Shown: positions 1 to 64,000 of the stretch, one piece after another
Position numbering within the stretch: position 1 is the first letter of the stretch
Layout of the letters: each line of letters opens with the position of its first letter
DNA from: an uncultured Ignavibacteria bacterium
GTDB taxonomy: Bacteria > Bacteroidota > Ignavibacteria > Tepidaquicellales > OLB5
Assembly: GCA_937873695.1 (NCBI GenBank)
Contig: CALMYL010000017.1
Location: 207,214-271,213 of the forward strand
Length of the DNA stretch: 64,000 bases
Direction: 5' to 3'
Made by a program: the position numbers and the translations under genes
The notes under the pieces: model-generated
Databases searched by the model: none
Seen by the model: only the letters and a program-made list of their open reading frames with translations
What the model was told of the DNA's origin: nothing

Positions 1-1205
1 TGAGCGGTATTCGTGTGGTAAAAGCATTTGCGAAGGAAAACTACGAAATAGAAAAATTCACCAGGCAGAACGAAGAAAAACGCAAATGGGGAATGAAGCT
101 ACTCAGGCTGCACTCAATCTACTGGCCCGGAAGCGATGTACTGGTTTATACACAGCTTGCGATATCACTTTTTGCCGGTTCATATTTCGTGCTTGATGGA
201 CGTATAACAATTGGTGAATTCACAGCGTTCTTTACATATGCATCATACGTTACATGGCCAATGCGCAGACTTGCGCAGCTTGTCAGCGAAATGGGTATGA
301 CGCGCGTTGCGATAGAAAGAATATACTCAATACTAGAGCATCCCCGCGAAGATTACACTGGATTCAACAACGATGGCAAGGACCTGAAAGGTTCAATAGA
401 ATTTGATAACGTTTTCTTCAGATACGAAGATGAAGAAGAGAACATATTGAACGGTGTAACGATGAAGATTGAACCGGGCGAAAAAGTTGCGCTGCTTGGA
501 CCCACGGGTGCAGGAAAATCAACAATAATTTCACTCCTGATGAAATTCTATGAGCCTGATAAAGGTATGATAAAAATTGACGGGCGCGATATCAATGAAT
601 ACTCCCGTCCGTTTTTGCGGAGTAAGATCGGCGTAGTATTGCAAAGAGCGTTTTTGTTTTCAACTTCGATAAAGGAAAACATAGCTTACTCAAATCCGGA
701 TACGCATATTGAGGAGATCGTTGAATCAGCCAAGGTGGCAAGCATACACGATATCATAAGCGATAACTTCCCGAATTCATACGATACTATAATCGGAGAA
801 AAGGGTGTAACGCTCTCCGGGGGACAGAAACAGCGTGTAACGCTTGCAAGAACGCTGCTTAAGAATCCCGATATACTTGTGCTTGATGACTCAACTTCAG
901 CTGTTGATACTGAAACCGAGTTCGAAATTCAAAAGGCGCTTCGCGGCGTAACTGCAAGCAAAACTACAATTGTTATTGCGCACAGGATAACATCCGTGCA
1001 GGATTGTGACAGGATAATTGTGCTTGATAAAGGCAGGGTTATTGAGCAGGGTACCCATGAAGAGCTGATTGAAAACAATGGGTTCTATAAGAAAATATTC
1101 GATATTCAGGTTTCGATAGAAGATGAAATAAATGATGATATTGATAAAGCAAAAAGCAAAAGTGAAAAGGCAAAAATAGGACGTAAAATTGGTTTATTAA
1201 CATGA
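1..1205 (+). CDS. ABC exporter, half A (5' end cut by the window)
   Basis: One half of a heterodimeric ABC exporter in the inner membrane; its substrate cannot be told from sequence. The frame runs open through the left edge (first full codons read SGIRVVKAF), so the N-terminal membrane segments and the start are missing. What remains is the end of the membrane domain and a complete nucleotide-binding domain: Walker A GPTGAGKS (about residues 162-169 counted from base 15), signature LSGGQKQR (267-274), Walker B ending LDD (290-292) and the H-loop His (about 323). The residue after the Walker B Asp is Asp, not the catalytic Glu, so this half supplies a degenerate Walker B. The next gene on the same strand is the natural partner. 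The family is certain; a lipid, peptide or drug substrate is all possible. Confidence 0.93.
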   Translation, partial: SGIRVVKAFAKENYEIEKFTRQNEEKRKWGMKLLRLHSIYWPGSDVLVYTQLAISLFAGSYFVLDGRITIGEFTAFFTYASYVTWPMRRLAQLVSEMGMTRVAIERIYSILEHPREDYTGFNNDGKDLKGSIEFDNVFFRYEDEEENILNGVTMKIEPGEKVALLGPTGAGKSTIISLLMKFYEPDKGMIKIDGRDINEYSRPFLRSKIGVVLQRAFLFSTSIKENIAYSNPDTHIEEIVESAKVASIHDIISDNFPNSYDTIIGEKGVTLSGGQKQRVTLARTLLKNPDILVLDDSTSAVDTETEFEIQKALRGVTASKTTIVIAHRITSVQDCDRIIVLDKGRVIEQGTHEELIENNGFYKKIFDIQVSIEDEINDDIDKAKSKSEKAKIGRKIGLLT

Positions 1206-1220
1206 TTAAAATATGATTAG

Positions 1221-1464
1221 CCACGGGATTTATCCCGTGGTAAAGATTTCCCAAGGAAATAGGGACTTTAGTCCCAATTGCGGCTAAAGCCGCCGATAGC
1301 TTCATGTTTTTGTTCCACGAGCTAAAGCTCGTGGCAACTCAGTTAGAATTAAAATTTATTAGCCGCATCTTGTCCCGCTATGCGGATGGTTTTAACCCGT
1401 GGTTAGGATCTCAAAAAAACAGGGACTTTCCTGACTTACTGAGCGAAGCGAAGGAAGTAGTCCC
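1221..1464. repeat. Cluster of intergenic palindromic repeats
   Basis: The 299-base gap between the two exporter genes holds no credible gene. It carries a series of short perfect palindromes: 1221-1240 (9-base arms, loop TT), 1246-1260 (6-base arms, loop CAA), 1262-1275 (GGGACT, TT, AGTCCC), 1281-1292 (CGGCT, AA, AGCCG), 1315-1334 (9-base arms, loop AA), and a disrupted second copy of the GGGACT palindrome at 1422-1464. A degenerate copy of the first unit lies around 1361-1406. Most have a two-base TT or AA centre, which suggests one repeat family resembling REP elements spread by REP-associated transposases. No such transposase is in the window. Confidence 0.85.
1422..1464. repeat. Palindrome carrying a 29-base nested insert
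   Basis: The palindrome GGGACTTTAGTCCC, intact at 1262-1275 and followed there by AATTG, recurs here as GGGACTTT (1422-1429) and AGTCCC (1459-1464), again followed by AATTG. Bases 1430-1458 are extra. The extra 29 bases contain CTGAGCGAAGCGAAGGA, a form of the element seen again at 41913-41952. The direct comparison of the two copies is what shows an insertion. Confidence 0.75.
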
Positions 1465-1504
1465 AATTGATTAACAATAAAAATGATTTTTTAAAAGTAT
1501 AACA

Positions 1505-3334
1505 ATGTCAAAACTAAACGATAAACAATTTAAAACAAAAGGCTCGCTTTGGCCCTTCCTGCGAAGGTTGCTAAAGTACAGCTTCCGATATCCTAAGTGG
1601 GTTGCGGGCTTTACGGGATTCGTACTGCTTGTAGCGCTGGTTGAAGCGGTTTACCCGCTTGTTTGGCTTAGCCTGCTTGATAAGGTTATAGTGCCTGCAG
1701 TTGAACACTACAGAACTACCGGCGTATTGCAGCCGATCGATGCTGACCAGGTCAGGAATTACGGACTCATATTCCTTGGTCTTGGGATAACGCTTTCAAT
1801 TGGAGTGTTCTGCTTCATCAACTTTGCAGGGAGAATACAGGAATACGTAATGTATGATATCCGCCAGGAGCTATTTATAAAATTGCAGGAATTATCATTT
1901 TCATTCTTTGATAAATCCGCGGTAGGCTGGCTGCTCTCAAGAATATCAAGTGATACTGCGAAAGTAACCGAACTTATTTCATGGTCAATGATCGAAGTCG
2001 TTTGGGGCGGGGGAATGATAATCTTCTGCGTAACATCAATGTTCATCTATAACTGGAAGCTTGCATTGATAGTTACTTTGACGATACCGGTGTTGACGCT
2101 GATATCTTTCAAGCTCAGAATGCTTATACTAAAGTATTCCCGCGAAGCTAGAAAATATAACAGCGAAATGACGGCAAGGTTCAACGAACATATCAATGGT
2201 GTTGAAGTAAACAAGAGCCTTGTTCAGGAAGAGCGCGTTAGTGATGATTTTAAATCGCTCAGCGAAAAGATGAAAGTATCATCATACAAAGCGGCCTATT
2301 ACCAGGCGATATTTATGCCGCTGATAATTTTCGGCGGCTCGGTTGCCGCAGCTTTTGTGATATATTACGGCGGTTCAATGGCAATTGTAATTCCCGCAGC
2401 AATAACAGTAGGTACACTTGCGGCATTCTTTGGTTACGCTACTATGATATTTGAGCCGATACTTGATATTTCACGGTTCTATTCACAGGCGCAGAACAGC
2501 ATATCAGCGGGTGAGAGGATATTTTCTCTCATAGATACCAAAGCTATGATAACCGATAAACCCGGCGCAGGTAGATACGGCAGGATATACGGCGATATAG
2601 TGTTTGAAAATGTTTCCTTCCATTATGATGAAGGCAAAACAGTGCTGAAAGATCTGAACCTGCACATAGAAGAAGGTACATCCGTTGCGCTGGTTGGCGA
2701 AACCGGCGGCGGCAAATCAACAATAATAAACCTTATCTGCAGGTTTTATGAACCGACAGGCGGTGTACTTAAGATAGACGGCGTAGATTACAAAGATAGA
2801 ACTATGCAAAGCTTAAGAAGTCAGCTTGGCGTTGTACTGCAGACACCGCATTTATTCAGCGGGACTGTTAAAGAAAACATCAAGTACGGCAGGGATGAAG
2901 CAACTGATATTGAGATAATGAACGCATTAAAGGTAGTTGGCGCTGAGGATTTTATCGAAAGGCTTGATGAACAGGTTGGAGAAGGCGGCGAGCATCTTTC
3001 AATGGGTGAGAAGCAATTGATATCATTCGCGCGCGCAGTGCTTGCTGATCCCAGGATATTCATTATGGATGAAGCAACATCATCAATTGATACTATCACC
3101 GAAGCCAAGATACAGCGCGGGATTTCTGGCATCATGGAAGGACGAACTTCAATTGTAATAGCCCACAGGCTTTCTACAATAAAACATTGTGACAGGATCC
3201 TTGTTATAAACCGCGGACGGATAGTTGAAGACGGGAGTCACTATGAGTTAATGAAAAAGCAGGGCGTGTACTACAGACTTTATACAAGGCAGCTTAGGGA
3301 GCAAAGAGAAAAAGAAGTAATAAATGCGGCTTAA
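1505..3334 (+). CDS. ABC exporter, half B
   Basis: Full-length half-transporter of 609 residues: an N-terminal membrane domain (about residues 30-330, with hydrophobic stretches starting near 33) and a C-terminal nucleotide-binding domain. Walker A GETGGGKS lies at about 398-405, the signature is the divergent LSMGE (498-502), Walker B ends in MDE (521-523) with the catalytic Glu present, and the H-loop reads IAHR. The partner upstream has a perfect LSGGQ but Asp in place of the Walker B Glu. The two halves therefore pair into one consensus and one degenerate ATP site, as known for TM287/288-type heterodimeric exporters. The start ATG at 1505 is the first in frame after the repeat-filled gap. 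The function is export across the inner membrane; the substrate is unknown. Confidence 0.93.
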   Translation: MSKLNDKQFKTKGSLWPFLRRLLKYSFRYPKWVAGFTGFVLLVALVEAVYPLVWLSLLDKVIVPAVEHYRTTGVLQPIDADQVRNYGLIFLGLGITLSIGVFCFINFAGRIQEYVMYDIRQELFIKLQELSFSFFDKSAVGWLLSRISSDTAKVTELISWSMIEVVWGGGMIIFCVTSMFIYNWKLALIVTLTIPVLTLISFKLRMLILKYSREARKYNSEMTARFNEHINGVEVNKSLVQEERVSDDFKSLSEKMKVSSYKAAYYQAIFMPLIIFGGSVAAAFVIYYGGSMAIVIPAAITVGTLAAFFGYATMIFEPILDISRFYSQAQNSISAGERIFSLIDTKAMITDKPGAGRYGRIYGDIVFENVSFHYDEGKTVLKDLNLHIEEGTSVALVGETGGGKSTIINLICRFYEPTGGVLKIDGVDYKDRTMQSLRSQLGVVLQTPHLFSGTVKENIKYGRDEATDIEIMNALKVVGAEDFIERLDEQVGEGGEHLSMGEKQLISFARAVLADPRIFIMDEATSSIDTITEAKIQRGISGIMEGRTSIVIAHRLSTIKHCDRILVINRGRIVEDGSHYELMKKQGVYYRLYTRQLREQREKEVINAA

Positions 3335-3348
3335 TGACCCCACCCCAA

Positions 3349-3369
3349 CCCCTCCCCGAAGGGGAGGGG
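3349..3369. repeat. GC-rich hairpin after the exporter
   Basis: CCCCTCCCC, loop GAA, GGGGAGGGG: a perfect 9-base-pair stem 14 bases after the exporter stop codon. It is followed by CATTGAAT, not by a T-run, so it is more like a dispersed hairpin than a classical terminator. It may still stabilise the 3' end of the exporter transcript. Confidence 0.6.
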
Positions 3370-3433
3370 CATTGAATAAAATGTGTTGCCCAATACTTAC
3401 TCGGGTGTTGGAAGTTTAAAAAGTAAATTTGAA

Positions 3434-3997
3434 ATGAATAATAATAAAATGATAAAATGCTGCGGATGTAAGGCAGTAATCAAAAATATTACGGGGCCCA
3501 AACATGCATACATCGGTTCTGATGCAGGCTGCTGGGATATTTTCTGCGGTGTACTTGCCAAAGAATACACGGAATATAATGAGCTTTGGCAGACTCACAG
3601 ACTTACTGTGGATACATACGCTGCACAGCATCCGGGAAACCCGGGCAGGAAAGAAATTCAGTCAGTGTTTATACATTTAACAAGGCTGTATTTACAGCTT
3701 GAGCGTGGTTTGAACGGTAAGCAGGCTAATGATGTAATGCTAAAGATTTCGAAATTCAAAGAGCAGTACGTGTGGCTCGATCCGGTACCGGATTTTGAAG
3801 GGACTGTTAATATTACTGATGTTGCAGGAGCGAAGAACCTTGATGAACACAAACAGGCAGTGGAAAAATGGGCTCAAAGTGTATGGAATGCCTGGGAAAA
3901 ACATCACGGTACAATTAAATATTTTGTTGAACATAATAATTTACCTGGAGAAAATATTCCCGGTATAAACAGAAAGGAATCAGCATATGGAAAATGA
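3434..3997 (+). CDS. DUF5946-type protein
   Basis: A 187-residue soluble protein of unknown function. It has an N-terminal CCGC cysteine cluster (MIKCCGC), then a GPKHAYIGSDAGCW motif and the stretch LTVDTYAAQHPG, a combination I recognise from the DUF5946 family. No signal peptide or membrane segment is seen. The open frame reaches back to a GTG at 3383, but the ATG at 3434 (MNNNKMIKCC) puts the start just before the conserved cysteines, so I chose it. It overlaps the following methyltransferase gene by 11 bases, which suggests coupled translation and possibly a shared role. The cysteines may bind a metal; this is inference. Confidence 0.75.
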   Translation: MNNNKMIKCCGCKAVIKNITGPKHAYIGSDAGCWDIFCGVLAKEYTEYNELWQTHRLTVDTYAAQHPGNPGRKEIQSVFIHLTRLYLQLERGLNGKQANDVMLKISKFKEQYVWLDPVPDFEGTVNITDVAGAKNLDEHKQAVEKWAQSVWNAWEKHHGTIKYFVEHNNLPGENIPGINRKESAYGK

Positions 3998-4748
3998 ATA
4001 TTACTACAACGAAACGGTAACAAGGTTTTATGACGCGGTATATGATAATTTTCCGAATCTATTATCAGGCGCTGATTTCTATCTTGATGAAATAAAGAAA
4101 ACCGAAGGCAAGGTGCTTGAGGCAGGGGTAGGTACAGGGAGGATATTCATTCCCGCATTCAATAGCGGAGCTGATATTTATGGTATTGATTACAGCGAAA
4201 ATATGCTCCTCAGACTGAAAGAAAAACTGCCGAAAAAGGAACATTACAGGGTATGGAATGATGATATCCGCAGATTTGATACTGGGAAGTCATTCAGGCT
4301 TGTAATATCACCTTTCAGGGTGTTTCAGCACCTGTTGACAATTGATGACCAGCTTGGAGCGCTGAATTCAATTTACAATGTACTCGAGCCCGGCGGCAGG
4401 CTGATATTCGATGTGTTTAACCCTGATCTTAAACGGCTTACCACACCGGTGGAAAATGTATTAGAGCATGACGGCGAATACCTGCCGGGGCATAAATTGC
4501 AGCGGTACGCATCAGTCAGTTATGATAACATAATTCAGCAGATGAATTTGAAATTCAAGTTCATCTGGGAAGAAGGCGGCATGGAAAAAACTGATACGTT
4601 TTCAACACCGCTCAGGTATTACTTCAGATACGAGCTGGAAAATCTGATAGGGCGTACAAAATTTACAATTGAAAACATTTACGGTAATTTTAACCGTGAA
4701 GGATTAAGCAGCAAATCAAGTGACCAGATATTAATTCTGAAAAAATGA
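3987..4748 (+). CDS. Class I SAM-dependent methyltransferase
   Basis: A 253-residue methyltransferase with the Rossmann fold SAM-binding motif I VLEAGVGTGR at about residues 40-49, the acidic end of strand 2 in YGIDYSENML, and the LEPGGRLIFDVFN segment typical of the sixth motif. After residue 150 comes a beta-rich half (YASVSYDNIIQQM...) found in small-molecule methyltransferases of the Methyltransf_25 type. The acceptor is unknown. The start ATG lies inside the end of the DUF5946 gene. A strong terminator follows at 4762. Confidence 0.85.
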   Translation: MENEYYYNETVTRFYDAVYDNFPNLLSGADFYLDEIKKTEGKVLEAGVGTGRIFIPAFNSGADIYGIDYSENMLLRLKEKLPKKEHYRVWNDDIRRFDTGKSFRLVISPFRVFQHLLTIDDQLGALNSIYNVLEPGGRLIFDVFNPDLKRLTTPVENVLEHDGEYLPGHKLQRYASVSYDNIIQQMNLKFKFIWEEGGMEKTDTFSTPLRYYFRYELENLIGRTKFTIENIYGNFNREGLSSKSSDQILILKK

Positions 4749-4761
4749 ACGAAGTAATAGC

Positions 4762-4794
4762 AGCACAGACATTCCTGTCTGTGCTTTATTTTTT
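4762..4794 (+). terminator. Rho-independent terminator
   Basis: AGCACAGACA (4762-4771), loop TTCC, TGTCTGTGCT (4776-4785), then TTATTTTTT. A perfect 10-base-pair stem and U-run end the DUF5946/methyltransferase transcript. Confidence 0.92.
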
Positions 4795-4813
4795 GCTAAA
4801 ACAATTATCATAA

Positions 4814-5251
4814 ATGAAAATAGAATTAAAAGAAGTAACCGCAGAAAATCTAAGGAAGATAGCTGCGCTGAAAGTAAAACCCGGTCAGCAGGATTTTGTT
4901 GCGCCTAATGCACTATCGGTAGCGCAATCAAAATTCTACCCATCATGGGTATGCCTTGCCGCATATGCCGGTGAGGAACCCGTTGGATTTGCTATGTACG
5001 GCATTGAAGATGAAGATAACAGCCTCTGGATAATTAGAATGATGATAGATGAAGAATTCCAGGGAAAGGGATACGGCAGGGAAACACTGCAGGCAGTAAT
5101 TGAATATATAAAAAGCAGAAATTTTGTGAAGGAAATATTCCTAAGTTTTGTGCCCGGCAATGATACAGCCAAGAAGCTGTATGAATCGTTTGGATTTAAA
5201 GATACTGGCAGGTTTGAGCAGGGTGAAATTGTTTATAAATTAGAACTGTAA
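4814..5251 (+). CDS. GNAT acetyltransferase, polyamine-acetyltransferase-like
   Basis: A 145-residue GNAT protein that transfers an acetyl group from acetyl-CoA. The acetyl-CoA pyrophosphate loop is visible as QGKGYGRETL (about residues 82-91), and the C-terminal NDTAKKLYESFGFKDTG matches motif B. The core GFAMYGIEDEDNSLWIIRMMID resembles BltD/PaiA-type spermine and spermidine acetyltransferases, so a polyamine acceptor is plausible but unproven. It is preceded by a terminator and followed after 2 bases by another GNAT gene, so the two are probably co-transcribed. Confidence 0.85.
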   Translation: MKIELKEVTAENLRKIAALKVKPGQQDFVAPNALSVAQSKFYPSWVCLAAYAGEEPVGFAMYGIEDEDNSLWIIRMMIDEEFQGKGYGRETLQAVIEYIKSRNFVKEIFLSFVPGNDTAKKLYESFGFKDTGRFEQGEIVYKLEL

Positions 5252-5253
5252 AC

Positions 5254-6291
5254 TTGGGGAAAATACAAGAAATTAAGATTGAAACGATTAGGCTGAATGA
5301 ACTTCCGCCCGAAGGGTGGCAAAAGTATTTCCAAATGATACAGGAAGTCCGAAGGAAATATTACAGGGATATCTACAATCCTGATAGTACTGCTGAAGAA
5401 ATGAACAGGGAATGGTTCAAGTATTTTACAACCTATAAAGGTAAATCATTTGAACAGTATGCTATTTTTGTGAATGATGTTCCCCGCGGCTGGGTCGGAT
5501 TCATGCTTGATAGCCGCTCTGCGAGCTTCAATTTCGAAGCTAATCATGATGTGATAACTGCGGATTTTCTGAAGATAATGCTGGGAAAAGTTTATGATTA
5601 TATGCTGAAATATAACATAAAAGATATGTATCACTGGACTTTTGAGAGCAGGAAAATTGCCGCCCTAAAGAGCATAGAAGCCGAAATTCAGGAAGAGATG
5701 ATAAATACAAAGATCGACAGGAATGAAATTGATCCCGGATTTTATGAACAAATTGTGACAACCACAGATATAAACGGCTATAGACTGGTGTTTTATGAAG
5801 AGCTGCCTGAAGAGCTTTATGATAACTTTACTGTTTTGATGTATGATATTCTGGAAGACTACAGGAGCTTAAATCCGGTAAACCAAAATAGAAAACGCAT
5901 GGAAAAAGAAGACTGGAAGCTAAGGGATAACTCAGAAAAACTTTCCGGTGCAAAGATGCAGATGTATGCGCTTTTGACCCCGAAAAATGAAATTGCCGCG
6001 TATTGCTCTTTGTATGTTGATAAGGATAACAAAGAAACCATAAGGCATAGCGGGGGATTCACCGCAGTGGCAAGGGCACACAGGGGCAAAAGATTTGCCG
6101 CATATTTGAAAGCAAAGATGTATTTAAAGCTGCTGGAAGAAAACAGTGATTTTACAAATATCGAAACTGATACAATGCCCTGGAACACATATATGTACAG
6201 GATAAATGAAGAATTCGGTTTTAAACCCTTTAAGTACGGGTGTGAATTTAAATTAACAGGTGATTTTATTAAAAACTGTTTAAAATTGTGA
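5254..6291 (+). CDS. Tandem GNAT-fold acetyltransferase
   Basis: A 345-residue protein with two GNAT-like halves. The C-terminal half carries a recognisable acetyl-CoA loop region (GGFTAVARAHRGKRFAAYLKA, near residues 267-287) followed by the neighbour-switch pattern IETDTMPWNTYMYRINEEFGF. The N-terminal half has the fold pattern (AIFVNDVPRGWVGFM) but no clear loop and may be a degenerate or scaffold domain, as in mycothiol-synthase-like proteins. The start is a TTG at 5254, two bases after the previous stop; the next Met is well inside the conserved part. The substrate is unknown. Confidence 0.75.
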   Translation: MGKIQEIKIETIRLNELPPEGWQKYFQMIQEVRRKYYRDIYNPDSTAEEMNREWFKYFTTYKGKSFEQYAIFVNDVPRGWVGFMLDSRSASFNFEANHDVITADFLKIMLGKVYDYMLKYNIKDMYHWTFESRKIAALKSIEAEIQEEMINTKIDRNEIDPGFYEQIVTTTDINGYRLVFYEELPEELYDNFTVLMYDILEDYRSLNPVNQNRKRMEKEDWKLRDNSEKLSGAKMQMYALLTPKNEIAAYCSLYVDKDNKETIRHSGGFTAVARAHRGKRFAAYLKAKMYLKLLEENSDFTNIETDTMPWNTYMYRINEEFGFKPFKYGCEFKLTGDFIKNCLKL

Positions 6292-6320
6292 TATTGATAG
6301 AAATAAATACACTTAATCCC

Positions 6321-6344
6321 GTTGTTGGTGTTGTCACCAACAAC
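6321..6344. repeat. 24-base palindrome, copy 1 (GTTGTTGGTG family)
   Basis: GTTGTTGGTG (6321-6330), loop TTGT, CACCAACAAC (6335-6344), preceded by CCC. An almost identical copy with loop TTGC lies at 10416-10439 in the same orientation. It lacks a T-run, so it is not a standard terminator. Its twin sits beyond rsgA and the A+T-rich island. Confidence 0.85.
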
Positions 6345-6371
6345 AGAAATGCAAGAAAATAAACTAAATTA

Positions 6372-7451
6372 TTGAATAAAAAACACGATTTAAAACAATA
6401 CGGGTGGAATGATTTTTTTGAAGCGTATTTTGCTGAATATGCTGCAAAAGGTCTGCTTGCCGCAAGAGTAGCGGTTGAACACAGAAATTATTACGAGCTG
6501 TATTCCGAATTTGGCGAACTTACCGCGGAAAAATCAGGCAAGCTGTTTTACAGTACAGATGATTCCAATTTACTGCCTGCAGTAGGTGACTGGGTCGTTT
6601 TTAAACACATGCCGGATGAAAACAAAGCGTTCATTACCGATGTGCTGCCGCGGAAAACGAAGTTTTCCCGCAAGAAGGCAGGCTCAACCACAGAAGAACA
6701 AATTGTAGCAGCAAATGTTGATACGGTGTTCATTATCAGCTCGCTGAACCAGGATCTCAACATGCGCCGTATGGAGCGTTACATGGCTTTGGCATGGGAT
6801 AACAATGTGAAGCCCGTTGTACTGCTAAGCAAAGCTGACCTGTGTGAGGATGTTTTTGCAAAACTTATTGAAGTTCAGCAGCGCTTCGCGGGGGTTGATG
6901 TACACATTGTAAGCGCGCTGCAGAAAGCGGGAATTGATGAGCTGCTGAAATACTTTGAGGGTAACCAAACAATTGCCGTCATAGGTTCATCAGGTGTGGG
7001 TAAATCAACCCTGATAAACAGCATGCTTGACTGGGAAAAGATGAATGTATCAGAAATAGGGCTATACAAAGATAAGGGCAGGCATACAACAACTCACCGC
7101 GAATTAACACTGGTGCCGGGCGGGGGACTCATTATAGACACCCCCGGTATGCGTGAAATACAGATGTGGGAAGGCGCTGAGGGTCTGAGCGAACTGTTTG
7201 AGGATATTGAGAAACTGGTCATTGAGTGCAAATTTTCTGACTGCAAGCATGAATCCGAGCCCGGCTGCGCCGTTAAAGGCGCCATTGAACGAGGTGAGCT
7301 TGATGAGGGTAGATTCAGAAGCTACAAAAAGCTTTTGAGCGAAGTAAGCTATTTTGAGCGCAAGCAGGATAAAAAAGCGCAGCTTGAAGAAAAGAAAAAA
7401 TGGAAGAAGATCTCTCAGCTTGGTAAGCAGATAGGGAAGGAAAAGAGATGA
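6372..7451 (+). CDS. rsgA: Ribosome small subunit-dependent GTPase A
   Basis: RsgA (YjeQ) is a circularly permuted GTPase that helps mature the 30S ribosomal subunit. The order is diagnostic: an N-terminal OB-fold (GDWVVFK near residue 73), then G4 SKAD (about 153), G1 GSSGVGKST (205-213), G3 DTPG (256-259), and finally the cysteine/histidine zinc domain (IECKFSDCKHESEPGC, about 285-300). The length of 359 is usual. The start is a TTG at 6372. The last 40 residues are a lysine-rich tail; the matching DNA occurs again in decayed form at 8333-8374, behind an inserted gene. Confidence 0.96.
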   Translation: MNKKHDLKQYGWNDFFEAYFAEYAAKGLLAARVAVEHRNYYELYSEFGELTAEKSGKLFYSTDDSNLLPAVGDWVVFKHMPDENKAFITDVLPRKTKFSRKKAGSTTEEQIVAANVDTVFIISSLNQDLNMRRMERYMALAWDNNVKPVVLLSKADLCEDVFAKLIEVQQRFAGVDVHIVSALQKAGIDELLKYFEGNQTIAVIGSSGVGKSTLINSMLDWEKMNVSEIGLYKDKGRHTTTHRELTLVPGGGLIIDTPGMREIQMWEGAEGLSELFEDIEKLVIECKFSDCKHESEPGCAVKGAIERGELDEGRFRSYKKLLSEVSYFERKQDKKAQLEEKKKWKKISQLGKQIGKEKR

Positions 7452-7464
7452 TATTTGGTGTATA

Positions 7465-8280
7465 ATGAATAATCAAAAAAAAATATGTTATTTATGTGGG
7501 ATCGAAATTCAAGAAGTTGATGAAGCTAACAATGACCATGTAGTTTCAAGTTTGTTTTTTGAAAAAGAACAACCAAAACAACTTGGAAGAGATTACTATG
7601 GAAAACTTGAAGTTCATAAAGACTGCAATGAACTTTGGGGTGGAAATAAAGCAAAGATGGAAGATGTTGTATTAAAGGCATTAAAACTACTACATGTAAA
7701 GAATAATGTCCCTAAAGGTGAATACAAAGGGAAAAAAATAGTACTTTTCGAAAAGAAAGATATTTTATTCCTGGATAATGAAGACAGGAAATTCTTCGGA
7801 TTTATTGATATGAGGAAAAAGGATTATAGTGAGATTTCAAGCGGCAAAGTTTTCAACGAAAACAAACCAAGTAATCAGTTTGAAAAAGCAGGTGATATTG
7901 CAATAAGTGTTTTATGTAAGAATGCAGCAGCAATTTTAATTAGAAAGAACTTAGTTTTTGAAAAACATTTTTGGCGTATTTTGGTTGTACCAATATTTGA
8001 TCCGGATAAATCTATCAAAAATGATTTAAATCTCAGAAAAATAGGAAAAGAACTTGAATATTCCTACGAAGTTAAAACATATGGAAATTATGTTTTTATA
8101 TTCAGTTATCTTTCGACAACTGTAGTTATAGGCTTTACTGATTTTATGGATTATTCAATAATAAATGATTTTGAAAGTTTATTCAAAAAAAATAATTATC
8201 CCATATACTTTTTTGAGGGTTCAAAACTAAATGATTTAATTGGATATAAATGGATACAAAATATATTTAGGATCAAATAA
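7465..8280 (+). CDS. HNH-like zinc protein (island gene 1)
   Basis: A 271-residue protein of unknown function. Its N-terminus has an HNH-like treble-clef pattern: CYLCG (residues 9-13), NDHVVSSLFF (about 23-32) and HKDCNELWGGNKAKMED (about 51-67), giving Cys-Cys, Asp-His and His-Cys-Asn in the expected order. The rest is predicted mixed alpha/beta and unrecognised, with no signal peptide or membrane segment. The gene starts 13 bases after rsgA, is more A+T-rich than its neighbours, and is followed by a decayed copy of the rsgA 3' end, so it looks acquired. A DNA or RNA nuclease is likely from the motif; activity is inference. Confidence 0.7.
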   Translation: MNNQKKICYLCGIEIQEVDEANNDHVVSSLFFEKEQPKQLGRDYYGKLEVHKDCNELWGGNKAKMEDVVLKALKLLHVKNNVPKGEYKGKKIVLFEKKDILFLDNEDRKFFGFIDMRKKDYSEISSGKVFNENKPSNQFEKAGDIAISVLCKNAAAILIRKNLVFEKHFWRILVVPIFDPDKSIKNDLNLRKIGKELEYSYEVKTYGNYVFIFSYLSTTVVIGFTDFMDYSIINDFESLFKKNNYPIYFFEGSKLNDLIGYKWIQNIFRIK

Positions 8281-8332
8281 TCAACAGGCATGGTAAACCT
8301 TGGCTTATTGCGCCGGCTTTCGCAGCTAACAT

Positions 8333-8374
8333 AAGCAGTAAAAAAGCCCAGCTTGACGAAAGGAATGGAAGAAA
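8333..8374 (+). pseudogene. Decayed second copy of the rsgA 3' end
   Basis: Bases 8333-8374 (AAGCAGTAAAAAAGC, CAGCTTGA, ATGGAAGAA) align with rsgA bases 7362-7408 (AAGCAGGATAAAAAAGC, CAGCTTGA, ATGGAAGAA) with small deletions and substitutions. No reading frame is kept. The 52 bases just before it are G+C-richer than the island genes. The simplest reading is that the HNH-like gene entered at the end of rsgA and left a duplicated target end, or that a longer rsgA tail was displaced and decayed. Confidence 0.6.
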
Positions 8375-8422
8375 CTGACAATTTACAAAAAAAGAGGAGA
8401 AGTAAAAGAATAATCTAAAACT

Positions 8423-9565
8423 ATGAAAAAACATTTTGTTGTTTCAGCTAAATTTGATTTACCATTTTATTTAAGATTGCCATCAAATAGATTTTTGTCA
8501 TATGATGAAAAGCATAAGATTTGTGTTATAATTCCTTTGCAAAGACTTGGAGAGAAAATATTTAATAAGAAAACTAAATTAGCTGAAGAACAAGAATTAT
8601 TGGATGATCCACAAATACACGAATTAACAACACGTAAGATTTTGGGATATGATTATAAAGTAGTAAGTGATTATAATGATAAACAAATTACTACATTGGA
8701 AACAAGAATCCAGGAAAATGGAGGCTTTACTCAATTACAAGCCTATACTGAGATAACTATGTTTATTTATGTCTTAAACGAAAATCCAAAATCAGAGGAC
8801 ATTAAAAAAAGGCTGTTTGCGAATCTAAATCACTTCCTTAAAATTTATAAACTAGTAACTCAGGATCCATTTATAACTAAAATTGATAAAGAATTAAACC
8901 TCTATTATGTTGATTGGGGCATCGGGAAAATTAAAGAAACTGCAAAAGATCAGGATGTTAATGAGATTTTATGGCTTAAGGATGTTATATTTAGTAGTCA
9001 AATAGGAGAGGATAGAGGAATTCAACTTCAAACAAATTCTATTGAAGATTTGTATCCGGGTTCAATGCTCGATCAAGAATATCTTCAAATATTTGCTAAT
9101 AGTATCCTTGGAGAATACGAATTACCACTTTTTTATGATTTGATATTGGAAGCTCAAAGACAACTAAAATTTAGAAATTTTCATATAGCAATAATTGAGG
9201 CTCAAAGTGCTTTTGAATCATATACATCACAACTATTGACAACTTTTTTTAAAAGGGAAGGCTTAAGCCTTGAACAAATTGCTAATTTCTTTCAAGATAA
9301 CATGTTTCATAAAAGATTAAAAATTTTGGATGGACATATAGCCAACTACAAGAATTTAAGAGGGGAATTGTATAATAATTTTATTAATAGCAATTTGTAT
9401 TTAGAGTGGAAAGAGGATTTATATAGGTTGAGAAATAAAATTGTTCATGAAGGTTTTAGAGAAATTGATTTTGAATCAACAAGAGATGCAATTAGTATTA
9501 CTAAAGATGTGATATTCCATTTTGAAAAAACGTTACCTGAATTTAGTAATACTGTTCAGATATAA
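8423..9565 (+). CDS. HEPN-like domain protein (island gene 2)
   Basis: A 380-residue protein. The C-terminal part (about residues 235-370) is all-helical and holds RNKIVH (337-342), an Rx4H motif as in HEPN-family RNases, preceded by the AIIEAQSAFE helix (257-266) usual in such domains. The N-terminal 230 residues are mixed alpha/beta and not recognised. There is no signal peptide and no membrane segment. It lies between two HNH-like genes in an A+T-rich block. HEPN proteins of this kind often act in toxin-antitoxin or antiphage defence as ribonucleases; here that is inference from the motif and the neighbours. No MNT nucleotidyltransferase partner is adjacent. Confidence 0.6.
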   Translation: MKKHFVVSAKFDLPFYLRLPSNRFLSYDEKHKICVIIPLQRLGEKIFNKKTKLAEEQELLDDPQIHELTTRKILGYDYKVVSDYNDKQITTLETRIQENGGFTQLQAYTEITMFIYVLNENPKSEDIKKRLFANLNHFLKIYKLVTQDPFITKIDKELNLYYVDWGIGKIKETAKDQDVNEILWLKDVIFSSQIGEDRGIQLQTNSIEDLYPGSMLDQEYLQIFANSILGEYELPLFYDLILEAQRQLKFRNFHIAIIEAQSAFESYTSQLLTTFFKREGLSLEQIANFFQDNMFHKRLKILDGHIANYKNLRGELYNNFINSNLYLEWKEDLYRLRNKIVHEGFREIDFESTRDAISITKDVIFHFEKTLPEFSNTVQI

Positions 9566-9651
9566 CCAGGTATCGAGTTTATAAAGAATACTGCTGGGCG
9601 AATTATTTTTTGACATTTTGGTAAAAGTAATAGTAAAAAATACAGTTCAAA

Positions 9652-10356
9652 ATGGTAAATAATAGTTTGTGCTATTTTTGTGGTAGAAAAGCAACTTCGG
9701 TAGACCATGTCCCACCCCAAAATCTATTTCCGTCAAACATGCGGAATCAATTAATCACAGTTCCTTCGTGTAAAAAGCATAATGAAGATTATCATTTGAT
9801 TGATGATCGAGTAAAAATCTATATACAAGGAAATTCCAGTAGCAAAATTGCTTATGATTTGTTTATTGCGAAAACTCAAAAGGGATTGAATAGACCACAA
9901 AGCAAGCATTTTGCTAATAGTCTTATTGAAGAGGCCATATTTTATAAATTGGGCTCATCTCAAATTATTGATATGAATGTCGAGAAGAAAAAACTAGATT
10001 TATATTTTGAGAAAATATCCAAGGGTTTATATTATTTTCATTATGAAAAGATTGCAATTGGTAGGATGTATTATTTCTTTGCACCATACACACCCAAAGA
10101 ACACTATAAATATCAAGTAGCGCTCTATCATTTTAAGAGATTGATAAACAGTAACTTAATTTTTGAAGGAAATTGTCATAATCCAGATATATTTTTTTAC
10201 CATTATGGTATTATAAAAGATCATTTTTATTTAAAGATAAGATTTTATAAGGACGTAGAAGTATTAATTATTTTTAAGTTAGAAACTAGAATACAATATT
10301 ATAAAAATAATTTGTTACAAACATTGACTAAAATATGGAAAAAGGCAGGTCATTGA
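9652..10356 (+). CDS. HNH-like zinc protein (island gene 3)
   Basis: A 234-residue protein whose first 60 residues form an HNH-like site: CYFCG (7-11), SVDHVPPQNLFP (16-27), and LITVPSCKKHNEDYHLIDD (about 34-52), with Cys-Cys, Asp-His and Cys-His-Asn in order. This pattern is common in small uncharacterised HNH proteins. The remaining 170 residues are rich in aromatic and basic residues and unrecognised. It differs from the HNH gene at 7465 outside the zinc site, so the two are not simple duplicates. It ends in a terminator that overlaps its stop codon. Nuclease activity is inferred only. Confidence 0.65.
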   Translation: MVNNSLCYFCGRKATSVDHVPPQNLFPSNMRNQLITVPSCKKHNEDYHLIDDRVKIYIQGNSSSKIAYDLFIAKTQKGLNRPQSKHFANSLIEEAIFYKLGSSQIIDMNVEKKKLDLYFEKISKGLYYFHYEKIAIGRMYYFFAPYTPKEHYKYQVALYHFKRLINSNLIFEGNCHNPDIFFYHYGIIKDHFYLKIRFYKDVEVLIIFKLETRIQYYKNNLLQTLTKIWKKAGH

Positions 10357-10367
10357 CCTACCTTTTT
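10341..10367 (+). terminator. Terminator overlapping the island gene 3 stop codon
   Basis: AAAGG-C-AGGT (10341-10350), loop CATTG, ACCT-A-CCTTT (10356-10365) with one mismatch, followed by further T residues. It ends the island transcript. Confidence 0.75.
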
Positions 10368-10380
10368 AATTGTTCCGGTG

Positions 10381-10404
10381 GTGTCGGGTCCTGCGACCCG
10401 ACAC
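10381..10404. repeat. 24-base palindrome (GTGTCGGGTC family)
   Basis: GTGTCGGGTC (10381-10390), loop CTGC, GACCCGACAC (10395-10404). It has the same 10-4-10 build as the palindromes at 6321 and 10416 but different arms, and no T-run. Confidence 0.8.
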
Positions 10405-10415
10405 GAACTTACCCC

Positions 10416-10439
10416 GTTGTTGGTGTTGCCACCAACAAC
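10416..10439. repeat. 24-base palindrome, copy 2 (GTTGTTGGTG family)
   Basis: GTTGTTGGTG (10416-10425), loop TTGC, CACCAACAAC (10430-10439), preceded by CCC as in the copy at 6321. The two copies differ only at the last loop base and bracket rsgA plus the three island genes. Confidence 0.85.
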
Positions 10440-10448
10440 ATTATCTAA

Positions 10449-11786
10449 TCAATTCGTCCTCTTTGATCTATCCTGATTCCCATCATCGTACAAACCGTTT
10501 ACCTCATATACAACACCAAGCGCATCTTTCACAAATTTTATCCTGAAGTATTCAAGATCTTTGAACATGAATGTATCTTCGGTCATTGGTGTCATCGCAT
10601 ATTTCTGCCTGCCTTTGCGCTGGTAATACAGTCTGCCGCCTTCGTACGTGATGGTCCTGTCGTCGTAAGTGCCCGCGTAATTCTTTAATGTAGTTTCATC
10701 TACTGTGGGAGCGTTTAATACGGCGTTCAATGATTCAACCATCCACCTGTAAGTGTTTGTCTGCTGTTCATCCTTTGACTTTTCCGCAAGCTTTTCGAGT
10801 GCAAGTATCTGCGCCTTCTCAAGCGCAAGCTCTGATTTTATGTTTACATCGGGGGCTACACCAACACCTTCCCAGTTTGTTTTAGTTATCGGACTTATCG
10901 CTCTGCCATTGGGCACAAAGATGGCAAACCCTTCATTTATTGCCCTAACTCCGCCCGGGTGCGCGCCTCCGCCGGTTGTTTCGCCAACGATTGTTGCGCG
11001 CTTAAGGTTCTTTAAGTTATAAGAAAATTCTTCTGCGCCCGAAAATGTGAACTTGCTGGTGAGTACATAAACCGGCACATCAGGCAATCTTTTGCCGTCG
11101 ATTTTGCGCAGCGTCCAATATTCCTTGGTTTCATCAGTGGGCCTGTAATACAGGTCATTTAAATGAACAGGTGTTTCTGTAAAAAGGTAACTGCAAATTA
11201 ACTGAACTCCCGCAGGGTCGCCGCCGCCATTCATTCGCAGGTCAAATATTATTGCATCAGTGTTTTCAAGGAATTTCATAACTGATGCAACTGTCTCTTT
11301 TGAATAATCAGGTGAAGCGAAATTCCTGAAATCAACGTAACCGATGTTGCCCGGCAGTCTTTCCACTTTTTTGAATCCGTAGTTTTCCTTCTTCATCATT
11401 TCATTCCAGTGTTTTTCATCATCCGGATCACTGCCCTTTTTTTCCTGCTCCATAAGCCGCTTCGCGTCCTCGGGTGAAAATCTAACACGTATGTGTTTAT
11501 CATTGCTTACTGACTGCAGATCGGCAGTTAATGTTTCGGCAAACTTCATCGGGTCATCAATGCCATCGTAATTGCCTGCGGCAAGATTTTGTTTGATGAG
11601 GTCGCCCATTTTCTTTGCAAGATCGGGGAAGATGTAATTCTCATCCAGCAGATTAGATATCTTTTTAACGGTCTGCTGCTTTACTTTAGAATCAAAAGTA
11701 AAATTGACTGGCTCCTGCTGTGCAAATGATATCTTTGCAGCTATCATGAATCCGATAAATAGGATGAATATCTTTAATTTAAGCAT
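10449..11786 (-). CDS. Secreted S41-family peptidase
   Basis: A 445-residue exported serine protease of the C-terminal processing (S41) family. The first 22 residues are a Sec signal peptide ending near FAQQ. An N-terminal helical domain of the interphotoreceptor-retinoid-binding/tricorn type follows (DENYIFPDLAKKM near 47-60). The catalytic domain shows IIFDLRMNGGGDP (about 180-192) and the nucleophile serine in FTFSGAEEF (about 247-255), then ATIVGETTGGGAHPGG with the usual glycine-rich strand. No PDZ domain is evident. The C-terminal 90 residues are a beta-rich extension. AAGGAG lies at proper distance before the ATG. It likely cleaves peptides in the periplasm or at the surface. Confidence 0.88.
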   Translation of the reverse strand: MLKLKIFILFIGFMIAAKISFAQQEPVNFTFDSKVKQQTVKKISNLLDENYIFPDLAKKMGDLIKQNLAAGNYDGIDDPMKFAETLTADLQSVSNDKHIRVRFSPEDAKRLMEQEKKGSDPDDEKHWNEMMKKENYGFKKVERLPGNIGYVDFRNFASPDYSKETVASVMKFLENTDAIIFDLRMNGGGDPAGVQLICSYLFTETPVHLNDLYYRPTDETKEYWTLRKIDGKRLPDVPVYVLTSKFTFSGAEEFSYNLKNLKRATIVGETTGGGAHPGGVRAINEGFAIFVPNGRAISPITKTNWEGVGVAPDVNIKSELALEKAQILALEKLAEKSKDEQQTNTYRWMVESLNAVLNAPTVDETTLKNYAGTYDDRTITYEGGRLYYQRKGRQKYAMTPMTEDTFMFKDLEYFRIKFVKDALGVVYEVNGLYDDGNQDRSKRTN

Positions 11787-11852
11787 TTATATAACTCCTT
11801 ATGTATAATTTTATAATAATATGACGTTTCAAATAAAGATAAGGTTGCAATT

Positions 11853-12800
11853 TTAACCCAGTTTTAATTCCATTTTGATAGTTGAACGGGCATACTTGGA
11901 ATTATGATTTTCTGTCAATACAAAACCAAGTTTTTTATATAACTTCATTGCGGCGATAAGTTTAACATTTGTCTCAAGGAATAGAATTTTGGCATTCTTT
12001 TCTTTGGCAACTCTTATGATCTCTTCGGCAAGCTTTTTACCAATTTGTTTGCCCTGGACTTTTTCGGTTACTGCCATTTTAGCAAGTTCATATTCGCTCT
12101 CACTGTACTTCAAAAGAGCTGCAGTGCCAACAACATCTCCTTTATATAAAGCAAAAATAATTTCCCCGCCTCTTGCAAGTATCTCTTCTTCCGGATTCAG
12201 GAGAAGTACTTTATCTTCATTTTCAATTGTAAAATATTTATTCAGCCATTCATAATTCAGTTCTCTGAATTTATCTTTATATTCGGGTTTGTACGCCAGA
12301 ATTTCAATTCTATCAAACTGCTCCTGTTTTATCTTTTCGCTTATCCTGTGATACATATCTTTTTCATCAAGCGCGTTTTCAAGCTTGCTGATTATGTACA
12401 TCATGTCAAAACCTGTTTCGGTAAAAAGATCTTTTACCGCGTTTTCGAATCCCCGCCAAATTGGCTTTAGCTCGCTGATCATATCAAGCCCTTTGGGTGA
12501 TAGCGCAAGTAGTCTCTTGCGTGTATCAGTCTTATCCTTAATTACTTTTACCAGTCCTTTTTTAACCAGGATATTTGCGATCTGCGTAACAGCCGGCTGA
12601 GTGTAACCAAGTTCAGCAGTAATTTCAGTAATTGTCAGGGGAGATCTCTGGCTCAGAAGATAGAACATAGTGAACCACCGTGGTTCAAAGTCAATACTCT
12701 GCTTCTGATATATCTTAGCCCCGTCCTGGATGAACCGGTCAGTGAGTAATCTTAATCTTGTTCCGAATGCAACTTCACCCAATTGTTTTAAAAATTCCAT
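11853..12800 (-). CDS. MarR regulator fused to a GNAT acetyltransferase
   Basis: A 315-residue fusion. Residues 1-150 are a MarR winged helix (SPLTITEITAELGYTQPAVTQIANILVKKGLV is the helix-turn-helix, followed by the wing DKTDTRKRLLAL). Residues 155-315 are a GNAT domain with the acetyl-CoA loop VQGKQIGKKLAE and the motif B segment LIAAMKLYKKLGF. Such bifunctional regulator/acetyltransferases are known in many bacteria. A near-perfect palindrome lies 16 bases upstream of the start codon and is a likely autoregulatory operator. The acetylated molecule may be the inducer, which is inference. Confidence 0.88.
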   Translation of the reverse strand: MEFLKQLGEVAFGTRLRLLTDRFIQDGAKIYQKQSIDFEPRWFTMFYLLSQRSPLTITEITAELGYTQPAVTQIANILVKKGLVKVIKDKTDTRKRLLALSPKGLDMISELKPIWRGFENAVKDLFTETGFDMMYIISKLENALDEKDMYHRISEKIKQEQFDRIEILAYKPEYKDKFRELNYEWLNKYFTIENEDKVLLLNPEEEILARGGEIIFALYKGDVVGTAALLKYSESEYELAKMAVTEKVQGKQIGKKLAEEIIRVAKEKNAKILFLETNVKLIAAMKLYKKLGFVLTENHNSKYARSTIKMELKLG

Positions 12801-12815
12801 ATTTAGTAATTAATA

Positions 12816-12833
12816 TATATAAGCACTTATATA
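12816..12833. promoter_or_regulatory. Operator-like palindrome of the MarR-GNAT gene
   Basis: TATATAAG, CA, CTTATATA: a perfect 8-2-8 inverted repeat whose near edge is 16 bases from the start codon at 12800. Its size and place fit a MarR dimer site. The rest of the gap to typA (12834-13030) has no other clear structure. Confidence 0.6.
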
Positions 12834-13030
12834 AATATAATGTGTTAATTTTGAAATGTCAAGGGAATAGTCTAAAAACAGTGAAATAATGGGATTTTTG
12901 GCTGTATTTTTACAAAATTTATTAGTATCTTCGTAAGTCAAAAATTATAGATTTTCTTACCTGAAATTCCCCAATTTAGACACAAATATCACTCAAAAAT
13001 TTACATTTAAACAAAGAAACAGGAAATAAC

Positions 13031-14854
13031 TTGAAGAAACTTGTTCACAATGAAAAGATACGTAATATTGCTATAATAGCTCACGTTGATCATGGTAAAA
13101 CCACACTGGTAGATCACATGTTCAGGCAAAGCGGTATGTTCCGCGAAAACCAGGAAGTAGCCGACAGGGTAATGGATAATATGGACCTTGAGCGCGAACG
13201 CGGCATTACAATATCGGCTAAGAATTGCTCGGTATTATGGAATGGCGTTAAGATCAATATACTTGATACACCGGGTCACGCGGATTTTGGCGGCGAAGTT
13301 GAACGCGCGTTAATGATGGTTGATGGCGCAATTCTGCTTGTTGATGCTTCCGAAGGACCGCTGCCACAGACAAGGTTTGTATTAAAAAAAGCGTTAACTT
13401 CAGATAAAAAAATAATTGTTCTGATTAATAAGATCGACAGAAAAGACGCCCGCGCAAAAGAAGTGCTTGATGAGATCTATAATCTGTTCATGGATCTTGA
13501 TGCGACCGAAGAGCAGATCGAATTCCCCATACTCTACGCTATTGGCAGAGAGGGTATTGCTCAAACCACGCTTGATGGCAAAGGAACTGATCTTGCGCCG
13601 CTGTTTGATAAGATCATTGAAGTCATTCCCGGTCCGGTTCACGATGAAAATGAGCCTCTGCAGATACTTGTTTCTGATCTTGATTACTCTGATTACATAG
13701 GCAGGCTTGCTATTGGCAGGGTTGCAAACGGAAATGCGCACATGAATGACTCATTGGTATGCATAGGTGATGATGGTAAGCAGAAACCGCTTAAAATAAC
13801 CAAACTGCAGGTGTATGAAGGTTTGAAACTTAAAGAAGTGGAAAACGCTGAACCGGGCGAAATTGCTATTCTTTCCGGAATTGAAGATGTTCACATTGGC
13901 GATACAATTTGCAGCAAAGATAATCCGAAACCATTAAAAAGAATAATGGTTGATGAGCCGACGATTTCAATGGTTTTCGGTATCAACACTTCGCCATTTT
14001 CAGGTAAAGATGGTAAGTATGTTCAATCAGCCAAGCTTAAAGAAAGGCTGATAAAAGAAACACTTCGCAATGTTGCACTTAAAGTTGAAGAAACCGAAAA
14101 TTCCGATACTTTTATAGTAAAGGGCAGAGGTGAGTTCCAGATGGTTATTCTTATAGAAACACTTCGCAGGGAAGGCTACGAAATGTCAGTGGGCAGACCC
14201 CATGTTATTTACAAGGAAAAAGATGGCAGGAAAGTTGAACCTATTGAACATTTATTCATTGATTGCGAAGAAAGTTTTGTTGGTGTTGTTACCGATAAAC
14301 TTTCGCAGCGCAAAGGCAGAATGGTGAACCTGGTTAACCACGGAACAGGCAGGGTAAGGCTTGAGTTCACAATTCCCTCACGCGGTTTGATTGGTTACAG
14401 GAATGAATTCCTGACAGATACCAAAGGTACAGGTATAATGAACTCATACCTTGAAAGCTACGAAGAATACCGCGGTGATTTCCCGATCAGAACCACAGGT
14501 TCGCTCATATCGGACAGGCAGGGCGAAACCACGGGTTATGCGCTGTTTAACCTTGAACCCCGCGGAACGCTGTTCTGCTCACCCGGCGAAGCGGTTTACG
14601 AAGGTATGATAGTTGGCGAGCATAACAGGGATAATGACCTGAATGTGAACGCCACCAAACCTAAAAAGCTTTCCAATATGCGTGCATCAAGTAAGGATGA
14701 GAGTATTATCCTTACACCGGTGGCACCTATGACATTGGAAAAAGCGATCGAGTTCATAAATGATGATGAAATAGTTGAAGTTACGCCAAAGAATATCAGG
14801 TTAAGGAAGTCCGTGCTTTCTGCTCAGAAAAGGCAATCCGGGGGTAAGGCTTAA
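13031..14854 (+). CDS. typA: Translational GTPase TypA/BipA
   Basis: BipA is a ribosome-binding GTPase related to EF-G that supports ribosome assembly and growth at low temperature or stress. The G-domain motifs are complete: HVDHGKTTL (about residues 18-26), RERGITI, DTPGHADF (about 78-85) and NKID (about 132-135). The C-terminal BipA-specific part includes SRGLIGYRNEF and the GEHNRDNDLNVN loop. The length of 607 is typical. The start codon is a TTG at 13031 with no obvious Shine-Dalgarno. It is a single-gene transcription unit as far as can be seen. Confidence 0.97.
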   Translation: MKKLVHNEKIRNIAIIAHVDHGKTTLVDHMFRQSGMFRENQEVADRVMDNMDLERERGITISAKNCSVLWNGVKINILDTPGHADFGGEVERALMMVDGAILLVDASEGPLPQTRFVLKKALTSDKKIIVLINKIDRKDARAKEVLDEIYNLFMDLDATEEQIEFPILYAIGREGIAQTTLDGKGTDLAPLFDKIIEVIPGPVHDENEPLQILVSDLDYSDYIGRLAIGRVANGNAHMNDSLVCIGDDGKQKPLKITKLQVYEGLKLKEVENAEPGEIAILSGIEDVHIGDTICSKDNPKPLKRIMVDEPTISMVFGINTSPFSGKDGKYVQSAKLKERLIKETLRNVALKVEETENSDTFIVKGRGEFQMVILIETLRREGYEMSVGRPHVIYKEKDGRKVEPIEHLFIDCEESFVGVVTDKLSQRKGRMVNLVNHGTGRVRLEFTIPSRGLIGYRNEFLTDTKGTGIMNSYLESYEEYRGDFPIRTTGSLISDRQGETTGYALFNLEPRGTLFCSPGEAVYEGMIVGEHNRDNDLNVNATKPKKLSNMRASSKDESIILTPVAPMTLEKAIEFINDDEIVEVTPKNIRLRKSVLSAQKRQSGGKA

Positions 14855-14965
14855 CATTAACCGAACATACTACCAAAAATCTTAACTTTTCTGTATAAAT
14901 TAAATGTAAACTTTATTAAATTACGGAATTATTATTTTGTAAAAAATTAATACTAAACAAAACAA

Positions 14966-16663
14966 ATGAAATTCAGCGAAATAGAATACAAACGCCCGAA
15001 CGTTTCAATTATATCAGAAAAATTTGAGCACCTGGTGAATTTATTTCAGAAAGCGGAAAGCTTTGATGAACAGGATGCGCTTATAAGGAATATCAATGAC
15101 CTCAGAATGGAATTCCAGACACTTGGTACTATTGCAAGCATAAAATACTCAATTGATACCAACGATAAAGAGTTTGAAGAGGAACAGAATTTTTATGATG
15201 CAAATTCACCTGTTTTTGACGGACTTGTTCATAAATATTATACAGCAATTGTCAACTCAAAATTCCGCCCCGAACTTGAAAAGAAATGGGGAAAGCAGTT
15301 GTTTGACGTTGCCGAAGTTACTTTAAGGACCTTTTCGCCTGAGATTATTGAAGATCTTAAGAAAGAAAATGAATTAAGAACAGATTACTCCAAACTTCTG
15401 GCATCTGCAAAAATATTTTTTGACGGCGAAGAAAAGAACCTCCAGGGTTTGATTCCGTATATGGAATCAACTGACAGAGAGCTCAGGAAGTCTGCGAACG
15501 AAGCCAAATGGAAATTCTTTGCGGAAAACGAACAGGAGTTTGACAGGTTGTATGATGAACTTGTGAAGATCAGGGCAAGGATGGCAAAAAAACTTGGCTA
15601 TAAGAATTTTGTTCAGATGGGTTATGACAGGATGGGCAGGACTGATTACAATTCCGAGATGGTTAAGAACTTTCGCGACCAGGTACTTGAAACAATCGTC
15701 CCGATAGCAGTTAAGCTGAAACAGAAACAGCAGAAAAGGCTTGGGCTGGAATCATTCAAGTATTACGATCAGCCGCTTGATTACAAATCCGGCAACGCCA
15801 AGCCGCACGGCTCCCCTGACTGGATAGTAAGCTGCGCAAAAAATATGTATTCGGAGCTTTCGCCGGAGACAAACGAGTTCTTTAATTTCATGCTTGATAA
15901 TGAAATGATGGACCTTGTGAACAAAAAGGGCAAAGATACCGGCGGTTACTGTACATTCATAGAAAAGTATAAATCACCTTTCATATTTTCAAACTTCAAC
16001 GGAACAATGGGTGATATAGAAGTTTTGACGCATGAAGCTGGACATGCCTTCCAGGCATATTCCAGCCGCAATTTTGAAATTCCGGAATATTTCTTCCCAA
16101 CTTCAGAAGCGTGTGAAATACATTCTATGAGCATGGAATTTTTAACTTGGCCATGGATGAACTGTTTCTTTAAGGACCAAACCGATAAATTCAAGTACTC
16201 GCATTTAAAAGGCTCGGTTATTTTTATTCCGTATGGAGTCTCAGTGGATGAATTCCAGCACTGGGTATATGATAATCCGGAGGCAACTCCAGCTGAAAGA
16301 AAACAGGCATGGCTTGACATAGAAAAGAAATATCTTCCTTATATAGATTATGATAATAACGAATTCCTTGAAAAAGGCGGCAGGTGGCAGCAGCAGAGGC
16401 ATATTTACATGAGTCCGTTTTACTACATAGATTACTGCCTGGCACAGATCTGCGCATTCCAGTTCTGGAAAAAATCCAATGAGAACAGGGAAGAAGCGCT
16501 TGAAGATTATTTAAGGCTCTGCAAAGCAGGCGGCAGCCAGTCGTTTTTGGGATTGGTCAATACTGCGAATCTCATTTCTCCGTTTGAAGACGGATGCCTG
16601 AAGTCTTTTATGGGCGTTATCGATAACTGGCTTGAGAGCTTTGACGATGCAAGCGTAAACTAA
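14966..16663 (+). CDS. M3-family oligoendopeptidase
   Basis: A 565-residue cytoplasmic zinc metallopeptidase of the PepF/M3 type. The zinc site is HEAGH (about residues 356-360) followed about 25 residues later by EIHSMSMEF, which supplies the third ligand. There is no signal peptide. The long helical N-terminal half forms the deep channel that limits substrates to short peptides. The length matches the pepF/M3 subfamily. It probably degrades peptides left by other proteases. Confidence 0.92.
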   Translation: MKFSEIEYKRPNVSIISEKFEHLVNLFQKAESFDEQDALIRNINDLRMEFQTLGTIASIKYSIDTNDKEFEEEQNFYDANSPVFDGLVHKYYTAIVNSKFRPELEKKWGKQLFDVAEVTLRTFSPEIIEDLKKENELRTDYSKLLASAKIFFDGEEKNLQGLIPYMESTDRELRKSANEAKWKFFAENEQEFDRLYDELVKIRARMAKKLGYKNFVQMGYDRMGRTDYNSEMVKNFRDQVLETIVPIAVKLKQKQQKRLGLESFKYYDQPLDYKSGNAKPHGSPDWIVSCAKNMYSELSPETNEFFNFMLDNEMMDLVNKKGKDTGGYCTFIEKYKSPFIFSNFNGTMGDIEVLTHEAGHAFQAYSSRNFEIPEYFFPTSEACEIHSMSMEFLTWPWMNCFFKDQTDKFKYSHLKGSVIFIPYGVSVDEFQHWVYDNPEATPAERKQAWLDIEKKYLPYIDYDNNEFLEKGGRWQQQRHIYMSPFYYIDYCLAQICAFQFWKKSNENREEALEDYLRLCKAGGSQSFLGLVNTANLISPFEDGCLKSFMGVIDNWLESFDDASVN

Positions 16664-16695
16664 ATATTATTATTCCTGAAAAGAAGGAGGGTAAG

Positions 16696-17358
16696 ATGAA
16701 CAATCTGATAATCGCAATTCTGCTGTTGTTTGTTTTGGGCTCTGCTGTTAAAGCCGACCTCCTTCCCGAAGGAAAGAAGAAAATTTCTTATAGTTTTGAA
16801 GTAACCAATTTAGATTCATTCCCCGGTTACACTTTTATTGCTTACCCGGTTAACAATTCCAATGGGGTTCCTATGATCTTCGGAAGTGTCCTCAGTTCAG
16901 GAAAGAGTATCGGACTTTCCTGTAAATTCGGAGTCCCGGTAATATACGCCGTAAAGAATGAAGATTTCGACGCTGCGAGATTTGATTCTTTGAATTTGAT
17001 CAGCGATGATAAAGCTCGTGAAGATCAATTGAAAAGTTTTGTTAATAGCGGGAAGTTCATACCATCATTAAAAGTTGTGTGCAGTTCTTTTGCAGATAGG
17101 GACGCTAAATATCAATATGTGCAGGAGATGTTCCGAATTGAAAGTATTGACACCGATACAGTGATCATTAAGTCCACAAAGACCCTTTACAAAGACTCTC
17201 AGAAGAATATTATTGATGCTAAAGATTCCAGAAGCGGCGTAAAAGATGATATAGTATCTCCTTCAGAAAAATACAGTTCATACCTTTTAATACTGATTCC
17301 GGTACTTGCATTGATCGCCATTGTTTCAATTGTTCTCATCAGGAAAATGAAGAAATAA
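16696..17358 (+). CDS. Exported, C-terminally anchored protein of unknown function
   Basis: A 220-residue protein not recognised. Residues 1-20 form a signal peptide (hydrophobic stretch ending near VKAD), the middle 170 residues are soluble and beta-rich, and residues about 193-215 are a second hydrophobic segment followed by RKMKK. The expected topology is a periplasmic domain held by a C-terminal membrane helix. It has one of the few perfect Shine-Dalgarno sequences here (AAGGAGG, 5 bases before the ATG). It is followed after 1 base by a small membrane protein gene, so the two probably belong together. Confidence 0.7.
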   Translation: MNNLIIAILLLFVLGSAVKADLLPEGKKKISYSFEVTNLDSFPGYTFIAYPVNNSNGVPMIFGSVLSSGKSIGLSCKFGVPVIYAVKNEDFDAARFDSLNLISDDKAREDQLKSFVNSGKFIPSLKVVCSSFADRDAKYQYVQEMFRIESIDTDTVIIKSTKTLYKDSQKNIIDAKDSRSGVKDDIVSPSEKYSSYLLILIPVLALIAIVSIVLIRKMKK

Positions 17359-17359
17359 A

Positions 17360-17692
17360 ATGCAGGTTTATTTTACAGCTTTGTTGTTAACAATTGCTGT
17401 TGAGTTTGTTGTATATTACATTTTCATTCGCAGCAAACCCTTTAAGTTGTTTTTATATTCATGTATTATCAATTGTTTAACTCACCCTGTCGCATTCTAT
17501 TTCTATTCAGAATATTCGCTGACATATGATCTTAATAATAATTTTAATATATATTTCTTAATTATCGAAATTGTTGTATTTTTAGCTGAGATCTTTCCTT
17601 TGAAGATCTTACTCAAGGTTAATTTGCAGAAAGCAGTAATGATCGCGTTAATTGCAAATCTTATAACTGCATTGTTGAGTTTTATATTTTAA
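17360..17692 (+). CDS. Small integral membrane protein
   Basis: A 110-residue, very hydrophobic protein with three to four membrane segments (about 3-22, 30-50, 62-80 and 88-109) separated by short loops with few charges. Not recognised. It starts 1 base after the previous gene, which suggests translational coupling, and lies 12 bases before the MFS gene. Confidence 0.6.
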   Translation: MQVYFTALLLTIAVEFVVYYIFIRSKPFKLFLYSCIINCLTHPVAFYFYSEYSLTYDLNNNFNIYFLIIEIVVFLAEIFPLKILLKVNLQKAVMIALIANLITALLSFIF

Positions 17693-17704
17693 TTTATTCA
17701 GTGA

Positions 17705-18745
17705 ATGAGAAAAATAATACTACCTGTAACGCTCGGTTTGGCACACGGGGTTTCTGATTGCTCCGCCGGATTGATATTAGGCAGCCTTTCTAATTCCATT
17801 TCAATTTATGGAGTTGGCTCGATGGTATTATTATATAATGTACTGGCTTTTGGAGCGCAGCCTTTGGCGGGTCTATTAACTGATAAACTGAAAAACCCCA
17901 GACTTGCCGTACTTACCGGACTATTTTTAATGGCTGCTGCTGTGATAATGTATTTCATAAATCCATTTGCAGCCGTGTTGTTTGCTGGACTCGCTTCAGC
18001 AGTATTCCATGTTGGCGGGGGAGCATTGGCGCTTTGTTCTACTCCGGATAGATCTTCCGGAGCAGGATTGTTTTCAGCTCCCGGGGTTGCCGGACTCGCA
18101 ATAGGCGGATACCTTGCTGTAAGTGAAATTTTCCCGGCTGCTGTTTTAATTGCTTTGCTTTCAGCTCTTGCAGTATTTATTTTTGCTCTCAAAATTCCGG
18201 TTTTGCCGTATAACGCTCCCCGGAGTGAGAATGAGTTTGAAAAACATGATTTCATAATGCTGGTTCTCCTGCTTGCAATTGCACTGCGCTCAGCGGTTTG
18301 GAATATATTTCAGCATATTGAGCAGGGTGAGATTACCAATATAATTCTTATTTCAATTTCGGCTGCAGGCGGAAAAATTATTGGCGGATATGCAGGTGAT
18401 CTTATCGGGTGGAGAAGGTATTCTTTTTCCGCTTTGATAATTGCAGTACCTTTGCTGATACTGGGTGAAAGCAGCATATACTTCCTTTTGCCTGGAATAG
18501 CATTACTGCAATCTGTCACTCCCGTTATGGTTACCGCGTTGTACAGGAATATGAAAAAACTTCCGGCAACATCGGCGGGACTTTCATTCGGGCTGGCAAT
18601 AGCAGCAGGCGGGTTGCCGTTTGTTTCAAGTGATTTTTCTGCGGAAGAGTATTCCTCACCACTGATCATTAGCGGAGTTTTAGTTTTGACAGCGGTTTTA
18701 ATTTATGTAAGTATTCAAAGGAAAGTAACCAAAGTTAATGCTTGA
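17705..18745 (+). CDS. MFS-type transporter
   Basis: A 346-residue membrane protein with about ten to eleven hydrophobic segments. The loop PLAGLLTDKLKNPRLAV (about 57-73) matches the MFS loop 2-3 signature, and the second half has the related GGYAGDLIGWRRYS. It is shorter than the usual 400-residue MFS and may have lost one or two helices. The carried compound is unknown. The gene overlaps the next by 8 bases. Confidence 0.78.
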   Translation: MRKIILPVTLGLAHGVSDCSAGLILGSLSNSISIYGVGSMVLLYNVLAFGAQPLAGLLTDKLKNPRLAVLTGLFLMAAAVIMYFINPFAAVLFAGLASAVFHVGGGALALCSTPDRSSGAGLFSAPGVAGLAIGGYLAVSEIFPAAVLIALLSALAVFIFALKIPVLPYNAPRSENEFEKHDFIMLVLLLAIALRSAVWNIFQHIEQGEITNIILISISAAGGKIIGGYAGDLIGWRRYSFSALIIAVPLLILGESSIYFLLPGIALLQSVTPVMVTALYRNMKKLPATSAGLSFGLAIAAGGLPFVSSDFSAEEYSSPLIISGVLVLTAVLIYVSIQRKVTKVNA

Positions 18746-19202
18746 CAAACTGCTGAATTATAACAACATTTACCAGCAATGGATAAATAAAGGATCAACA
18801 AAAGAGGCAGCAATTGAATTAACCATTCAGCAGCTCGATGGGCTTGAGGAAATTGCATTGAATGATGAAAGCTGGTATGAGCTGCTCGAAATTTCCGCCC
18901 GCGGAAGGAACTATGATGCATGGCTTGCTATGGATTGGCCGGAAGGATTTGATGAACTGCTGCTTTGCGTACCGCTTTGTAAGCTTGTCAGCTGGGAGTG
19001 CAGTAAATGCACAGTAGGCATGCGCCAGGAAAATAATTCATGTTCAATGGATTATTCACTTTTTGGATATATTGGTGAGCTTGTCAAAAACGGGTTAAGG
19101 CAGGAACTGCTTGATCATATTAATAATTCAAGAAAGTTCCTTAAGAATGAAGGATTTAACTGGAATGTACATAAATGTAAACTTGAAATAATTAATATCT
19201 GA
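18738..19202 (+). CDS. Cysteine-containing protein of unknown function
   Basis: A 154-residue soluble, acidic protein. It has WECSKCTVG (CxxC near residues 93-96) and further cysteines at CSMD and HKCK, which could bind a metal. No known family is recognised. It overlaps the MFS gene by 8 bases, and its TGA shares bases with the ATG of the next small gene, so it sits in a tightly coupled run. Confidence 0.6.
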   Translation: MLDKLLNYNNIYQQWINKGSTKEAAIELTIQQLDGLEEIALNDESWYELLEISARGRNYDAWLAMDWPEGFDELLLCVPLCKLVSWECSKCTVGMRQENNSCSMDYSLFGYIGELVKNGLRQELLDHINNSRKFLKNEGFNWNVHKCKLEIINI

Positions 19203-19378
19203 TGGAATACTTTTTTACATGTCCGTATTGCTGGAAAGAAATTTCATTTCTGATTGATACTTCAGTTGAAAGCCAGAAATATGTTGAAGATTGTGAGATC
19301 TGCTGTAACCCGATAGAAGTAAGTTATGAAATAATTGATAATTCTGTTTCATTCTTTGAAGCGTTAAAATTACAGTAA
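19202..19378 (+). CDS. CPXCG-motif small cysteine-rich protein
   Basis: A 58-residue protein starting ATG at 19202 (overlapping the previous TGA) and ending TAA at 19376-19378. It has two cysteine pairs, CPYC (residues 7-10) and CEIC (31-34), and otherwise resembles the CPXCG family (Cys_rich_CPXG, PF14255), where the pairs are taken to bind zinc. Its role is unknown. It is easily missed because of its size. Confidence 0.75.
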   Translation: MEYFFTCPYCWKEISFLIDTSVESQKYVEDCEICCNPIEVSYEIIDNSVSFFEALKLQ

Positions 19379-19386
19379 TATATAAT

Positions 19387-19701
19387 ATGCAAAATGAAAA
19401 TGAATACAGCGAACCAAGTGAAGTTTACAGCATAATTTCCACCAATTTTGAGCTTGCTTCAGGTAATGTGTTGTCTTTCGAAGAGATTCACAGAGTACTT
19501 ACTGAAAGAATACATGAACTGCTCGAGAAAAATGTTGAGAAACTGATTTTTATTCTCTACAGGATAGATGTGGGTCAGAAAAGGACTGATGAGATATTTA
19601 ATAATCCCTCTAAAGAAGAGATCGCATCATTGCTTGCAACTGCCGTAATTGAAAGGCAGCTTGAAAAGGTGAAGACCAGAAGAAAATACAGCAGCAAGTA
19701 A
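19387..19701 (+). CDS. Conserved hypothetical protein
   Basis: A 104-residue, mostly helical protein. The stretch FILYRIDVGQKRTDEIF followed by IASLLATAVIERQLEKVKTR looks like a conserved small Bacteroidota protein with the pattern LxYRxDV...IxxRQxxKxxTR. Function unknown. It follows the CPXCG gene by 8 bases and precedes the sigma factor gene by 82 bases. Confidence 0.6.
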   Translation: MQNENEYSEPSEVYSIISTNFELASGNVLSFEEIHRVLTERIHELLEKNVEKLIFILYRIDVGQKRTDEIFNNPSKEEIASLLATAVIERQLEKVKTRRKYSSK

Positions 19702-19783
19702 TTTTCATATATCAAGTAAAATCAATTGCTTACTGATTGAAATATGTTGTCACACTCTGCCCTTTTAAAACATCTAATATAAT

Positions 19784-20677
19784 ATGACAGAAAATCCGTT
19801 TATCGAAAAAATTTCGACTGATGAAAAAGATGAACAGTTGATAGATCTTGCCCTGGCGGGCAGTAAACAGGCGCTTGAAAAGCTTATTTACCGGCACCAG
19901 GCATGGATATATAACATTGCTTTAAGAATGGTATTCTATCCGCAGGAAGCAGAAGATATTACCCAGGAAGTACTTATCAAGATCATTACTAAACTCTCAT
20001 CTTTCAGGAAAGAAAGCGCTTTCAGGACCTGGGCTTACAGGATAGTTGTTAATCAGGTTCTGAATATGAAGAAATCATTAGGTGAAAAGAAGCATTCTGA
20101 TAACTTTGATGAGTACTGGAGGATAATTGAAAATGTTCCTGATGGGGAATTGCCATCACAGGAAAATTATAAAGTTGAAATGAATACGCTGGTTAACGAG
20201 GTGAAAGTGAGCTGTATGTCCGGTATGCTGTTATGCCTGGATAGGGAACAAAGGCTGGTTTTTATTCTTGGCGGTATATTCCAGGTAAGCGATAAAATTG
20301 GAGCCGAAATTATGGATACTACCCGCGATAACTTCAGGCAGAAACTCTCGCGGGCGCGCAAGCAGCTTTTCAATTTCATGCATAACAGGTGCGGCCTGAT
20401 GGATAAGAAGAATCCATGCAGCTGCGCGAAGAAAACGAAAGCTCTTATAGATAGCGGTTATGTTAATCCGGATAAACTGCTGTTTAACATAAACTATGTA
20501 CATTCAGTAGAATCAACTGCCGAAGGCCGTGCGGAAAGATTTGATGAATTGCTGGATGAAAGTACGAACAGAATATTCAGGGATAGCCCGTTCCAGGAAC
20601 CGCCGGACTTTGTAATATCACTCAGAGAAATGCTGGATCACAAAGAATTCAGAGAAATATTCAATTTTACAAACTAA
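19784..20677 (+). CDS. ECF-type sigma factor with a C-terminal extension
   Basis: A 297-residue RNA polymerase sigma factor. Region 2 is clear (ALEKLIYRHQAWIYNIALRM, about 27-46, then AEDITQEVLIKI and FRTWAYRIVVN), and region 4 carries the helix-turn-helix (DKIGAEIMDTTRDNFRQKLSRARKQL). About 100 residues follow, beginning with a cysteine cluster NPCSCAKKTKALI (about 207-219), as in sigma factors with a metal-binding tail that may replace a separate anti-sigma factor. No anti-sigma gene is adjacent. The next gene is a T9SS surface protein only 8 bases away and may be its target or simply co-transcribed. Confidence 0.87.
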   Translation: MTENPFIEKISTDEKDEQLIDLALAGSKQALEKLIYRHQAWIYNIALRMVFYPQEAEDITQEVLIKIITKLSSFRKESAFRTWAYRIVVNQVLNMKKSLGEKKHSDNFDEYWRIIENVPDGELPSQENYKVEMNTLVNEVKVSCMSGMLLCLDREQRLVFILGGIFQVSDKIGAEIMDTTRDNFRQKLSRARKQLFNFMHNRCGLMDKKNPCSCAKKTKALIDSGYVNPDKLLFNINYVHSVESTAEGRAERFDELLDESTNRIFRDSPFQEPPDFVISLREMLDHKEFREIFNFTN

Positions 20678-20685
20678 ATATACTA

Positions 20686-22089
20686 ATGAGCAAATATCTT
20701 CTAATATTATCAGCCCTCGTTTTAACAATTTTCAGTATAAATTCTGAGATCAGGAATGTTCCTGCACAATACACAACTATACAGGCAGCAATTAATGCAG
20801 CAATAAACGGCGATACTGTTTTGGTAGCACCCGGAACTTACTTTGAAAACATTAATTTCAGGGGAAAAAATATTGTTGTTACAAGTACCTATTTTCAATC
20901 AGGTAATCCGCAAGTTATCAATTCTACAATTATAAACGGAAGCACACCAAGCCACATAGATACAGCAAGCTGTGTAATAATTGCCAACCATGAGGATTCC
21001 ACGGCGGTATTGCAGGGATTTACCATAACGGGCGGCAAAGGAACACTTTGGGATGATGAACACGCACCCGGAAACAGGTACAGAGAAGGTGGAGGTATAC
21101 TTATTCAATATTCCTCACCATACATCCAGAATAACATAATAAAAAATAACGAAGCAATAAATATTACAGGCGCTGTAAGCGCGGGCGGCGGCGGTATTAG
21201 AATGGGTGACAGTAATCCGAAAGTTTATAATAATATTATTATGCTGAACAAAGGCTTGTACGGACCCGGGGTGGTTTTGAATTATTGCGGTATTTCATTC
21301 CGAAACAATGTTGTAATCCAGAATACAGGCGCAACTTCGTATGGCGGTGGCGGTGCCCTTTGGATACTTGGTACTTCTCCCGGAACAACCAGATTGATAG
21401 AGAATAATACTATTTTGAACAATTCATCTTCAACCGGTACTGGCGGCGTTTTGTGTTACAGCTCGATCCTGATCATCAGAAATAACATTATTAGGGGAAA
21501 TTCTGCAAGCCAGATACAGCTTTCAGGCGGAAGTGTAACTGCAACTTATAACAACGTTCAGGGAGGATATTCAGGTGCAGGAAATATAAGCGATGAACCT
21601 TTGTTCGCAGATTCAAATTATATCCTTCAAAATAACTCTCCGTGTATAGATAAAGGTGATTCAAGCATACAGTACAATGATGTTGCTGATCCTAACAATG
21701 GCACTCTCGCAAAGTATCCATCCAGAGGCGGTTTGAGGAACGATATGGGCGCTTATGGCGGGCAGTTTGCAAAATTGTTAACTGATCAATTGATCGCTGT
21801 AAATAATATTGGCAAAGAAATTCCGGTATCATTTTCACTTTACCAGAATTTTCCGAATCCATTTAATCCGGCAACGCAGATTACATTTGATCTTCCTGAA
21901 AGCGGCATAACAAAATTAGCGGTTTATGATATTCTTGGCAGGGAAGTTGAAGTGCTTGTAAACGAATTCAAGGAAGCTGGAAGGTACACAATTAGTTTCA
22001 ATGCAGCTGCATTGTCATCGGGCATCCTTTTTTGTACTCTTCAAAGCGGGGGTTATAGCATAACCAGGAAAATGATCCTGAACAAATGA
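20686..22089 (+). CDS. T9SS-sorted right-handed beta-helix protein
   Basis: A 467-residue surface protein. Residues 1-20 are a signal peptide. Next comes PAQYTTIQAAINAAINGDTV and VAPGTYFENI (about 26-60), the start of a pectate-lyase-like right-handed beta-helix of the DUF1565 kind, with Asn-rich repeated rungs up to about 340. The last 85 residues are a T9SS type A sorting domain (QNFPNPFNP, then LAVYDILGREV, and a final KMIL). It is likely exported through the outer membrane and attached or released. Catalytic residues cannot be named. It ends in a bidirectional terminator. Confidence 0.9.
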   Translation: MSKYLLILSALVLTIFSINSEIRNVPAQYTTIQAAINAAINGDTVLVAPGTYFENINFRGKNIVVTSTYFQSGNPQVINSTIINGSTPSHIDTASCVIIANHEDSTAVLQGFTITGGKGTLWDDEHAPGNRYREGGGILIQYSSPYIQNNIIKNNEAINITGAVSAGGGGIRMGDSNPKVYNNIIMLNKGLYGPGVVLNYCGISFRNNVVIQNTGATSYGGGGALWILGTSPGTTRLIENNTILNNSSSTGTGGVLCYSSILIIRNNIIRGNSASQIQLSGGSVTATYNNVQGGYSGAGNISDEPLFADSNYILQNNSPCIDKGDSSIQYNDVADPNNGTLAKYPSRGGLRNDMGAYGGQFAKLLTDQLIAVNNIGKEIPVSFSLYQNFPNPFNPATQITFDLPESGITKLAVYDILGREVEVLVNEFKEAGRYTISFNAAALSSGILFCTLQSGGYSITRKMILNK

Positions 22090-22103
22090 TGTATACATTC
22101 ATC

Positions 22104-22131
22104 AAAAAGCCCGGTTACAGCCGGGCTTTTT
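22104..22131. terminator. Bidirectional terminator
   Basis: AAAAAGCCCGG (22104-22114), six-base loop, CCGGGCTTTTT (22121-22131): an 11-base-pair stem flanked by A and T runs. It separates the plus-strand beta-helix gene from the minus-strand Yip1 gene and can serve both. Confidence 0.92.
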
Positions 22132-22161
22132 GGATACAGCAGGATACTTTTCTGTTTTCAA

Positions 22162-22965
22162 TTATCTTCCCATAAACATGCCAAATGGCCCGAAGGAACT
22201 TAATAAAACCCATGCAAGCCACAGCACAAATACAAAAGGAATTGTTACCGAGTTCTTCAGGTCTGATACTTTTGCAAGACCGATGCCGACAATAACAGTG
22301 TACCAGATATTTATGAGATCAAAGTTCGCAATAAATGCAAACATATCCTTGCTTACGGCTTCTTTTGAAATAAGTAACACAGGGCCGATATTCATTAGCA
22401 GCTTACCCATAAGTATGGCAAGCACAGTATCTACGATCATTTGAATTGCTGTAATTAGTGCCGTCAGTCCTAGAACATTCATTATATCACCATAGCCTGC
22501 AGATCCTTTGAACAGTTTCAATCCTCCCCAGTATATCAATGCCTTTAAAAAGAATATCACCAGGACTCCCGCGATCGAACCGATCAATCCAAAAATAACA
22601 AATGTACTGCCCCCGAACATTTTTTCGGTCTGTGCAAGCTGCTCATCTGCCTGCTCCTTTGACATCTTACCCTCTTTAATAGCTTCATCGAAGCGCTTTT
22701 TCATCGCTTCTTTCTGCTGGGTTTTGATTTCTGATGTAAGTTCCTCATCTCGTGTTACTAAAATGCTTGAAAGCATACTTACAACTATTAATATCAACAG
22801 TGGTATCAGCCAGTAATTCTTTTTTGATGATGATTTAACAGAAAGGAATGTATTACCCGGCTCAGAAAAAACACCTGCCATTGCGTCGCCAATGGAAATG
22901 TTTTCCTGGATTTCGGTGCTTTCGATTTCTTCTTCCGGATTTAGCGGATCTTTATTTTCTTCCAT
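22162..22965 (-). CDS. Yip1-domain membrane protein
   Basis: A 267-residue membrane protein with about five helices. An acidic N-terminus (residues 1-50) precedes a first helix near 52-70; then comes a charged cytoplasmic or periplasmic loop (about 71-115) and four more helices in the pattern of the bacterial YIP1 family (GSAGYGDIMNVLGLTALI is typical). The role of bacterial YIP1 proteins is unknown. It lies at the 3' end of the long minus-strand run, 20 bases after dapB. Confidence 0.8.
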   Translation of the reverse strand: MEENKDPLNPEEEIESTEIQENISIGDAMAGVFSEPGNTFLSVKSSSKKNYWLIPLLILIVVSMLSSILVTRDEELTSEIKTQQKEAMKKRFDEAIKEGKMSKEQADEQLAQTEKMFGGSTFVIFGLIGSIAGVLVIFFLKALIYWGGLKLFKGSAGYGDIMNVLGLTALITAIQMIVDTVLAILMGKLLMNIGPVLLISKEAVSKDMFAFIANFDLINIWYTVIVGIGLAKVSDLKNSVTIPFVFVLWLAWVLLSSFGPFGMFMGR

Positions 22966-22985
22966 TTTATTAAATGTTAGATTAT

Positions 22986-23711
22986 TTATATTTTTAAATC
23001 ACAAAAAATATCTTCGAACTTATAAAACCCTTTTTTGCCCTTTATGAATTTCGCTGCAAGCAGCGCGCCTTCGGCAAACCCGCGCCTGGATTTTGCGTTA
23101 TGTATCAATGAAATTGTATCCGCTTCGCTTTCAAAATCAACTTCATGCCTGCCAACAACATCTGTTAATCGTTCTGAAACTATGTTAATCTCATTAGTTT
23201 CGGGATTATCGGAGTCATTTACAAATGAAGTCTTACTTCGCAAGCCCTCCAGCAGGTATTCCGCTATTCTGATGGCTGTGCCGCTTGGTTTATCAAGCTT
23301 CTGAGTGTGATGAGTTTCTTTGATGCCGGTATTGTACTGGGGATAATTACTCATCAGATTTGAAGCATTTTTAACTATATTGAAGAAAATATTCACTCCT
23401 ACTGAAAAATTACTGGCATAAATAAAACCTGTCCCGTTCTTCCTAATTATATCTTTCACAATATCGGCTTTGTTATACCAGCCGGTTGTGCCGCATACTA
23501 CATCGATTCCCCGTGATGAAAGAAATTCAATGTTTTCAATCACACTTGCGGGAGTTGAAAACTCTATTGCTACATCGCTTCCGTTCTTTAGATGTTCCTT
23601 CACCGGATTTATTACATCATATGTACCAGATATTGCAAATTGATCTTTCGGGGCAATTGATTCTATCATTTTGCCCATTTTACCGTAACCTACCAACGCC
23701 AGTTTTATCAT
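22986..23711 (-). CDS. dapB: 4-hydroxy-tetrahydrodipicolinate reductase
   Basis: DapB reduces the dihydrodipicolinate precursor with NAD(P)H in the lysine and diaminopimelate pathway, which also feeds peptidoglycan. The nucleotide-binding loop is GYGKMGKM (8-15), the linker motif is CGTTGW (73-78), and the catalytic block is HHTQKLDKPSGT with His 134-135 and Lys 141. The 241 residues are slightly short for the family (usually about 250-270). Its start codon overlaps the lysC stop by one base (TAATG), so the two lysine-pathway genes are coupled. Confidence 0.96.
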   Translation of the reverse strand: MIKLALVGYGKMGKMIESIAPKDQFAISGTYDVINPVKEHLKNGSDVAIEFSTPASVIENIEFLSSRGIDVVCGTTGWYNKADIVKDIIRKNGTGFIYASNFSVGVNIFFNIVKNASNLMSNYPQYNTGIKETHHTQKLDKPSGTAIRIAEYLLEGLRSKTSFVNDSDNPETNEINIVSERLTDVVGRHEVDFESEADTISLIHNAKSRRGFAEGALLAAKFIKGKKGFYKFEDIFCDLKI

Positions 23712-25150
23712 TAAGCTATGCTCTTTTCTTCTTTTTTTGAAATTTTTTCAAATAATCCTGCATTTGAAGCCTTATTTTCAAAGAACTCCTTATGCAGATT
23801 CTTCAAAACTGCGTCGCAGTTACCTGTGCTGACAAGCAGTGAAAAACTATGCGGATTAAATCCGAATATGATTGATTCAGCTTTTATGCCGGGGTTGCAT
23901 ATAAATATACTCTGCTCAAAGTTATCAATGGAATTCAGGTCAGATCCCACAAGCGTAATAAGTACTTTATCCTTAACTATCTCACACTCAGAAATTTCGT
24001 CAAATTCCTGCTTAAGTTCATCATAATGGATCTTAGTGTAAGCGCTTTCAGCTATTACGATAATCAACGCATTGTTTGATGAAAGCAGAATATCTATCTG
24101 CGGTTTATGGCGCGATAAAATATTCAGCATCATTTCCCAGAAAATGAACTGGTTAAGTGATTCCTTTGGCTTAACCCTTAATACTATTATGTTCTTTTTG
24201 TAGGTAACCGATTTTATATGCTCAGGGTAATTTAACTCAGAGCATACCAGCGTACCTGTTGATGAAGTATTCTTTGAATTCAGTATTTTAATGGGAATAT
24301 TTTTCTTCAATGCAGGCTTAACGGAATTTTTATGCAGCACCTTTGCACCGAAATTCGAAAGCTCTTCCATTTCTTTGAAAGATATCTCTTTCAGCTTCAA
24401 AGCGCCGGGTATAACATTAGGATCGCATGTCAATACACCATCCACATCTGTCCATATCTGGATTTCATCAGCATCTACTAGTGAGCCGTAAATTGCCGCC
24501 GAAAAATCAGAGCTTTCCCTGCCCATTGTTGTGGGAATTCCGTCATCTGTTGAACCCATGAATCCCTGTGCAAGTACAATTTTATTTTCTGCAAGCAGCG
24601 GTTTAACTATCTTATCTGCGTTTATTTGTGAAACTTCAAAATTAGGATATGCCCTCGAAAAATCATTGTTGGTTTTGATTACATGCTGTGAGTTAATAAG
24701 CTCAACATTCAGACCGGCATTAACCATTGCGTGGTAAATAACGTTTGATGACATAAGCTCTCCGAAAACCCTGAATGCATCAAGTATCCTTAGCGATAGC
24801 TCATTGATGATCGATAGTCCCTTGATCAGTTCGGTAATCTCTCTGTGGTAACCAATAATTTTTTCTGCAGCCGCGGATCTTAATGCAGTATCTTTAACGA
24901 GATCATTTATTATAACATGATGCCTGTTTATGATTTCATCAAGCAGCTTTTCCGCTTCCTGAACATTCTTTTCAGCTGCAAATCGTGCAATATTTTCAAG
25001 CGCTGTAGTTGCTTTTGAAATTGCGGAAACTACTACAACCTTTTTTAAACTATTGTTATTTACAATATTTATAACGTTTTTTATTGCTGTACTATCCTGA
25101 ACGGAAGTTCCGCCGAACTTCATTACAACTATTGAATTTTTGGTGTTCAT
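23711..25150 (-). CDS. lysC: Aspartate kinase
   Basis: Aspartokinase phosphorylates aspartate, the first step towards lysine, threonine and methionine. The kinase domain starts with MKFGGTSV (about 10-17) and includes GRESSDFSAA near 215 and IWTDVDGVLTCDP near 235. Residues from about 320 on form two ACT domains, where feedback inhibitors bind in the family. The length of 479 fits a monofunctional class with a long C-terminal regulatory part. Which amino acid inhibits it cannot be told. It lies 15 bases after nadD and overlaps dapB. Confidence 0.94.
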   Translation of the reverse strand: MNTKNSIVVMKFGGTSVQDSTAIKNVINIVNNNSLKKVVVVSAISKATTALENIARFAAEKNVQEAEKLLDEIINRHHVIINDLVKDTALRSAAAEKIIGYHREITELIKGLSIINELSLRILDAFRVFGELMSSNVIYHAMVNAGLNVELINSQHVIKTNNDFSRAYPNFEVSQINADKIVKPLLAENKIVLAQGFMGSTDDGIPTTMGRESSDFSAAIYGSLVDADEIQIWTDVDGVLTCDPNVIPGALKLKEISFKEMEELSNFGAKVLHKNSVKPALKKNIPIKILNSKNTSSTGTLVCSELNYPEHIKSVTYKKNIIVLRVKPKESLNQFIFWEMMLNILSRHKPQIDILLSSNNALIIVIAESAYTKIHYDELKQEFDEISECEIVKDKVLITLVGSDLNSIDNFEQSIFICNPGIKAESIIFGFNPHSFSLLVSTGNCDAVLKNLHKEFFENKASNAGLFEKISKKEEKSIA

Positions 25151-25165
25151 TAAAAGATTAAATGT

Positions 25166-25759
25166 TTATTTATATAGATTGTTTTCGTAGATATAATTTT
25201 CAACAGCTTGAGGCACAAGATATTTGATCGACCTTTTTTCATTTACCCTGAACCTGATATCGGTCGCTGAGATATCAATATTTGGAACAGGGACAAAAAT
25301 ACCCTGCCTGCTGTAATCATTTTCCACCTGCTGTATCAGGTAACCGGGACGGTTGATTATTATTACTTCCGCGAGAAGGAATAACTTACCGGGGTCTTTC
25401 CATTTATGCAGGTTTATCAACTGATCCATTCCGATTATTAAATAAAACTTCACCTCATCTTTGGGATATTCTTCGCGCAGTTTCAGGAGAGTTTTTACTG
25501 TATAATTCGGTTCTGTGCCCGGCATTTTCAGCTCAATATCACTATAACTGAAGGACTTGTTTCCTTCTATAGCAAGTTTCAGCATATTTACTCTGTGCTC
25601 AGCTTCTGAAATATTATCAATATCTTTAAGCGGGGGAATTCGTGAAGGTATGAATAATACTTCATCTAAATGCATTTGGTCCCGGACATTTTCAGCCATT
25701 ATTAAATGACCGTTATGTACAGGGTCAAACGTGCCGCCAAATATTCCTAACCTCTTCAT
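25166..25759 (-). CDS. nadD: Nicotinate-nucleotide adenylyltransferase
   Basis: NadD joins ATP and nicotinate mononucleotide in NAD synthesis. The adenylyltransferase signature GGTFDPVHNGHL (8-19) with the HxGH site is complete, and the C-terminal ISATDIR (variant of ISSTxIR) binds the nucleotide phosphates. The length of 197 is typical. Its first bases overlap the glycosyltransferase gene upstream by 4 (ATGA), so it is translated from the glycan transcript, unless an internal promoter exists. Confidence 0.96.
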   Translation of the reverse strand: MKRLGIFGGTFDPVHNGHLIMAENVRDQMHLDEVLFIPSRIPPLKDIDNISEAEHRVNMLKLAIEGNKSFSYSDIELKMPGTEPNYTVKTLLKLREEYPKDEVKFYLIIGMDQLINLHKWKDPGKLFLLAEVIIINRPGYLIQQVENDYSRQGIFVPVPNIDISATDIRFRVNEKRSIKYLVPQAVENYIYENNLYK

Positions 25760-26901
25760 GGTGATAGTACCTCATTGTAAACTTCCTCTATCTTTGGTAC
25801 TGTTTCGGAAATATCATATTGTGTAGATTCTATCATAGCATTCTGCGCCAGTTCTTCTCTTAATTCTTTGCTCTGATACATCGCTGAAATTTTCCTGAAC
25901 AGGTCATCCATATCACGCGGATTTATAGTAAAAGCCGAATAGTCACTCTTAACTACTTCCAGCAGGTTAGGAAGCCTGCTGCAGATAATTGGCAGCCTCG
26001 ATGCCATCGCTTCCAGCAAAACGTACGGCATACCTTCCCACAAAGAAGGGAATACGAAAATATCGAATATTGAATAGTAATCAACCAGGTTTTCCTGTTC
26101 ACCTGCAAAAACAACATACTCTTCCAATTTGGAATCACGCGCAAGGTCACGCATTTGTTCAAGGTGTTTCCCCGAGCCGACAAATACAAATCTCATCTGC
26201 GGATACTTCCGTACCAGAAAATATGCAGCCTGAAGGATCAATTGCTGGTTTTTCTGCTCATCAAACCTTGAAATATTTCCAATGATAAAATTATCTTCAT
26301 TAAAACCAAGCTTGTTTATCAGCCCGGAATTTTTCTTCAGGTTAGCGAACTTTGAAATATCTATTCCGTTCGGAATGATATCGGTTTTTGTTCTGTCTGC
26401 GATCTTGTTTTTTACAGCCGTCAGGTAATCATTGTGCGTCTCGCAAATTGTCCTGTCCGTAAACTGAACCAGGTACTGCTCAATTGTTTTCGAAACGTTT
26501 TTCCTGAAAAGATTGCGGCTGTTTACGTAATGAATGCCATGTATTGTATGCACGCATTTCACTTCCGGGTGATGTTTCTTCAGTATCCTTCCGTAAAATC
26601 CCGCTACGCCGCCGTGTGTGTGAATGAGGTCAAATCTCTGCTCATCATATAGTTTCTCGAGTTTCTTAAGATATTTTGTCCTTAGCAGTTTTGGAAGTTC
26701 TACCGGGTAAAATGTAATATTGCTTTTGTGAACTTCATCTTCAAACTTTCCTTCACCCGAGGCAGCAATTGAAATATCAAACTTCGTCTTATCTGCATTT
26801 TGGGCAATGGATAGCACATTCGTCTGTCCGCCGCCCAAAAAACCGCCATCAATTAGCTGTAATATCTTAAATTTACCCAAAAATGAATTGTTTGAATACA
26901 A
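25756..26901 (-). CDS. GT4-family glycosyltransferase
   Basis: A 381-residue GT-B glycosyltransferase using a nucleotide-activated sugar. The N-terminal half starts with LQLIDGGFLGGGQTNVL, the loop that contacts the acceptor, and the C-terminal donor site has EGMPYVLLEAMA (the ExxxxxxxE motif of GT4). No membrane helix is seen; such enzymes act at the inner face of the membrane. It is the last glycosyltransferase of the minus-strand run before nadD. Donor and acceptor are unknown. Confidence 0.9.
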   Translation of the reverse strand: MYSNNSFLGKFKILQLIDGGFLGGGQTNVLSIAQNADKTKFDISIAASGEGKFEDEVHKSNITFYPVELPKLLRTKYLKKLEKLYDEQRFDLIHTHGGVAGFYGRILKKHHPEVKCVHTIHGIHYVNSRNLFRKNVSKTIEQYLVQFTDRTICETHNDYLTAVKNKIADRTKTDIIPNGIDISKFANLKKNSGLINKLGFNEDNFIIGNISRFDEQKNQQLILQAAYFLVRKYPQMRFVFVGSGKHLEQMRDLARDSKLEEYVVFAGEQENLVDYYSIFDIFVFPSLWEGMPYVLLEAMASRLPIICSRLPNLLEVVKSDYSAFTINPRDMDDLFRKISAMYQSKELREELAQNAMIESTQYDISETVPKIEEVYNEVLSP

Positions 26902-26955
26902 AAATAAGCATTAAAATTGATTGTAGTAAGTGATTAGAGCAGTATAAATGAAATT

Positions 26956-27987
26956 TTATAAAGGGAGTTTATTTTTAAGGTAGTATTCAACTGGCTTTAT
27001 GCCCATAACCCGTGAGTAAATATATGAAAGTCGGTTTAGTATTGCGGCAAATGCTGAGCCATCATTTACTATTTTACATGAAATGTACTTAATGATCTCT
27101 TTTTCATTAATCTGTTTAATTGGCGCAAGTTCTTTCCGTTTTTTAAGTATAGCGGGGATATGAAAATAAAACCATAAGTAAGCTCTTAATATGCCGGTAG
27201 TTGAATGTTTCCTGGAAAAAACAGAAAGCAGAGTCTTTAATGTATGATTGAATGTTATGTATGGCAGCATTCTAAGTATGAAACCAAAACTAAAGAATAA
27301 ATACAGATTCAAAAACCTGTTCCTCTCCTGGCAGAAAGTTCTGAAACTGTTTGCGGTAACAGAACCTGTTCCTTTATGATGAACGATTGAACTCTTAACA
27401 AATTTGATCTTCATTCCTCTAAACCGGGCTTTCAGCCCAAGGTAAACATCTTCACCGTAAAAAAAGTAATCTTTATCAAACGGGATCCCGATCTCACTTC
27501 TCTTGAAGATCAATGAACAGCCGTTGGGGTAAAATTCATCTTCAATATCGGGAAAGATATTCATAATATTATACATCAGGTACGATACTGAGCCGTTTGT
27601 TTTGTAATATTTGTCCGGGATGCCTTCAGTTATAACAAACGAAGAAGCAACGGTATTGCCATCTTTAACTGCTGCGGCTAGATTTTCAAGCCATTCAGGT
27701 TCAACAACAGTATCATTATTAAGTAATACAATAATATCATTTCGACAATGCTTCAATGCTTCATTGTTCCCTCCCGCAAATCCGAGGTTTTTTTCTGAAC
27801 TTATCACTTTTAACCTGCTATCAGAGAAGTTACTCTTTATAAAACCTATACTGTCATCAGCGGAATCATTATCAAAAAGAACTATTTCGAAATTACTGTA
27901 AGACTGTTTCAATACCGAGCCCAGGCAATCATTTAAATATTGCCTGCCGTTGTAATTCAGTATGATTATTGAAACTGCTTCGCTCAT
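26956..27987 (-). CDS. GT2-family glycosyltransferase (rhamnosyltransferase-like)
   Basis: A 343-residue GT-A enzyme. It begins VSIIILNYNG, has the nucleotide-contact Asp in LFDNDSADDS (about 36-45), the metal-binding LLNNDTVVEP (DxD equivalent, about 92-101), and the GEDVYLGLKARFRG acceptor-side acidic motif near 180. The C-terminal 100 residues hold hydrophobic stretches that may lie on the membrane. Its start overlaps the next upstream gene by 4 bases. Confidence 0.88.
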   Translation of the reverse strand: MSEAVSIIILNYNGRQYLNDCLGSVLKQSYSNFEIVLFDNDSADDSIGFIKSNFSDSRLKVISSEKNLGFAGGNNEALKHCRNDIIVLLNNDTVVEPEWLENLAAAVKDGNTVASSFVITEGIPDKYYKTNGSVSYLMYNIMNIFPDIEDEFYPNGCSLIFKRSEIGIPFDKDYFFYGEDVYLGLKARFRGMKIKFVKSSIVHHKGTGSVTANSFRTFCQERNRFLNLYLFFSFGFILRMLPYITFNHTLKTLLSVFSRKHSTTGILRAYLWFYFHIPAILKKRKELAPIKQINEKEIIKYISCKIVNDGSAFAAILNRLSYIYSRVMGIKPVEYYLKNKLPL

Positions 27988-28943
27988 TTTACGAATAATC
28001 CTTTTATGTAATTTGCTGATACCTTTCGGCTTTTCTGTATCTTAAATCTTGCAGGCAGTTTTGTAATGAGTAAAAAAGATCCGCGGAGGTATCCTTTTAT
28101 TGCCCTTGCGAAAATTGTAAATGAATGGAATCTTATGAGTGAATAATACCTTTTTACCCTTGCGATAAAAAACAGCGGCTGATAAAGCAGGTAGATTGAA
28201 AGGGGATAGTTCTTTATACGCATTAACACAAGATTGCGTTCGCACATTTCAGTCTGAAAGCCGTGAGTAGCTACTGAGCTTGTGCCGCCGCGTTTGTGGT
28301 AACAAACTGCCTTTGGCTCATACAGGCATTTATATCCGGCTAACTGCGCGCGGAAGCTGAGATCAATATCTTCATAATACGCAAAAAATGTTTCATCAAA
28401 TAAACCTATATCTTCAAATACTTCCTTTTTGTAGAAAGCCGCTCCGGCGCATGCGCCGAAAATATATTCCTGCTTATCATATTGGCCAATATCCTTCTCA
28501 TTATTTCCGCGTGCAAGCGGCGAACCGCCGTTTGCCTTTATGAAATCACCGCAATCATCAATTTTATCACGCTCAAAATAATTCAGCATTTTTACCGCCA
28601 GAATTGAAGCATTTGGTTCTGAATTCAATGATTTTAACGCTATTTCAAGGAAATTATCCTGAAGCTCTATATCGTTATTCAGAAGAAATATTACATTGCT
28701 GTTAAAATTTTTCAGTGAGTATTTAACTCCATCATTTACAGCTTTTGCAAACCCGGAATTATATCCGATTTCAATTGTTACCGAATCAGGGAATTGTTCT
28801 TTGGTATATGCTATTGAATCATCTTTGGAACCGTTATCTGCAAGTATTACAACAAAATCCTGCATAGTTTGCCTTTTTAAAGATGCATAACATGTCTCTA
28901 AGTGCTCAAGTCCGTTATAATTCGGGATAACTATGCTTATCAA
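27984..28943 (-). CDS. GT2-family glycosyltransferase
   Basis: A 319-residue GT-A enzyme: IVIPNYNG at the start, LADNGSKDDS (34-43), FLLNNDIELQ (about 88-97) and the acidic YYEDIDLSFRAQLAG motif (about 189-203), which in rhamnosyltransferase-like GT2 enzymes carries the catalytic base. The C-terminal end is basic and amphipathic. Overlaps on both sides (ATGA with 26956-27987 and with 28940-29881) show tight coupling. Confidence 0.88.
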   Translation of the reverse strand: MISIVIPNYNGLEHLETCYASLKRQTMQDFVVILADNGSKDDSIAYTKEQFPDSVTIEIGYNSGFAKAVNDGVKYSLKNFNSNVIFLLNNDIELQDNFLEIALKSLNSEPNASILAVKMLNYFERDKIDDCGDFIKANGGSPLARGNNEKDIGQYDKQEYIFGACAGAAFYKKEVFEDIGLFDETFFAYYEDIDLSFRAQLAGYKCLYEPKAVCYHKRGGTSSVATHGFQTEMCERNLVLMRIKNYPLSIYLLYQPLFFIARVKRYYSLIRFHSFTIFARAIKGYLRGSFLLITKLPARFKIQKSRKVSANYIKGLFVK

Positions 28944-29881
28944 TTTTCTTCCTTCAATAACTGAATTAAATACCTGTGTTTATTTTGCCTGTATTCATCT
29001 TTTCTGCCAAATATATTTTTTAAGGCTTCAATGATCAAAATTAAATATGAATTTAGCTTTACCAATACTTTTAATAATGTTGTTCTAACAGGGGAGTAGT
29101 GCTTTTTAAAGAAGTTGATCATACTCATTATGTATCTGCCGTGCAGCCACCAGTTGTTATCAGTCTTAAAACTTGAACCCCCAAGATGCGTAACCTTTAT
29201 ACCCGTATCAACAGCAAGTTTTTTGTTTTTTGCCATTTTGTAGCTCAGGTCAACATCTTCAAAGAATAATTTGTAAGACTCATCCATCAATCCAAGTTTT
29301 TCAATTGTTGTTTTCATTGTCAAAAAAAACGCACAGGGAATCTGTTCAGTGAAATATATCCTGCCTGTTGACATATCTATATCCTGGTTCTCTAGATACT
29401 TGTTCATCCTCTTTGCGGAGAGGTTGAAAAATTTAGCAATTATTGAGTGATAGTAAATAAATTGTCTAATCGATGGATATCGCTGAAAATAATTTCTCTG
29501 AAAATTGCCATCTGTTCCAATTAAAGCGGGAGTAATTGCCCCGATATCTTCATTGCTTTTCATATCGGCTATCAATTTATCCATTACCGGCTCTGTGAAA
29601 ATGATATCAGGATTCATTATCAAAATATAATCACCTGATGCCAGCCTGATCCCAATATTATTCGCCTCAGAAAAACTTATGAGCGCATCGGAAAATTCAT
29701 ACTTTATATTACTGCATTTACCGGCTAGATCAGAAATTACTTGCTTTGAATCATCGGTTGAATAATTATCTACAATAATAATCTCAATGGCACTTCCTGT
29801 TTCAAGTTTAATAATTGAATTGATGCAGTCATTTAGAATACTGCCGGTGTTATGATTCACTATTATTATCGAGATCAGCAA
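28940..29881 (-). CDS. GT2-family glycosyltransferase
   Basis: A 313-residue GT-A enzyme with ISIIIVNHNTG at the start, IVDNYSTDDS (35-44), ILIMNPDIIF (about 85-94, the DxD position read as NPD) and FFEDVDLSYKMAKN (about 197-210). The MNPD form is usual in the rhamnosyltransferase-like group. One base separates it from the GT4 gene upstream. Confidence 0.88.
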   Translation of the reverse strand: MLISIIIVNHNTGSILNDCINSIIKLETGSAIEIIIVDNYSTDDSKQVISDLAGKCSNIKYEFSDALISFSEANNIGIRLASGDYILIMNPDIIFTEPVMDKLIADMKSNEDIGAITPALIGTDGNFQRNYFQRYPSIRQFIYYHSIIAKFFNLSAKRMNKYLENQDIDMSTGRIYFTEQIPCAFFLTMKTTIEKLGLMDESYKLFFEDVDLSYKMAKNKKLAVDTGIKVTHLGGSSFKTDNNWWLHGRYIMSMINFFKKHYSPVRTTLLKVLVKLNSYLILIIEALKNIFGRKDEYRQNKHRYLIQLLKEEN

Positions 29882-29882
29882 A

Positions 29883-30950
29883 CTAATTACTTATGTATTT
29901 TTCAAAATGAATTATACTGTTATCCCAGTTCATAAATTCCCTGATGTGCGTATAAGCAGCCTCAGAAATTTCCTTTAACTTTCCCGGATTATCAAGAAGA
30001 AACTTTGCACCTTTGTACAAACCCTCTTTGTCATCTGGATCTGCGTGAATAGCTGTTTTCATGTGCTCGGAGTATTCCGGAATTGCAGCTACCTTATTCG
30101 CGACAATGGCGCACTTGCATGCCATCGCTTCCGATGGCGGTGAACCAAACCCCTCATGCCTGCTTGAAAATAGAAATATATCTGAAGTTGAATAAATATC
30201 CGTTAATTTTTCGTCACTTGGATTTTCAGCAAATTCAATATATTCAGGCAAATTATGGTACCTTTTAACCCCAAATGCCCTGAATTTTACCGATGGATAT
30301 TCCTTCTTCAGTTTTTCGCATGTGTAAATCGCTCCTTCCACATTTTTGTTGGGGAGCGAGTGGTCCTGAAATGCTATAACAGGCGGATCATTATAAACTT
30401 TGTTATTGTTATGGAACCTGTTTCTGTCCAATCCAATATATATAAGCTCTGAATCTGAACCGAATTTTTCACAGAGTAATTTCTGCATATGTTTAGAGCA
30501 TACTACTCTTTTCAACGGTAGTGTATATGATTTATCGACTAATTTAACATTTGCATTCCATATTTCATAATCCTGAATAAGGTAGTATTTCCTGCCTTTT
30601 GAAGGGCTGAAATGATAAACAGGATATGATGTTGGCCATGATGTTGCAATTGATACATCAGCATCTCTTACGAAAGCGTTCAGTATTATTGGCACAAAAT
30701 TTATCTTAAATTTGTATGGATACATATTTGTGGGAATAATCCCCCTTCCGTATCTAAGCCATTTCAAAAGAGATTTAACCTGGTATTTAAAATAATACCA
30801 CCTGATACCGTTCTTATGTAAATTAAAAGGAATTATTGGTGAATATAACTCAACATCATGTCCGCGCTCAAGCAGTCTGTTAGCATACTGGAAAATTATA
30901 TTCATTCCGCCTGTTCTGGTAATTTCAGGAACTATAAAATTAATTTTCAT
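29883..30950 (-). CDS. GT4-family glycosyltransferase
   Basis: A 355-residue GT-B enzyme. It opens with FIVPEITRTGGMNIIF, the acceptor-side loop, and has the donor-site motif HEGFGSPPSEAMACK (about 264-278). It carries WYYFKYQVKSLLKW, basic and aromatic, which may touch the membrane. It sits one base from each neighbour in the run. Confidence 0.88.
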   Translation of the reverse strand: MKINFIVPEITRTGGMNIIFQYANRLLERGHDVELYSPIIPFNLHKNGIRWYYFKYQVKSLLKWLRYGRGIIPTNMYPYKFKINFVPIILNAFVRDADVSIATSWPTSYPVYHFSPSKGRKYYLIQDYEIWNANVKLVDKSYTLPLKRVVCSKHMQKLLCEKFGSDSELIYIGLDRNRFHNNNKVYNDPPVIAFQDHSLPNKNVEGAIYTCEKLKKEYPSVKFRAFGVKRYHNLPEYIEFAENPSDEKLTDIYSTSDIFLFSSRHEGFGSPPSEAMACKCAIVANKVAAIPEYSEHMKTAIHADPDDKEGLYKGAKFLLDNPGKLKEISEAAYTHIREFMNWDNSIIHFEKYISN

Positions 30951-30951
30951 T

Positions 30952-32508
30952 CTACCCTTTTTTCCTCATTGGGTTGATTAATTTTATCAGTTTATTCATG
31001 TTATCTTTATCGCGTTCATTCAGATAGCCTGATTTCCATAATATAAATATATAAGAGGTGAAAAATAATCCTGATGTGAAAATTATCAGAATAATACCCG
31101 ATAACCTGCCGGTTGGTAAAGAAATTACAGATAAAGCGAAATAATATACGCTGTACACAATTATACACAGCGCTAAAGCTATTAACATAGGTTTTAAATA
31201 ACTTCTGAGCAAAAATTTAAAAGGATTTTCTTTGAAGTACTGTGCTGATGTTATGTATATATATGTCGAAGCAATAAGCGTTGCTGCAGTTGTACCAATT
31301 GCAGCACCCACAATACCATAATACTTTATCAATACAAAACTCAACACCAAATTCACAGCAAGGCTGATAATACCTTCGTACATCAGGTATTTGGGCACTC
31401 CTAAATTAGGGATTATAGAATTCCCGGGAGCTGAAACCAGCAGGTTTACCAATTGACCTATAGCCAGAATCCTCAAAAGGTATATTGTCATTTCATAGCC
31501 GGTACCCAGCCATGTAGTTATCATTAGCTCTGCGAAAATAAAGATGAACAAAAATATAGGTGCAGAAAAAACCGTCATATATTTAGTTGCTTCAAAGAAG
31601 AGCTCGTTCAGCCTGTGCTCATCTTTATTTGCGTTCAGCTCTGCCGCAACCGGCGCGACCTGCTGAAATAACTGCAGCGGGAAAAATTTCCCAAGTCTGG
31701 TTACACGGTTTGCCAGATTAAAAAATGTTACGTTGCCAAGGCTTGAAAAATATCCAAGCAGAAATTCATCATACTTTTCAGATAGAAATGATGAAAAACG
31801 CGATACCTGCATTTGCAAACCGAATGAACCCATTGACCGGAATGTCCTTTTATTAAGAAATGAAAACCTTATCCGGATCTCCGGAACTTCTTTGAGGGCG
31901 AGGTAAACATTAAAAAATACGCTTACTGTAACGGCTCCAAGCTGGGCATATAAAATTCCTTTCAGCCCGAATCCGGATATGAGTAATATATATGTTATTA
32001 CAAAATTAAATATATTTATGATAAGCCCAATTATGCTGTTCAAATACATTTTCTGTACGCTTATAAGAACGGAAACAAAAATTGTACTTGATGTTGCGAT
32101 GAAAAAAATAATCAGGCTGATATACAACGAAAATTCGGCAAGTTCGAACAGCTCAGGCGGAATATTTATCAGCCCAAGTATCTGCCTGGCGAAAATTACA
32201 ACGACTATACATATTGCAGCGGTGAAAAAAATATAGAAAAATAAACCTGTATTTATAGTTCTGTTCAGTTCATCATATTGTTTCCGGTTATAATGCTCTG
32301 AAATGAACTTTATGAAAGACGCCGAAAAACTGAAATCAAGCAAACCAAAAGTACCAATAAACCCGAGTACAATTGCGTAAATACCAAATTCTGTCTGTCC
32401 TATGTGTGAAATTATCAATGGAGTTAAAATGAAAGGGGATAAGAAGCCGAATGCCTGTGCTATAAAGTGGTAAAAAGTATTTTTAATTACCTTATCTCTT
32501 AATGACAT
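30952..32508 (-). CDS. Polysaccharide flippase (Wzx/MATE-like)
   Basis: A 518-residue integral membrane protein with 12 to 14 hydrophobic segments starting at about residue 12 (FYHFIAQAFGFLSPFIL). The N-terminal pattern TPLIISHIGQTEFGIYAI matches oligosaccharide flippases of the polysaccharide biosynthesis family. It would move the lipid-linked glycan from the inner to the outer face of the inner membrane. It lies among glycosyltransferases, which fits. No Wzy polymerase or O-antigen ligase is seen in the window. Confidence 0.9.
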   Translation of the reverse strand: MSLRDKVIKNTFYHFIAQAFGFLSPFILTPLIISHIGQTEFGIYAIVLGFIGTFGLLDFSFSASFIKFISEHYNRKQYDELNRTINTGLFFYIFFTAAICIVVVIFARQILGLINIPPELFELAEFSLYISLIIFFIATSSTIFVSVLISVQKMYLNSIIGLIINIFNFVITYILLISGFGLKGILYAQLGAVTVSVFFNVYLALKEVPEIRIRFSFLNKRTFRSMGSFGLQMQVSRFSSFLSEKYDEFLLGYFSSLGNVTFFNLANRVTRLGKFFPLQLFQQVAPVAAELNANKDEHRLNELFFEATKYMTVFSAPIFLFIFIFAELMITTWLGTGYEMTIYLLRILAIGQLVNLLVSAPGNSIIPNLGVPKYLMYEGIISLAVNLVLSFVLIKYYGIVGAAIGTTAATLIASTYIYITSAQYFKENPFKFLLRSYLKPMLIALALCIIVYSVYYFALSVISLPTGRLSGIILIIFTSGLFFTSYIFILWKSGYLNERDKDNMNKLIKLINPMRKKG

Positions 32509-32529
32509 TCTGGAATGTTTATTGGCTCC

Positions 32530-33351
32530 TTAGGCTTTAATAGTAGATACTACAATTAGTCTGAACGCTAAAATAGGGTATAAAAACTTAGCCTTAAAGC
32601 CAAAATGTTTTGAATAATACCTGTAAATATCGCTGTACATTATTTTCCTCAAGGCAAAATCAGCGTTTTTTGTGGAGTGGCTGCCGTAATGGATAATTGA
32701 AGCTGTATGCAGAAAATAGATCTTATAGCCTGCTTTCCATATCCTGCTGCAAAGATCAACATCATTGTATAATATCCTGTATGATTCATCAAAATAAGAT
32801 ATTTTTTCCAGCAGGTCCCTTCTTATCATCAGGAAAGTCGCGGCAGCCTGCTGGGCAGTACATGTTGTATTATATTCAAACCCGGACATATCATACTCGC
32901 GGTTCAGCTTATCAAAAGAAAGATAAGTATAAAATGCATTTTTTAGCTTTGGGAATTTCTTCAGGCTGTTTTGTGTGCTGCCATCGGGATTCAGCAGCTT
33001 GCAAGATACTGCTCCCGCACCGGGAGTTGTATCCAGAAATTCCGAGCAAGTCCGAAGCGTTCCCGGCTTCATTATCGTATCGCTGCCTAACAGCAGAACA
33101 TATCTGCCTTTGGCGATTTTCATTCCCTGGTTACACGCTTTTGCATAACCTACATTGGTATCATTTTCTATCAGAGTAATCTTGTTTTTAATTGAACGGA
33201 GATACTTCCTGCTTCCGTCTGCTGAAGCATTATCAATTATTATCACTTCATAATCCATTTCGTTCAATGGGGTTGAATTGAAAATTGAATTTATACAATC
33301 TTCTATCAGTTCTTTGGTGTTCCAGTTTGCTATTACGATTGAAATGGTCAT
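32530..33351 (-). CDS. GT2-family glycosyltransferase (first gene of the run)
   Basis: A 273-residue GT-A enzyme: ISIVIANWNT, IIDNASADGS (38-47), LLGSDTIMKP (about 87-96, DxD position) and LYNDVDLCSRIWKAG (about 192-206). Related to rhamnosyltransferase-like GT2 proteins. It is the promoter-proximal gene of the minus-strand glycan run and begins just after the terminator that ends the PrsW gene. Confidence 0.88.
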   Translation of the reverse strand: MTISIVIANWNTKELIEDCINSIFNSTPLNEMDYEVIIIDNASADGSRKYLRSIKNKITLIENDTNVGYAKACNQGMKIAKGRYVLLLGSDTIMKPGTLRTCSEFLDTTPGAGAVSCKLLNPDGSTQNSLKKFPKLKNAFYTYLSFDKLNREYDMSGFEYNTTCTAQQAAATFLMIRRDLLEKISYFDESYRILYNDVDLCSRIWKAGYKIYFLHTASIIHYGSHSTKNADFALRKIMYSDIYRYYSKHFGFKAKFLYPILAFRLIVVSTIKA

Positions 33352-33364
33352 TTGATGAAATTAA

Positions 33365-33395
33365 AAAGCCAATCCGTAATTACGGGACTGGCTTT
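33365..33395 (-). terminator. Terminator of the PrsW-type gene
   Basis: AAAGCCA (33365-33371) pairs with TGGCTTT (33389-33395), with a second stem TCCGTAA/TTACGGGA inside. On the minus strand it is followed by a T-run. It isolates the PrsW-type gene from the glycan genes, whose first start codon lies only 14 bases further on. Confidence 0.8.
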
Positions 33396-33418
33396 GAAAA
33401 CTTTAATTACCTGATAAA

Positions 33419-34420
33419 CTACTGCTGTTTTTGCTGGTTGTAATATAATATTGTGTAGATCTTTGTTCTTAAAGTTTCAACTTCCTTTACATAAACATTG
33501 CTGCCGGTTGCCTTAATATTCTTTATCTGGTTTTTCCTTATGGCTAGTTTTATAGCCGTCTTAACATATTCCTTCTGGTTAATACCGGCAGTAAGCCACC
33601 CTTTTTTATATCTTTTTGATGTGAACGGCAAATGCAGTAGGTGTTCTTTCGGTATGTAACCAGTAGTATTTGCTTCATCTGTCAGCTCTCTGTGAATTAT
33701 CTTGCCTTCATGGTGTACAGCAAACTGGAATACTGTGAATATTATTATTACCGACATTATCATGAATGCAAAACCTATCAGCGCGGTTGAGTTAAAGCTT
33801 ACCGTCAGGTTCCACATAAAATGCATGAACATTGCAATGCCCAGGCCAAGCGGTATAATTGTGAGCTTTGCAAACAGCCCCTTAAACTTTGCAAAACCTA
33901 TGGCTGCCCCAAATACTGCCTGTGTACAGCAATGAAGAACTGCTGAAAACAGGGTTCTTATTATTATCAGCATGAAAAGTCCGACATAATCCTGAGGAAA
34001 ACTCATAAAATAAAGGAAATTTTCAGTCATTCCAAAACCCAGTCCAACAGCGCCGCCATAGACTGCGCCATCAACCGGTCCGTCAAAGTGACGGCTGAAT
34101 GCCATCATCAGCAGAAATATCCCCTTGGTTGATTCTTCTATTACAGGGGCAACAATAACTGCGCCGGCAAGGTTGTTTAGTGTTCCCGCATCAGAATCAT
34201 TGGCAAACTGGTAGATAAACTCTGTTACACCAAGTCCCATAATCATACTGCCAATTATACCAAAAATTATGGCTCCGGTTGCACCCCAGAAAAAGTTCAT
34301 ACTTACAAGCCAGAACGGTTCCCGTTCATACCTGTCCATCCACCAGATAATTACCAGATACATTATCATAGGGACAACTGAAAAAAAGCCTGCCAGAAAA
34401 AGATGAATTAGTGGATTCAT
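33419..34420 (-). CDS. PrsW-type intramembrane metalloprotease
   Basis: A 333-residue polytopic membrane protein with about eight helices in the first 240 residues. The three PrsW motifs are visible: EESTKG (near residue 96), DGAVYGGAVGLGFGMTEN (near 117-134) with Glu and His-Glu type ligands, and LHCCTQAVFGAAIG (near 162-175). A soluble C-terminal tail of 90 residues follows. PrsW family proteases cleave membrane proteins, in Bacillus an anti-sigma factor; whether one of the sigma systems here is its target is speculation. It is flanked by terminator-like hairpins. Confidence 0.86.
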   Translation of the reverse strand: MNPLIHLFLAGFFSVVPMIMYLVIIWWMDRYEREPFWLVSMNFFWGATGAIIFGIIGSMIMGLGVTEFIYQFANDSDAGTLNNLAGAVIVAPVIEESTKGIFLLMMAFSRHFDGPVDGAVYGGAVGLGFGMTENFLYFMSFPQDYVGLFMLIIIRTLFSAVLHCCTQAVFGAAIGFAKFKGLFAKLTIIPLGLGIAMFMHFMWNLTVSFNSTALIGFAFMIMSVIIIFTVFQFAVHHEGKIIHRELTDEANTTGYIPKEHLLHLPFTSKRYKKGWLTAGINQKEYVKTAIKLAIRKNQIKNIKATGSNVYVKEVETLRTKIYTILYYNQQKQQ

Positions 34421-34511
34421 GTTATTTTTTTAGTTTCCTGCCGGGTCAAATATAATTAAACAATTGTGAATTAACAATTAAAGCAAAACTTCCTTTTTTA
34501 ACAGGCAAATT

Positions 34512-34536
34512 ACCCGGAAACGGAATACAACCGGGT
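34512..34536 (-). terminator. Hairpin after the T9SS gene
   Basis: ACCCGG (34512-34517) pairs with CCGGGT (34531-34536) across a 13-base loop, 10 bases after the stop of the gene at 34546. There is no immediate T-run on the minus strand, so terminator function is uncertain. Confidence 0.35.
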
Positions 34537-34545
34537 GAATCAGAA

Positions 34546-35877
34546 TTATTTTATGAGCGCCATCTTTTTTGTCAGTGTTACATCGTCAGTTCTAAGCTCA
34601 AATATATATATACCTGATGAAAACCCATTCATATTTATATTCTCCGAATAATTGCCAATATTATGAAAATTGCTGCTTATAAGCATGATTTCTTTACCAC
34701 TCAGGTCGTAAATTGTGAGTCTTACGAAACCCGGTTTTGGTACAGAGTAACTTATTCTTGTTTCAGGATTGAATGGATTTGGATAATTTTGCTTGAGTTC
34801 AAATTCAACAGGTATTGTTGAATTTTCGGGATCAATTGCAAAAGGTTCACCTTCAAATCTCAAGACTTTACCGCTAGAAGCCAATGCATAAGCGCAAATT
34901 GTATTTGCCCCGGTTGGATAAACATCCATATGCGCGAAATTAGAAACCCCTTCTGTATTCATTTCATACCAAGTCACTCCGTTATCCGGGGATCGTTTGA
35001 TATTGCTCGCGGCTATGAAGAATATATTGGAGCCGGGAATCCATTTAACTGTAGCAATCCCTGATGTGTTCACTCCAATATTGATAGTCTGCCAGTTAAT
35101 GCCTGCATTTGTTGTCCTTGCAATATTAGGCACCGCAATATCACTTATTGCGATCCCCGTCTGTTTATCTGACTTAAAATCAATTGATGGTACTGAATTA
35201 CCGTTCAATCCTATAGTTCTTACAACCCAGCTGATTCCGCCGTCTGAAGTCATATAAAACCTTGCAGGGGTTGTGTTGAGTCCAAATCCATAAAACAAAC
35301 TGTCAACCGCGAAGTCAGAATTTTGTGTGGTGTATTGTGCGGTATTTGGCGCTGTTGTTATTTGCCATGTGTGTCCTCTATCGTGTGTTTTTGCAATCCA
35401 AAAAGGTCCGTTATTTTCCGCGGGGTCACTTACTATTATTCCGAAATCCGGGTTTAGTTGACTGAAAGTAATACCGCTGATAAACCCGCTGCTGCCGCCA
35501 GTTGTCAGCGCTACTGTCCAGTTAAGGCCGCCATTGGTTGTTTTATACACTTTAGCGTTTCCTCCGGCACCCCCTGCAGCGCCGCCATCACCGGCAAAAA
35601 TGGTATCTTTATTCAGAGCATATATGGCATATAATTCACCGCCGGTAATGTTACCTGTAACATTTATAAAGTTAAGTCCGCTGTTTGTGGAAATGAAGAC
35701 TCTTGGATTATTTGTGGCTCCGCCGCAAACCACAATTGTGCTGCAGTTGGGCACAGAAATGGACGGGTAACTGCCTAATTCATTTGCGGAAATTTGCGAG
35801 GTTACTGACCACTGTGAAAAGGCTGTTGTAACTGCAATGTTCAGCGCAATAATCAGCCAAAGGGCAAGTTTTACCAT
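34546..35877 (-). CDS. T9SS-sorted BNR/beta-propeller-like protein
   Basis: A 443-residue exported protein. A signal peptide (about 1-20) is followed by repeated segments of the type VYKTTNGGLNWT, KTHDRGHTW and YMTSDGGISW, which are Asp-box (BNR) blades of a sialidase-like or photosystem II stability factor-like propeller. The C-terminus is a T9SS type A domain with QNYPNPFNP (about 362-370) and IYDLSGKEI. It is a paralogue of the next gene at 36039. The ligand or enzyme role is unknown; many such proteins are surface adhesins or hydrolase-like. Confidence 0.88.
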   Translation of the reverse strand: MVKLALWLIIALNIAVTTAFSQWSVTSQISANELGSYPSISVPNCSTIVVCGGATNNPRVFISTNSGLNFINVTGNITGGELYAIYALNKDTIFAGDGGAAGGAGGNAKVYKTTNGGLNWTVALTTGGSSGFISGITFSQLNPDFGIIVSDPAENNGPFWIAKTHDRGHTWQITTAPNTAQYTTQNSDFAVDSLFYGFGLNTTPARFYMTSDGGISWVVRTIGLNGNSVPSIDFKSDKQTGIAISDIAVPNIARTTNAGINWQTINIGVNTSGIATVKWIPGSNIFFIAASNIKRSPDNGVTWYEMNTEGVSNFAHMDVYPTGANTICAYALASSGKVLRFEGEPFAIDPENSTIPVEFELKQNYPNPFNPETRISYSVPKPGFVRLTIYDLSGKEIMLISSNFHNIGNYSENINMNGFSSGIYIFELRTDDVTLTKKMALIK

Positions 35878-35936
35878 ATTGTTGATCTGTTTTTTACTAA
35901 TCTAACGATTTCTGAAAAAAATCTCAAACCATAATA

Positions 35937-35964
35937 AAAAACCCCGCTTTTCAGCGGGGTTTTT
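35937..35964. terminator. Terminator between the two T9SS paralogues
   Basis: AAAAACCCCGC, loop TTTTCA, GCGGGGTTTTT (core arms 35941-35947 and 35954-35960). It lies 75 bases after the gene at 36039 on the minus strand, so the paralogues are transcribed separately. Confidence 0.88.
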
Positions 35965-36038
35965 GTAAAACTAAATAAACTTCAAAACAACTGAATTATT
36001 TCACTAACCTTAGAAACAAGGTTTGCAAAATAACACCG

Positions 36039-37358
36039 TTATTTTACTAACATCATTTTCTTTGTATCAGTGAAGTTGCCTGATGTTAATGTATAGAAGT
36101 AGATACCTGATGAAAGACCGCTGAGATCAACGTTTTCAACATAGTTACCTGCAGCATGGTTACCGTTAACAACTGTCATAACTTCAACACCGATGCTGTT
36201 ATATACCTTTATTGATACATTTCCGCTTACCGGTACTGAATATTTGATTGTTGTTGATGGATTGAACGGATTTGGATAGTTCTGCTCGAGTGCAAATGTT
36301 GATGGTGTTGTTGTGTTTGTTGGGTCAACAGCAACCGGTGTTGAAAGTTTTACAACACTTCCATCGCCTGCAACTGCATAACCAACTATGTTGCCGCCAA
36401 CTACCTGAACTGAAATATCAAAGAAACCTGTAATTGAGCTTGTTGTCATGTTGGAAAATGATGTACCGTTGTTTGTGGTAACCATAATGCCAAGTGATGT
36501 AGCTAAATAGCAGATATCTGTTCCCGGAGCCCATCTTAATACATTAAGTGTGCTTGTTCCAGTACCGCCTGTTGAAAGTGTTGTCCAGTTCACACCGCCG
36601 TTGGTTGTTCTTGAAATATTTGGGTATGAAGCGCTTGAAATACCAAGGCCATTGAGCTTGTTATTGTTAAAAGCTACGCCTGAGGTAAATGTACCTGTAA
36701 CACTGATAGGATAACCTGACCATGAAGTACCGCCGTTTGTTGTTATTGCCACTCTTGGAGTAGTGCTTGCACCGTTACCGAAGAACTGGTTATCAATACA
36801 GAACACTGCCGGTAATGAACCAATTGTAAATCCAACACCCGTCTGAAGAGAAGGTGTCCAGGTTGCGCCTGAGTTTGTTGAAACATACATTACGCATGTT
36901 GCGCCTGAACCGGTCGGTCCATCGCTCTGTGCTACAACAAATCCGGGGGTTAAGTTAGCTTTAACAATACCGTTAAAGAATCCGCCTGAACCGCCTGTAG
37001 TTAAAACTGTTGTCCAGCTAACGCCGCCATCAGTTGATCTCCACAATTTAGCATTTCCTGCGCCATCACCAACCATTAATGTATTTGCATCTATCATACA
37101 GCCTGCATATAATTCAGGTCCTGTTAAGTTTGCAGTTATGTTAACAAAGTTAACGCCGCCGTTTGTTGTTTTGTAAACTTTTGGTGCGCCTGTTACGCCT
37201 CCAACAACAATTGCATTGTTTCCATCAAGGCAGTAGATTCCGGGGTTTGTTCCGAGACCTGTCATACTTGCGGAACCATTGCAATAGGTCCACTGTGAAT
37301 AGGTATTAGCAGCGAAGAGAAAAGCGACCGCTAATACAAAAAGTTTAAGATATTTCAT
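36039..37358 (-). CDS. T9SS-sorted BNR/beta-propeller-like protein
   Basis: A 439-residue exported protein, paralogue of the gene at 34546. It has a signal peptide (1-21), many repeats of TTNGGVNW, STDGGVSW and TNSGATWTP (Asp-box blades), and a T9SS type A domain starting at QNYPNPFNP (about 357-365) and ending in KKMMLVK. A clear Shine-Dalgarno (GGAGGT, about 9 bases before the ATG on the minus strand) suggests strong translation. The repeat content is glycine, threonine and asparagine rich, as usual for secreted surface proteins in this group. Confidence 0.88.
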   Translation of the reverse strand: MKYLKLFVLAVAFLFAANTYSQWTYCNGSASMTGLGTNPGIYCLDGNNAIVVGGVTGAPKVYKTTNGGVNFVNITANLTGPELYAGCMIDANTLMVGDGAGNAKLWRSTDGGVSWTTVLTTGGSGGFFNGIVKANLTPGFVVAQSDGPTGSGATCVMYVSTNSGATWTPSLQTGVGFTIGSLPAVFCIDNQFFGNGASTTPRVAITTNGGTSWSGYPISVTGTFTSGVAFNNNKLNGLGISSASYPNISRTTNGGVNWTTLSTGGTGTSTLNVLRWAPGTDICYLATSLGIMVTTNNGTSFSNMTTSSITGFFDISVQVVGGNIVGYAVAGDGSVVKLSTPVAVDPTNTTTPSTFALEQNYPNPFNPSTTIKYSVPVSGNVSIKVYNSIGVEVMTVVNGNHAAGNYVENVDLSGLSSGIYFYTLTSGNFTDTKKMMLVK

Positions 37359-37472
37359 GTAGTTATTACCTCCAATAATTCTCCTTATTTAGGGAGAGGT
37401 TTTGTTAATTAAATGTTAACGCTTTGATTGAAGCAAATGTAACTATCGAAATGGAAAAAAACAATATAAAAT

Positions 37473-38906
37473 TTAATTTTTTTGCACAAAATTAGTAATT
37501 CTTTGTAATACTGTATCTTTACCCAGTATTTCCAGTACTTCAAAAATGCCCGGACTCACTGTTTTGCCGGTTACCGAAAGTCTCAATATATGAATAAAGG
37601 GAGCCGCTTTTAAACCTGCACTTTCAGCAAACACTCTTAAAATGTCTTCCAGTTCAGAAGAAGTCCACTTTTCACTCATATTGAGCTTTGTTATAAGATC
37701 TGCAAAATGCGGGCGAATTTCAGGCGTCCAGTGTTTCACAAGCCCTTTTTCGTCATAAATTTCAGGATCTTTAAAAAAGTAAATACCATATTCCAGGATC
37801 TCATTAACAGTAGAAATACGTTCCGTCATCAGGCCGAATACTTTTGCGAGATATTCATCTGATATTGATGAAAGATCTATTCCCAGTTCGCGGCTGAGTT
37901 TTGAATTTCTGAGAAAACCTATCAATTCAGGTATCCCGGCCTTCTTGATGTATTCTCCGTTGATCCAGTTCAGTTTTTTCATATCAAACACTGCGGATTT
38001 CTTATTCACTCTTTCAAACGTAAATACCTTTATCAACTCATCTCTGGAAATGACTTCAGCGTTGTTTTCAGGCGCAAATCCCAGCAGGGTAAGGAAATTG
38101 AAAAGCGCATCGGGCAGATAACCATTATCTCTGTAATCTTCTGTGCTTACAGGATTACGTCTCTTGGAAAGTTTTTTCTTATCTTCACCTAGTATCATAG
38201 GCAGGTGTGCGAACCGGGGTACATCCCAACCCATTGCTTTGTACACCAGAATTTGCTTGGGAGTGTTGGATAAATGGTCATCACCGCGAATAATATGTGA
38301 TATTTTCATATCATGATCGTCAACTACTACGGCAATCATATAAACAGGTGAGCCATCTGAACGCAGTATCACGAAATCATCTATATCAGAATTCTTAAAC
38401 GAAGTTAAACCATGCACAATATCATCAAATTCAGTTACACCTTCGGGCACTTTAAACCTTATTGCATAAGGTCTGCCTTCTGCAAGATATTTATCAATAG
38501 TTTCCCGTGGCAGACTGAGAGATGCACGGTTATATTTAAAGGGCACCTTGTTTCTTTGAGCAATATGTCTCTGCTCTTCAAGTTCTTCGGGAGTTTCAAA
38601 TGCGTAATACGCATTGCCTCTTTCCAGAAGCTCTTGTGCAACCTGTTTGTGGCGTTCGATATTAAGTGCCTGGTAAACAATTGGCTCATCTGAAATCATT
38701 CCCAGCCAGTTCATACTTCGAATTATCTGTTCAGAAAGCTCACTTTTGCTTCTTTCCGGATCCGTATCCTCAATTCTGAGCAGGAATTTGCCATTTTGAT
38801 TTCGTGCAAATAGCCAATTGAAAATTGCCGTTCTTGCGCCGCCAACATGCAAAAATCCGGTAGGTGACGGAGCAAATCTAACCCTTATATTGTCATTCAT
38901 TTCCAA
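37473..38906 (-). CDS. gltX: Glutamate--tRNA ligase
   Basis: GltX charges tRNA-Glu with glutamate. The class I HIGH region reads SPTGFLHVGGART (about 12-24), the Glu-specific FLLRIEDTDPERS follows, and the KMSKS equivalent is KLSKRR (about 245-250). The length of 477 is typical. The C-terminal anticodon-binding domain is complete. It is alone on its transcript; the 264-base gap to the MerR gene on the other strand shows no clear structure. Confidence 0.96.
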   Translation of the reverse strand: MEMNDNIRVRFAPSPTGFLHVGGARTAIFNWLFARNQNGKFLLRIEDTDPERSKSELSEQIIRSMNWLGMISDEPIVYQALNIERHKQVAQELLERGNAYYAFETPEELEEQRHIAQRNKVPFKYNRASLSLPRETIDKYLAEGRPYAIRFKVPEGVTEFDDIVHGLTSFKNSDIDDFVILRSDGSPVYMIAVVVDDHDMKISHIIRGDDHLSNTPKQILVYKAMGWDVPRFAHLPMILGEDKKKLSKRRNPVSTEDYRDNGYLPDALFNFLTLLGFAPENNAEVISRDELIKVFTFERVNKKSAVFDMKKLNWINGEYIKKAGIPELIGFLRNSKLSRELGIDLSSISDEYLAKVFGLMTERISTVNEILEYGIYFFKDPEIYDEKGLVKHWTPEIRPHFADLITKLNMSEKWTSSELEDILRVFAESAGLKAAPFIHILRLSVTGKTVSPGIFEVLEILGKDTVLQRITNFVQKN

Positions 38907-39170
38907 ATTATTGAAATTTCGTGCTGAATTGTTAATTAGTTAATATACACTTTTTATTCGAAAATGCGAAATAATCAAATTGAAAAAGGCTCAAATATGA
39001 TCTATTACATTGAAAAAAATCACAATTTCAATACTTCAAAATTTCGCAACTGCTGTAACTGCTTGCATTTGCTATTGACTAATCCAAATAAATGAAGTAT
39101 TTTGATAGTTACCTGTTGAAAAGTATCACAAAAATAAGTATTTTTGAATTAAATCATAAGAATTAAATTT

Positions 39171-39629
39171 ATGGCTATGAAAAATTTCTCAATGAAAAAG
39201 CTGTATTATTCTATCAGCGAGGTGAGCAGAATATGTGACCTGGAGCAGTATGTACTGAGGTATTGGGAAACAGAGTTTGAACAATTAAACCCTGCAAAGA
39301 ATTCTTCAGGTAACAGGATATATACCAATAAGGATATCAAAATGATCCTGCTTATCAAGAAACTGCTGAAAGAAGAAAAATATACAATTGAAGGCGCCAA
39401 AAAGATCATAAAGAATTATAATGTTGGAGATGACGGCGCCGAAAAATCTGATATGAATGTAGTTGAGGTTCAGAAACAAAAGGCAGGAGAACTGAGCCTT
39501 TTTGACAGTCACCAGGGTACCGATACAGCCGTTATGGAAGATGGCGAAAGAGAAGGCGATAAAATGGTTGAGGATTTAAAAGAGTTGAGAAAGTTTCTCG
39601 AAGAATTGTATAACCAATTAGACGATTAA
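39171..39629 (+). CDS. MerR-family regulator
   Basis: A 152-residue transcription factor. Residues about 8-75 are the MerR winged helix: YYSISEVSRICDLEQYVLRYWETEF and then NRIYTNKDIKMILLIKKLL. The rest is a helical tail; no ligand-binding domain is seen, so this is the short MerR type found next to RNA or division genes. Three ATGs are possible (39171, 39177, 39192); the third places the start at MKKLYYS, the usual family start. It ends in a terminator, upstream of the tRNA genes. Confidence 0.85.
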   Translation: MAMKNFSMKKLYYSISEVSRICDLEQYVLRYWETEFEQLNPAKNSSGNRIYTNKDIKMILLIKKLLKEEKYTIEGAKKIIKNYNVGDDGAEKSDMNVVEVQKQKAGELSLFDSHQGTDTAVMEDGEREGDKMVEDLKELRKFLEELYNQLDD

Positions 39630-39657
39630 AATCAGCCAATATAAAAAATATTTTATT

Positions 39658-39685
39658 AGTCCGGTTTAATGACCGGACTTTTTTG
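39658..39685 (+). terminator. Terminator of the MerR gene
   Basis: AGTCCGGT (39658-39665), loop TTAATG, ACCGGACT (39672-39679), then TTTTTT. Confidence 0.92.
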
Positions 39686-39730
39686 TTTTTGCTTTAATCT
39701 AAAGTAATTATTATTTCAAAATATTATGTC

Positions 39731-39751
39731 ATGCTGAACTTGTTTCAGCAT
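39731..39751. repeat. Dispersed hairpin element (ATGCTGAA type)
   Basis: ATGCTGAA, CTTGT, TTCAGCAT, preceded by TGTC. This short element is common between genes in Bacteroidota-like genomes. It lies in the 436-base gap between the MerR gene and tRNA-Pro, which otherwise holds only the structured segment near 39971-40030 and a promoter. Confidence 0.6.
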
Positions 39752-39970
39752 CTTTATTAATAATTGATAGATCATTCAGCCATTTGGGATATATATAATA
39801 GTCTGCTATGAATATATCCTTGGGCAATTGTCAGTTATATGAATTGCAGGGAAATGAATGAGGGTTGAAACAAAAAAAGCTACTCGTTCCGCGAATTTAA
39901 ATGTATTGAAAAACTTTCAATAGAAAGATAAACTTTCATTAATTTAGAATCATAGTTATGCATATTTGTG

Positions 39971-40030
39971 GCACGAGGATTATCAGCTTAGATAGTCGAT
40001 AATATTAAGCAAAGTTCGTGGCTTTTTTTG
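39971..40030 (+). other. Possible small structured RNA ending in a T-run
   Basis: CACGA (39972-39976) can pair with TCGTG (40016-40020), and inside this ATTATC (39979-39984) can pair with GATAAT (39998-40003). The outer stem is followed by GCTTTTTTTG. The layout resembles a short RNA with its own terminator, or an extended terminator. No reading frame is present. Stems are short, so the call is weak. Confidence 0.25.
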
Positions 40031-40053
40031 TTAGATTTAAATATTTAAATTTG
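40027..40053 (+). promoter_or_regulatory. Promoter-like boxes before tRNA-Pro
   Basis: TTTG (40027-40030) and TAAATTTG (40046-40053), the Bacteroidota-type -33 and -7 boxes (TTTG and TAnnTTTG). Transcription would start a few bases before the tRNA at 40066. The spacer of 15 bases is shorter than usual, so the -33 match may be accidental. Confidence 0.4.
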
Positions 40054-40065
40054 TACTGATTTATT

Positions 40066-40139
40066 CGGCGCGTAGCGCAGCCCGGTAGCGCACCACTTTG
40101 GGGTAGTGGGGGTCGCTGGTTCAAGTCCAGTCGCGCCGA
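40066..40139 (+). tRNA. tRNA-Pro(GGG)
   Basis: A complete 74-base cloverleaf: acceptor CGGCGCG/CGCGCCG, D-arm GCGC/GCGC, anticodon stem CCACT/AGTGG with loop TTGGGGT (anticodon GGG), T-arm GCTGG/CCAGT with loop TTCAAGT, discriminator A. CCA is not encoded. The gap from here to 40297 shows no gene. Confidence 0.95.
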
Positions 40140-40297
40140 CTTGAAGTTCTATCTTAAATTAATGTAATTACAGTATTGCACAGCATGCAACCTTTATTTA
40201 TTTTTAAGCATTAAATACTCAGAAGCCCTGCGAATAAGTCAATATTTAAACTTATTCTTTAGCTTTATACCGTAACTGCATTATTTTTATAGGGTTC

Positions 40298-40328
40298 TTG
40301 ATTTTTAATACTTTATTGTTTAAGTTTG
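40298..40328 (+). promoter_or_regulatory. Promoter-like boxes before the tRNA-Leu cluster
   Basis: TTG (40298-40300), a 20-base spacer, and TAAGTTTG (40321-40328), a good match to the Bacteroidota TAnnTTTG box. The start would fall near 40335, just before the first truncated tRNA-Leu-like unit, so the pseudogenes and tRNA-Leu(TAG) may share one transcript. Confidence 0.45.
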
Positions 40329-40350
40329 GTAAGTTCTTTTCAAATATTAA

Positions 40351-40404
40351 GCTGGAGTGGTGGAATTGGTATACACGTCCCGCCAAGGCGGGATGCCGTA
40401 AGAC
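40351..40404 (+). pseudogene. Truncated tRNA-Leu-like sequence 1
   Basis: It begins GCTGGAG-TG-GTGGAATTGG, a normal Leu acceptor and D-arm, then TCCCG-CCAAGG-CGGGA and a variable-arm-like TGCCGTAAGAC. The anticodon arm is a palindrome with a 6-base loop that contains CAA (a Leu anticodon) but lacks the universal T33. There is no T-arm and no CTCCAGC to close the acceptor stem. It starts 84 bases before a second such unit. It cannot be a working tRNA as it stands. Confidence 0.7.
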
Positions 40405-40434
40405 TTAAGAGATTTTAAACAATTCTAATTAATT

Positions 40435-40488
40435 GCTGGAGTGGCGGAATTGATATACGCATCCCGCCAGAGCGGGACACCGTAAGGC
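40435..40488 (+). pseudogene. Truncated tRNA-Leu-like sequence 2
   Basis: Same layout as the unit at 40351: GCTGGAG-TG-GCGGAATTG, then TCCCG-CCAGAG-CGGGA and CACCGTAAGGC. The loop again has 6 bases, this time containing CAG (another Leu anticodon), and the T-arm and 3' acceptor strand are missing. It ends 14 bases before the intact tRNA-Leu(TAG). Confidence 0.7.
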
Positions 40489-40502
40489 AATATACATAAT
40501 AT

Positions 40503-40584
40503 GCGAGATTGGCGGAACTGGCAGACGCGCTGGACTTAGGATCCAGTCCTGAAAGGGGTATGGGTTCGACTCCCTTATCTCGCA
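40503..40584 (+). tRNA. tRNA-Leu(TAG)
   Basis: A complete 82-base tRNA with long variable arm: acceptor GCGAGAT/ATCTCGC, anticodon stem CTGGA/TCCAG with loop CTTAGGA (anticodon TAG), T-arm TGGG-TTCGACT-CCC, discriminator A. CCA is not encoded. Confidence 0.96.
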
Positions 40585-40625
40585 CAACTGAAAAAATAAG
40601 GACTTAAATTATACATATCTAAAAC

Positions 40626-41909
40626 ATGTCCAATAAAACAAACATCAAAAACATTAATTCACCGGTTTGCTCATTTTGCGGCAGAAGCGCAAATAAGGTA
40701 ACAAGCATGATCGCAGGACCATCCAACTACGTTGGCAAAAAGGTCTACATCTGCGATATGTGTATTACCAATGCTATGACTATTATAAAGCAGAGCACGG
40801 CAGCAAGCCTGAATAAAAACCTGCCCCAGAGGCATGAGCTTACTCCGGAGGGGATTAAGAAGTTTTTAGATCAGTATGTTGTTGGCCAGGATGCGGCTAA
40901 AAAAGTTCTTTCTGTTGCGGTTTATAATCACTACAAGAGAATTGACTCGAATGAGTTCAGCTACGTTGATGATGTTGAGATCGAAAAAAGCAATATAATG
41001 CTTATCGGTCCTACCGGCAGCGGTAAAACTTTCCTTGCACAGACACTGGCAAAGTTACTTGATGTACCTTTTGCAATTGCAGATGCTACTACTCTAACCG
41101 AAGCGGGTTATGTTGGCGATGATGTAGAAACAATTCTTGTGCACCTGCTGCAATCAGCAAACTATGATGTCAAGAAAGCCGAGCGCGGTATTGTTTATGT
41201 TGATGAGATTGATAAGATATCCCGTAAGTCTGATAGTACTTCTATCACCCGTGATGTATCAGGTGAAGGTGTACAGCAGGCATTGCTTAAGATTATTGAA
41301 GGAACAACTGCTAACGTTCCGCCAAAAGGCGGCCGGAAACACCCGGAGCAGCCACTTATCAGCATAAATACCAGGAATATTCTCTTCGTATGCGGCGGAG
41401 CATTTGATGGACTTGAAAAGGTCATACAGCAGAGGGTGTCGCAGACCTCTATCGGATTTGGAACTGAAATTATCAGCAAAAAATCAAAACAATATGATGA
41501 GCTTATGGGACAGGTTGAGCCAGATGATCTTATAAGATTCGGACTGATTCCGGAATTTATAGGCAGACTGCCCATAACCGCAGTACTCAATTCACTGAAT
41601 GAGGATGCGCTGCTTTCTATTTTAACAGAACCCAAAAATGCCATTGTGAAGCAATATAAAAAGCTGTTCAGAATGGAAGGCGTTGAATTGGAATTTGAAG
41701 ACGATGCGCTCCAGGCTGTAGTAAAAAAGGCGATCACTAAAGGAACGGGTGCAAGAGCTCTTCGTTCAATACTTGAAGAGATCATGATCGATATTATGTA
41801 TAAATTGCCCTCCAAAGAGAATGTCTCAAAATGTGTGATAACAGAAAATGTTATCAACAAAAAAGATCAGCCGGTGTATATTCAGGAATCGAGCACAAAG
41901 TATGCTTAA
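40626..41909 (+). CDS. clpX: ATP-dependent Clp protease ATP-binding subunit ClpX
   Basis: ClpX unfolds proteins and feeds them to ClpP. The N-terminal zinc-binding domain has Cys 15, 18, 43 and 46 (VCSFCGR and YICDMC). The AAA+ core has Walker A GPTGSGKT (about 128-135), Walker [10 protein letters not shown] (about 190-198), and the pore loop region around GYVGDD. The C-terminal [10 protein letters not shown] is the sensor 2 region. The length of 427 is typical. clpP is not adjacent. It lies 41 bases after tRNA-Leu, with no obvious promoter of its own between. Confidence 0.97.
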
Positions 41910-41912
41910 TTA

Positions 41913-41952
41913 ATCCTGAGCGAACTGCCTTCAGGCAGTGAGTGAAGGATCT
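41913..41952. repeat. CTGAGCGA...GAAGGATC element with a nested hairpin
   Basis: ATCCTGAGCGA (41913-41923) and AGTGAAGGATCTC flank ACTGCC-TTCA-GGCAGT (41924-41939). The outer ends ATCCT/AGGAT pair with each other. Related to the 29-base insert at 1430-1458, which also contains CTGAGCGA and GAAGGA. It is a dispersed intergenic element. Confidence 0.7.
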
Positions 41953-41972
41953 CATTCATTTAACGAAATTTC

Positions 41973-42002
41973 AAAAGGAACGGTATTACCGTTCCTTTTT
42001 TG
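41973..42002 (+). terminator. Terminator of clpX
   Basis: AAAAGGAACGGT (41973-41984), loop ATT, ACCGTTCCTTTT (41988-41999), then TTT. A 12-base-pair stem. Confidence 0.93.
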
Positions 42003-42036
42003 TTAATAGTATCTTATAACTAATATTTTTATCTTT

Positions 42037-43725
42037 GTGAATTCACATAAATTACAGGAGATACACGCCATCAGTACAATAAAATCCAATATCACACAGG
42101 ATAACGCTTACCATGAGCGCGAAGATAACATGAAGAACCTGCTCAGGAAAATTAATGCCGAAGCGAAAGAAACAATGCTTGGCGGCGGTAAGAAAGCAAT
42201 TGAAAAACTCCATGGGCAGAAAAAACTTCATTGCCGTGAAAGAGTTGAATTGCTGATCGATAAAGGTTCGTATTTTATGGAAATTGGACTTTTTACTGCC
42301 TATGGTATGTATAAAGAGTACGGCGGTGCGCCATCAAGCGGAACGATTTTCGGTATAGGTAGAATTCACGGGCGTGACTGCGTAATTGTTGCCAATGATG
42401 CTACCGTAAAAGCCGGTGCATGGTTCCCCATAACTTGCAAAAAAAATCTCCGCGCGCAGGAAATTGCGATTGAAAACAAGCTTCCTATAATTTACCTTGT
42501 TGATTCAGCCGGAGTTTTTCTTCCGCTGCAGGAAGACATTTTCCCTGATAAGGAGCACTTTGGCAGGATATTCCGTAACAATGCTGTAATGAGTTCCAAA
42601 GGTATCCCGCAGATCGCCGCTATAATGGGTCCCTGCGTTGCAGGCGGCGCCTACCTGCCCATTATGAGCGATGAAGCGCTGATTGTTGAAGGAAACGGCA
42701 GTGTCTTCCTGGCGGGCTCGCATTTGGTTAAAGCCGCAATTGGCGAGAATATCGATAATGAGTCACTAGGCGGCGCGACCGTTCACACGGAAATTTCAGG
42801 CGTAACAGATTATAAAATGAAAAGCGATGAAGAGTGCCTTGAAACAATAAGGAACCTTGTCGGTAAATTCGGACGTACTGAAAAAGCCGGATTTGACAGA
42901 ATTGATCCAAAAGAACCACTTTATCCTGAGCAGGAAATTTACGGCATAATGCCGCAGGATAGGGCAAAGCCGTATGATATGTATGAGGTTATTGCAAGAA
43001 TTACAGACGGCAGTGAAATTGATGAATATAAAGCCGGTTACGGCAAAAGTATTATTACAGCCTATGCAAGGATTGACGGCTGGTCGGTTGGTATAGTTGC
43101 AAACCAGCGTACTATTGCTAAGACCGCAAAGGGTGAAATGCAGGTTGGGGGAGTGATTTATTCCGATAGCGCAGATAAGGGCGCGCGCTTTATTATGAAC
43201 TGTAACCAGAAAAAAATACCTTTGGTATTTTTGCAGGATGTAACGGGATTTATGGTAGGCTCCAGGGCTGAACATGGGGGAATAATAAAAGACGGCGCAA
43301 AGATGGTTAACGCAGTGGCAAATTCAGTTGTACCTAAAATTACAATCATTGTTGGCAACAGCTACGGCGCCGGTAATTACGCAATGTGCGGCAAAGCATA
43401 TGACCCGAGGTTTATTTTCGCTTACCCGACTGCATCAATTGCGGTAATGGGCGGCGCGCAGGCAAGCAATGTATTGCTGAATATTAAAATAGGACAGCTG
43501 AAGAAGCAGGGTAAGGAGCTTAGTGAAGAAGAACAGGCTGCAATGCTTAAGGAAATTAAAGATCATTACGATGCGCACGCTGATCCGCTTTACGCCGCTT
43601 CGCGGCTGTGGGTTGATGGAATAATAGATCCCGCTGATACGAGGAAAATAATTTCAACCAGTCTTGGCTGCGCCAATAATAATCCCGAAATACCTAAATT
43701 CAACCCGGGTGTGCTGCAGGTATGA
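42037..43725 (+). CDS. Acyl-CoA carboxylase, beta (carboxyltransferase) chain
   Basis: The carboxyltransferase subunit of a biotin-dependent acyl-CoA carboxylase, closest in pattern to 3-methylcrotonyl-CoA carboxylase (HFGRIFRNNAVMSSKGIPQIA, then GGAYLPIMSDE). It transfers carboxyl from biotin to an acyl-CoA. The oxyanion-hole glycines are in MGPCVAGGAYLP and later GNSYGAGNYAMCGKAYDP. No biotin carboxylase or biotin carrier gene is in the window. The frame opens with a GTG at 42037 overlapping a TATCTTTG box, while the family start would fall near 42072, where the codon is ATC; the next ATG is at 42130. The start is therefore uncertain. Confidence 0.9.
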   Translation: MNSHKLQEIHAISTIKSNITQDNAYHEREDNMKNLLRKINAEAKETMLGGGKKAIEKLHGQKKLHCRERVELLIDKGSYFMEIGLFTAYGMYKEYGGAPSSGTIFGIGRIHGRDCVIVANDATVKAGAWFPITCKKNLRAQEIAIENKLPIIYLVDSAGVFLPLQEDIFPDKEHFGRIFRNNAVMSSKGIPQIAAIMGPCVAGGAYLPIMSDEALIVEGNGSVFLAGSHLVKAAIGENIDNESLGGATVHTEISGVTDYKMKSDEECLETIRNLVGKFGRTEKAGFDRIDPKEPLYPEQEIYGIMPQDRAKPYDMYEVIARITDGSEIDEYKAGYGKSIITAYARIDGWSVGIVANQRTIAKTAKGEMQVGGVIYSDSADKGARFIMNCNQKKIPLVFLQDVTGFMVGSRAEHGGIIKDGAKMVNAVANSVVPKITIIVGNSYGAGNYAMCGKAYDPRFIFAYPTASIAVMGGAQASNVLLNIKIGQLKKQGKELSEEEQAAMLKEIKDHYDAHADPLYAASRLWVDGIIDPADTRKIISTSLGCANNNPEIPKFNPGVLQV

Positions 43726-43802
43726 TAATTAACAATCGGTATTGTTATTTTCGTTTATGATAATTGTATTGAAAAGTAATTGGAAAAAGCCTAATTTAAT
43801 AT

Positions 43803-44045
43803 ATGACATATACAATTCTATACGAAAAAATCACTGATGGCTCAATGCCGGATGGATATTATTATGCCCACATTCCTGTATTGGATTTAACTACTCATGG
43901 TATTGGAATTGAGGGAGCTAAAGCTGCTGCAAAGGATCTTATGAAGGTATGGATTGAGGAAAAAAGAGCGAATGGTGAGAATATTCCGGTGGAAGATGAG
44001 ACACTTATATCAAAGATTGAAGTAGAAGATGCCTTACTCAGCTAA
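43803..44045 (+). CDS. hicB: HicB-type antitoxin
   Basis: An 80-residue protein of the HicB family: a partial RNase H-like fold with YTILYEKITDGSMPDGYYYAHIPVLDLTTHGIGIEGA, then a helix AAAKDLMKVWIEEKRANG. No C-terminal DNA-binding domain is present, so autoregulation may need another factor. The gene overlaps the HicA toxin gene by 17 bases, which couples their translation with antitoxin first. Confidence 0.82.
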   Translation: MTYTILYEKITDGSMPDGYYYAHIPVLDLTTHGIGIEGAKAAAKDLMKVWIEEKRANGENIPVEDETLISKIEVEDALLS

Positions 44046-44235
44046 AGAGGTTCTAAGAAAACTTGAAAAAGCTGGATTTGAAATCAAACGGCAATCAGGT
44101 TCTCATATTGTATTAAGGCACTCTGATGGCAGGCAAACATACGTTGCAATGCATTCCAAAGATATTCCGATTGGTACTTTTAAAAAGATTCTGAAACAGG
44201 CAAGTATCAGCGAAGAGGATTTTAAAATGCTATGA
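44029..44235 (+). CDS. hicA: HicA-type mRNA interferase toxin
   Basis: A 68-residue double-stranded-RNA-binding-fold toxin that cleaves mRNA. The signature KLEKAGFEIKRQSGSHIVLRH holds the catalytic His at residue 26 (GSH), followed by TYVAMHSKDIPIGTFKKILKQA. It lies in the order hicB-hicA, the reverse of the classical E. coli locus but common elsewhere. The pair together stabilises itself; regulation by HicB is expected from the family. Confidence 0.88.
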   Translation: MPYSAKEVLRKLEKAGFEIKRQSGSHIVLRHSDGRQTYVAMHSKDIPIGTFKKILKQASISEEDFKML

Positions 44236-44241
44236 GAATCT

Positions 44242-44802
44242 TTACTTCAAATAATCTATAATCTTCCCTACATTAATTTCAAATTCATTAAATGCGCTTA
44301 ATTCCATATTGAATCTTATCTTCCGTGAGGTAAGTTCTTTTGCTGTTATCTCCATTTTTTCCCAGTTACGGGCTGAATTGGTTTTCTGAGCTTTGTCTCG
44401 CTCTTTTATATTCTTCAATCGCAGATCTTCCGGTGCTGTCATCCTGAAAATATAATTGCTCTTGGGGTAGGGGAGCATTGTATCGATTATCATATACCTT
44501 CTTATAGTGAAAGGTTTACCGCCGGATTTGTTGATCCTCATGAGTTTATTAAAATCGAAATCCGGAGTTTCGGCTGAGAGACCGATAGGTGTATTTATCA
44601 CCTGTTGTATCATATCCCAGTCATACTTAAACGGAGTGTTCATGTAATCTTCAAGCGGTTCGCCGCTGTATGATTTAAGGTAATAGTTACCCGGAATCCT
44701 TGCTGCCATGTTTTCACCAAGCTCTTTTACAAGTTTTTTTGCCAGGGTTGATTTACCGGCTCCCGCTGCGCCGCATATGCTGATTACTATTTTATCGTTC
44801 AT
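44242..44802 (-). CDS. P-loop kinase (uridine kinase-like)
   Basis: A 186-residue P-loop protein. Walker A is GAAGAGKST (11-19). The core shows PFKYDWDMIQQVI and YMIIDTMLPYPKS, with the acidic pair for Mg2+, and a lid region with KERDKAQKTNSARNWEK. It resembles uridine kinase and phosphoribulokinase-like proteins but lacks a clear substrate signature, so the phosphorylated molecule is unknown. It is transcribed convergently with hicBA; the stop codons are only 6 bases apart. Confidence 0.7.
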   Translation of the reverse strand: MNDKIVISICGAAGAGKSTLAKKLVKELGENMAARIPGNYYLKSYSGEPLEDYMNTPFKYDWDMIQQVINTPIGLSAETPDFDFNKLMRINKSGGKPFTIRRYMIIDTMLPYPKSNYIFRMTAPEDLRLKNIKERDKAQKTNSARNWEKMEITAKELTSRKIRFNMELSAFNEFEINVGKIIDYLK

Positions 44803-44823
44803 TTTGTTTTTTATTTGCAGAAA

Positions 44824-44938
44824 AGCGAAGCTCCGCTATGCCTCAAAGCCGCGAAGCGGAAAGAATGAAGCAATCCCGTTAATATTTGAGTTTGCTTACT
44901 TTCTTTCACTAAGTGCCAGCAAGGCATAGCGCTTCGCT
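44824..44938. repeat. Long imperfect inverted repeat between genes
   Basis: AGCGAAGCTCCGCTATGCCT (44824-44843) pairs with AGGCATAGCGCTTCGCT (44922-44938), the first arm carrying two extra bases. A small hairpin CCGC-GAA-GCGG (44849-44859) lies inside. The middle has the segment CAATCCCGTTAATATTTGAG with no gene. The element fills the gap before the GH26-like gene and may also act at the RNA level. Confidence 0.65.
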
Positions 44939-44946
44939 CTTAAAAT

Positions 44947-45993
44947 TTATTTACTTAAAATATATTCGCTTACAAATACGGGCTGTGCTATTGCTTCTTT
45001 GTAAAATCTTAATGATTCAGGGGATGAGTCTATCTGAATTGCTGACATTGTACCATCCTTGTTTATCCAGGTTGAGTTCCACCAGCCCACTGCTTTAATG
45101 CGGCTGAACTCAGGCTGCTGTACAGTGTACAGCGCGCTTTGTATCCAAAGCGCTTTGTTTACATTGGGCAGGTAATCTGCAACGCCAAACTCAAGTATCG
45201 CTATAGGTTTATCCACTGAAAGCTTCAGGAGTTCATCATAACCGGGCTGCATAATATCAACAAATCTCTGGTAACTCTCGCCCCATCTCTGTGCGCCGTA
45301 GGCACTGATGCCTATCCAGTCGATGTAACTATCACCCGGGTAATAATTTTTAATATTGTTCCACTCTTCATCCGGTGCACCGACTGAATTAACATGAAAA
45401 ATCCATGTAACTTTTAATGCGCCTTCATCTTTAAAAAGGTCAATGATATATCTATACGCATCACGGTAAAGCTCAGGTCCATCAGCAAGCTTTTTATCAC
45501 CGTAGCCGGTAGTTGTACCACCTCCGTTTTGTATACCGCTCCAGGGGAACCAGTCGCCATTGGGCTCACCGGCAAACCCTATCAACACCGGGATATCAGT
45601 TTTTTTTAATTCCTTTGCCCATGTTCTGAGCTTTTTCTCAAACTTGCCGTCAATAATTTTTTTTAGCGAGTAAGTCTTATCATTCTTATCATAAGTACTC
45701 CAGGGCAGCATTCTGATTGACGGAATTGCACCGTGCTTCCATATGTTCTTTACCGATTCAGCCGGGAATTTTATCCCGTTAAACCAGTCACTTTGAAAAT
45801 TAAGCCACACAAGTTTCTTGCCAGCCAGATTTTCGAAATGTGAAACTTCGCTATCTGAAACATTATTGGATGAAGAATAAGTTGTAGAAAAAGCGGTATG
45901 ATAAATCCCTGATTCTGGCGGAAGCAGTTTTACTTCTCTTTGCTGGCAAAAAAGGTTGATTGTTGTTAAAGCAAGTATAATTAGTATTTTCAA
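44947..45993 (-). CDS. GH26-like glycoside hydrolase
   Basis: A 348-residue exported TIM-barrel hydrolase. The first 17 residues are a signal peptide with a Cys at 16 (NLFC), possibly a lipoprotein site, though the lipobox is poor. The barrel has the acid/base Glu in FAGEPNGDWFPW (Glu 143) and the nucleophile in ILEFG (Glu 268), with WIGISAYG (about 226-233) and a conserved Trp in GWWNSTW. This matches beta-mannanase-like GH26 proteins. The polysaccharide cleaved is unknown. Confidence 0.78.
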   Translation of the reverse strand: MKILIILALTTINLFCQQREVKLLPPESGIYHTAFSTTYSSSNNVSDSEVSHFENLAGKKLVWLNFQSDWFNGIKFPAESVKNIWKHGAIPSIRMLPWSTYDKNDKTYSLKKIIDGKFEKKLRTWAKELKKTDIPVLIGFAGEPNGDWFPWSGIQNGGGTTTGYGDKKLADGPELYRDAYRYIIDLFKDEGALKVTWIFHVNSVGAPDEEWNNIKNYYPGDSYIDWIGISAYGAQRWGESYQRFVDIMQPGYDELLKLSVDKPIAILEFGVADYLPNVNKALWIQSALYTVQQPEFSRIKAVGWWNSTWINKDGTMSAIQIDSSPESLRFYKEAIAQPVFVSEYILSK

Positions 45994-45997
45994 TAGT

Positions 45998-47305
45998 TTA
46001 GATTAAGTTCTGGTCGTTAATACAAACATAATTTGGTCTCTTATACATTAAACGGAATCCGCTCCTCAATATGTTCCAATAAGATGGATTAGGATTCTCT
46101 TCAGAATCTTCTCCGGTATCTACAAATACCCATTTTACACCGCGCTCACGCGCAGTGTCTATTCGGCGTTTGAGAAGCTCACCCTGAATGCCGCGCCTTC
46201 TGTATTCAGGAAGTACATTGGCAAACGAGAGATATGCGGTCTCACCTGTAATGCATATTCCGGCTGAACCCGCAGGCTTTGAACCGTCAAAAGCCATAAA
46301 ATTTATCCACGGCTCAGTGCCAACTGTTGAGCTAATCACCCCGTCAAATTCGTGAGGAAATCCAAAAACCTCATTAAGCATATAAGCAAAATCTGACGCG
46401 TTTTCTGCTGCTACTTCACGTATCTCAAGATCTGTTCCTTTCGATTCTACCGGGGATGTATCCCTGTAAAAGGTAATCCAGGAGTTAGCACAATTGTAGT
46501 TTCTTGATTTCAGTAATTCTTTATTTTCATCATTCAGCACATCAGGCGGAATCTGTAAAGCATATTTTCCTTCCTTGCCCTTAAAAAAATCATCAATCAT
46601 ATCAAGCAGTTCATTATCAATATTTTTCATTCCCAGCGCCCTGTTCAGAGAAAATCCCGGGAAAATATCTGACCTGATTGCAGTTAAGTTATCTCTGCGC
46701 AGCAATCTGAATCCGGCTTTTTTCATAGAAGCATCATCAGCGAATTTATGCATCAGGTATGTAGCTTCTGATTCAGTCCTCTCAAACATAGTGCCAAAGT
46801 ACTTAAGTGCTTCGGCTTTCAGCTTTAAACACAGTTCATCTTTGGCGTGATTATACCCCTGCGGTTCTTCAAAATCTATATCTGCCAGTTTCAGTTTCAG
46901 GTCCTCGTATTCTTTCGCTGCTGCTTTGTTAACTGAAACGTAATCCCTGAATATCAGGTCAATGTTCCTGAAATAATGACCTGCAGGCGTAGCGTGAATG
47001 TGAAAAGAACGTTTGCCATCAATGAATTTCCTGAAGTACCTCCTGAACGGAAGTACTTCTTCAAAATCTTTGTAATATTCATAACCCAGTTCAGTTAAAG
47101 GAGTGATAAGGCTGTGTGCATCATCCAGGGTTCTTGTACCGATATAAATATCAATAACAGGTTTTGCAGCCAAACCCTCCACAGAGGTACTGCCGGCATG
47201 TTCAATTGTAAAAATCCTGTCACCGCATTTTTTCTTTATTGCAAGGGCTTCGCGTAAATACTTTTCTTTCCATGCAGGATCATATGGAACAACTTCGGTT
47301 TTCAT
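45998..47305 (-). CDS. Fusion of GrpB/UPF0157 and GNAT domains
   Basis: A 435-residue fusion. Residues about 1-165 are a GrpB (UPF0157) nucleotidyltransferase-fold domain with EHAGSTSVEGLAAKPVIDI (35-53), where Gly-Ser and Asp form the active site in this fold. Residues about 290-435 are a GNAT domain with the acetyl-CoA loop PEYRRRGIQGELL and a C-terminal SYWNILRSGFRL. A linker region (about 170-290) contains further GNAT-like strands. The combination suggests action on one nucleotide or CoA-linked substrate, but this is inference. It starts 4 bases from the GH26 stop. Confidence 0.78.
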   Translation of the reverse strand: MKTEVVPYDPAWKEKYLREALAIKKKCGDRIFTIEHAGSTSVEGLAAKPVIDIYIGTRTLDDAHSLITPLTELGYEYYKDFEEVLPFRRYFRKFIDGKRSFHIHATPAGHYFRNIDLIFRDYVSVNKAAAKEYEDLKLKLADIDFEEPQGYNHAKDELCLKLKAEALKYFGTMFERTESEATYLMHKFADDASMKKAGFRLLRRDNLTAIRSDIFPGFSLNRALGMKNIDNELLDMIDDFFKGKEGKYALQIPPDVLNDENKELLKSRNYNCANSWITFYRDTSPVESKGTDLEIREVAAENASDFAYMLNEVFGFPHEFDGVISSTVGTEPWINFMAFDGSKPAGSAGICITGETAYLSFANVLPEYRRRGIQGELLKRRIDTARERGVKWVFVDTGEDSEENPNPSYWNILRSGFRLMYKRPNYVCINDQNLI

Positions 47306-47381
47306 GAAATAATACTGCTCTTAAGTATGAATGGTTAAATGTAAGATACTATATCAAATCCACTATAAAAATGCATTTATG

Positions 47382-48236
47382 TTACAAAATGATATTAATT
47401 TTGTTATTATCCATATCTCTTATCAGCATTTTTTCTCCGTCAAATTCATTTAAAACCAGCCCGGCATCACTTGCTCGGGTTTGAATTTCATCAATGTAAT
47501 CTGCATCGGGTACTTTTATGGTATAATTTAAAAGTCCCATTGTATTATCCGGGGCAGGTGAGCCGTTTCTTGATGTCCACACATTTGTACCAACATGATG
47601 GTGATATCCTCCTGCTGAAAAGAACATAGCGCCGTTGTAGACTGAATTCGTTACATTCATGCCTAATATAAGACTGTAGAATTTCTGCGCTTTGTTCAGA
47701 TCACTCACATTTAAATGAATGTGCCCAATCTCAGTATCCGGGTGAATGCCGTTCCACACATCTCTGTCATCAAGTTCATCAGTAATGACATTCAGATTCA
47801 GAGGCAGTGTATCCATTTTTACCTGACCCATTTCATATTGCCATTCATCTTTTGGCCTGTCAGCATAAAGCTCAACACCATTCTCATCCGGGTCCAGCAA
47901 ATACAAAGCATCGCTTACAATGTGATCCGAAAATCCCTGGAACTTGATCCTTTCCTTAAACAGCCTGAGGAAAACCCTCGCAAGTTCTTTTCTGTTGGGG
48001 AGTCTTATCGCAATATGGAACAGTCCTGTGGTACCTTTATGTCTATACACTGCGGTTTTATCTTCAGTAAGTTTTAATATATACGGCAGTTTTCCATCGG
48101 CTGAAAGTTCCGCAGAACTATCAGTTTGGTTTATTATTTTGAATCCCATTAAGTCAGAATAGAAATTAAGGGATCTATTCAGGTCCTTAACTTTCAGTTC
48201 TGCGCTCTGAATTTTTGTATTATCAGGTATCTTCAT
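47382..48236 (-). CDS. VOC-family dioxygenase-like protein (CatE-like)
   Basis: A 284-residue protein with two vicinal-oxygen-chelate modules. Metal ligands are in GLFHIAIRLP (first half), ENGVELYADRP, GHIHLNVSDL (His near 173) and the last Asp-Met-Asp-Asn strand. The pattern matches CatE-like extradiol dioxygenases of Bacillus (catechol 2,3-dioxygenase group) better than glyoxalases. A ring-cleaving role is plausible; the substrate is not known. Confidence 0.8.
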   Translation of the reverse strand: MKIPDNTKIQSAELKVKDLNRSLNFYSDLMGFKIINQTDSSAELSADGKLPYILKLTEDKTAVYRHKGTTGLFHIAIRLPNRKELARVFLRLFKERIKFQGFSDHIVSDALYLLDPDENGVELYADRPKDEWQYEMGQVKMDTLPLNLNVITDELDDRDVWNGIHPDTEIGHIHLNVSDLNKAQKFYSLILGMNVTNSVYNGAMFFSAGGYHHHVGTNVWTSRNGSPAPDNTMGLLNYTIKVPDADYIDEIQTRASDAGLVLNEFDGEKMLIRDMDNNKINIIL

Positions 48237-48301
48237 TTTATGTTCATTCTAAAAAGTTGTGATTATAACATAAGGGCAAAACATGATTCATACCGGAAAA
48301 T

Positions 48302-48607
48302 TCAGTTAACTGAAAAATCCGGTATCTTCATACTAATGCTGTTATGAAATGTCAGTCTGTGTACGTTGTAAAAAATGTGTTCAGCTATCGGGAAGCTATC
48401 CACCAAAGTTCTTGCATTGTCTTCTGATTCCGCGATAATATTTATCCATAGCTTGCCGCTTTCAATTGATAGGGCATAGCTTGAAATTACCCCTTCATTC
48501 ATAAGTTTATTCACCATAGCTCTTTGTCTTGGCACCAGTGAAAGAAAATCATCGGTAAAAGGTACGGGCAGGTCAATATCTGCCAGGTATTCATACATAA
48601 CTATCAT
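48302..48607 (-). CDS. Muconolactone isomerase-like small protein
   Basis: A 101-residue ferredoxin-like-fold protein. The pattern MYEYLADIDL, LVPRQRAMVNKLMNEGVISSYALS and LWINIIAESEDNARTLVDSFPI resembles the muconolactone delta-isomerase/YciI-like group, which forms small oligomers. The start could also be the Met at residue 4. GAGGA lies 13 bases before the first ATG. It is in the same run as the VOC and PIG-L genes. Confidence 0.65.
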   Translation of the reverse strand: MIVMYEYLADIDLPVPFTDDFLSLVPRQRAMVNKLMNEGVISSYALSIESGKLWINIIAESEDNARTLVDSFPIAEHIFYNVHRLTFHNSISMKIPDFSVN

Positions 48608-48627
48608 ATTTTTTTATTTGTCCTCTA

Positions 48628-49335
48628 TTATAATAAACCTTCAAAAAGGTCTTTAAGTTTTGGTTCATGTTTTTCCCCGAAAATTTCAAATACTGCTTCA
48701 TCCGGGATCTGTTCTTTGATCTTTGTAGCGTCAATGGTTTCTTTAAAAGTCACATAACAATCAAGAGATTTTATTGAATTTTCAACATCCTGCTTATCAA
48801 CCTTAACAATGCAGTCAATTTCTTCGGGCTTTGAACCGCTTATTTTAAAATGAGTCTGCTTTGCAGCAGCTTCTTCTGTTATGGTAAATAGCGCAAGCCT
48901 TTTTAAGTAGGGATGATTTTCTTTCATTTCCACAAACACACGTTTTACAATGCCGTGGATAATTAAATGATCGTGGAAGCCGCTTATGCCGTGCACTGCG
49001 TATGTGACAATTACATCAGGCTTAAGGCGTTTAATTTCATCTGCCACAACTTTTTCAATATCTCTTGGGTCCATTTCCTTCAGGCCGCTATCAGGAAGAT
49101 CAAGTACATTCATACCGCTTAGGTTGAGCACTTTTTCAACATCAAGCATTTCCTTATATCTTATCTCACCCATCTCTTCCACAGAATATCCAAACTTGTG
49201 GCGCTGCTTTGTTGCCCCGCCCTTTGTTAATGTCAGCAGGTATACTTCATGCCCGTCTCTGCGCTGTTTTGACATAACCTGTGCGGGTCCGAATGATTCA
49301 TCATCGGGATGCGGGAAGATATACAGTATTTTCAT
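48628..49335 (-). CDS. PIG-L/LmbE-family deacetylase
   Basis: A zinc-dependent N-deacetylase fold of about 235 residues. The motif HPDDE (residues about 9-13 after the chosen start) and HDH (GFHDHLIIH) supply the zinc ligands and base. Such enzymes remove acetyl groups from sugars or small thiols, including steps of bacillithiol and mycothiol pathways. The frame also opens at 49386, but the start MKILYIFPHPDDE at 49335 is the family start and avoids overlap with the nitroreductase gene. Confidence 0.88.
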   Translation of the reverse strand: MKILYIFPHPDDESFGPAQVMSKQRRDGHEVYLLTLTKGGATKQRHKFGYSVEEMGEIRYKEMLDVEKVLNLSGMNVLDLPDSGLKEMDPRDIEKVVADEIKRLKPDVIVTYAVHGISGFHDHLIIHGIVKRVFVEMKENHPYLKRLALFTITEEAAAKQTHFKISGSKPEEIDCIVKVDKQDVENSIKSLDCYVTFKETIDATKIKEQIPDEAVFEIFGEKHEPKLKDLFEGLL

Positions 49336-49376
49336 TTTTCTGAATTTTAAATTTATTATACGTGTTTTTGCCTGAT

Positions 49377-49955
49377 CTACTTCCAAGTAATTTTATCTTC
49401 CAGGGGAATCACTCTTTTTCCTTCATATTCACTATCAGTGTAGCCAAGGTATATCAATCCCATTACATTATCATCAAAGTTAAGCCCCAGAAATTCCTTC
49501 ATTGCATCTGAATGCGTCATACCGCCGGTTGACCAGAAATTTGCGATGCCAAGAGAAGTTGCACCCAGCAGGATATTCTGTATTGCCGCTGCTGCGGCTG
49601 AAATTTCCTCAATTTCCGGAACGCGTTTTTGTTCATCGCGCTTCATGATGCATACAATCAGGTGAGAAAGATTATTCCCGTTACCCAATATCTTTTCATA
49701 TTTATCATTGTTGAATTTATCTTCCGCAACGCTTTTCCTGTAAAGCTCAGCATGCCCGGAAACGAATTCCTTTGCTTTTTGTCCGGAATATACTATAAAT
49801 CTCCATGGTTCTGTATGTTTATGTGTCGGCGCCCAGTCAGCCAACTCAAGCAGCTGCTTAACCTGTTCATCAGGTACTCTTTTGCCGTTCATTTTCGCCG
49901 GCTTTACAGTCCTGCGTTTTTTTATTACTCCAGATACAATATCGAAATCACTCAT
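49377..49955 (-). CDS. Nitroreductase-family oxidoreductase
   Basis: A 192-residue FMN-binding NAD(P)H oxidoreductase of the nitroreductase superfamily: IKKRRTVKPAKM (arginine-containing FMN loop), LELADWAPTHKHTEPWRFIVY (about 42-62) and the C-terminal LIYLGYTDSEYEGKR. Related to the YdjA subgroup. It reduces nitro compounds or quinones. It is followed by PIG-L and preceded by pirin on the same strand. Confidence 0.9.
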   Translation of the reverse strand: MSDFDIVSGVIKKRRTVKPAKMNGKRVPDEQVKQLLELADWAPTHKHTEPWRFIVYSGQKAKEFVSGHAELYRKSVAEDKFNNDKYEKILGNGNNLSHLIVCIMKRDEQKRVPEIEEISAAAAAIQNILLGATSLGIANFWSTGGMTHSDAMKEFLGLNFDDNVMGLIYLGYTDSEYEGKRVIPLEDKITWK

Positions 49956-49970
49956 ATATGTATTAACTAT

Positions 49971-50681
49971 TTAATTCATTGGAACTTCGATCAACAGCAA
50001 TTCAGAGTTTTCATTTGCGGAAATTGTGACTTTATCAGTATCTTCAATTCCCAATCCGTCACGCCTGCCAAGTTTTTCTCCGGCTGCAGTAATCGAGCCC
50101 TCCAAAAGGAACAAATATACACTATTTCCTTTTTTATTGATATTATATGAAACATCCTTACCTTTTTCAAGGTTCACCAGCGAAAAATAGGCATCCTGGT
50201 TTATCCATAGACTATCGTTATCCTTTTCAGGTGAAACAACAAGCTGAAACTTATTCTTACTTTCATCAGCGTTGTAAGTTTTCTGGTCATACCTTGGTTC
50301 AATATCACGTTCTTTTGGGAATATCCAAATCTGCAGGAAATTTACCTCATCTTTTTTGGATGCATTGTATTCGCTGTGATACAACCCTGAACCTGCTGAC
50401 ATTATCTGTACATCACCGGTATTTATTACATGTTCATTGCCGGTGCTATCTTTATGAGCAAGCGCGCCTTTTAAAGGGATTGAAATAATTTCCATGTTAT
50501 CGTGCGGGTGAGTGCCGAAACCTTCACCCGGCTGTACTATATCATCATTCAATACGCGCAGCAGCCCGAATCTCATTCTTTCAGGGTTATGATAAGAAGC
50601 GAAACTGAATGTATGGTGTGAGTTTAACCAGCCATGCTCAGCTTTGCCGCGCGAATCTGCTTTATGCAATGTTGTTTTCAT
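49971..50681 (-). CDS. Pirin-family protein
   Basis: A bicupin of about 236 residues. The metal ligands are in FGTHPHDNMEIISIPLKG (His, His, Glu) and the YHSEYNASKKDE region. Bacterial pirins of this YhhW-like type can act as quercetin 2,3-dioxygenases and are linked to redox stress. The start MKTTLHKADSRG at 50681 is the family start; a Met 6 residues earlier is also in frame. It lies between YceI and the nitroreductase gene in one direction. Confidence 0.9.
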   Translation of the reverse strand: MKTTLHKADSRGKAEHGWLNSHHTFSFASYHNPERMRFGLLRVLNDDIVQPGEGFGTHPHDNMEIISIPLKGALAHKDSTGNEHVINTGDVQIMSAGSGLYHSEYNASKKDEVNFLQIWIFPKERDIEPRYDQKTYNADESKNKFQLVVSPEKDNDSLWINQDAYFSLVNLEKGKDVSYNINKKGNSVYLFLLEGSITAAGEKLGRRDGLGIEDTDKVTISANENSELLLIEVPMN

Positions 50682-50775
50682 ATTCTTTTCCTTTATCATT
50701 CTTTAGTAATTTGCTCGTATCCTGTTAGCTTATACTAAGCAGTAAATTTACCGATTTTTTTTCTTAATTAAAAAC

Positions 50776-51321
50776 TTAAGCCGCTTTGCTTGCTTTGGCA
50801 GCTTCTTTCATCTCGGCAAATATCTCAAGTTTAACATCCGGACCCACGACTATACCGCCTGCTTCTGTCATAGCGTTCCATTGCAGACCGAAATCAAACC
50901 TGTTGAGCTTGCCTGTTATTTCAAAGCCCGCTACTTCAAGCCCGTCAAATCCTTTTGCTATCCCGTTATACTCAACATTCAGAGTCACTTCTTTTGTTAT
51001 TCCCCTGATCGTCATATCGCCGGTAAGTTCAAATTTTCCGTCAGCAATTTTTCTGAATTCCTTTGAAACGAAAGTCATCTTTGGATTATTTTCCGCATCA
51101 AAGAAATCGGCTGACTTCAAATGACCATCCCTTTGTTCATTTTTGGTGTCAATTGAATCAACATCAGCTGAAAATGTTATTTTTGAATTTTCAAATGTGT
51201 CATCCGGTGATTCTATTTCAGCATCAAATTTATTGAATTGACCTGTTACCGTTGAAACAAGCAAATGTTTAACCTTGAATTTTACTTCTGAGTGTGCGGA
51301 ATCAATTTTCCATGTTTTCAT
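50776..51321 (-). CDS. YceI-family lipid-binding protein
   Basis: A 181-residue lipocalin-like protein (WKIDSAHSEVKFKVKHL..., ending ...VVGPDVKLEIFAEMKE). The YceI fold binds long isoprenoid chains such as polyprenyl quinones. No signal peptide is seen, so it is probably cytoplasmic. A strong Shine-Dalgarno (GGAGGG) precedes its ATG. Just upstream lies a palindrome that fits the operator of the neighbouring MarR gene. Confidence 0.9.
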   Translation of the reverse strand: MKTWKIDSAHSEVKFKVKHLLVSTVTGQFNKFDAEIESPDDTFENSKITFSADVDSIDTKNEQRDGHLKSADFFDAENNPKMTFVSKEFRKIADGKFELTGDMTIRGITKEVTLNVEYNGIAKGFDGLEVAGFEITGKLNRFDFGLQWNAMTEAGGIVVGPDVKLEIFAEMKEAAKASKAA

Positions 51322-51379
51322 TTTATTACCCTCCAGGTATTTAATTTATATATATTATTATCTGTTAAAACAATATTTG

Positions 51380-51401
51380 TTTAAACACATATATGTTTAA
51401 A
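51380..51401. promoter_or_regulatory. MarR-type operator before yceI
   Basis: TTTAAACA (51380-51387), CATATA, TGTTTAAA (51394-51401): a perfect 8-6-8 inverted repeat between the marR stop codon and the yceI start codon. Two more palindromes lie before marR itself. The size fits a MarR dimer. Confidence 0.65.
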
Positions 51402-51404
51402 TTT

Positions 51405-51872
51405 TTAAATTTCATTCATATATAATTTTTCAAGAAGTTCTGATAGCTGTCTGCACTCTTCATCTGATAAATACTTTGTATGGGCTTTATGTTCCGCCTC
51501 AACTATTTTATTCAGTTTATTCAAAATTTCGATTCCTTTTTCTGTTATCCTGGTAATCGAGATCCTCCTGTCTTCATTTGTTCTGTCCCGTTCTACCAGC
51601 CCCTGTTTTTCAAGCCTGTCAATTATTCGTGTCACATCAGAAGCTCTTTCAACCATTCGCGTTGCTATGGCACATCTTGCATGCCCTTCAGGATATACTC
51701 CCTTTAATATTCTTAATACATTATATTGGGCAGTTGTAATTCCAAATTGCTCGATCTGCTTATCAAATTTAGAATTAAGCAGCGCGACTGCCACCCTTAA
51801 ATTTAATCCAACTTCCTCTCTCAGAGGAAGGTCCTTAGACATCTTTAACCATTTCTTTAATGCTTCACCCAT
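51405..51872 (-). CDS. MarR-family transcriptional regulator
   Basis: A 155-residue winged-helix regulator: ITTAQYNVLRILKGVYPEGHARCAIATRMVERASDVTRIIDRLEKQGLVERDRTNEDRRISITRITEKG is the recognition helix and wing. The first Met at 51872 or the second 10 residues later can be the start. It lies directly upstream of YceI, pirin and nitroreductase genes, and probably represses them and itself through the palindromes at 51380, 51900 and 51929. The ligand may be a quinone or phenolic compound, inferred from the neighbours. Confidence 0.88.
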   Translation of the reverse strand: MGEALKKWLKMSKDLPLREEVGLNLRVAVALLNSKFDKQIEQFGITTAQYNVLRILKGVYPEGHARCAIATRMVERASDVTRIIDRLEKQGLVERDRTNEDRRISITRITEKGIEILNKLNKIVEAEHKAHTKYLSDEECRQLSELLEKLYMNEI

Positions 51873-51899
51873 TCGAAAAATTTATATGTATTTACATTG

Positions 51900-51946
51900 T
51901 TTGTTGCAACAAATATAATCAATTACATTATGTGTGTCAACACATA
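51900..51946. promoter_or_regulatory. Two operator-like palindromes before marR
   Basis: TTTGTTGCAACAAA (51900-51913), a perfect 14-base palindrome, and TATGTGT-GTCA-ACACATA (51929-51946), an 18-base inverted repeat. The first lies 28 bases from the marR start codon. Both would allow autoregulation. Confidence 0.6.
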
Positions 51947-51976
51947 AATGCATAACTTATTGTTATTACAGTATGC

Positions 51977-52528
51977 TTATTTTGTGTATTTGTACATAAG
52001 GATGCTATCGACATATTTACCGTCAATGATCATGTCTCTGGGGCAGCAGCCTTCCTTTTTGAACCCCAGTTTTTTATATAGCGCAATTGCATTCTTGTTA
52101 GTTGAAAAAACCGCCAGTGAGATCTTTCTATTTACCGAATTATTTCTGCCCCAGTTCAGCATACTTTTTACAAGAAGCTTGCCAATTCCCATGCTCCTGA
52201 ATTTTTTCTTCAGAAAAATTGAGAATAAACCGGTATGAGTAGTTCTTCTTGTATCCCAGTTATCAAAGGAAATGAATCCTGTTATTTCATCTTTGATTAC
52301 AGCAACAAGATAAATTTTTCCGGGGGCATCTTTAAATCTTTTAATTCTTTTGGCTTCACTTTTTGCCGTTGAGCTGTATTCATCGCTTTCGTAAAGCGTA
52401 AAGGGACCTTCATTAATCACACCTTTCATCAATTTTACAACCTGTGATGCGTCTTTGGCAAGCGCTGTTCTTATTGTTAACTTCCTGCCATTTTTTAATG
52501 TATGATGTTCCGGAACTATTGTACTCAT
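51977..52528 (-). CDS. GNAT-family acetyltransferase (RimI/Pat-like)
   Basis: A 183-residue GNAT protein: the acetyl-CoA loop is KKFRSMGIGKLLV (about 107-119), and the end has NAIALYKKLGFKKEG (about 145-159). The N-terminus TIRTALAKDASQVVKLMKGV matches the family start. The acceptor is unknown. It starts 8 bases after the T9SS gene on the same strand. Confidence 0.88.
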   Translation of the reverse strand: MSTIVPEHHTLKNGRKLTIRTALAKDASQVVKLMKGVINEGPFTLYESDEYSSTAKSEAKRIKRFKDAPGKIYLVAVIKDEITGFISFDNWDTRRTTHTGLFSIFLKKKFRSMGIGKLLVKSMLNWGRNNSVNRKISLAVFSTNKNAIALYKKLGFKKEGCCPRDMIIDGKYVDSILMYKYTK

Positions 52529-52535
52529 ATAATTT

Positions 52536-53924
52536 TTATTTTAACAATATCATTTTTTTTGATTCACTGAAGGTCTTTGTAACTCCGTCTCTATAACCGA
52601 CAGTTAAATTATAAAAATATACGCCGCTTGCCAGATTTCTGCTTTCAAAATTTATCTGCCTGTTGCCTGCCTGAATGTTTCCATCAATAATTGTTGATAC
52701 CATTTTTCCCGTAACATCATAAATTCTTAGTGTTACATAACTATCAAATTTGAGTGAATATCTGATAGTTGTAACAGGGTTAAAAGGGTTTGGAAAGTTC
52801 TGGCCTAATGAAAAATTCTCAGCAATAGCCGGATTTTTTTCTTTCAGCGGAAAGTCTGTTCTGAGTACATAAAGACCCCTAGCCCTGTCGGAAGCAATTA
52901 TCTTTTCTGAATTAAAAATATAAGGTCCCCAGCATCCTTCAAAACTGAAGTCATCATTTGCCGGGTAAGTATCGTAATATGCCGCTTCTACCGGTCCAAA
53001 TGGATTGCTGATATCTATCACACGGAGGCCTGCGGTATAATGACCTGCAAACAAGTACCTGCCAAAAAGTTCAACATTATGAATAATTGAAGTTGTTATT
53101 CCCGGCGGATGCCACTCTGCAATTTTTACAGCGTTATTAAGATCTGAAATATCCCATATTTTTAATAACCTTGGATTGCCGCCAATTTCATCCGTTACAA
53201 ATGCAAATCTTCGGTTTTCTGAAATAGCAATGTTATGCGGACCCGGGCTTGGTACATTTTCCCAGTACGCAATAGTGCGCAGATTGTCCTTATCTGTTGC
53301 ATCAATCACTGTTATTCTGCCGGGAGGGTAGTAGATATTACAGGCAAAAATAGTATCGTTTACAACACGTGAATCATGCACGACATATTCTTCCCACTCA
53401 CCGCGTTTTACAGGGTTAACAGGATCAATACTGAGATCAAGCACAAATACACCACCGATATTATAATCGCCTCCGTGAATATAAAGGTAGGGACCCGACT
53501 GAGATATTGTATGCCCCATAGTAAAATCACCGACAAAATATGTATTCACAAGTTTGACTGAATCAGGCAGATACTGAAGGTCTATTATCTGCAGACCGCT
53601 TGGAATGCCATCAGCAACAATGTACGCGTAATGACTGAATACTTTCATTTCCCTGCAGCAGGAGGCCTGGTTTAACCCCGGCAAATACGCGGCTTCATAA
53701 ATATTATTCGTGTCTGTTATATCGATAAACGCTGTTCCTTTGGCGCAGCCCAGTATTCCATACTCTCTGCCGTCAGGGGCTGTATAACCCCAGCAAGCTG
53801 AATACTCGCCATCTGCATGGTGGTTGTTAATATTAGCCAGCAACCTCATATTCTGTGAATTCTGTGCAAATAATGACAGAGGAAACAGGAAGAAGGCAAT
53901 TATTTTCAGAAGTTCTTTCGTCAA
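52536..53924 (-). CDS. T9SS-sorted choice-of-anchor B protein
   Basis: A 462-residue exported protein. A signal peptide (1-20) is followed by the choice-of-anchor B domain: MRLLANINNHHADGEYS, CWGYTAPDGREYGILGC, and repeated LVIVD-like blades (YIVADGIPSGLQIIDLQ, VFVLDLSIDPVNPVK, ITVIDATDKDN), which form a beta-propeller. The T9SS type A domain begins at QNFPNPFNP (about 373-381). Such proteins sit on the cell surface; the ligand is unknown. Confidence 0.88.
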   Translation of the reverse strand: MTKELLKIIAFFLFPLSLFAQNSQNMRLLANINNHHADGEYSACWGYTAPDGREYGILGCAKGTAFIDITDTNNIYEAAYLPGLNQASCCREMKVFSHYAYIVADGIPSGLQIIDLQYLPDSVKLVNTYFVGDFTMGHTISQSGPYLYIHGGDYNIGGVFVLDLSIDPVNPVKRGEWEEYVVHDSRVVNDTIFACNIYYPPGRITVIDATDKDNLRTIAYWENVPSPGPHNIAISENRRFAFVTDEIGGNPRLLKIWDISDLNNAVKIAEWHPPGITTSIIHNVELFGRYLFAGHYTAGLRVIDISNPFGPVEAAYYDTYPANDDFSFEGCWGPYIFNSEKIIASDRARGLYVLRTDFPLKEKNPAIAENFSLGQNFPNPFNPVTTIRYSLKFDSYVTLRIYDVTGKMVSTIIDGNIQAGNRQINFESRNLASGVYFYNLTVGYRDGVTKTFSESKKMILLK

Positions 53925-53995
53925 ATTTTATTCAATATTATTACTCTTAACTTAGTATTATATTTAATGCAGAAGCACTTAAAAACGCTATAGCT

Positions 53996-54595
53996 ATGAA
54001 ATATAATCTGGTAATACTCATATTAATTTCATTTAATTTAACACAAAATTATTCGCAAGTAAAGGATAGTAATAATCTTGTACATTGCGATATAAATATC
54101 TCTGATCTGTATATCACTGAATGCAGCAGCCTTTTAGGTCCCGGTATTGTATACTCACTGAAATCAAAAGTACTTAGCTATGGCATAAATTACGAGTACG
54201 CTTTTGCACAGAAGAAAGCAGGGTTATTTGCCGCCGGATTCTCGGGGTTGTACAGTTCAAATTCTGAAGATGTTTTCGATAACAACGCAAAACTGAAAAC
54301 TTCGGTCATTACTTTAGGTCTGCAATGCAATTTTAATCTGAATAATTTATCTTCAAAGAATATAGTCCCGTTTGCAGGCCTGATGATTGGCTACAATTAC
54401 GCACTTACGAGGTATGAATTTAATTCCAACACAGAGGATCCATTTTTTCCCGAAACCAAAAAACACTCACTCTATATTTTCGGTCAGGCAGGTGTACGCT
54501 TCTTTGTTACCCGAAGACTTGCGGTAACAATAAGAACCGGTTCCGGAAACATTGATAAAAGCATGCTTGGATTTGGATTTGATTACAAATTTTGA
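53996..54595 (+). CDS. Outer-membrane beta-barrel protein
   Basis: A 199-residue exported protein with a signal peptide (about 1-20) and alternating hydrophobic beta strands ending in an aromatic residue (FGFDYKF), typical for insertion by the BAM machine. Segment IVPFAGLMIGYNYAL recurs almost unchanged in the next gene at 54763, so the two are tandem paralogues of a small porin-like family. The function is unknown. Confidence 0.75.
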   Translation: MKYNLVILILISFNLTQNYSQVKDSNNLVHCDINISDLYITECSSLLGPGIVYSLKSKVLSYGINYEYAFAQKKAGLFAAGFSGLYSSNSEDVFDNNAKLKTSVITLGLQCNFNLNNLSSKNIVPFAGLMIGYNYALTRYEFNSNTEDPFFPETKKHSLYIFGQAGVRFFVTRRLAVTIRTGSGNIDKSMLGFGFDYKF

Positions 54596-54762
54596 TCATG
54601 ATTATTGATCAGGTATGCCGGGTAATGTAATTTTTTATATGCAAAATAATATTTTTCATTCGTTATGAATTTAGTACTGCTGGTTATTAAATAAGTCAGG
54701 AATTGTTTGTATATTCTTTTTAAAATCGTAAATTTTAAAAAATTGCTGCCGGAGGAGAAATT

Positions 54763-55305
54763 ATGAAAAGAATCCTTTTAGCGTTGATCATAATTAGTGC
54801 AAGCTGTACAACAATCTTTTCTCAGCTTAAAGATAAGGATAACCTGCTCGGAGGTTCCGTTGGATTCTGGGCAAAAGGTGAGGTGCCCATGTTCGGGGTG
54901 AATTTCGAATCACAGTTAACTCAGGCGGGAATTGGTACTGTAAGCCTTGGCGGAATTTTCAGATACTATTCTTATTCGTTTGTATATACAAATGGTGATT
55001 CCCGTAAGTATTCCTTCACATCGATCGGACTTCAGTCAAATTACAATTTTAACCAGATAGGTGACGGAAAATTTGTTCCTTTCGCGGGACTTGTATTGGG
55101 CTATAATTATGTAAATTCAACATATACTGATTTTACGAGAAGGGGAGTATACGTGACCGATGTTTCATACAGAAGCGGTGCATGGCTTTGGGGTCAGCTT
55201 GGAATGAGATATTTCTTCAGTCCGAATGTTGCAGGTTCAATAAGGCTTGGTTTAGGAAACAATGATTTTAACACAATTGAGCTGGGAGTAGATTTTAAGT
55301 TATAG
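54763..55305 (+). CDS. Outer-membrane beta-barrel protein (paralogue)
   Basis: A 180-residue exported barrel with signal peptide (MKRILLALIIISASC...FSQ), internal FVPFAGLVLGYNY like the previous gene, and a final strand ELGVDFKL. It has a strong Shine-Dalgarno (GGAGGAG, 5 bases before the ATG). The 167-base gap before it and the 135-base gap after it show no other structure. Function unknown. Confidence 0.75.
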   Translation: MKRILLALIIISASCTTIFSQLKDKDNLLGGSVGFWAKGEVPMFGVNFESQLTQAGIGTVSLGGIFRYYSYSFVYTNGDSRKYSFTSIGLQSNYNFNQIGDGKFVPFAGLVLGYNYVNSTYTDFTRRGVYVTDVSYRSGAWLWGQLGMRYFFSPNVAGSIRLGLGNNDFNTIELGVDFKL

Positions 55306-55440
55306 TTTAAACTTCACCGGGTTTTGAAAAATTTTTGAAAATTGAATCTTTCAGGTATAAGACCTATGTTTATATTTAAAGTATATTCGTTATTTTGAAA
55401 AAATGTGTATTTTAGCATGAAATAAATAAATTTTTATAAA

Positions 55441-56181
55441 ATGAAAAAATTAGTATTTATATCAGCTCTCGTATTATTTTCATTCCTTAATCCGGCATTA
55501 TCTCAGATAAGTATCAAACTAGGACCGGAGCTTGGACTGACTTCACCAACAGTAGATTACAGCGGTGATGTAAAAGATTTTTACGCCGGTACCAAGTACG
55601 GAGTAAGATCAGGACTCCATTATGGTTTAATGGGCAAAGTCCAGCTAGGGCCATTGAATGGAAGACTCTCAATCAGTTATGCTTCTTTGGATAACAGCGG
55701 GAATGCCAATCCTCTTCAGCCAGGCAGCACACTGGAGGTGAAGAACAATATATTTATGTTTACGCTTGGTACTGAGTTTGGTTTTGGAATACCCTTTAGT
55801 CCGGTGAAACCATATGCCGGAATAGATGTTTTGTTTTCAACTATCAGCGGTACATACAATTTTCACTCAACCGCAGAAGTATCTGATGGCGAAAAGAGTA
55901 TAAAATCTGCCTCCAGAACCGGTTTGGGCTTTTCAGTCGGATCTGAGGTTGCATTCGGGAAATCATTTACTCTTGATTTAAGCCTTAGGTATAACCTGAT
56001 AAATCTTTTTGGCAAGAGTTATGATGGAGTAACAAACTCAAATGACAGAAATGATGCATATTCAAGCCTTAACGACGCGGCAGACCCTAATTACAGCGCA
56101 GCAAACAGCAAACACCCGATTGGGAACGACAGATCAATTGCAACAATACAGCTGAATGTTGGATTACTTTTCGGATTTTAA
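55441..56181 (+). CDS. Outer-membrane beta-barrel protein
   Basis: A 246-residue exported protein: signal peptide (1-20), then alternating strands (SIKLGPELGLT, YGLMGKVQLGPLNGRLSISYA, FMFTLGTEFGFGIPF, LDLSLRYNL) and a last strand IQLNVGLLFGF ending in Phe, a BAM-type C-terminus. It resembles OmpA-like or porin-family barrels of unknown role and is not close to the two paralogues before it. It is followed after 53 bases by a lipoprotein gene. Confidence 0.75.
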   Translation: MKKLVFISALVLFSFLNPALSQISIKLGPELGLTSPTVDYSGDVKDFYAGTKYGVRSGLHYGLMGKVQLGPLNGRLSISYASLDNSGNANPLQPGSTLEVKNNIFMFTLGTEFGFGIPFSPVKPYAGIDVLFSTISGTYNFHSTAEVSDGEKSIKSASRTGLGFSVGSEVAFGKSFTLDLSLRYNLINLFGKSYDGVTNSNDRNDAYSSLNDAADPNYSAANSKHPIGNDRSIATIQLNVGLLFGF

Positions 56182-56234
56182 TATTTTTTTGGTATATTAG
56201 TATATTCCGAACAAATAAAATGTAGACATTTATT

Positions 56235-56861
56235 ATGAAAAAACTGTACAAACCATTATTATCTGCAGTGCTTGTTGCATTTGCGTTTATGAACTTTGGC
56301 TGCTCCGGGGTCATGGATGCAATTACAAATATACAGCGTCTGCAGTTCAAGCTTGATAAAGTTACTGCTATGAAAGTGGCCAATGTACCGCTTTCCAATT
56401 TTTCATCAATATCCAGTATTGGCGTACTTGATGCTGCAAATCTGCTTGCTGCATTTACTTCAGGCAAACTGCCTGTAAGTTTCACGCTGAATGTACTTGC
56501 AAAAAATCCAAATGACGGCACGGGCGGTACAAAACAGTCTTCTGCGGTCATAGAAAATCTTGCATGGCGTCTTTTTATTGATAATAATGAAACCATAAAT
56601 GGCAATGTTGGTAATATTTCAGTTCCTGGAGTTGGTCAATCAACAAATATCCCTATAGGGATGTCATTTGATCTGATCAAATTCTTCAGTAATGGCAGCT
56701 ATAATGATCTGATCAATCTTGCACTTGCGCTTGGAGGAAAAAACGGGTCATCATCAAGGATCACGCTGAAAGTAAAACCGACGGTAAGTACTGTTATTGG
56801 GCCCATTACTTACCCCGGTGAATTTGATGTTATCGACAGGGAGTTCCGCGGCGGAAATTAA
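56235..56861 (+). CDS. Lipoprotein, LEA14-like fold possible
   Basis: A 208-residue lipoprotein with signal peptide and lipobox MNFGC (Cys 23). The mature part FKLDKVTAMKVANVPLSNFSS and VSFTLNVLAKNPNDG resembles the WHy/LEA14 beta-sandwich, in which the pattern FxLxVxNPN is common. The assignment to LEA14-like is tentative. It sits in one direction with the preceding barrel gene and ends in a terminator. Confidence 0.6.
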   Translation: MKKLYKPLLSAVLVAFAFMNFGCSGVMDAITNIQRLQFKLDKVTAMKVANVPLSNFSSISSIGVLDAANLLAAFTSGKLPVSFTLNVLAKNPNDGTGGTKQSSAVIENLAWRLFIDNNETINGNVGNISVPGVGQSTNIPIGMSFDLIKFFSNGSYNDLINLALALGGKNGSSSRITLKVKPTVSTVIGPITYPGEFDVIDREFRGGN

Positions 56862-56888
56862 AAGAGATCAGTATTGATTTTTATTAAG

Positions 56889-56914
56889 GCTCATTAGTAT
56901 TAATGAGCTTTTTT
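56889..56914 (+). terminator. Terminator after the lipoprotein gene
   Basis: GCTCATTA (56889-56896), loop GTAT, TAATGAGC (56901-56908), then a long T-run. Confidence 0.92.
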
Positions 56915-57029
56915 TATTTTGACAGGAACTTCAAAAAGGAAAATTCAGTTTTTGTTTTTATAACATACCGGGCAAATTCCTTAATCAGATCAATATTTTA
57001 TTAATGTTACAATTCAGAAAGGAATACTG

Positions 57030-58283
57030 ATGAATAAATGGAAACCTAACAGAACGGAGTTTTATGAATCAGCTGTCTCGATGGGATTTTACGGCAGGGA
57101 AGACTCAGGCTTAACAGGCAAGAAAGATAACGTTAGGAAATTCTGGGAAGATGTTTTCATGAAACTGGTTACAAGACCCTTTATAGAAAACAGACCTCAT
57201 GACGATAAAAAGCTCCGCATACTTGATCTTGGTGCAGGCAGCGGCGAGGGTTTTGAACTGTTAACCCATATCCCCCCTTCTAATCCGTCACAAAGTTCTG
57301 CAAAAGATTTCGTATTAAAAAAATCTGATATTGAATTATACCGCGGGATTGATATCAGTCCTGCAATGATCTCGCAGGGAAGGGCTAATTATTCAGATTA
57401 CGGTAACGTCTCCTTCAGTTACGCAAACCTTGAAGATGGTTTGCCGGCAGAGGTTTTAAAAGACAGGCCCTATGACCTGTATTTTTCTTCATATGGTTCA
57501 TTATCACATCTGCACCCTGAGCCTATGGAAAAACTGATGGAGCAGATATTCAAACACGGCAATAACGGCTCCGTTTTGCTTTTTGATATTCACGGGAAAT
57601 TTTCACCTGCATGGCCAAAGTATTGGGCAGAAAGTAAAACCTTTCTGCCTTACACTATGGCGTACCTATTGCCGGGTGATAAAAGAAAAGAAGAAAATGT
57701 AGAATGGTTCAATTTATGCTACTGGTCACCTGATGAACTTAAAGCTATGCTGAACAGAGCTGCGGTGAAAACAGGAGTTAATATTAACATATTATATATG
57801 CTTGACAGGAGTATATTCATCAGCAGGCATATGGATACCGGCTTGCTTAGCACCAGGCCGCTTCAGCTTAGGTACCAGGTAAGCAGACTGCTGGATCATG
57901 GTTACAGGGGAGAGGTGGAACATTTGAAAGTTGACCTTTCACACCTTGATAAATACAAAGAAATCAATCCTGAAGTGTGGAAAAGACTTACTGATTACAG
58001 TCACAAATGGAATAAGATCATATATCTCCTGGAAGCATTAATGAACAGTGAAGATAAAAAGGTAAAAGATTTTATAGAAAATACCAATATTGATCTTATG
58101 AGTGATGACCTGAAATTTATAACCTGGCTGTACAGGAATGCTGACAGGTTCCCTGTTGTGGATTTCTGGGCTAGTCTTATAGGTCCGCAAATAGCTGTAA
58201 TATTAAGGAACATCGAGATGTCTTATTCCGAAGGGGTAGGCTGCGGGCACGGGCTTATTTGTGCTTTGGAAATAATTAAGTAA
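57030..58283 (+). CDS. SAM-dependent methyltransferase, long form
   Basis: A 417-residue protein. The SAM-binding motif ILDLGAGSGEG (about 65-75) and GIDISPAMI (near 112) are clear, then YDLYFSSYGSLSHL (motif IV region). The C-terminal 150 residues are helical and unrecognised (LDHGYRGEVEHLKVD..., MNSEDKKVKDFIE). The acceptor is unknown. It has a purine-rich Shine-Dalgarno and lies 168 bases after the lipoprotein gene, downstream of its terminator. Confidence 0.82.
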   Translation: MNKWKPNRTEFYESAVSMGFYGREDSGLTGKKDNVRKFWEDVFMKLVTRPFIENRPHDDKKLRILDLGAGSGEGFELLTHIPPSNPSQSSAKDFVLKKSDIELYRGIDISPAMISQGRANYSDYGNVSFSYANLEDGLPAEVLKDRPYDLYFSSYGSLSHLHPEPMEKLMEQIFKHGNNGSVLLFDIHGKFSPAWPKYWAESKTFLPYTMAYLLPGDKRKEENVEWFNLCYWSPDELKAMLNRAAVKTGVNINILYMLDRSIFISRHMDTGLLSTRPLQLRYQVSRLLDHGYRGEVEHLKVDLSHLDKYKEINPEVWKRLTDYSHKWNKIIYLLEALMNSEDKKVKDFIENTNIDLMSDDLKFITWLYRNADRFPVVDFWASLIGPQIAVILRNIEMSYSEGVGCGHGLICALEIIK

Positions 58284-58293
58284 CAGAAAATGA

Positions 58294-58321
58294 AATAGCC
58301 GGTACATCACCGGCTATTTTT
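58294..58321. terminator. Bidirectional terminator
   Basis: AATAGCCGGT (58294-58303), loop ACATC, ACCGGCTATT (58309-58318), then TTT. It lies after the methyltransferase gene on the plus strand and overlaps the last codons of the minus-strand protease gene. Confidence 0.88.
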
Positions 58322-59687
58322 CCAGGTATAACTTTTTTGCCCTAAAATCAATTGCAAGTCTTCTAAAGTTCTTCAATAGATCTGTTCCAATTATGCCGCC
58401 ATTTTCTGTAAGTCCGTAATTTTCAAAGATCACAGATTCTGTAAAATGAAATTCGGAATCTTTGAATAGATTGCCTCCTAAATCCAAATTATTTAATCTG
58501 CCTTTGTGCGTACTGATACGTATCCTGTCGGCCCCATATACATCTATCGATTTTTCTAACTGTATCTTTTCAGATTCCGCGATCTGAATTGGAAGGAAAT
58601 TGAAAGGTGAACCGGTATCAAGTATAAACTGAATATCGGTGTTGGCGGCTTTGCCTTTAATGAAAATATGCCCGTGTGAAAATGCAAATGGAATTATGTA
58701 CGAATCTTTTACAGCAAATTCATTATTACCAAGATTAACTATTGTCGGTGAGTTTTCTTTTGGTATTCCTAAAGAGATATTGCCCGCATTTGAAAGTATG
58801 TCCAGCCCGATTATTCCATCAATCTTTTTCCCTTTTACATTTTTAAATGAATCTATTACATTGAAAGTGAACCTGCTCAATTTAATACTCCCAATTTCAG
58901 CAGAATCGATTTCACATGAGGTAAGGTTTTCTATCTTTCCACCGAATCCATTTATAGGCATATCAACCAATCTTGTTCCATCTGAAGAAACTTCTTTTGC
59001 GAAAATACTGTGGATTTCAGTCCCTTCCGGAATAACATCCTTCGTGAGAAATGATTGTGCGGCGCCAAGATCAATAATTACGTTTGCAGTTTTATCATTG
59101 TTAAGTTTTATTTTTGTAAAGTAGTAACCTGCATAATATTCCGTCTCAAATTCACCTTTCAGATTGAATGAATCCTGGTGTTCAGTAATTTCTGTGGTAA
59201 TAGAATAATCTCCTTCGCCGAGAGGAATTTTACCCTGGAACATATCAATAACCGGGGAGTTATTATCTTCCGTAATAATATCATAATTGCTGATGTTAAA
59301 GACTTTTTTAGTTTTGAACCCTGTAACATTTACTTTGATATCATAATTTTTAAGTTCATCCGGTGTTTTTGAAACTAATTCTTTTTGAGTGCCATCCGGT
59401 TTTTGCACTGAAATGATGAGTTTACCATCTTTAAACCGGGCTATCATCACCGATTTATCACCTGCTTTGGAAAAATCGCCTGAAATACCGTTTGAAACAG
59501 GCAGAATTATTGAAATGTTCTCTGAATTCTCTCCTTTAATGAATGCTTTTGTTTCATTTTCAGCCAGTTCTATTTTTTCTATGGAAAGTTGATTGTTAAC
59601 GGATTTCAGCAAAAAAACCGGAACAGTTTGCGGGAAGACAGATGCAATGCTAATGAAAAATATGAGAATAAAAAGTGATTTTTTCAT
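58314..59687 (-). CDS. Two-domain retropepsin-like aspartyl protease
   Basis: A 457-residue exported protein: signal peptide (1-19), a beta-rich N-terminal region (to about 175), and two retropepsin-like halves. The first half has ANVIIDLGAAQSFL (DLG in place of the usual DTG), the second has IQFILDTGSPFNFL (near 352-365, with normal DTG). In this family each half gives one catalytic Asp. The Leu in the first half is unusual. It resembles bacterial proteins with an aspartyl protease domain that act in the envelope. Confidence 0.78.
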   Translation of the reverse strand: MKKSLFILIFFISIASVFPQTVPVFLLKSVNNQLSIEKIELAENETKAFIKGENSENISIILPVSNGISGDFSKAGDKSVMIARFKDGKLIISVQKPDGTQKELVSKTPDELKNYDIKVNVTGFKTKKVFNISNYDIITEDNNSPVIDMFQGKIPLGEGDYSITTEITEHQDSFNLKGEFETEYYAGYYFTKIKLNNDKTANVIIDLGAAQSFLTKDVIPEGTEIHSIFAKEVSSDGTRLVDMPINGFGGKIENLTSCEIDSAEIGSIKLSRFTFNVIDSFKNVKGKKIDGIIGLDILSNAGNISLGIPKENSPTIVNLGNNEFAVKDSYIIPFAFSHGHIFIKGKAANTDIQFILDTGSPFNFLPIQIAESEKIQLEKSIDVYGADRIRISTHKGRLNNLDLGGNLFKDSEFHFTESVIFENYGLTENGGIIGTDLLKNFRRLAIDFRAKKLYLEK

Positions 59688-59704
59688 GTTCTTAGTTATA
59701 AAAA

Positions 59705-59738
59705 TGCCCGTTACCTGTAATAATAACGGGCAATGATT
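59705..59738 (-). terminator. Hairpin between minus-strand genes
   Basis: TGCCCGTTA (59705-59713), 10-base loop, TAACGGGCA (59724-59732). It lies after the anti-sigma-like gene on the minus strand and before the protease start, so it may end the sigma/anti-sigma transcript. Confidence 0.75.
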
Positions 59739-59754
59739 TTGTATACCTGTTAAT

Positions 59755-60765
59755 TTATTTTAATTCTTTTTTATCAAAATTTACCTTAACCTTCACTTCT
59801 TTGCCAGTTCTTTCGATTGTAATATCACTATCCTTCAAATCGTAATTTCCCATATCTTTCCTTACCATTTCCCTGATTTCGCTATCGGTTTTTCCTTCAA
59901 ATCTTCTGGGGTCAGCTTTTTGAGTTAATAGTTTAATTTTTTCTTTGCCGTTGTCATCTTCAATGTTCATTTCAAATGATTTAGGCTCATTGTTGGCATC
60001 AAGAATCTGCTCTTGATCAATTGTTATATCTCTCCTGCCGTCGGGTCCGGTTGTGAATTTGAATTTCATATCAACACCCTGTTCCCTAAGTTTTGACTCA
60101 ATTTCATTCTTCAATTCTTCATCACTCTTGCCTGTTGCGTCAATATCAAGACTGAAGAAATCATGCAGCGCGGCTGAATACAGCGGACGCTTTACGTCAT
60201 AATCCATTCCTGTTATTCTGATCGTAACAATACCGCCAAGAGCTTCAAGTTCACTTGCATAAGCTTTAACCTGCTCCTTAGTTGTATTAGGAAGAACGAT
60301 CCTATACAACAGCTGTGCTTCACCGTTGTTTGTATTTTCGTTGGTTGTGATCTGTGCGTTCTTTATCCAGGGGAGTTCATTCATTTTACTCAGGAAATCA
60401 CCATTATCTTTTGGAATGGTAAATGTTATCATCTGCCCGGCTGATTCAGTTTGAGTTACAGGCATATTGCATGCGCCAATTAATACAGCCAAAGCTATAA
60501 TAGTGTATACAAGCCTTAGTTTTGTGCCAAAAAAGAAATTTTTCATTTTATGGAGCGTCCTTTCGTTTGATAGATCTTTATCTGTTAACTGCTGATTGCT
60601 TTGGATATTTACCGATGTTTTATAGATCCAGCTTTCAATTTCAGGAAATGTTGAATCGTAGTTTTCCTGCTTTAACTGATTAAAATGATGCTCCAGTGAT
60701 TTATCTTTATTTTCGTTCAATTTACCGTTCTGTTCTGATCTCTGTGATGAGTTTGAGTGTTTCAT
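59755..60765 (-). CDS. Membrane protein paired with a sigma factor, possible anti-sigma
   Basis: A 336-residue protein overlapping the sigma gene by 44 bases. It has a polar N-terminal part (1-80, LKQENYDSTFPEIESWIYKT), a hydrophobic segment (about 84-98) ending in LIGAC, and a long polar part after it with charged repeats and DGRRDITIDQEQ. As read, it is an N-terminal cytoplasmic, single-pass membrane protein, as expected for an anti-sigma factor. But if translation starts at the in-frame ATG at 60546 (MKNFFFG...), the same segment becomes a lipoprotein signal peptide. Family not recognised; the context favours anti-sigma. Confidence 0.55.
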   Translation of the reverse strand: MKHSNSSQRSEQNGKLNENKDKSLEHHFNQLKQENYDSTFPEIESWIYKTSVNIQSNQQLTDKDLSNERTLHKMKNFFFGTKLRLVYTIIALAVLIGACNMPVTQTESAGQMITFTIPKDNGDFLSKMNELPWIKNAQITTNENTNNGEAQLLYRIVLPNTTKEQVKAYASELEALGGIVTIRITGMDYDVKRPLYSAALHDFFSLDIDATGKSDEELKNEIESKLREQGVDMKFKFTTGPDGRRDITIDQEQILDANNEPKSFEMNIEDDNGKEKIKLLTQKADPRRFEGKTDSEIREMVRKDMGNYDLKDSDITIERTGKEVKVKVNFDKKELK

Positions 60766-61333
60766 TTTCCAGATCTCCGTTAAGCTCCCATAAAGAATTT
60801 TCCTTATGAGCTAAAATTTTCTCTTCTTCATTAATATATTTCCTTAGTTTGGTCCTTGCTCTGCTGAGCCTTGATTTCACAGCGGAAATACTCTTTTCGC
60901 CCTGTATTGCTGTTATTTCTTCTATTGAGAAATTTCCCAGTTCAAAAAGCAAAATAGCAGCTCTTTCCTTTCGCGAAATTTCCGCCAGAGCTTTGTTAAT
61001 TATCATCCTGCTTTCGGTTTGTTCTGCCCTGTCAAATACTTCAGGCATATTATGAATGGGTGATCTTTCATTGTCAGAAGGCAGGAATTTTTTCCAGAAA
61101 TGTTTCCTGATGGAAGAATAAAATGTTGTTGTTATTATTTTAAAGAACCATGAACGAAATTTAGAATGATCTTTCAGACTACCAAAGTTTTCAAGTGCCA
61201 GTAAAAATGACTGCTGCAGCACATCTTCCGCATCATCTGGAGACCATGTGGAACACAGGGCTCTTGAATACTTCAGAGCATCATTGTAATGCGGCTTTAA
61301 AAGACCGCTGAATTTTGCTGAATCTATAGTCAT
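60722..61333 (-). CDS. ECF-type sigma factor
   Basis: A 203-residue RNA polymerase sigma factor. Region 2 shows LKYSRALCSTWSPDDAEDVLQQSFLLALENF and FRSWFFKIITTTFYSSIRK; region 4 has ISRKERAAILLFELGNFSIEEITAIQGEKSISAVKSRLSRARTKLRKYI, where GEKSISAVKSRLSRAR is the DNA-binding helix. Its 3' end overlaps the membrane protein gene at 59755, the usual layout of a sigma/anti-sigma pair. It probably senses an envelope signal; the regulon is unknown. Confidence 0.88.
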   Translation of the reverse strand: MTIDSAKFSGLLKPHYNDALKYSRALCSTWSPDDAEDVLQQSFLLALENFGSLKDHSKFRSWFFKIITTTFYSSIRKHFWKKFLPSDNERSPIHNMPEVFDRAEQTESRMIINKALAEISRKERAAILLFELGNFSIEEITAIQGEKSISAVKSRLSRARTKLRKYINEEEKILAHKENSLWELNGDLENETLKLITEIRTER

Positions 61334-61470
61334 TAATGAATATTTGTGTTTACCGGTTTACAATGAATATGATGCTTAAATAACCGAAAAAGTCGCACAG
61401 AAAAATATTAGTTTAATTTATATAAAAATATGTTAATTTTGATCTTAATTTCATTCATTTATCCGGCAAT

Positions 61471-61746
61471 ATGAAAATAAGAGAATTATCTCCTGAGAAG
61501 GAATTAATGAAAATTCCGGGTGTGGGTAAATCAATTGCACGGGACCTGCTGAATATTGGTATAAATTCAATTAGTGATCTCGAAGGCAATGATCCTGAAT
61601 TGCTTTACGATAAATCTAACCGGTACACTGGTGTGATACAGGATAGATGTCTGCTTTACGTTTTCCGGTGCGCAGTATATTTCGCTACTGTAAAGAATCA
61701 TGAACCGGAAAAGCTTAAATGGTGGAGGTGGAAGGATAAAATTTGA
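61471..61746 (+). CDS. Cdd1-type helix-hairpin-helix protein
   Basis: A 91-residue protein of the Cdd1/pathogenicity-locus family. The helix-hairpin-helix reads MKIPGVGKSIARDLLNIGI (about 13-31) and is followed by DLEGNDPELLYDKS and DRCLLYVFRCAVYFATV, both typical of the family. It is predicted to bind nucleic acid non-specifically. It overlaps the first cyclase gene by 4 bases (TTGA), so the genes are translated together. Confidence 0.85.
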   Translation: MKIRELSPEKELMKIPGVGKSIARDLLNIGINSISDLEGNDPELLYDKSNRYTGVIQDRCLLYVFRCAVYFATVKNHEPEKLKWWRWKDKI

Positions 61747-62831
61747 CCAGGCGGACAAAAAATTTATTGAAGAACCTATGGTTTAATCTGGGAATAAGTA
61801 TTGCAGCAGGTAACCTGTTTGTTGTATACAGATTTTTCGGAACGATGGATTATTATGATCCCGGCATCATTATTACGCCGGTCCATCTTGCAATAAGTTT
61901 TATCCAGGGTACGGGTGCTGGATTTGTTAACGGAATTGCAATAACATTTATAGACAGGCTGGTTGATACAGAGGCGTTTAAAAAGAGATCATTCAGATAC
62001 ACTTTAATTTTCAAAAGTGCGGCATACTGTGTATCAATTATTTTTTGTGTGGCCTTAATTTTTATTCTGGATTATCTTCTTGATGAAAAAACTTCCTCAG
62101 GAAGCCAAATGGATCCGGCAGTTGGAACTGCCTTAACACTGCAGTACCTTGTGGCAGTTTTTATATATATGATGTTCCTGAATGTCTCAATAAACTTTCT
62201 GAAAGAAGCAAACAAAAAATTCGGACCGGGTATATTATTTAAGTTATTTTCGGGTAAATATTACCAGCCGGTTGTTGAAGAAAGGATATTCATGTTCATC
62301 GATCTTAAAGCATCTACCACTATTGCCGAGCGGCTTGGTCACTTAAAATACAGCAGGCTTATACAGGATTGTTTTTATGAGATAACGGATATTGTAGATA
62401 AATTCAAAGCAGAAATTTACCAGTATGTCGGAGATGAAATTGTCCTTTCGTGGGAAATGGATACCGGAATTGAAAATAATAACTGCTTCTGCCTCTATTT
62501 TGCTTTCCGGAAAAAACTCGAAGAGAACAGGGGATATTATCAGCAAAAATATGACCTGCTGCCGGAATTTAAAGCAGGAATGAATTGCGGAACCGTAACG
62601 GTTTGTGAAGTTGGGGAAATAAAAAAAGATATTGCATATCATGGTGATGTACTGAATACCGCTTCAAGGATACAGGGATTGTGCAATATATATAATAAGG
62701 AAGTACTTATTTCGGAATCACTTAACAAGGCTATGCCAAAAGAAAGATCATTCATAAGGGAACTGATAGGTGAAATTTCATTAAAGGGCAAAGAAACAGT
62801 TGTTGGAGTATATAGCCTGGAATCTGTTTAA
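61743..62831 (+). CDS. Membrane class III nucleotidyl cyclase
   Basis: A 362-residue protein. Residues about 18-170 hold four or five membrane helices; residues about 180-340 are a class III cyclase. The metal-binding Asp residues are in FMFIDLKAST and YVGDEIVLSW, and the transition-state Asn and Arg are in GDVLNTASR, so catalysis is likely. The residues that set base choice in class III cyclases are Gln (Q in YQYVGD, where ATP enzymes have Lys) and Ala (in IAYHGD, where ATP enzymes have Asp or Thr). Whether it makes cAMP or cGMP cannot be told. The start is a TTG at 61743. Confidence 0.88.
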   Translation: MTRRTKNLLKNLWFNLGISIAAGNLFVVYRFFGTMDYYDPGIIITPVHLAISFIQGTGAGFVNGIAITFIDRLVDTEAFKKRSFRYTLIFKSAAYCVSIIFCVALIFILDYLLDEKTSSGSQMDPAVGTALTLQYLVAVFIYMMFLNVSINFLKEANKKFGPGILFKLFSGKYYQPVVEERIFMFIDLKASTTIAERLGHLKYSRLIQDCFYEITDIVDKFKAEIYQYVGDEIVLSWEMDTGIENNNCFCLYFAFRKKLEENRGYYQQKYDLLPEFKAGMNCGTVTVCEVGEIKKDIAYHGDVLNTASRIQGLCNIYNKEVLISESLNKAMPKERSFIRELIGEISLKGKETVVGVYSLESV

Positions 62832-62871
62832 TAAAGTAAAAATGAATTATACTGTTTAATTACTTACAGAA

Positions 62872-63942
62872 ATGAGCAAGAGATTTAAAGAGATCAGGTT
62901 TAACCTGGTAGCCTGGCTGATTGCCGGGAATATGTTTGTAATCTTCAGGTTTTTTGGTATGTATGATTTTGAGCAGTACTTTATCCTTAAGAAGCCTATT
63001 GAAATGGAACTGATGTTCCTTGAGGCAAATGTAGTAGCTGTTGTGAACGGGTTACTGCTATCACTGGTTGATATTTTAATGGATACCCCTAAATTAAAAA
63101 GAGAGTCTTTCAGGTATATCCTGACTATCAAAAGTATAGCATATATAGTAACAATGTTCATTTCCATAGTTTCGATATTTGTTCTACATGGTATTATCAT
63201 AAACAGGGATAATAACCTGCTATATTCACTGAATTATACATTGGCAAGCCAATATACCATTGCTTTGTATCTTTATGGAGCGTTTATCAGTCTGCTGATA
63301 AACTTTCTCAAAGAAGTGAATAAGAAGTTCGGTCCGGGAATACTTGTTAAGCTTTTTTCCGGGAGGTATTATAACCCAAGGGTCGAAGACCGTATGTTCA
63401 TGTTCATTGATCTGAAAGCTTCAACTACTATTGCTGAGAAGCTTGGACACATCAGATACAGCAGGCTGATACAGGACTGCTTTTATGATGTGACGGATGT
63501 TGTTGCCAGGTACAGAGCTGAGATCTACCAGTATGTTGGTGATGAAATTGTGCTTACCTGGGAGCTTGAAAAAGGTATTGAAAACGATAACTGCTTCAGG
63601 TTCTTCTTCGAATTTAAAAAAAAGATAGAATCATTGTGCGATTATTACAAAGAAAAGTACGGCGTTGTGCCGGTTTTTAAAGCCGGAATGAACTGCGGCA
63701 CTGTTACAGTTGCTGAAATAGGTGAACTGAAAAAAGAAATAGCATATCATGGCGATGTGCTTAATACTGCTTCCAGGATCCAGGATCAATGCAATCAGTA
63801 TAATAAGCCATTTTTAATCTCAAATAATCTGTATAAAAAAATGCCAAGAACCGGATCTTTCAGATTTGACCTAATAGGAGAAATACTTCTGAAAGGAAAA
63901 GTCCAGCCTGTAGGAATATACAGTGTGGAAATCCTAAAATGA
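62872..63942 (+). CDS. Membrane class III nucleotidyl cyclase (paralogue)
   Basis: A 356-residue paralogue of the gene at 61743, with the same layout: four or five N-terminal membrane helices, a linker LKEVNKKFGPGILVKLFSG shared almost exactly, and a cyclase domain with FMFIDLKAST, YQYVGDEIVLTW and IAYHGDVLNTASR. It keeps the same Gln/Ala pair. The first extracytoplasmic loops differ between the two, so they could sense different signals. The stop overlaps the start of the next gene (ATGA). Confidence 0.88.
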   Translation: MSKRFKEIRFNLVAWLIAGNMFVIFRFFGMYDFEQYFILKKPIEMELMFLEANVVAVVNGLLLSLVDILMDTPKLKRESFRYILTIKSIAYIVTMFISIVSIFVLHGIIINRDNNLLYSLNYTLASQYTIALYLYGAFISLLINFLKEVNKKFGPGILVKLFSGRYYNPRVEDRMFMFIDLKASTTIAEKLGHIRYSRLIQDCFYDVTDVVARYRAEIYQYVGDEIVLTWELEKGIENDNCFRFFFEFKKKIESLCDYYKEKYGVVPVFKAGMNCGTVTVAEIGELKKEIAYHGDVLNTASRIQDQCNQYNKPFLISNNLYKKMPRTGSFRFDLIGEILLKGKVQPVGIYSVEILK

Positions 63943-64000
63943 AAAATTATTACTTAAGACCATCAGCCGCTGAAGACAGTGAACTAATATATTCAATTAA
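63939..64000 (+). CDS. GNAT-like acetyltransferase, 3' end cut by the window
   Basis: Starts ATG at 63939, overlapping the cyclase stop by 4 bases, and runs open to the window edge. The visible 20 residues, MKNYYLRPSAAEDSELIYSI, match the usual N-terminus of GNAT proteins (YxLRPxxxxDxxxIxxI). The rest is outside the window. Confidence 0.6.
   Translation, partial: MKNYYLRPSAAEDSELIYSI

Follow-up and report, generated by a model that had tools for sequence, protein, structure and literature searches.

At the 3' end of rsgA, the window (the whole 64-kb stretch of DNA analysed here) carries an island of three genes that is probably acquired accessory cargo: independently useful nuclease genes that would have arrived in at least two steps, and not a co-evolved three-gene system. 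The insertion appears clean and recent, with ten empty sites in related genomes, and as it stands its content is accessory cargo of known kinds.

Position and origin of the island

The island lies between rsgA (6372–7451, plus strand), which encodes a ribosome biogenesis GTPase, and an S41-type peptidase gene on the minus strand (10449–11786). Its three open reading frames are all intact and all on the plus strand: gene 1 (7465–8280; 271 aa) encodes an orphan with an HNH/treble-clef-like site at its N terminus, gene 2 (8423–9565; 380 aa) a HEPN-like protein whose N-terminal part is unassigned, and gene 3 (9652–10356; 234 aa) an HNH family member akin to HNH_5 (PF14279). The first-pass annotation had described three consecutive A+T-rich plus-strand genes with nuclease motifs, and both parts of that description hold. 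The genes have G+C contents of 0.275, 0.279 and 0.281, or 28% compared with 38–45% in the flanks (rsgA, the S41 peptidase gene, a MarR/GNAT gene and typA), and a GC3 of 0.19–0.24 compared with 0.36–0.48 in the neighbouring genes; the named motifs, HNH-like in genes 1 and 3 and RNKIVH in gene 2, are all present. No other 3 kb of the window has a GC content as low as the island's, and the two 1.5-kb blocks of the island rank lowest.

To place the insertion, we relied on the rsgA locus of related genomes, rsgA being detected in 13 of the 15 genomes of the family. In all ten same-genus loci with readable sequence downstream of rsgA, the S41 gene follows 83–529 bp after rsgA with no gene between them. 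Two loci from other genera (G296 and G297) were left out of this count, having no S41 match downstream in the fetched stretch; in G296 rsgA is followed directly by an M3 peptidase gene, and the stretch fetched from G297 is short. As rsgA and the S41 gene adjoin without the island in ten congener loci, the island is a lineage-specific insertion, and a horizontal acquisition is supported by these ten empty sites. The left edge can be put at the rsgA stop codon because rsgA of the window ends in KEKR*, compared with KEKRE* or KEKRK* in most congeners, and the right edge near 10371 because similarity to the empty site of the congener G300 restarts there, giving an insertion of about 7449–10371 (~2.9 kb). 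Beyond it lies a spacer with a palindrome (10372–10448); the empty site of G300 shares this spacer. Neither an integrase nor a transposase, intron or intein was found in the island, and no Rfam RNA in its region.

The order of arrival is suggested by two short stretches. Between genes 1 and 2 lies a decayed second copy of the rsgA 3' end (8333–8413, plus strand), a short, gapped remnant that reads KKAQLDE and then, past a small deletion, EWKKLTIYKKRGEVKE* (blastn E 5e-6); because this tail separates genes 1 and 2, it suggests a stepwise arrival. A hairpin terminator (AAAAAGGCAGGTCATTGACCTACCTTTTT; 10339–10367, plus strand) overlaps the stop codon of gene 3 and resembles the hairpin that lies behind rsgA in G302 and G306, both more distantly related congeners, its pattern occurring at only three places in the genome. 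On a simple reading of these stretches, genes 2 and 3 would have entered between the rsgA tail and its terminator, and gene 1 would represent a separate event.

Several repeats were seen around the island. Near-identical 28-bp copies of the palindromic repeat GTTGTTGGTGTTGNCACCAACAAC at 6318–6345 and 10413–10440 flank the block of rsgA and island; this direct repeat was rejected as an element end, as the palindrome occurs at nine places in the genome and recurs, diverged and carrying an insert, at the same spot of the G300 empty site. The core of a second palindrome, GTGTCGGGTCCTGCGACCCGACAC (10381–10404), occurs exactly once in the genome, and versions of it are found in the rsgA–S41 spacer of several congeners, sometimes twice. 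At one congener locus (L042, from G301), a tandem pair of S41 peptidase genes follows rsgA.

Nuclease features of the three genes

The HNH site of gene 3 (9670–9783, plus strand) consists of C7-x2-C10, D18-H19 and C40-x2-H43-N44, followed by D51. The residues C7, C10, H19, C40 and N44 show no variation across 17 aligned homologues, and D51 almost none. The underlying treble-clef zinc/HNH pattern, C..C-x-[DE]H-x-[CH]..[CH]N, arose in about 1 in 50,000 shuffles of gene 3 (a chance of about 2e-5) and is present in 1 of the 36 window ORFs of at least 250 aa. Gene 3 itself has no Pfam match, no usable match in PADLOC, NCBIfam or PDB, and only weak HNH matches in PHROGs (E 0.02–0.26), so that its link to curated HNH families runs through its relatives: 4 of the 17 family members match HNH_5 (best E 7e-6) and 3 match HNH (PF01844). 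The proposed assignment of gene 3 as an HNH protein is thus supported by its family, which has the C-x2-C, [DE]H and C-x2-[CH]-N elements of HNH_5 and HNH. The family differs from both in its length of ~230 aa and its unnamed C-terminal domain with a conserved PPK-x-FP and a KSxDDEY-like stretch; KS..DEY is absent from gene 3, the D51 region excepted.

Within the phylum, homologues of gene 3 turned up in 7 other genomes when 296 were sampled and, by profile, in 12 other genomes when 395 were sampled; they are also present in 13 plasmid records and 10 viral contigs, sometimes near integrases or transposases. Gene 3 therefore looks like a member of a widespread, single-gene family of HNH cargo, hitherto unnamed, that can be placed on plasmids, prophages and integron cassettes. 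The cassette copy is a homologue on a Vibrio plasmid (L036) in a gene array with repeated attC-like spacers. PF14279 and PF01844 endonucleases are among the common functions of integron cassettes (PMC7370490), which the Vibrio homologue resembles; the window island, in contrast, has no attC-like site by pattern search, and an integron origin of the island was rejected.

The call of gene 2 as a HEPN protein draws on its RNKIVH motif (R337–H342; 9431–9448, plus strand), which is weak when taken alone, Rx4-6H occurring in 15% of gene 2 shuffles and in 3 of 36 long window ORFs. The two relatives found, both haloarchaeal and ~23–25% identical, are encoded on a Halalkalicoccus plasmid (by tblastn) and in Natronococcus (by profile scan). 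The motif gains weight because R337, N338, H342, E343 and G344 are invariant in both; so is an upstream acidic residue, E265. Gene 2 also fits the description of the HEPN RNase motif as Rx4-6H with a polar residue after the arginine (PMC3710099). Searches of Pfam, PADLOC, NCBIfam, PHROGs and PDB gave no usable match for it. AlphaFold models, run without deep alignments, had pLDDT values of 34–36 and yielded no confident fold; that of gene 2 (mean pLDDT 36) did show a helical C-terminus. Alignment to ApeA-type HEPN domains from the phylum brought both motif elements, E265 and R337–H342, into register, with a weak score that was reached by 2 of 100 column shuffles. The hhalign probability for the HEPN fold of gene 2 was 1.7%. 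A Swt1-like HEPN aligned at the motif only, and hhalign against one Ymh-type HEPN gave nothing.

Gene 2 is best called a probable HEPN ribonuclease on the strength of the conserved motif and the predicted helical C-terminus. It is most like the ApeA-like branch of the HEPN superfamily (PF18739; PMC3710099), with which it shares a predicted C-terminal helical domain, the upstream E265, the R-N-x3-H arrangement and an additional N-terminal domain, whereas it lacks a Pfam match and is shorter (380 aa compared with 409–496 aa in the ApeA-type proteins of this analysis). Gene 2 adds a HEPN-like family that spans one bacterium and haloarchaea and is in no current library.

Gene 1 can be described as HNH-like by its motif only. 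Its site (C8-x2-C11, D24-H25 and H51-x2-C54-N55; 7486–7629, plus strand) follows the same treble-clef pattern, which appeared in none of 50,000 shuffles, and the first 40 residues give a weak local match to the gene 3 profile. The C-x2-C/DHV/H-x2-C-N pattern noted at first pass is therefore well beyond chance. No relative in which its conservation could be seen turned up among the 296 genomes or in plasmids, phages, GTDB contigs and IMG/VR, and Pfam, PADLOC, NCBIfam, PHROGs and PDB gave no usable match.

Joint or separate function of the genes

We next considered whether any of these genes belong together, using 33 fetched loci of gene 3 homologues (318 kb). Genes 1 and 2 were absent from all 33 by tblastn and profile, and neither profile nor pattern revealed an HNH neighbour beside the two relatives of gene 2. 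A HEPN-type gene, however, lies near the gene 3 homologue in about 4 of the 33 loci: a HEPN_Swt1 protein 7 bp downstream in L054, a DUF4145 protein directly downstream in L058, a Hypoth_Ymh protein with RNPKAH directly downstream in L083, and, one gene away in L051, a zinc-ribbon protein with RNTELH that belongs to the same run. Both Ymh and DUF4145 are HEPN domains (PMC3710099), and neighbours with DUF5677 (L076, L077 and L083) were left out of this count. These neighbourhoods are a weaker signal of a link between HNH and HEPN proteins, which we treat as a lead only.

Genes 2 and 3, on the same strand and 86 bp apart, could accordingly be read as a two-part system in which a nuclease of the gene 3 family cuts DNA and an exchangeable HEPN partner cuts RNA. 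We regard this as unlikely, as most gene 3 homologues have unrelated neighbours, and the integron-cassette copy argues for a stand-alone function. HEPN genes are, moreover, common in accessory regions. It is quite doubtful that the gene 3 family is the fixed component of an undescribed defence pair with an exchangeable HEPN ribonuclease as its partner and gene 2 as a new HEPN family; were the pairing true, it would represent a new kind of defence built on two nucleases.

That the HNH genes bring the host no benefit, being instead selfish endonucleases of the homing type or remnants of a mobile element, is very unlikely. The occurrence of gene 3 homologues on plasmids and phages, some of them near integrases or transposases, would suit such an origin, as would the insertion site directly behind a conserved gene; the island, however, is free of integrase, transposase, intron and intein, gene 3 is intact and of the length typical of its family, and the cassette copy implies cargo. 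Least probable of all is the first-pass proposal that genes 1, 2 and 3 form one uncharacterised defence or nuclease module, which their low GC, single strand, short gaps and single terminator after gene 3 would favour, since the trio was never met again in any collection searched, gene 1 has no relatives and the decayed rsgA tail at the junction of genes 1 and 2 points to stepwise insertion.

Under the preferred reading of the island as separately acquired cargo, the genes would be useful independently of one another. Gene 3 would encode a stand-alone HNH-type nuclease, probably metal-dependent and DNA-cutting, whose C-terminal domain may select the target. Gene 2 would probably encode a HEPN ribonuclease that serves as a single-gene effector of abortive infection. 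Its N-terminal part would be a sensor or inhibitor, and R337, N338 and H342, together with E265, would form a metal-independent RNA-cutting site on dimerisation; gene 1 would supply a second HNH-like protein. Transcripts reading through from rsgA would end at the terminator behind gene 3. Nuclease genes of the HNH and HEPN kinds are often used against phages, and the island genes are probably protective against phages or plasmids. Models of known anti-phage systems in PADLOC did not match the island proteins (best E 0.42).

Two other kinds of gene recur at the homologous loci. DUF2971 adjoins the gene 2 relative on the Halalkalicoccus plasmid (L026, 5203–6018), and DUF2971 likewise adjoins a gene 3 homologue on an Aliarcobacter plasmid (L028, 4827–6510). 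DUF5677 proteins are encoded beside three gene 3 homologues on the same strand (L076, 4012–4842; L077, 3832–4749; and L083, 5488–6258), and two of these three homologues are in viral contigs.
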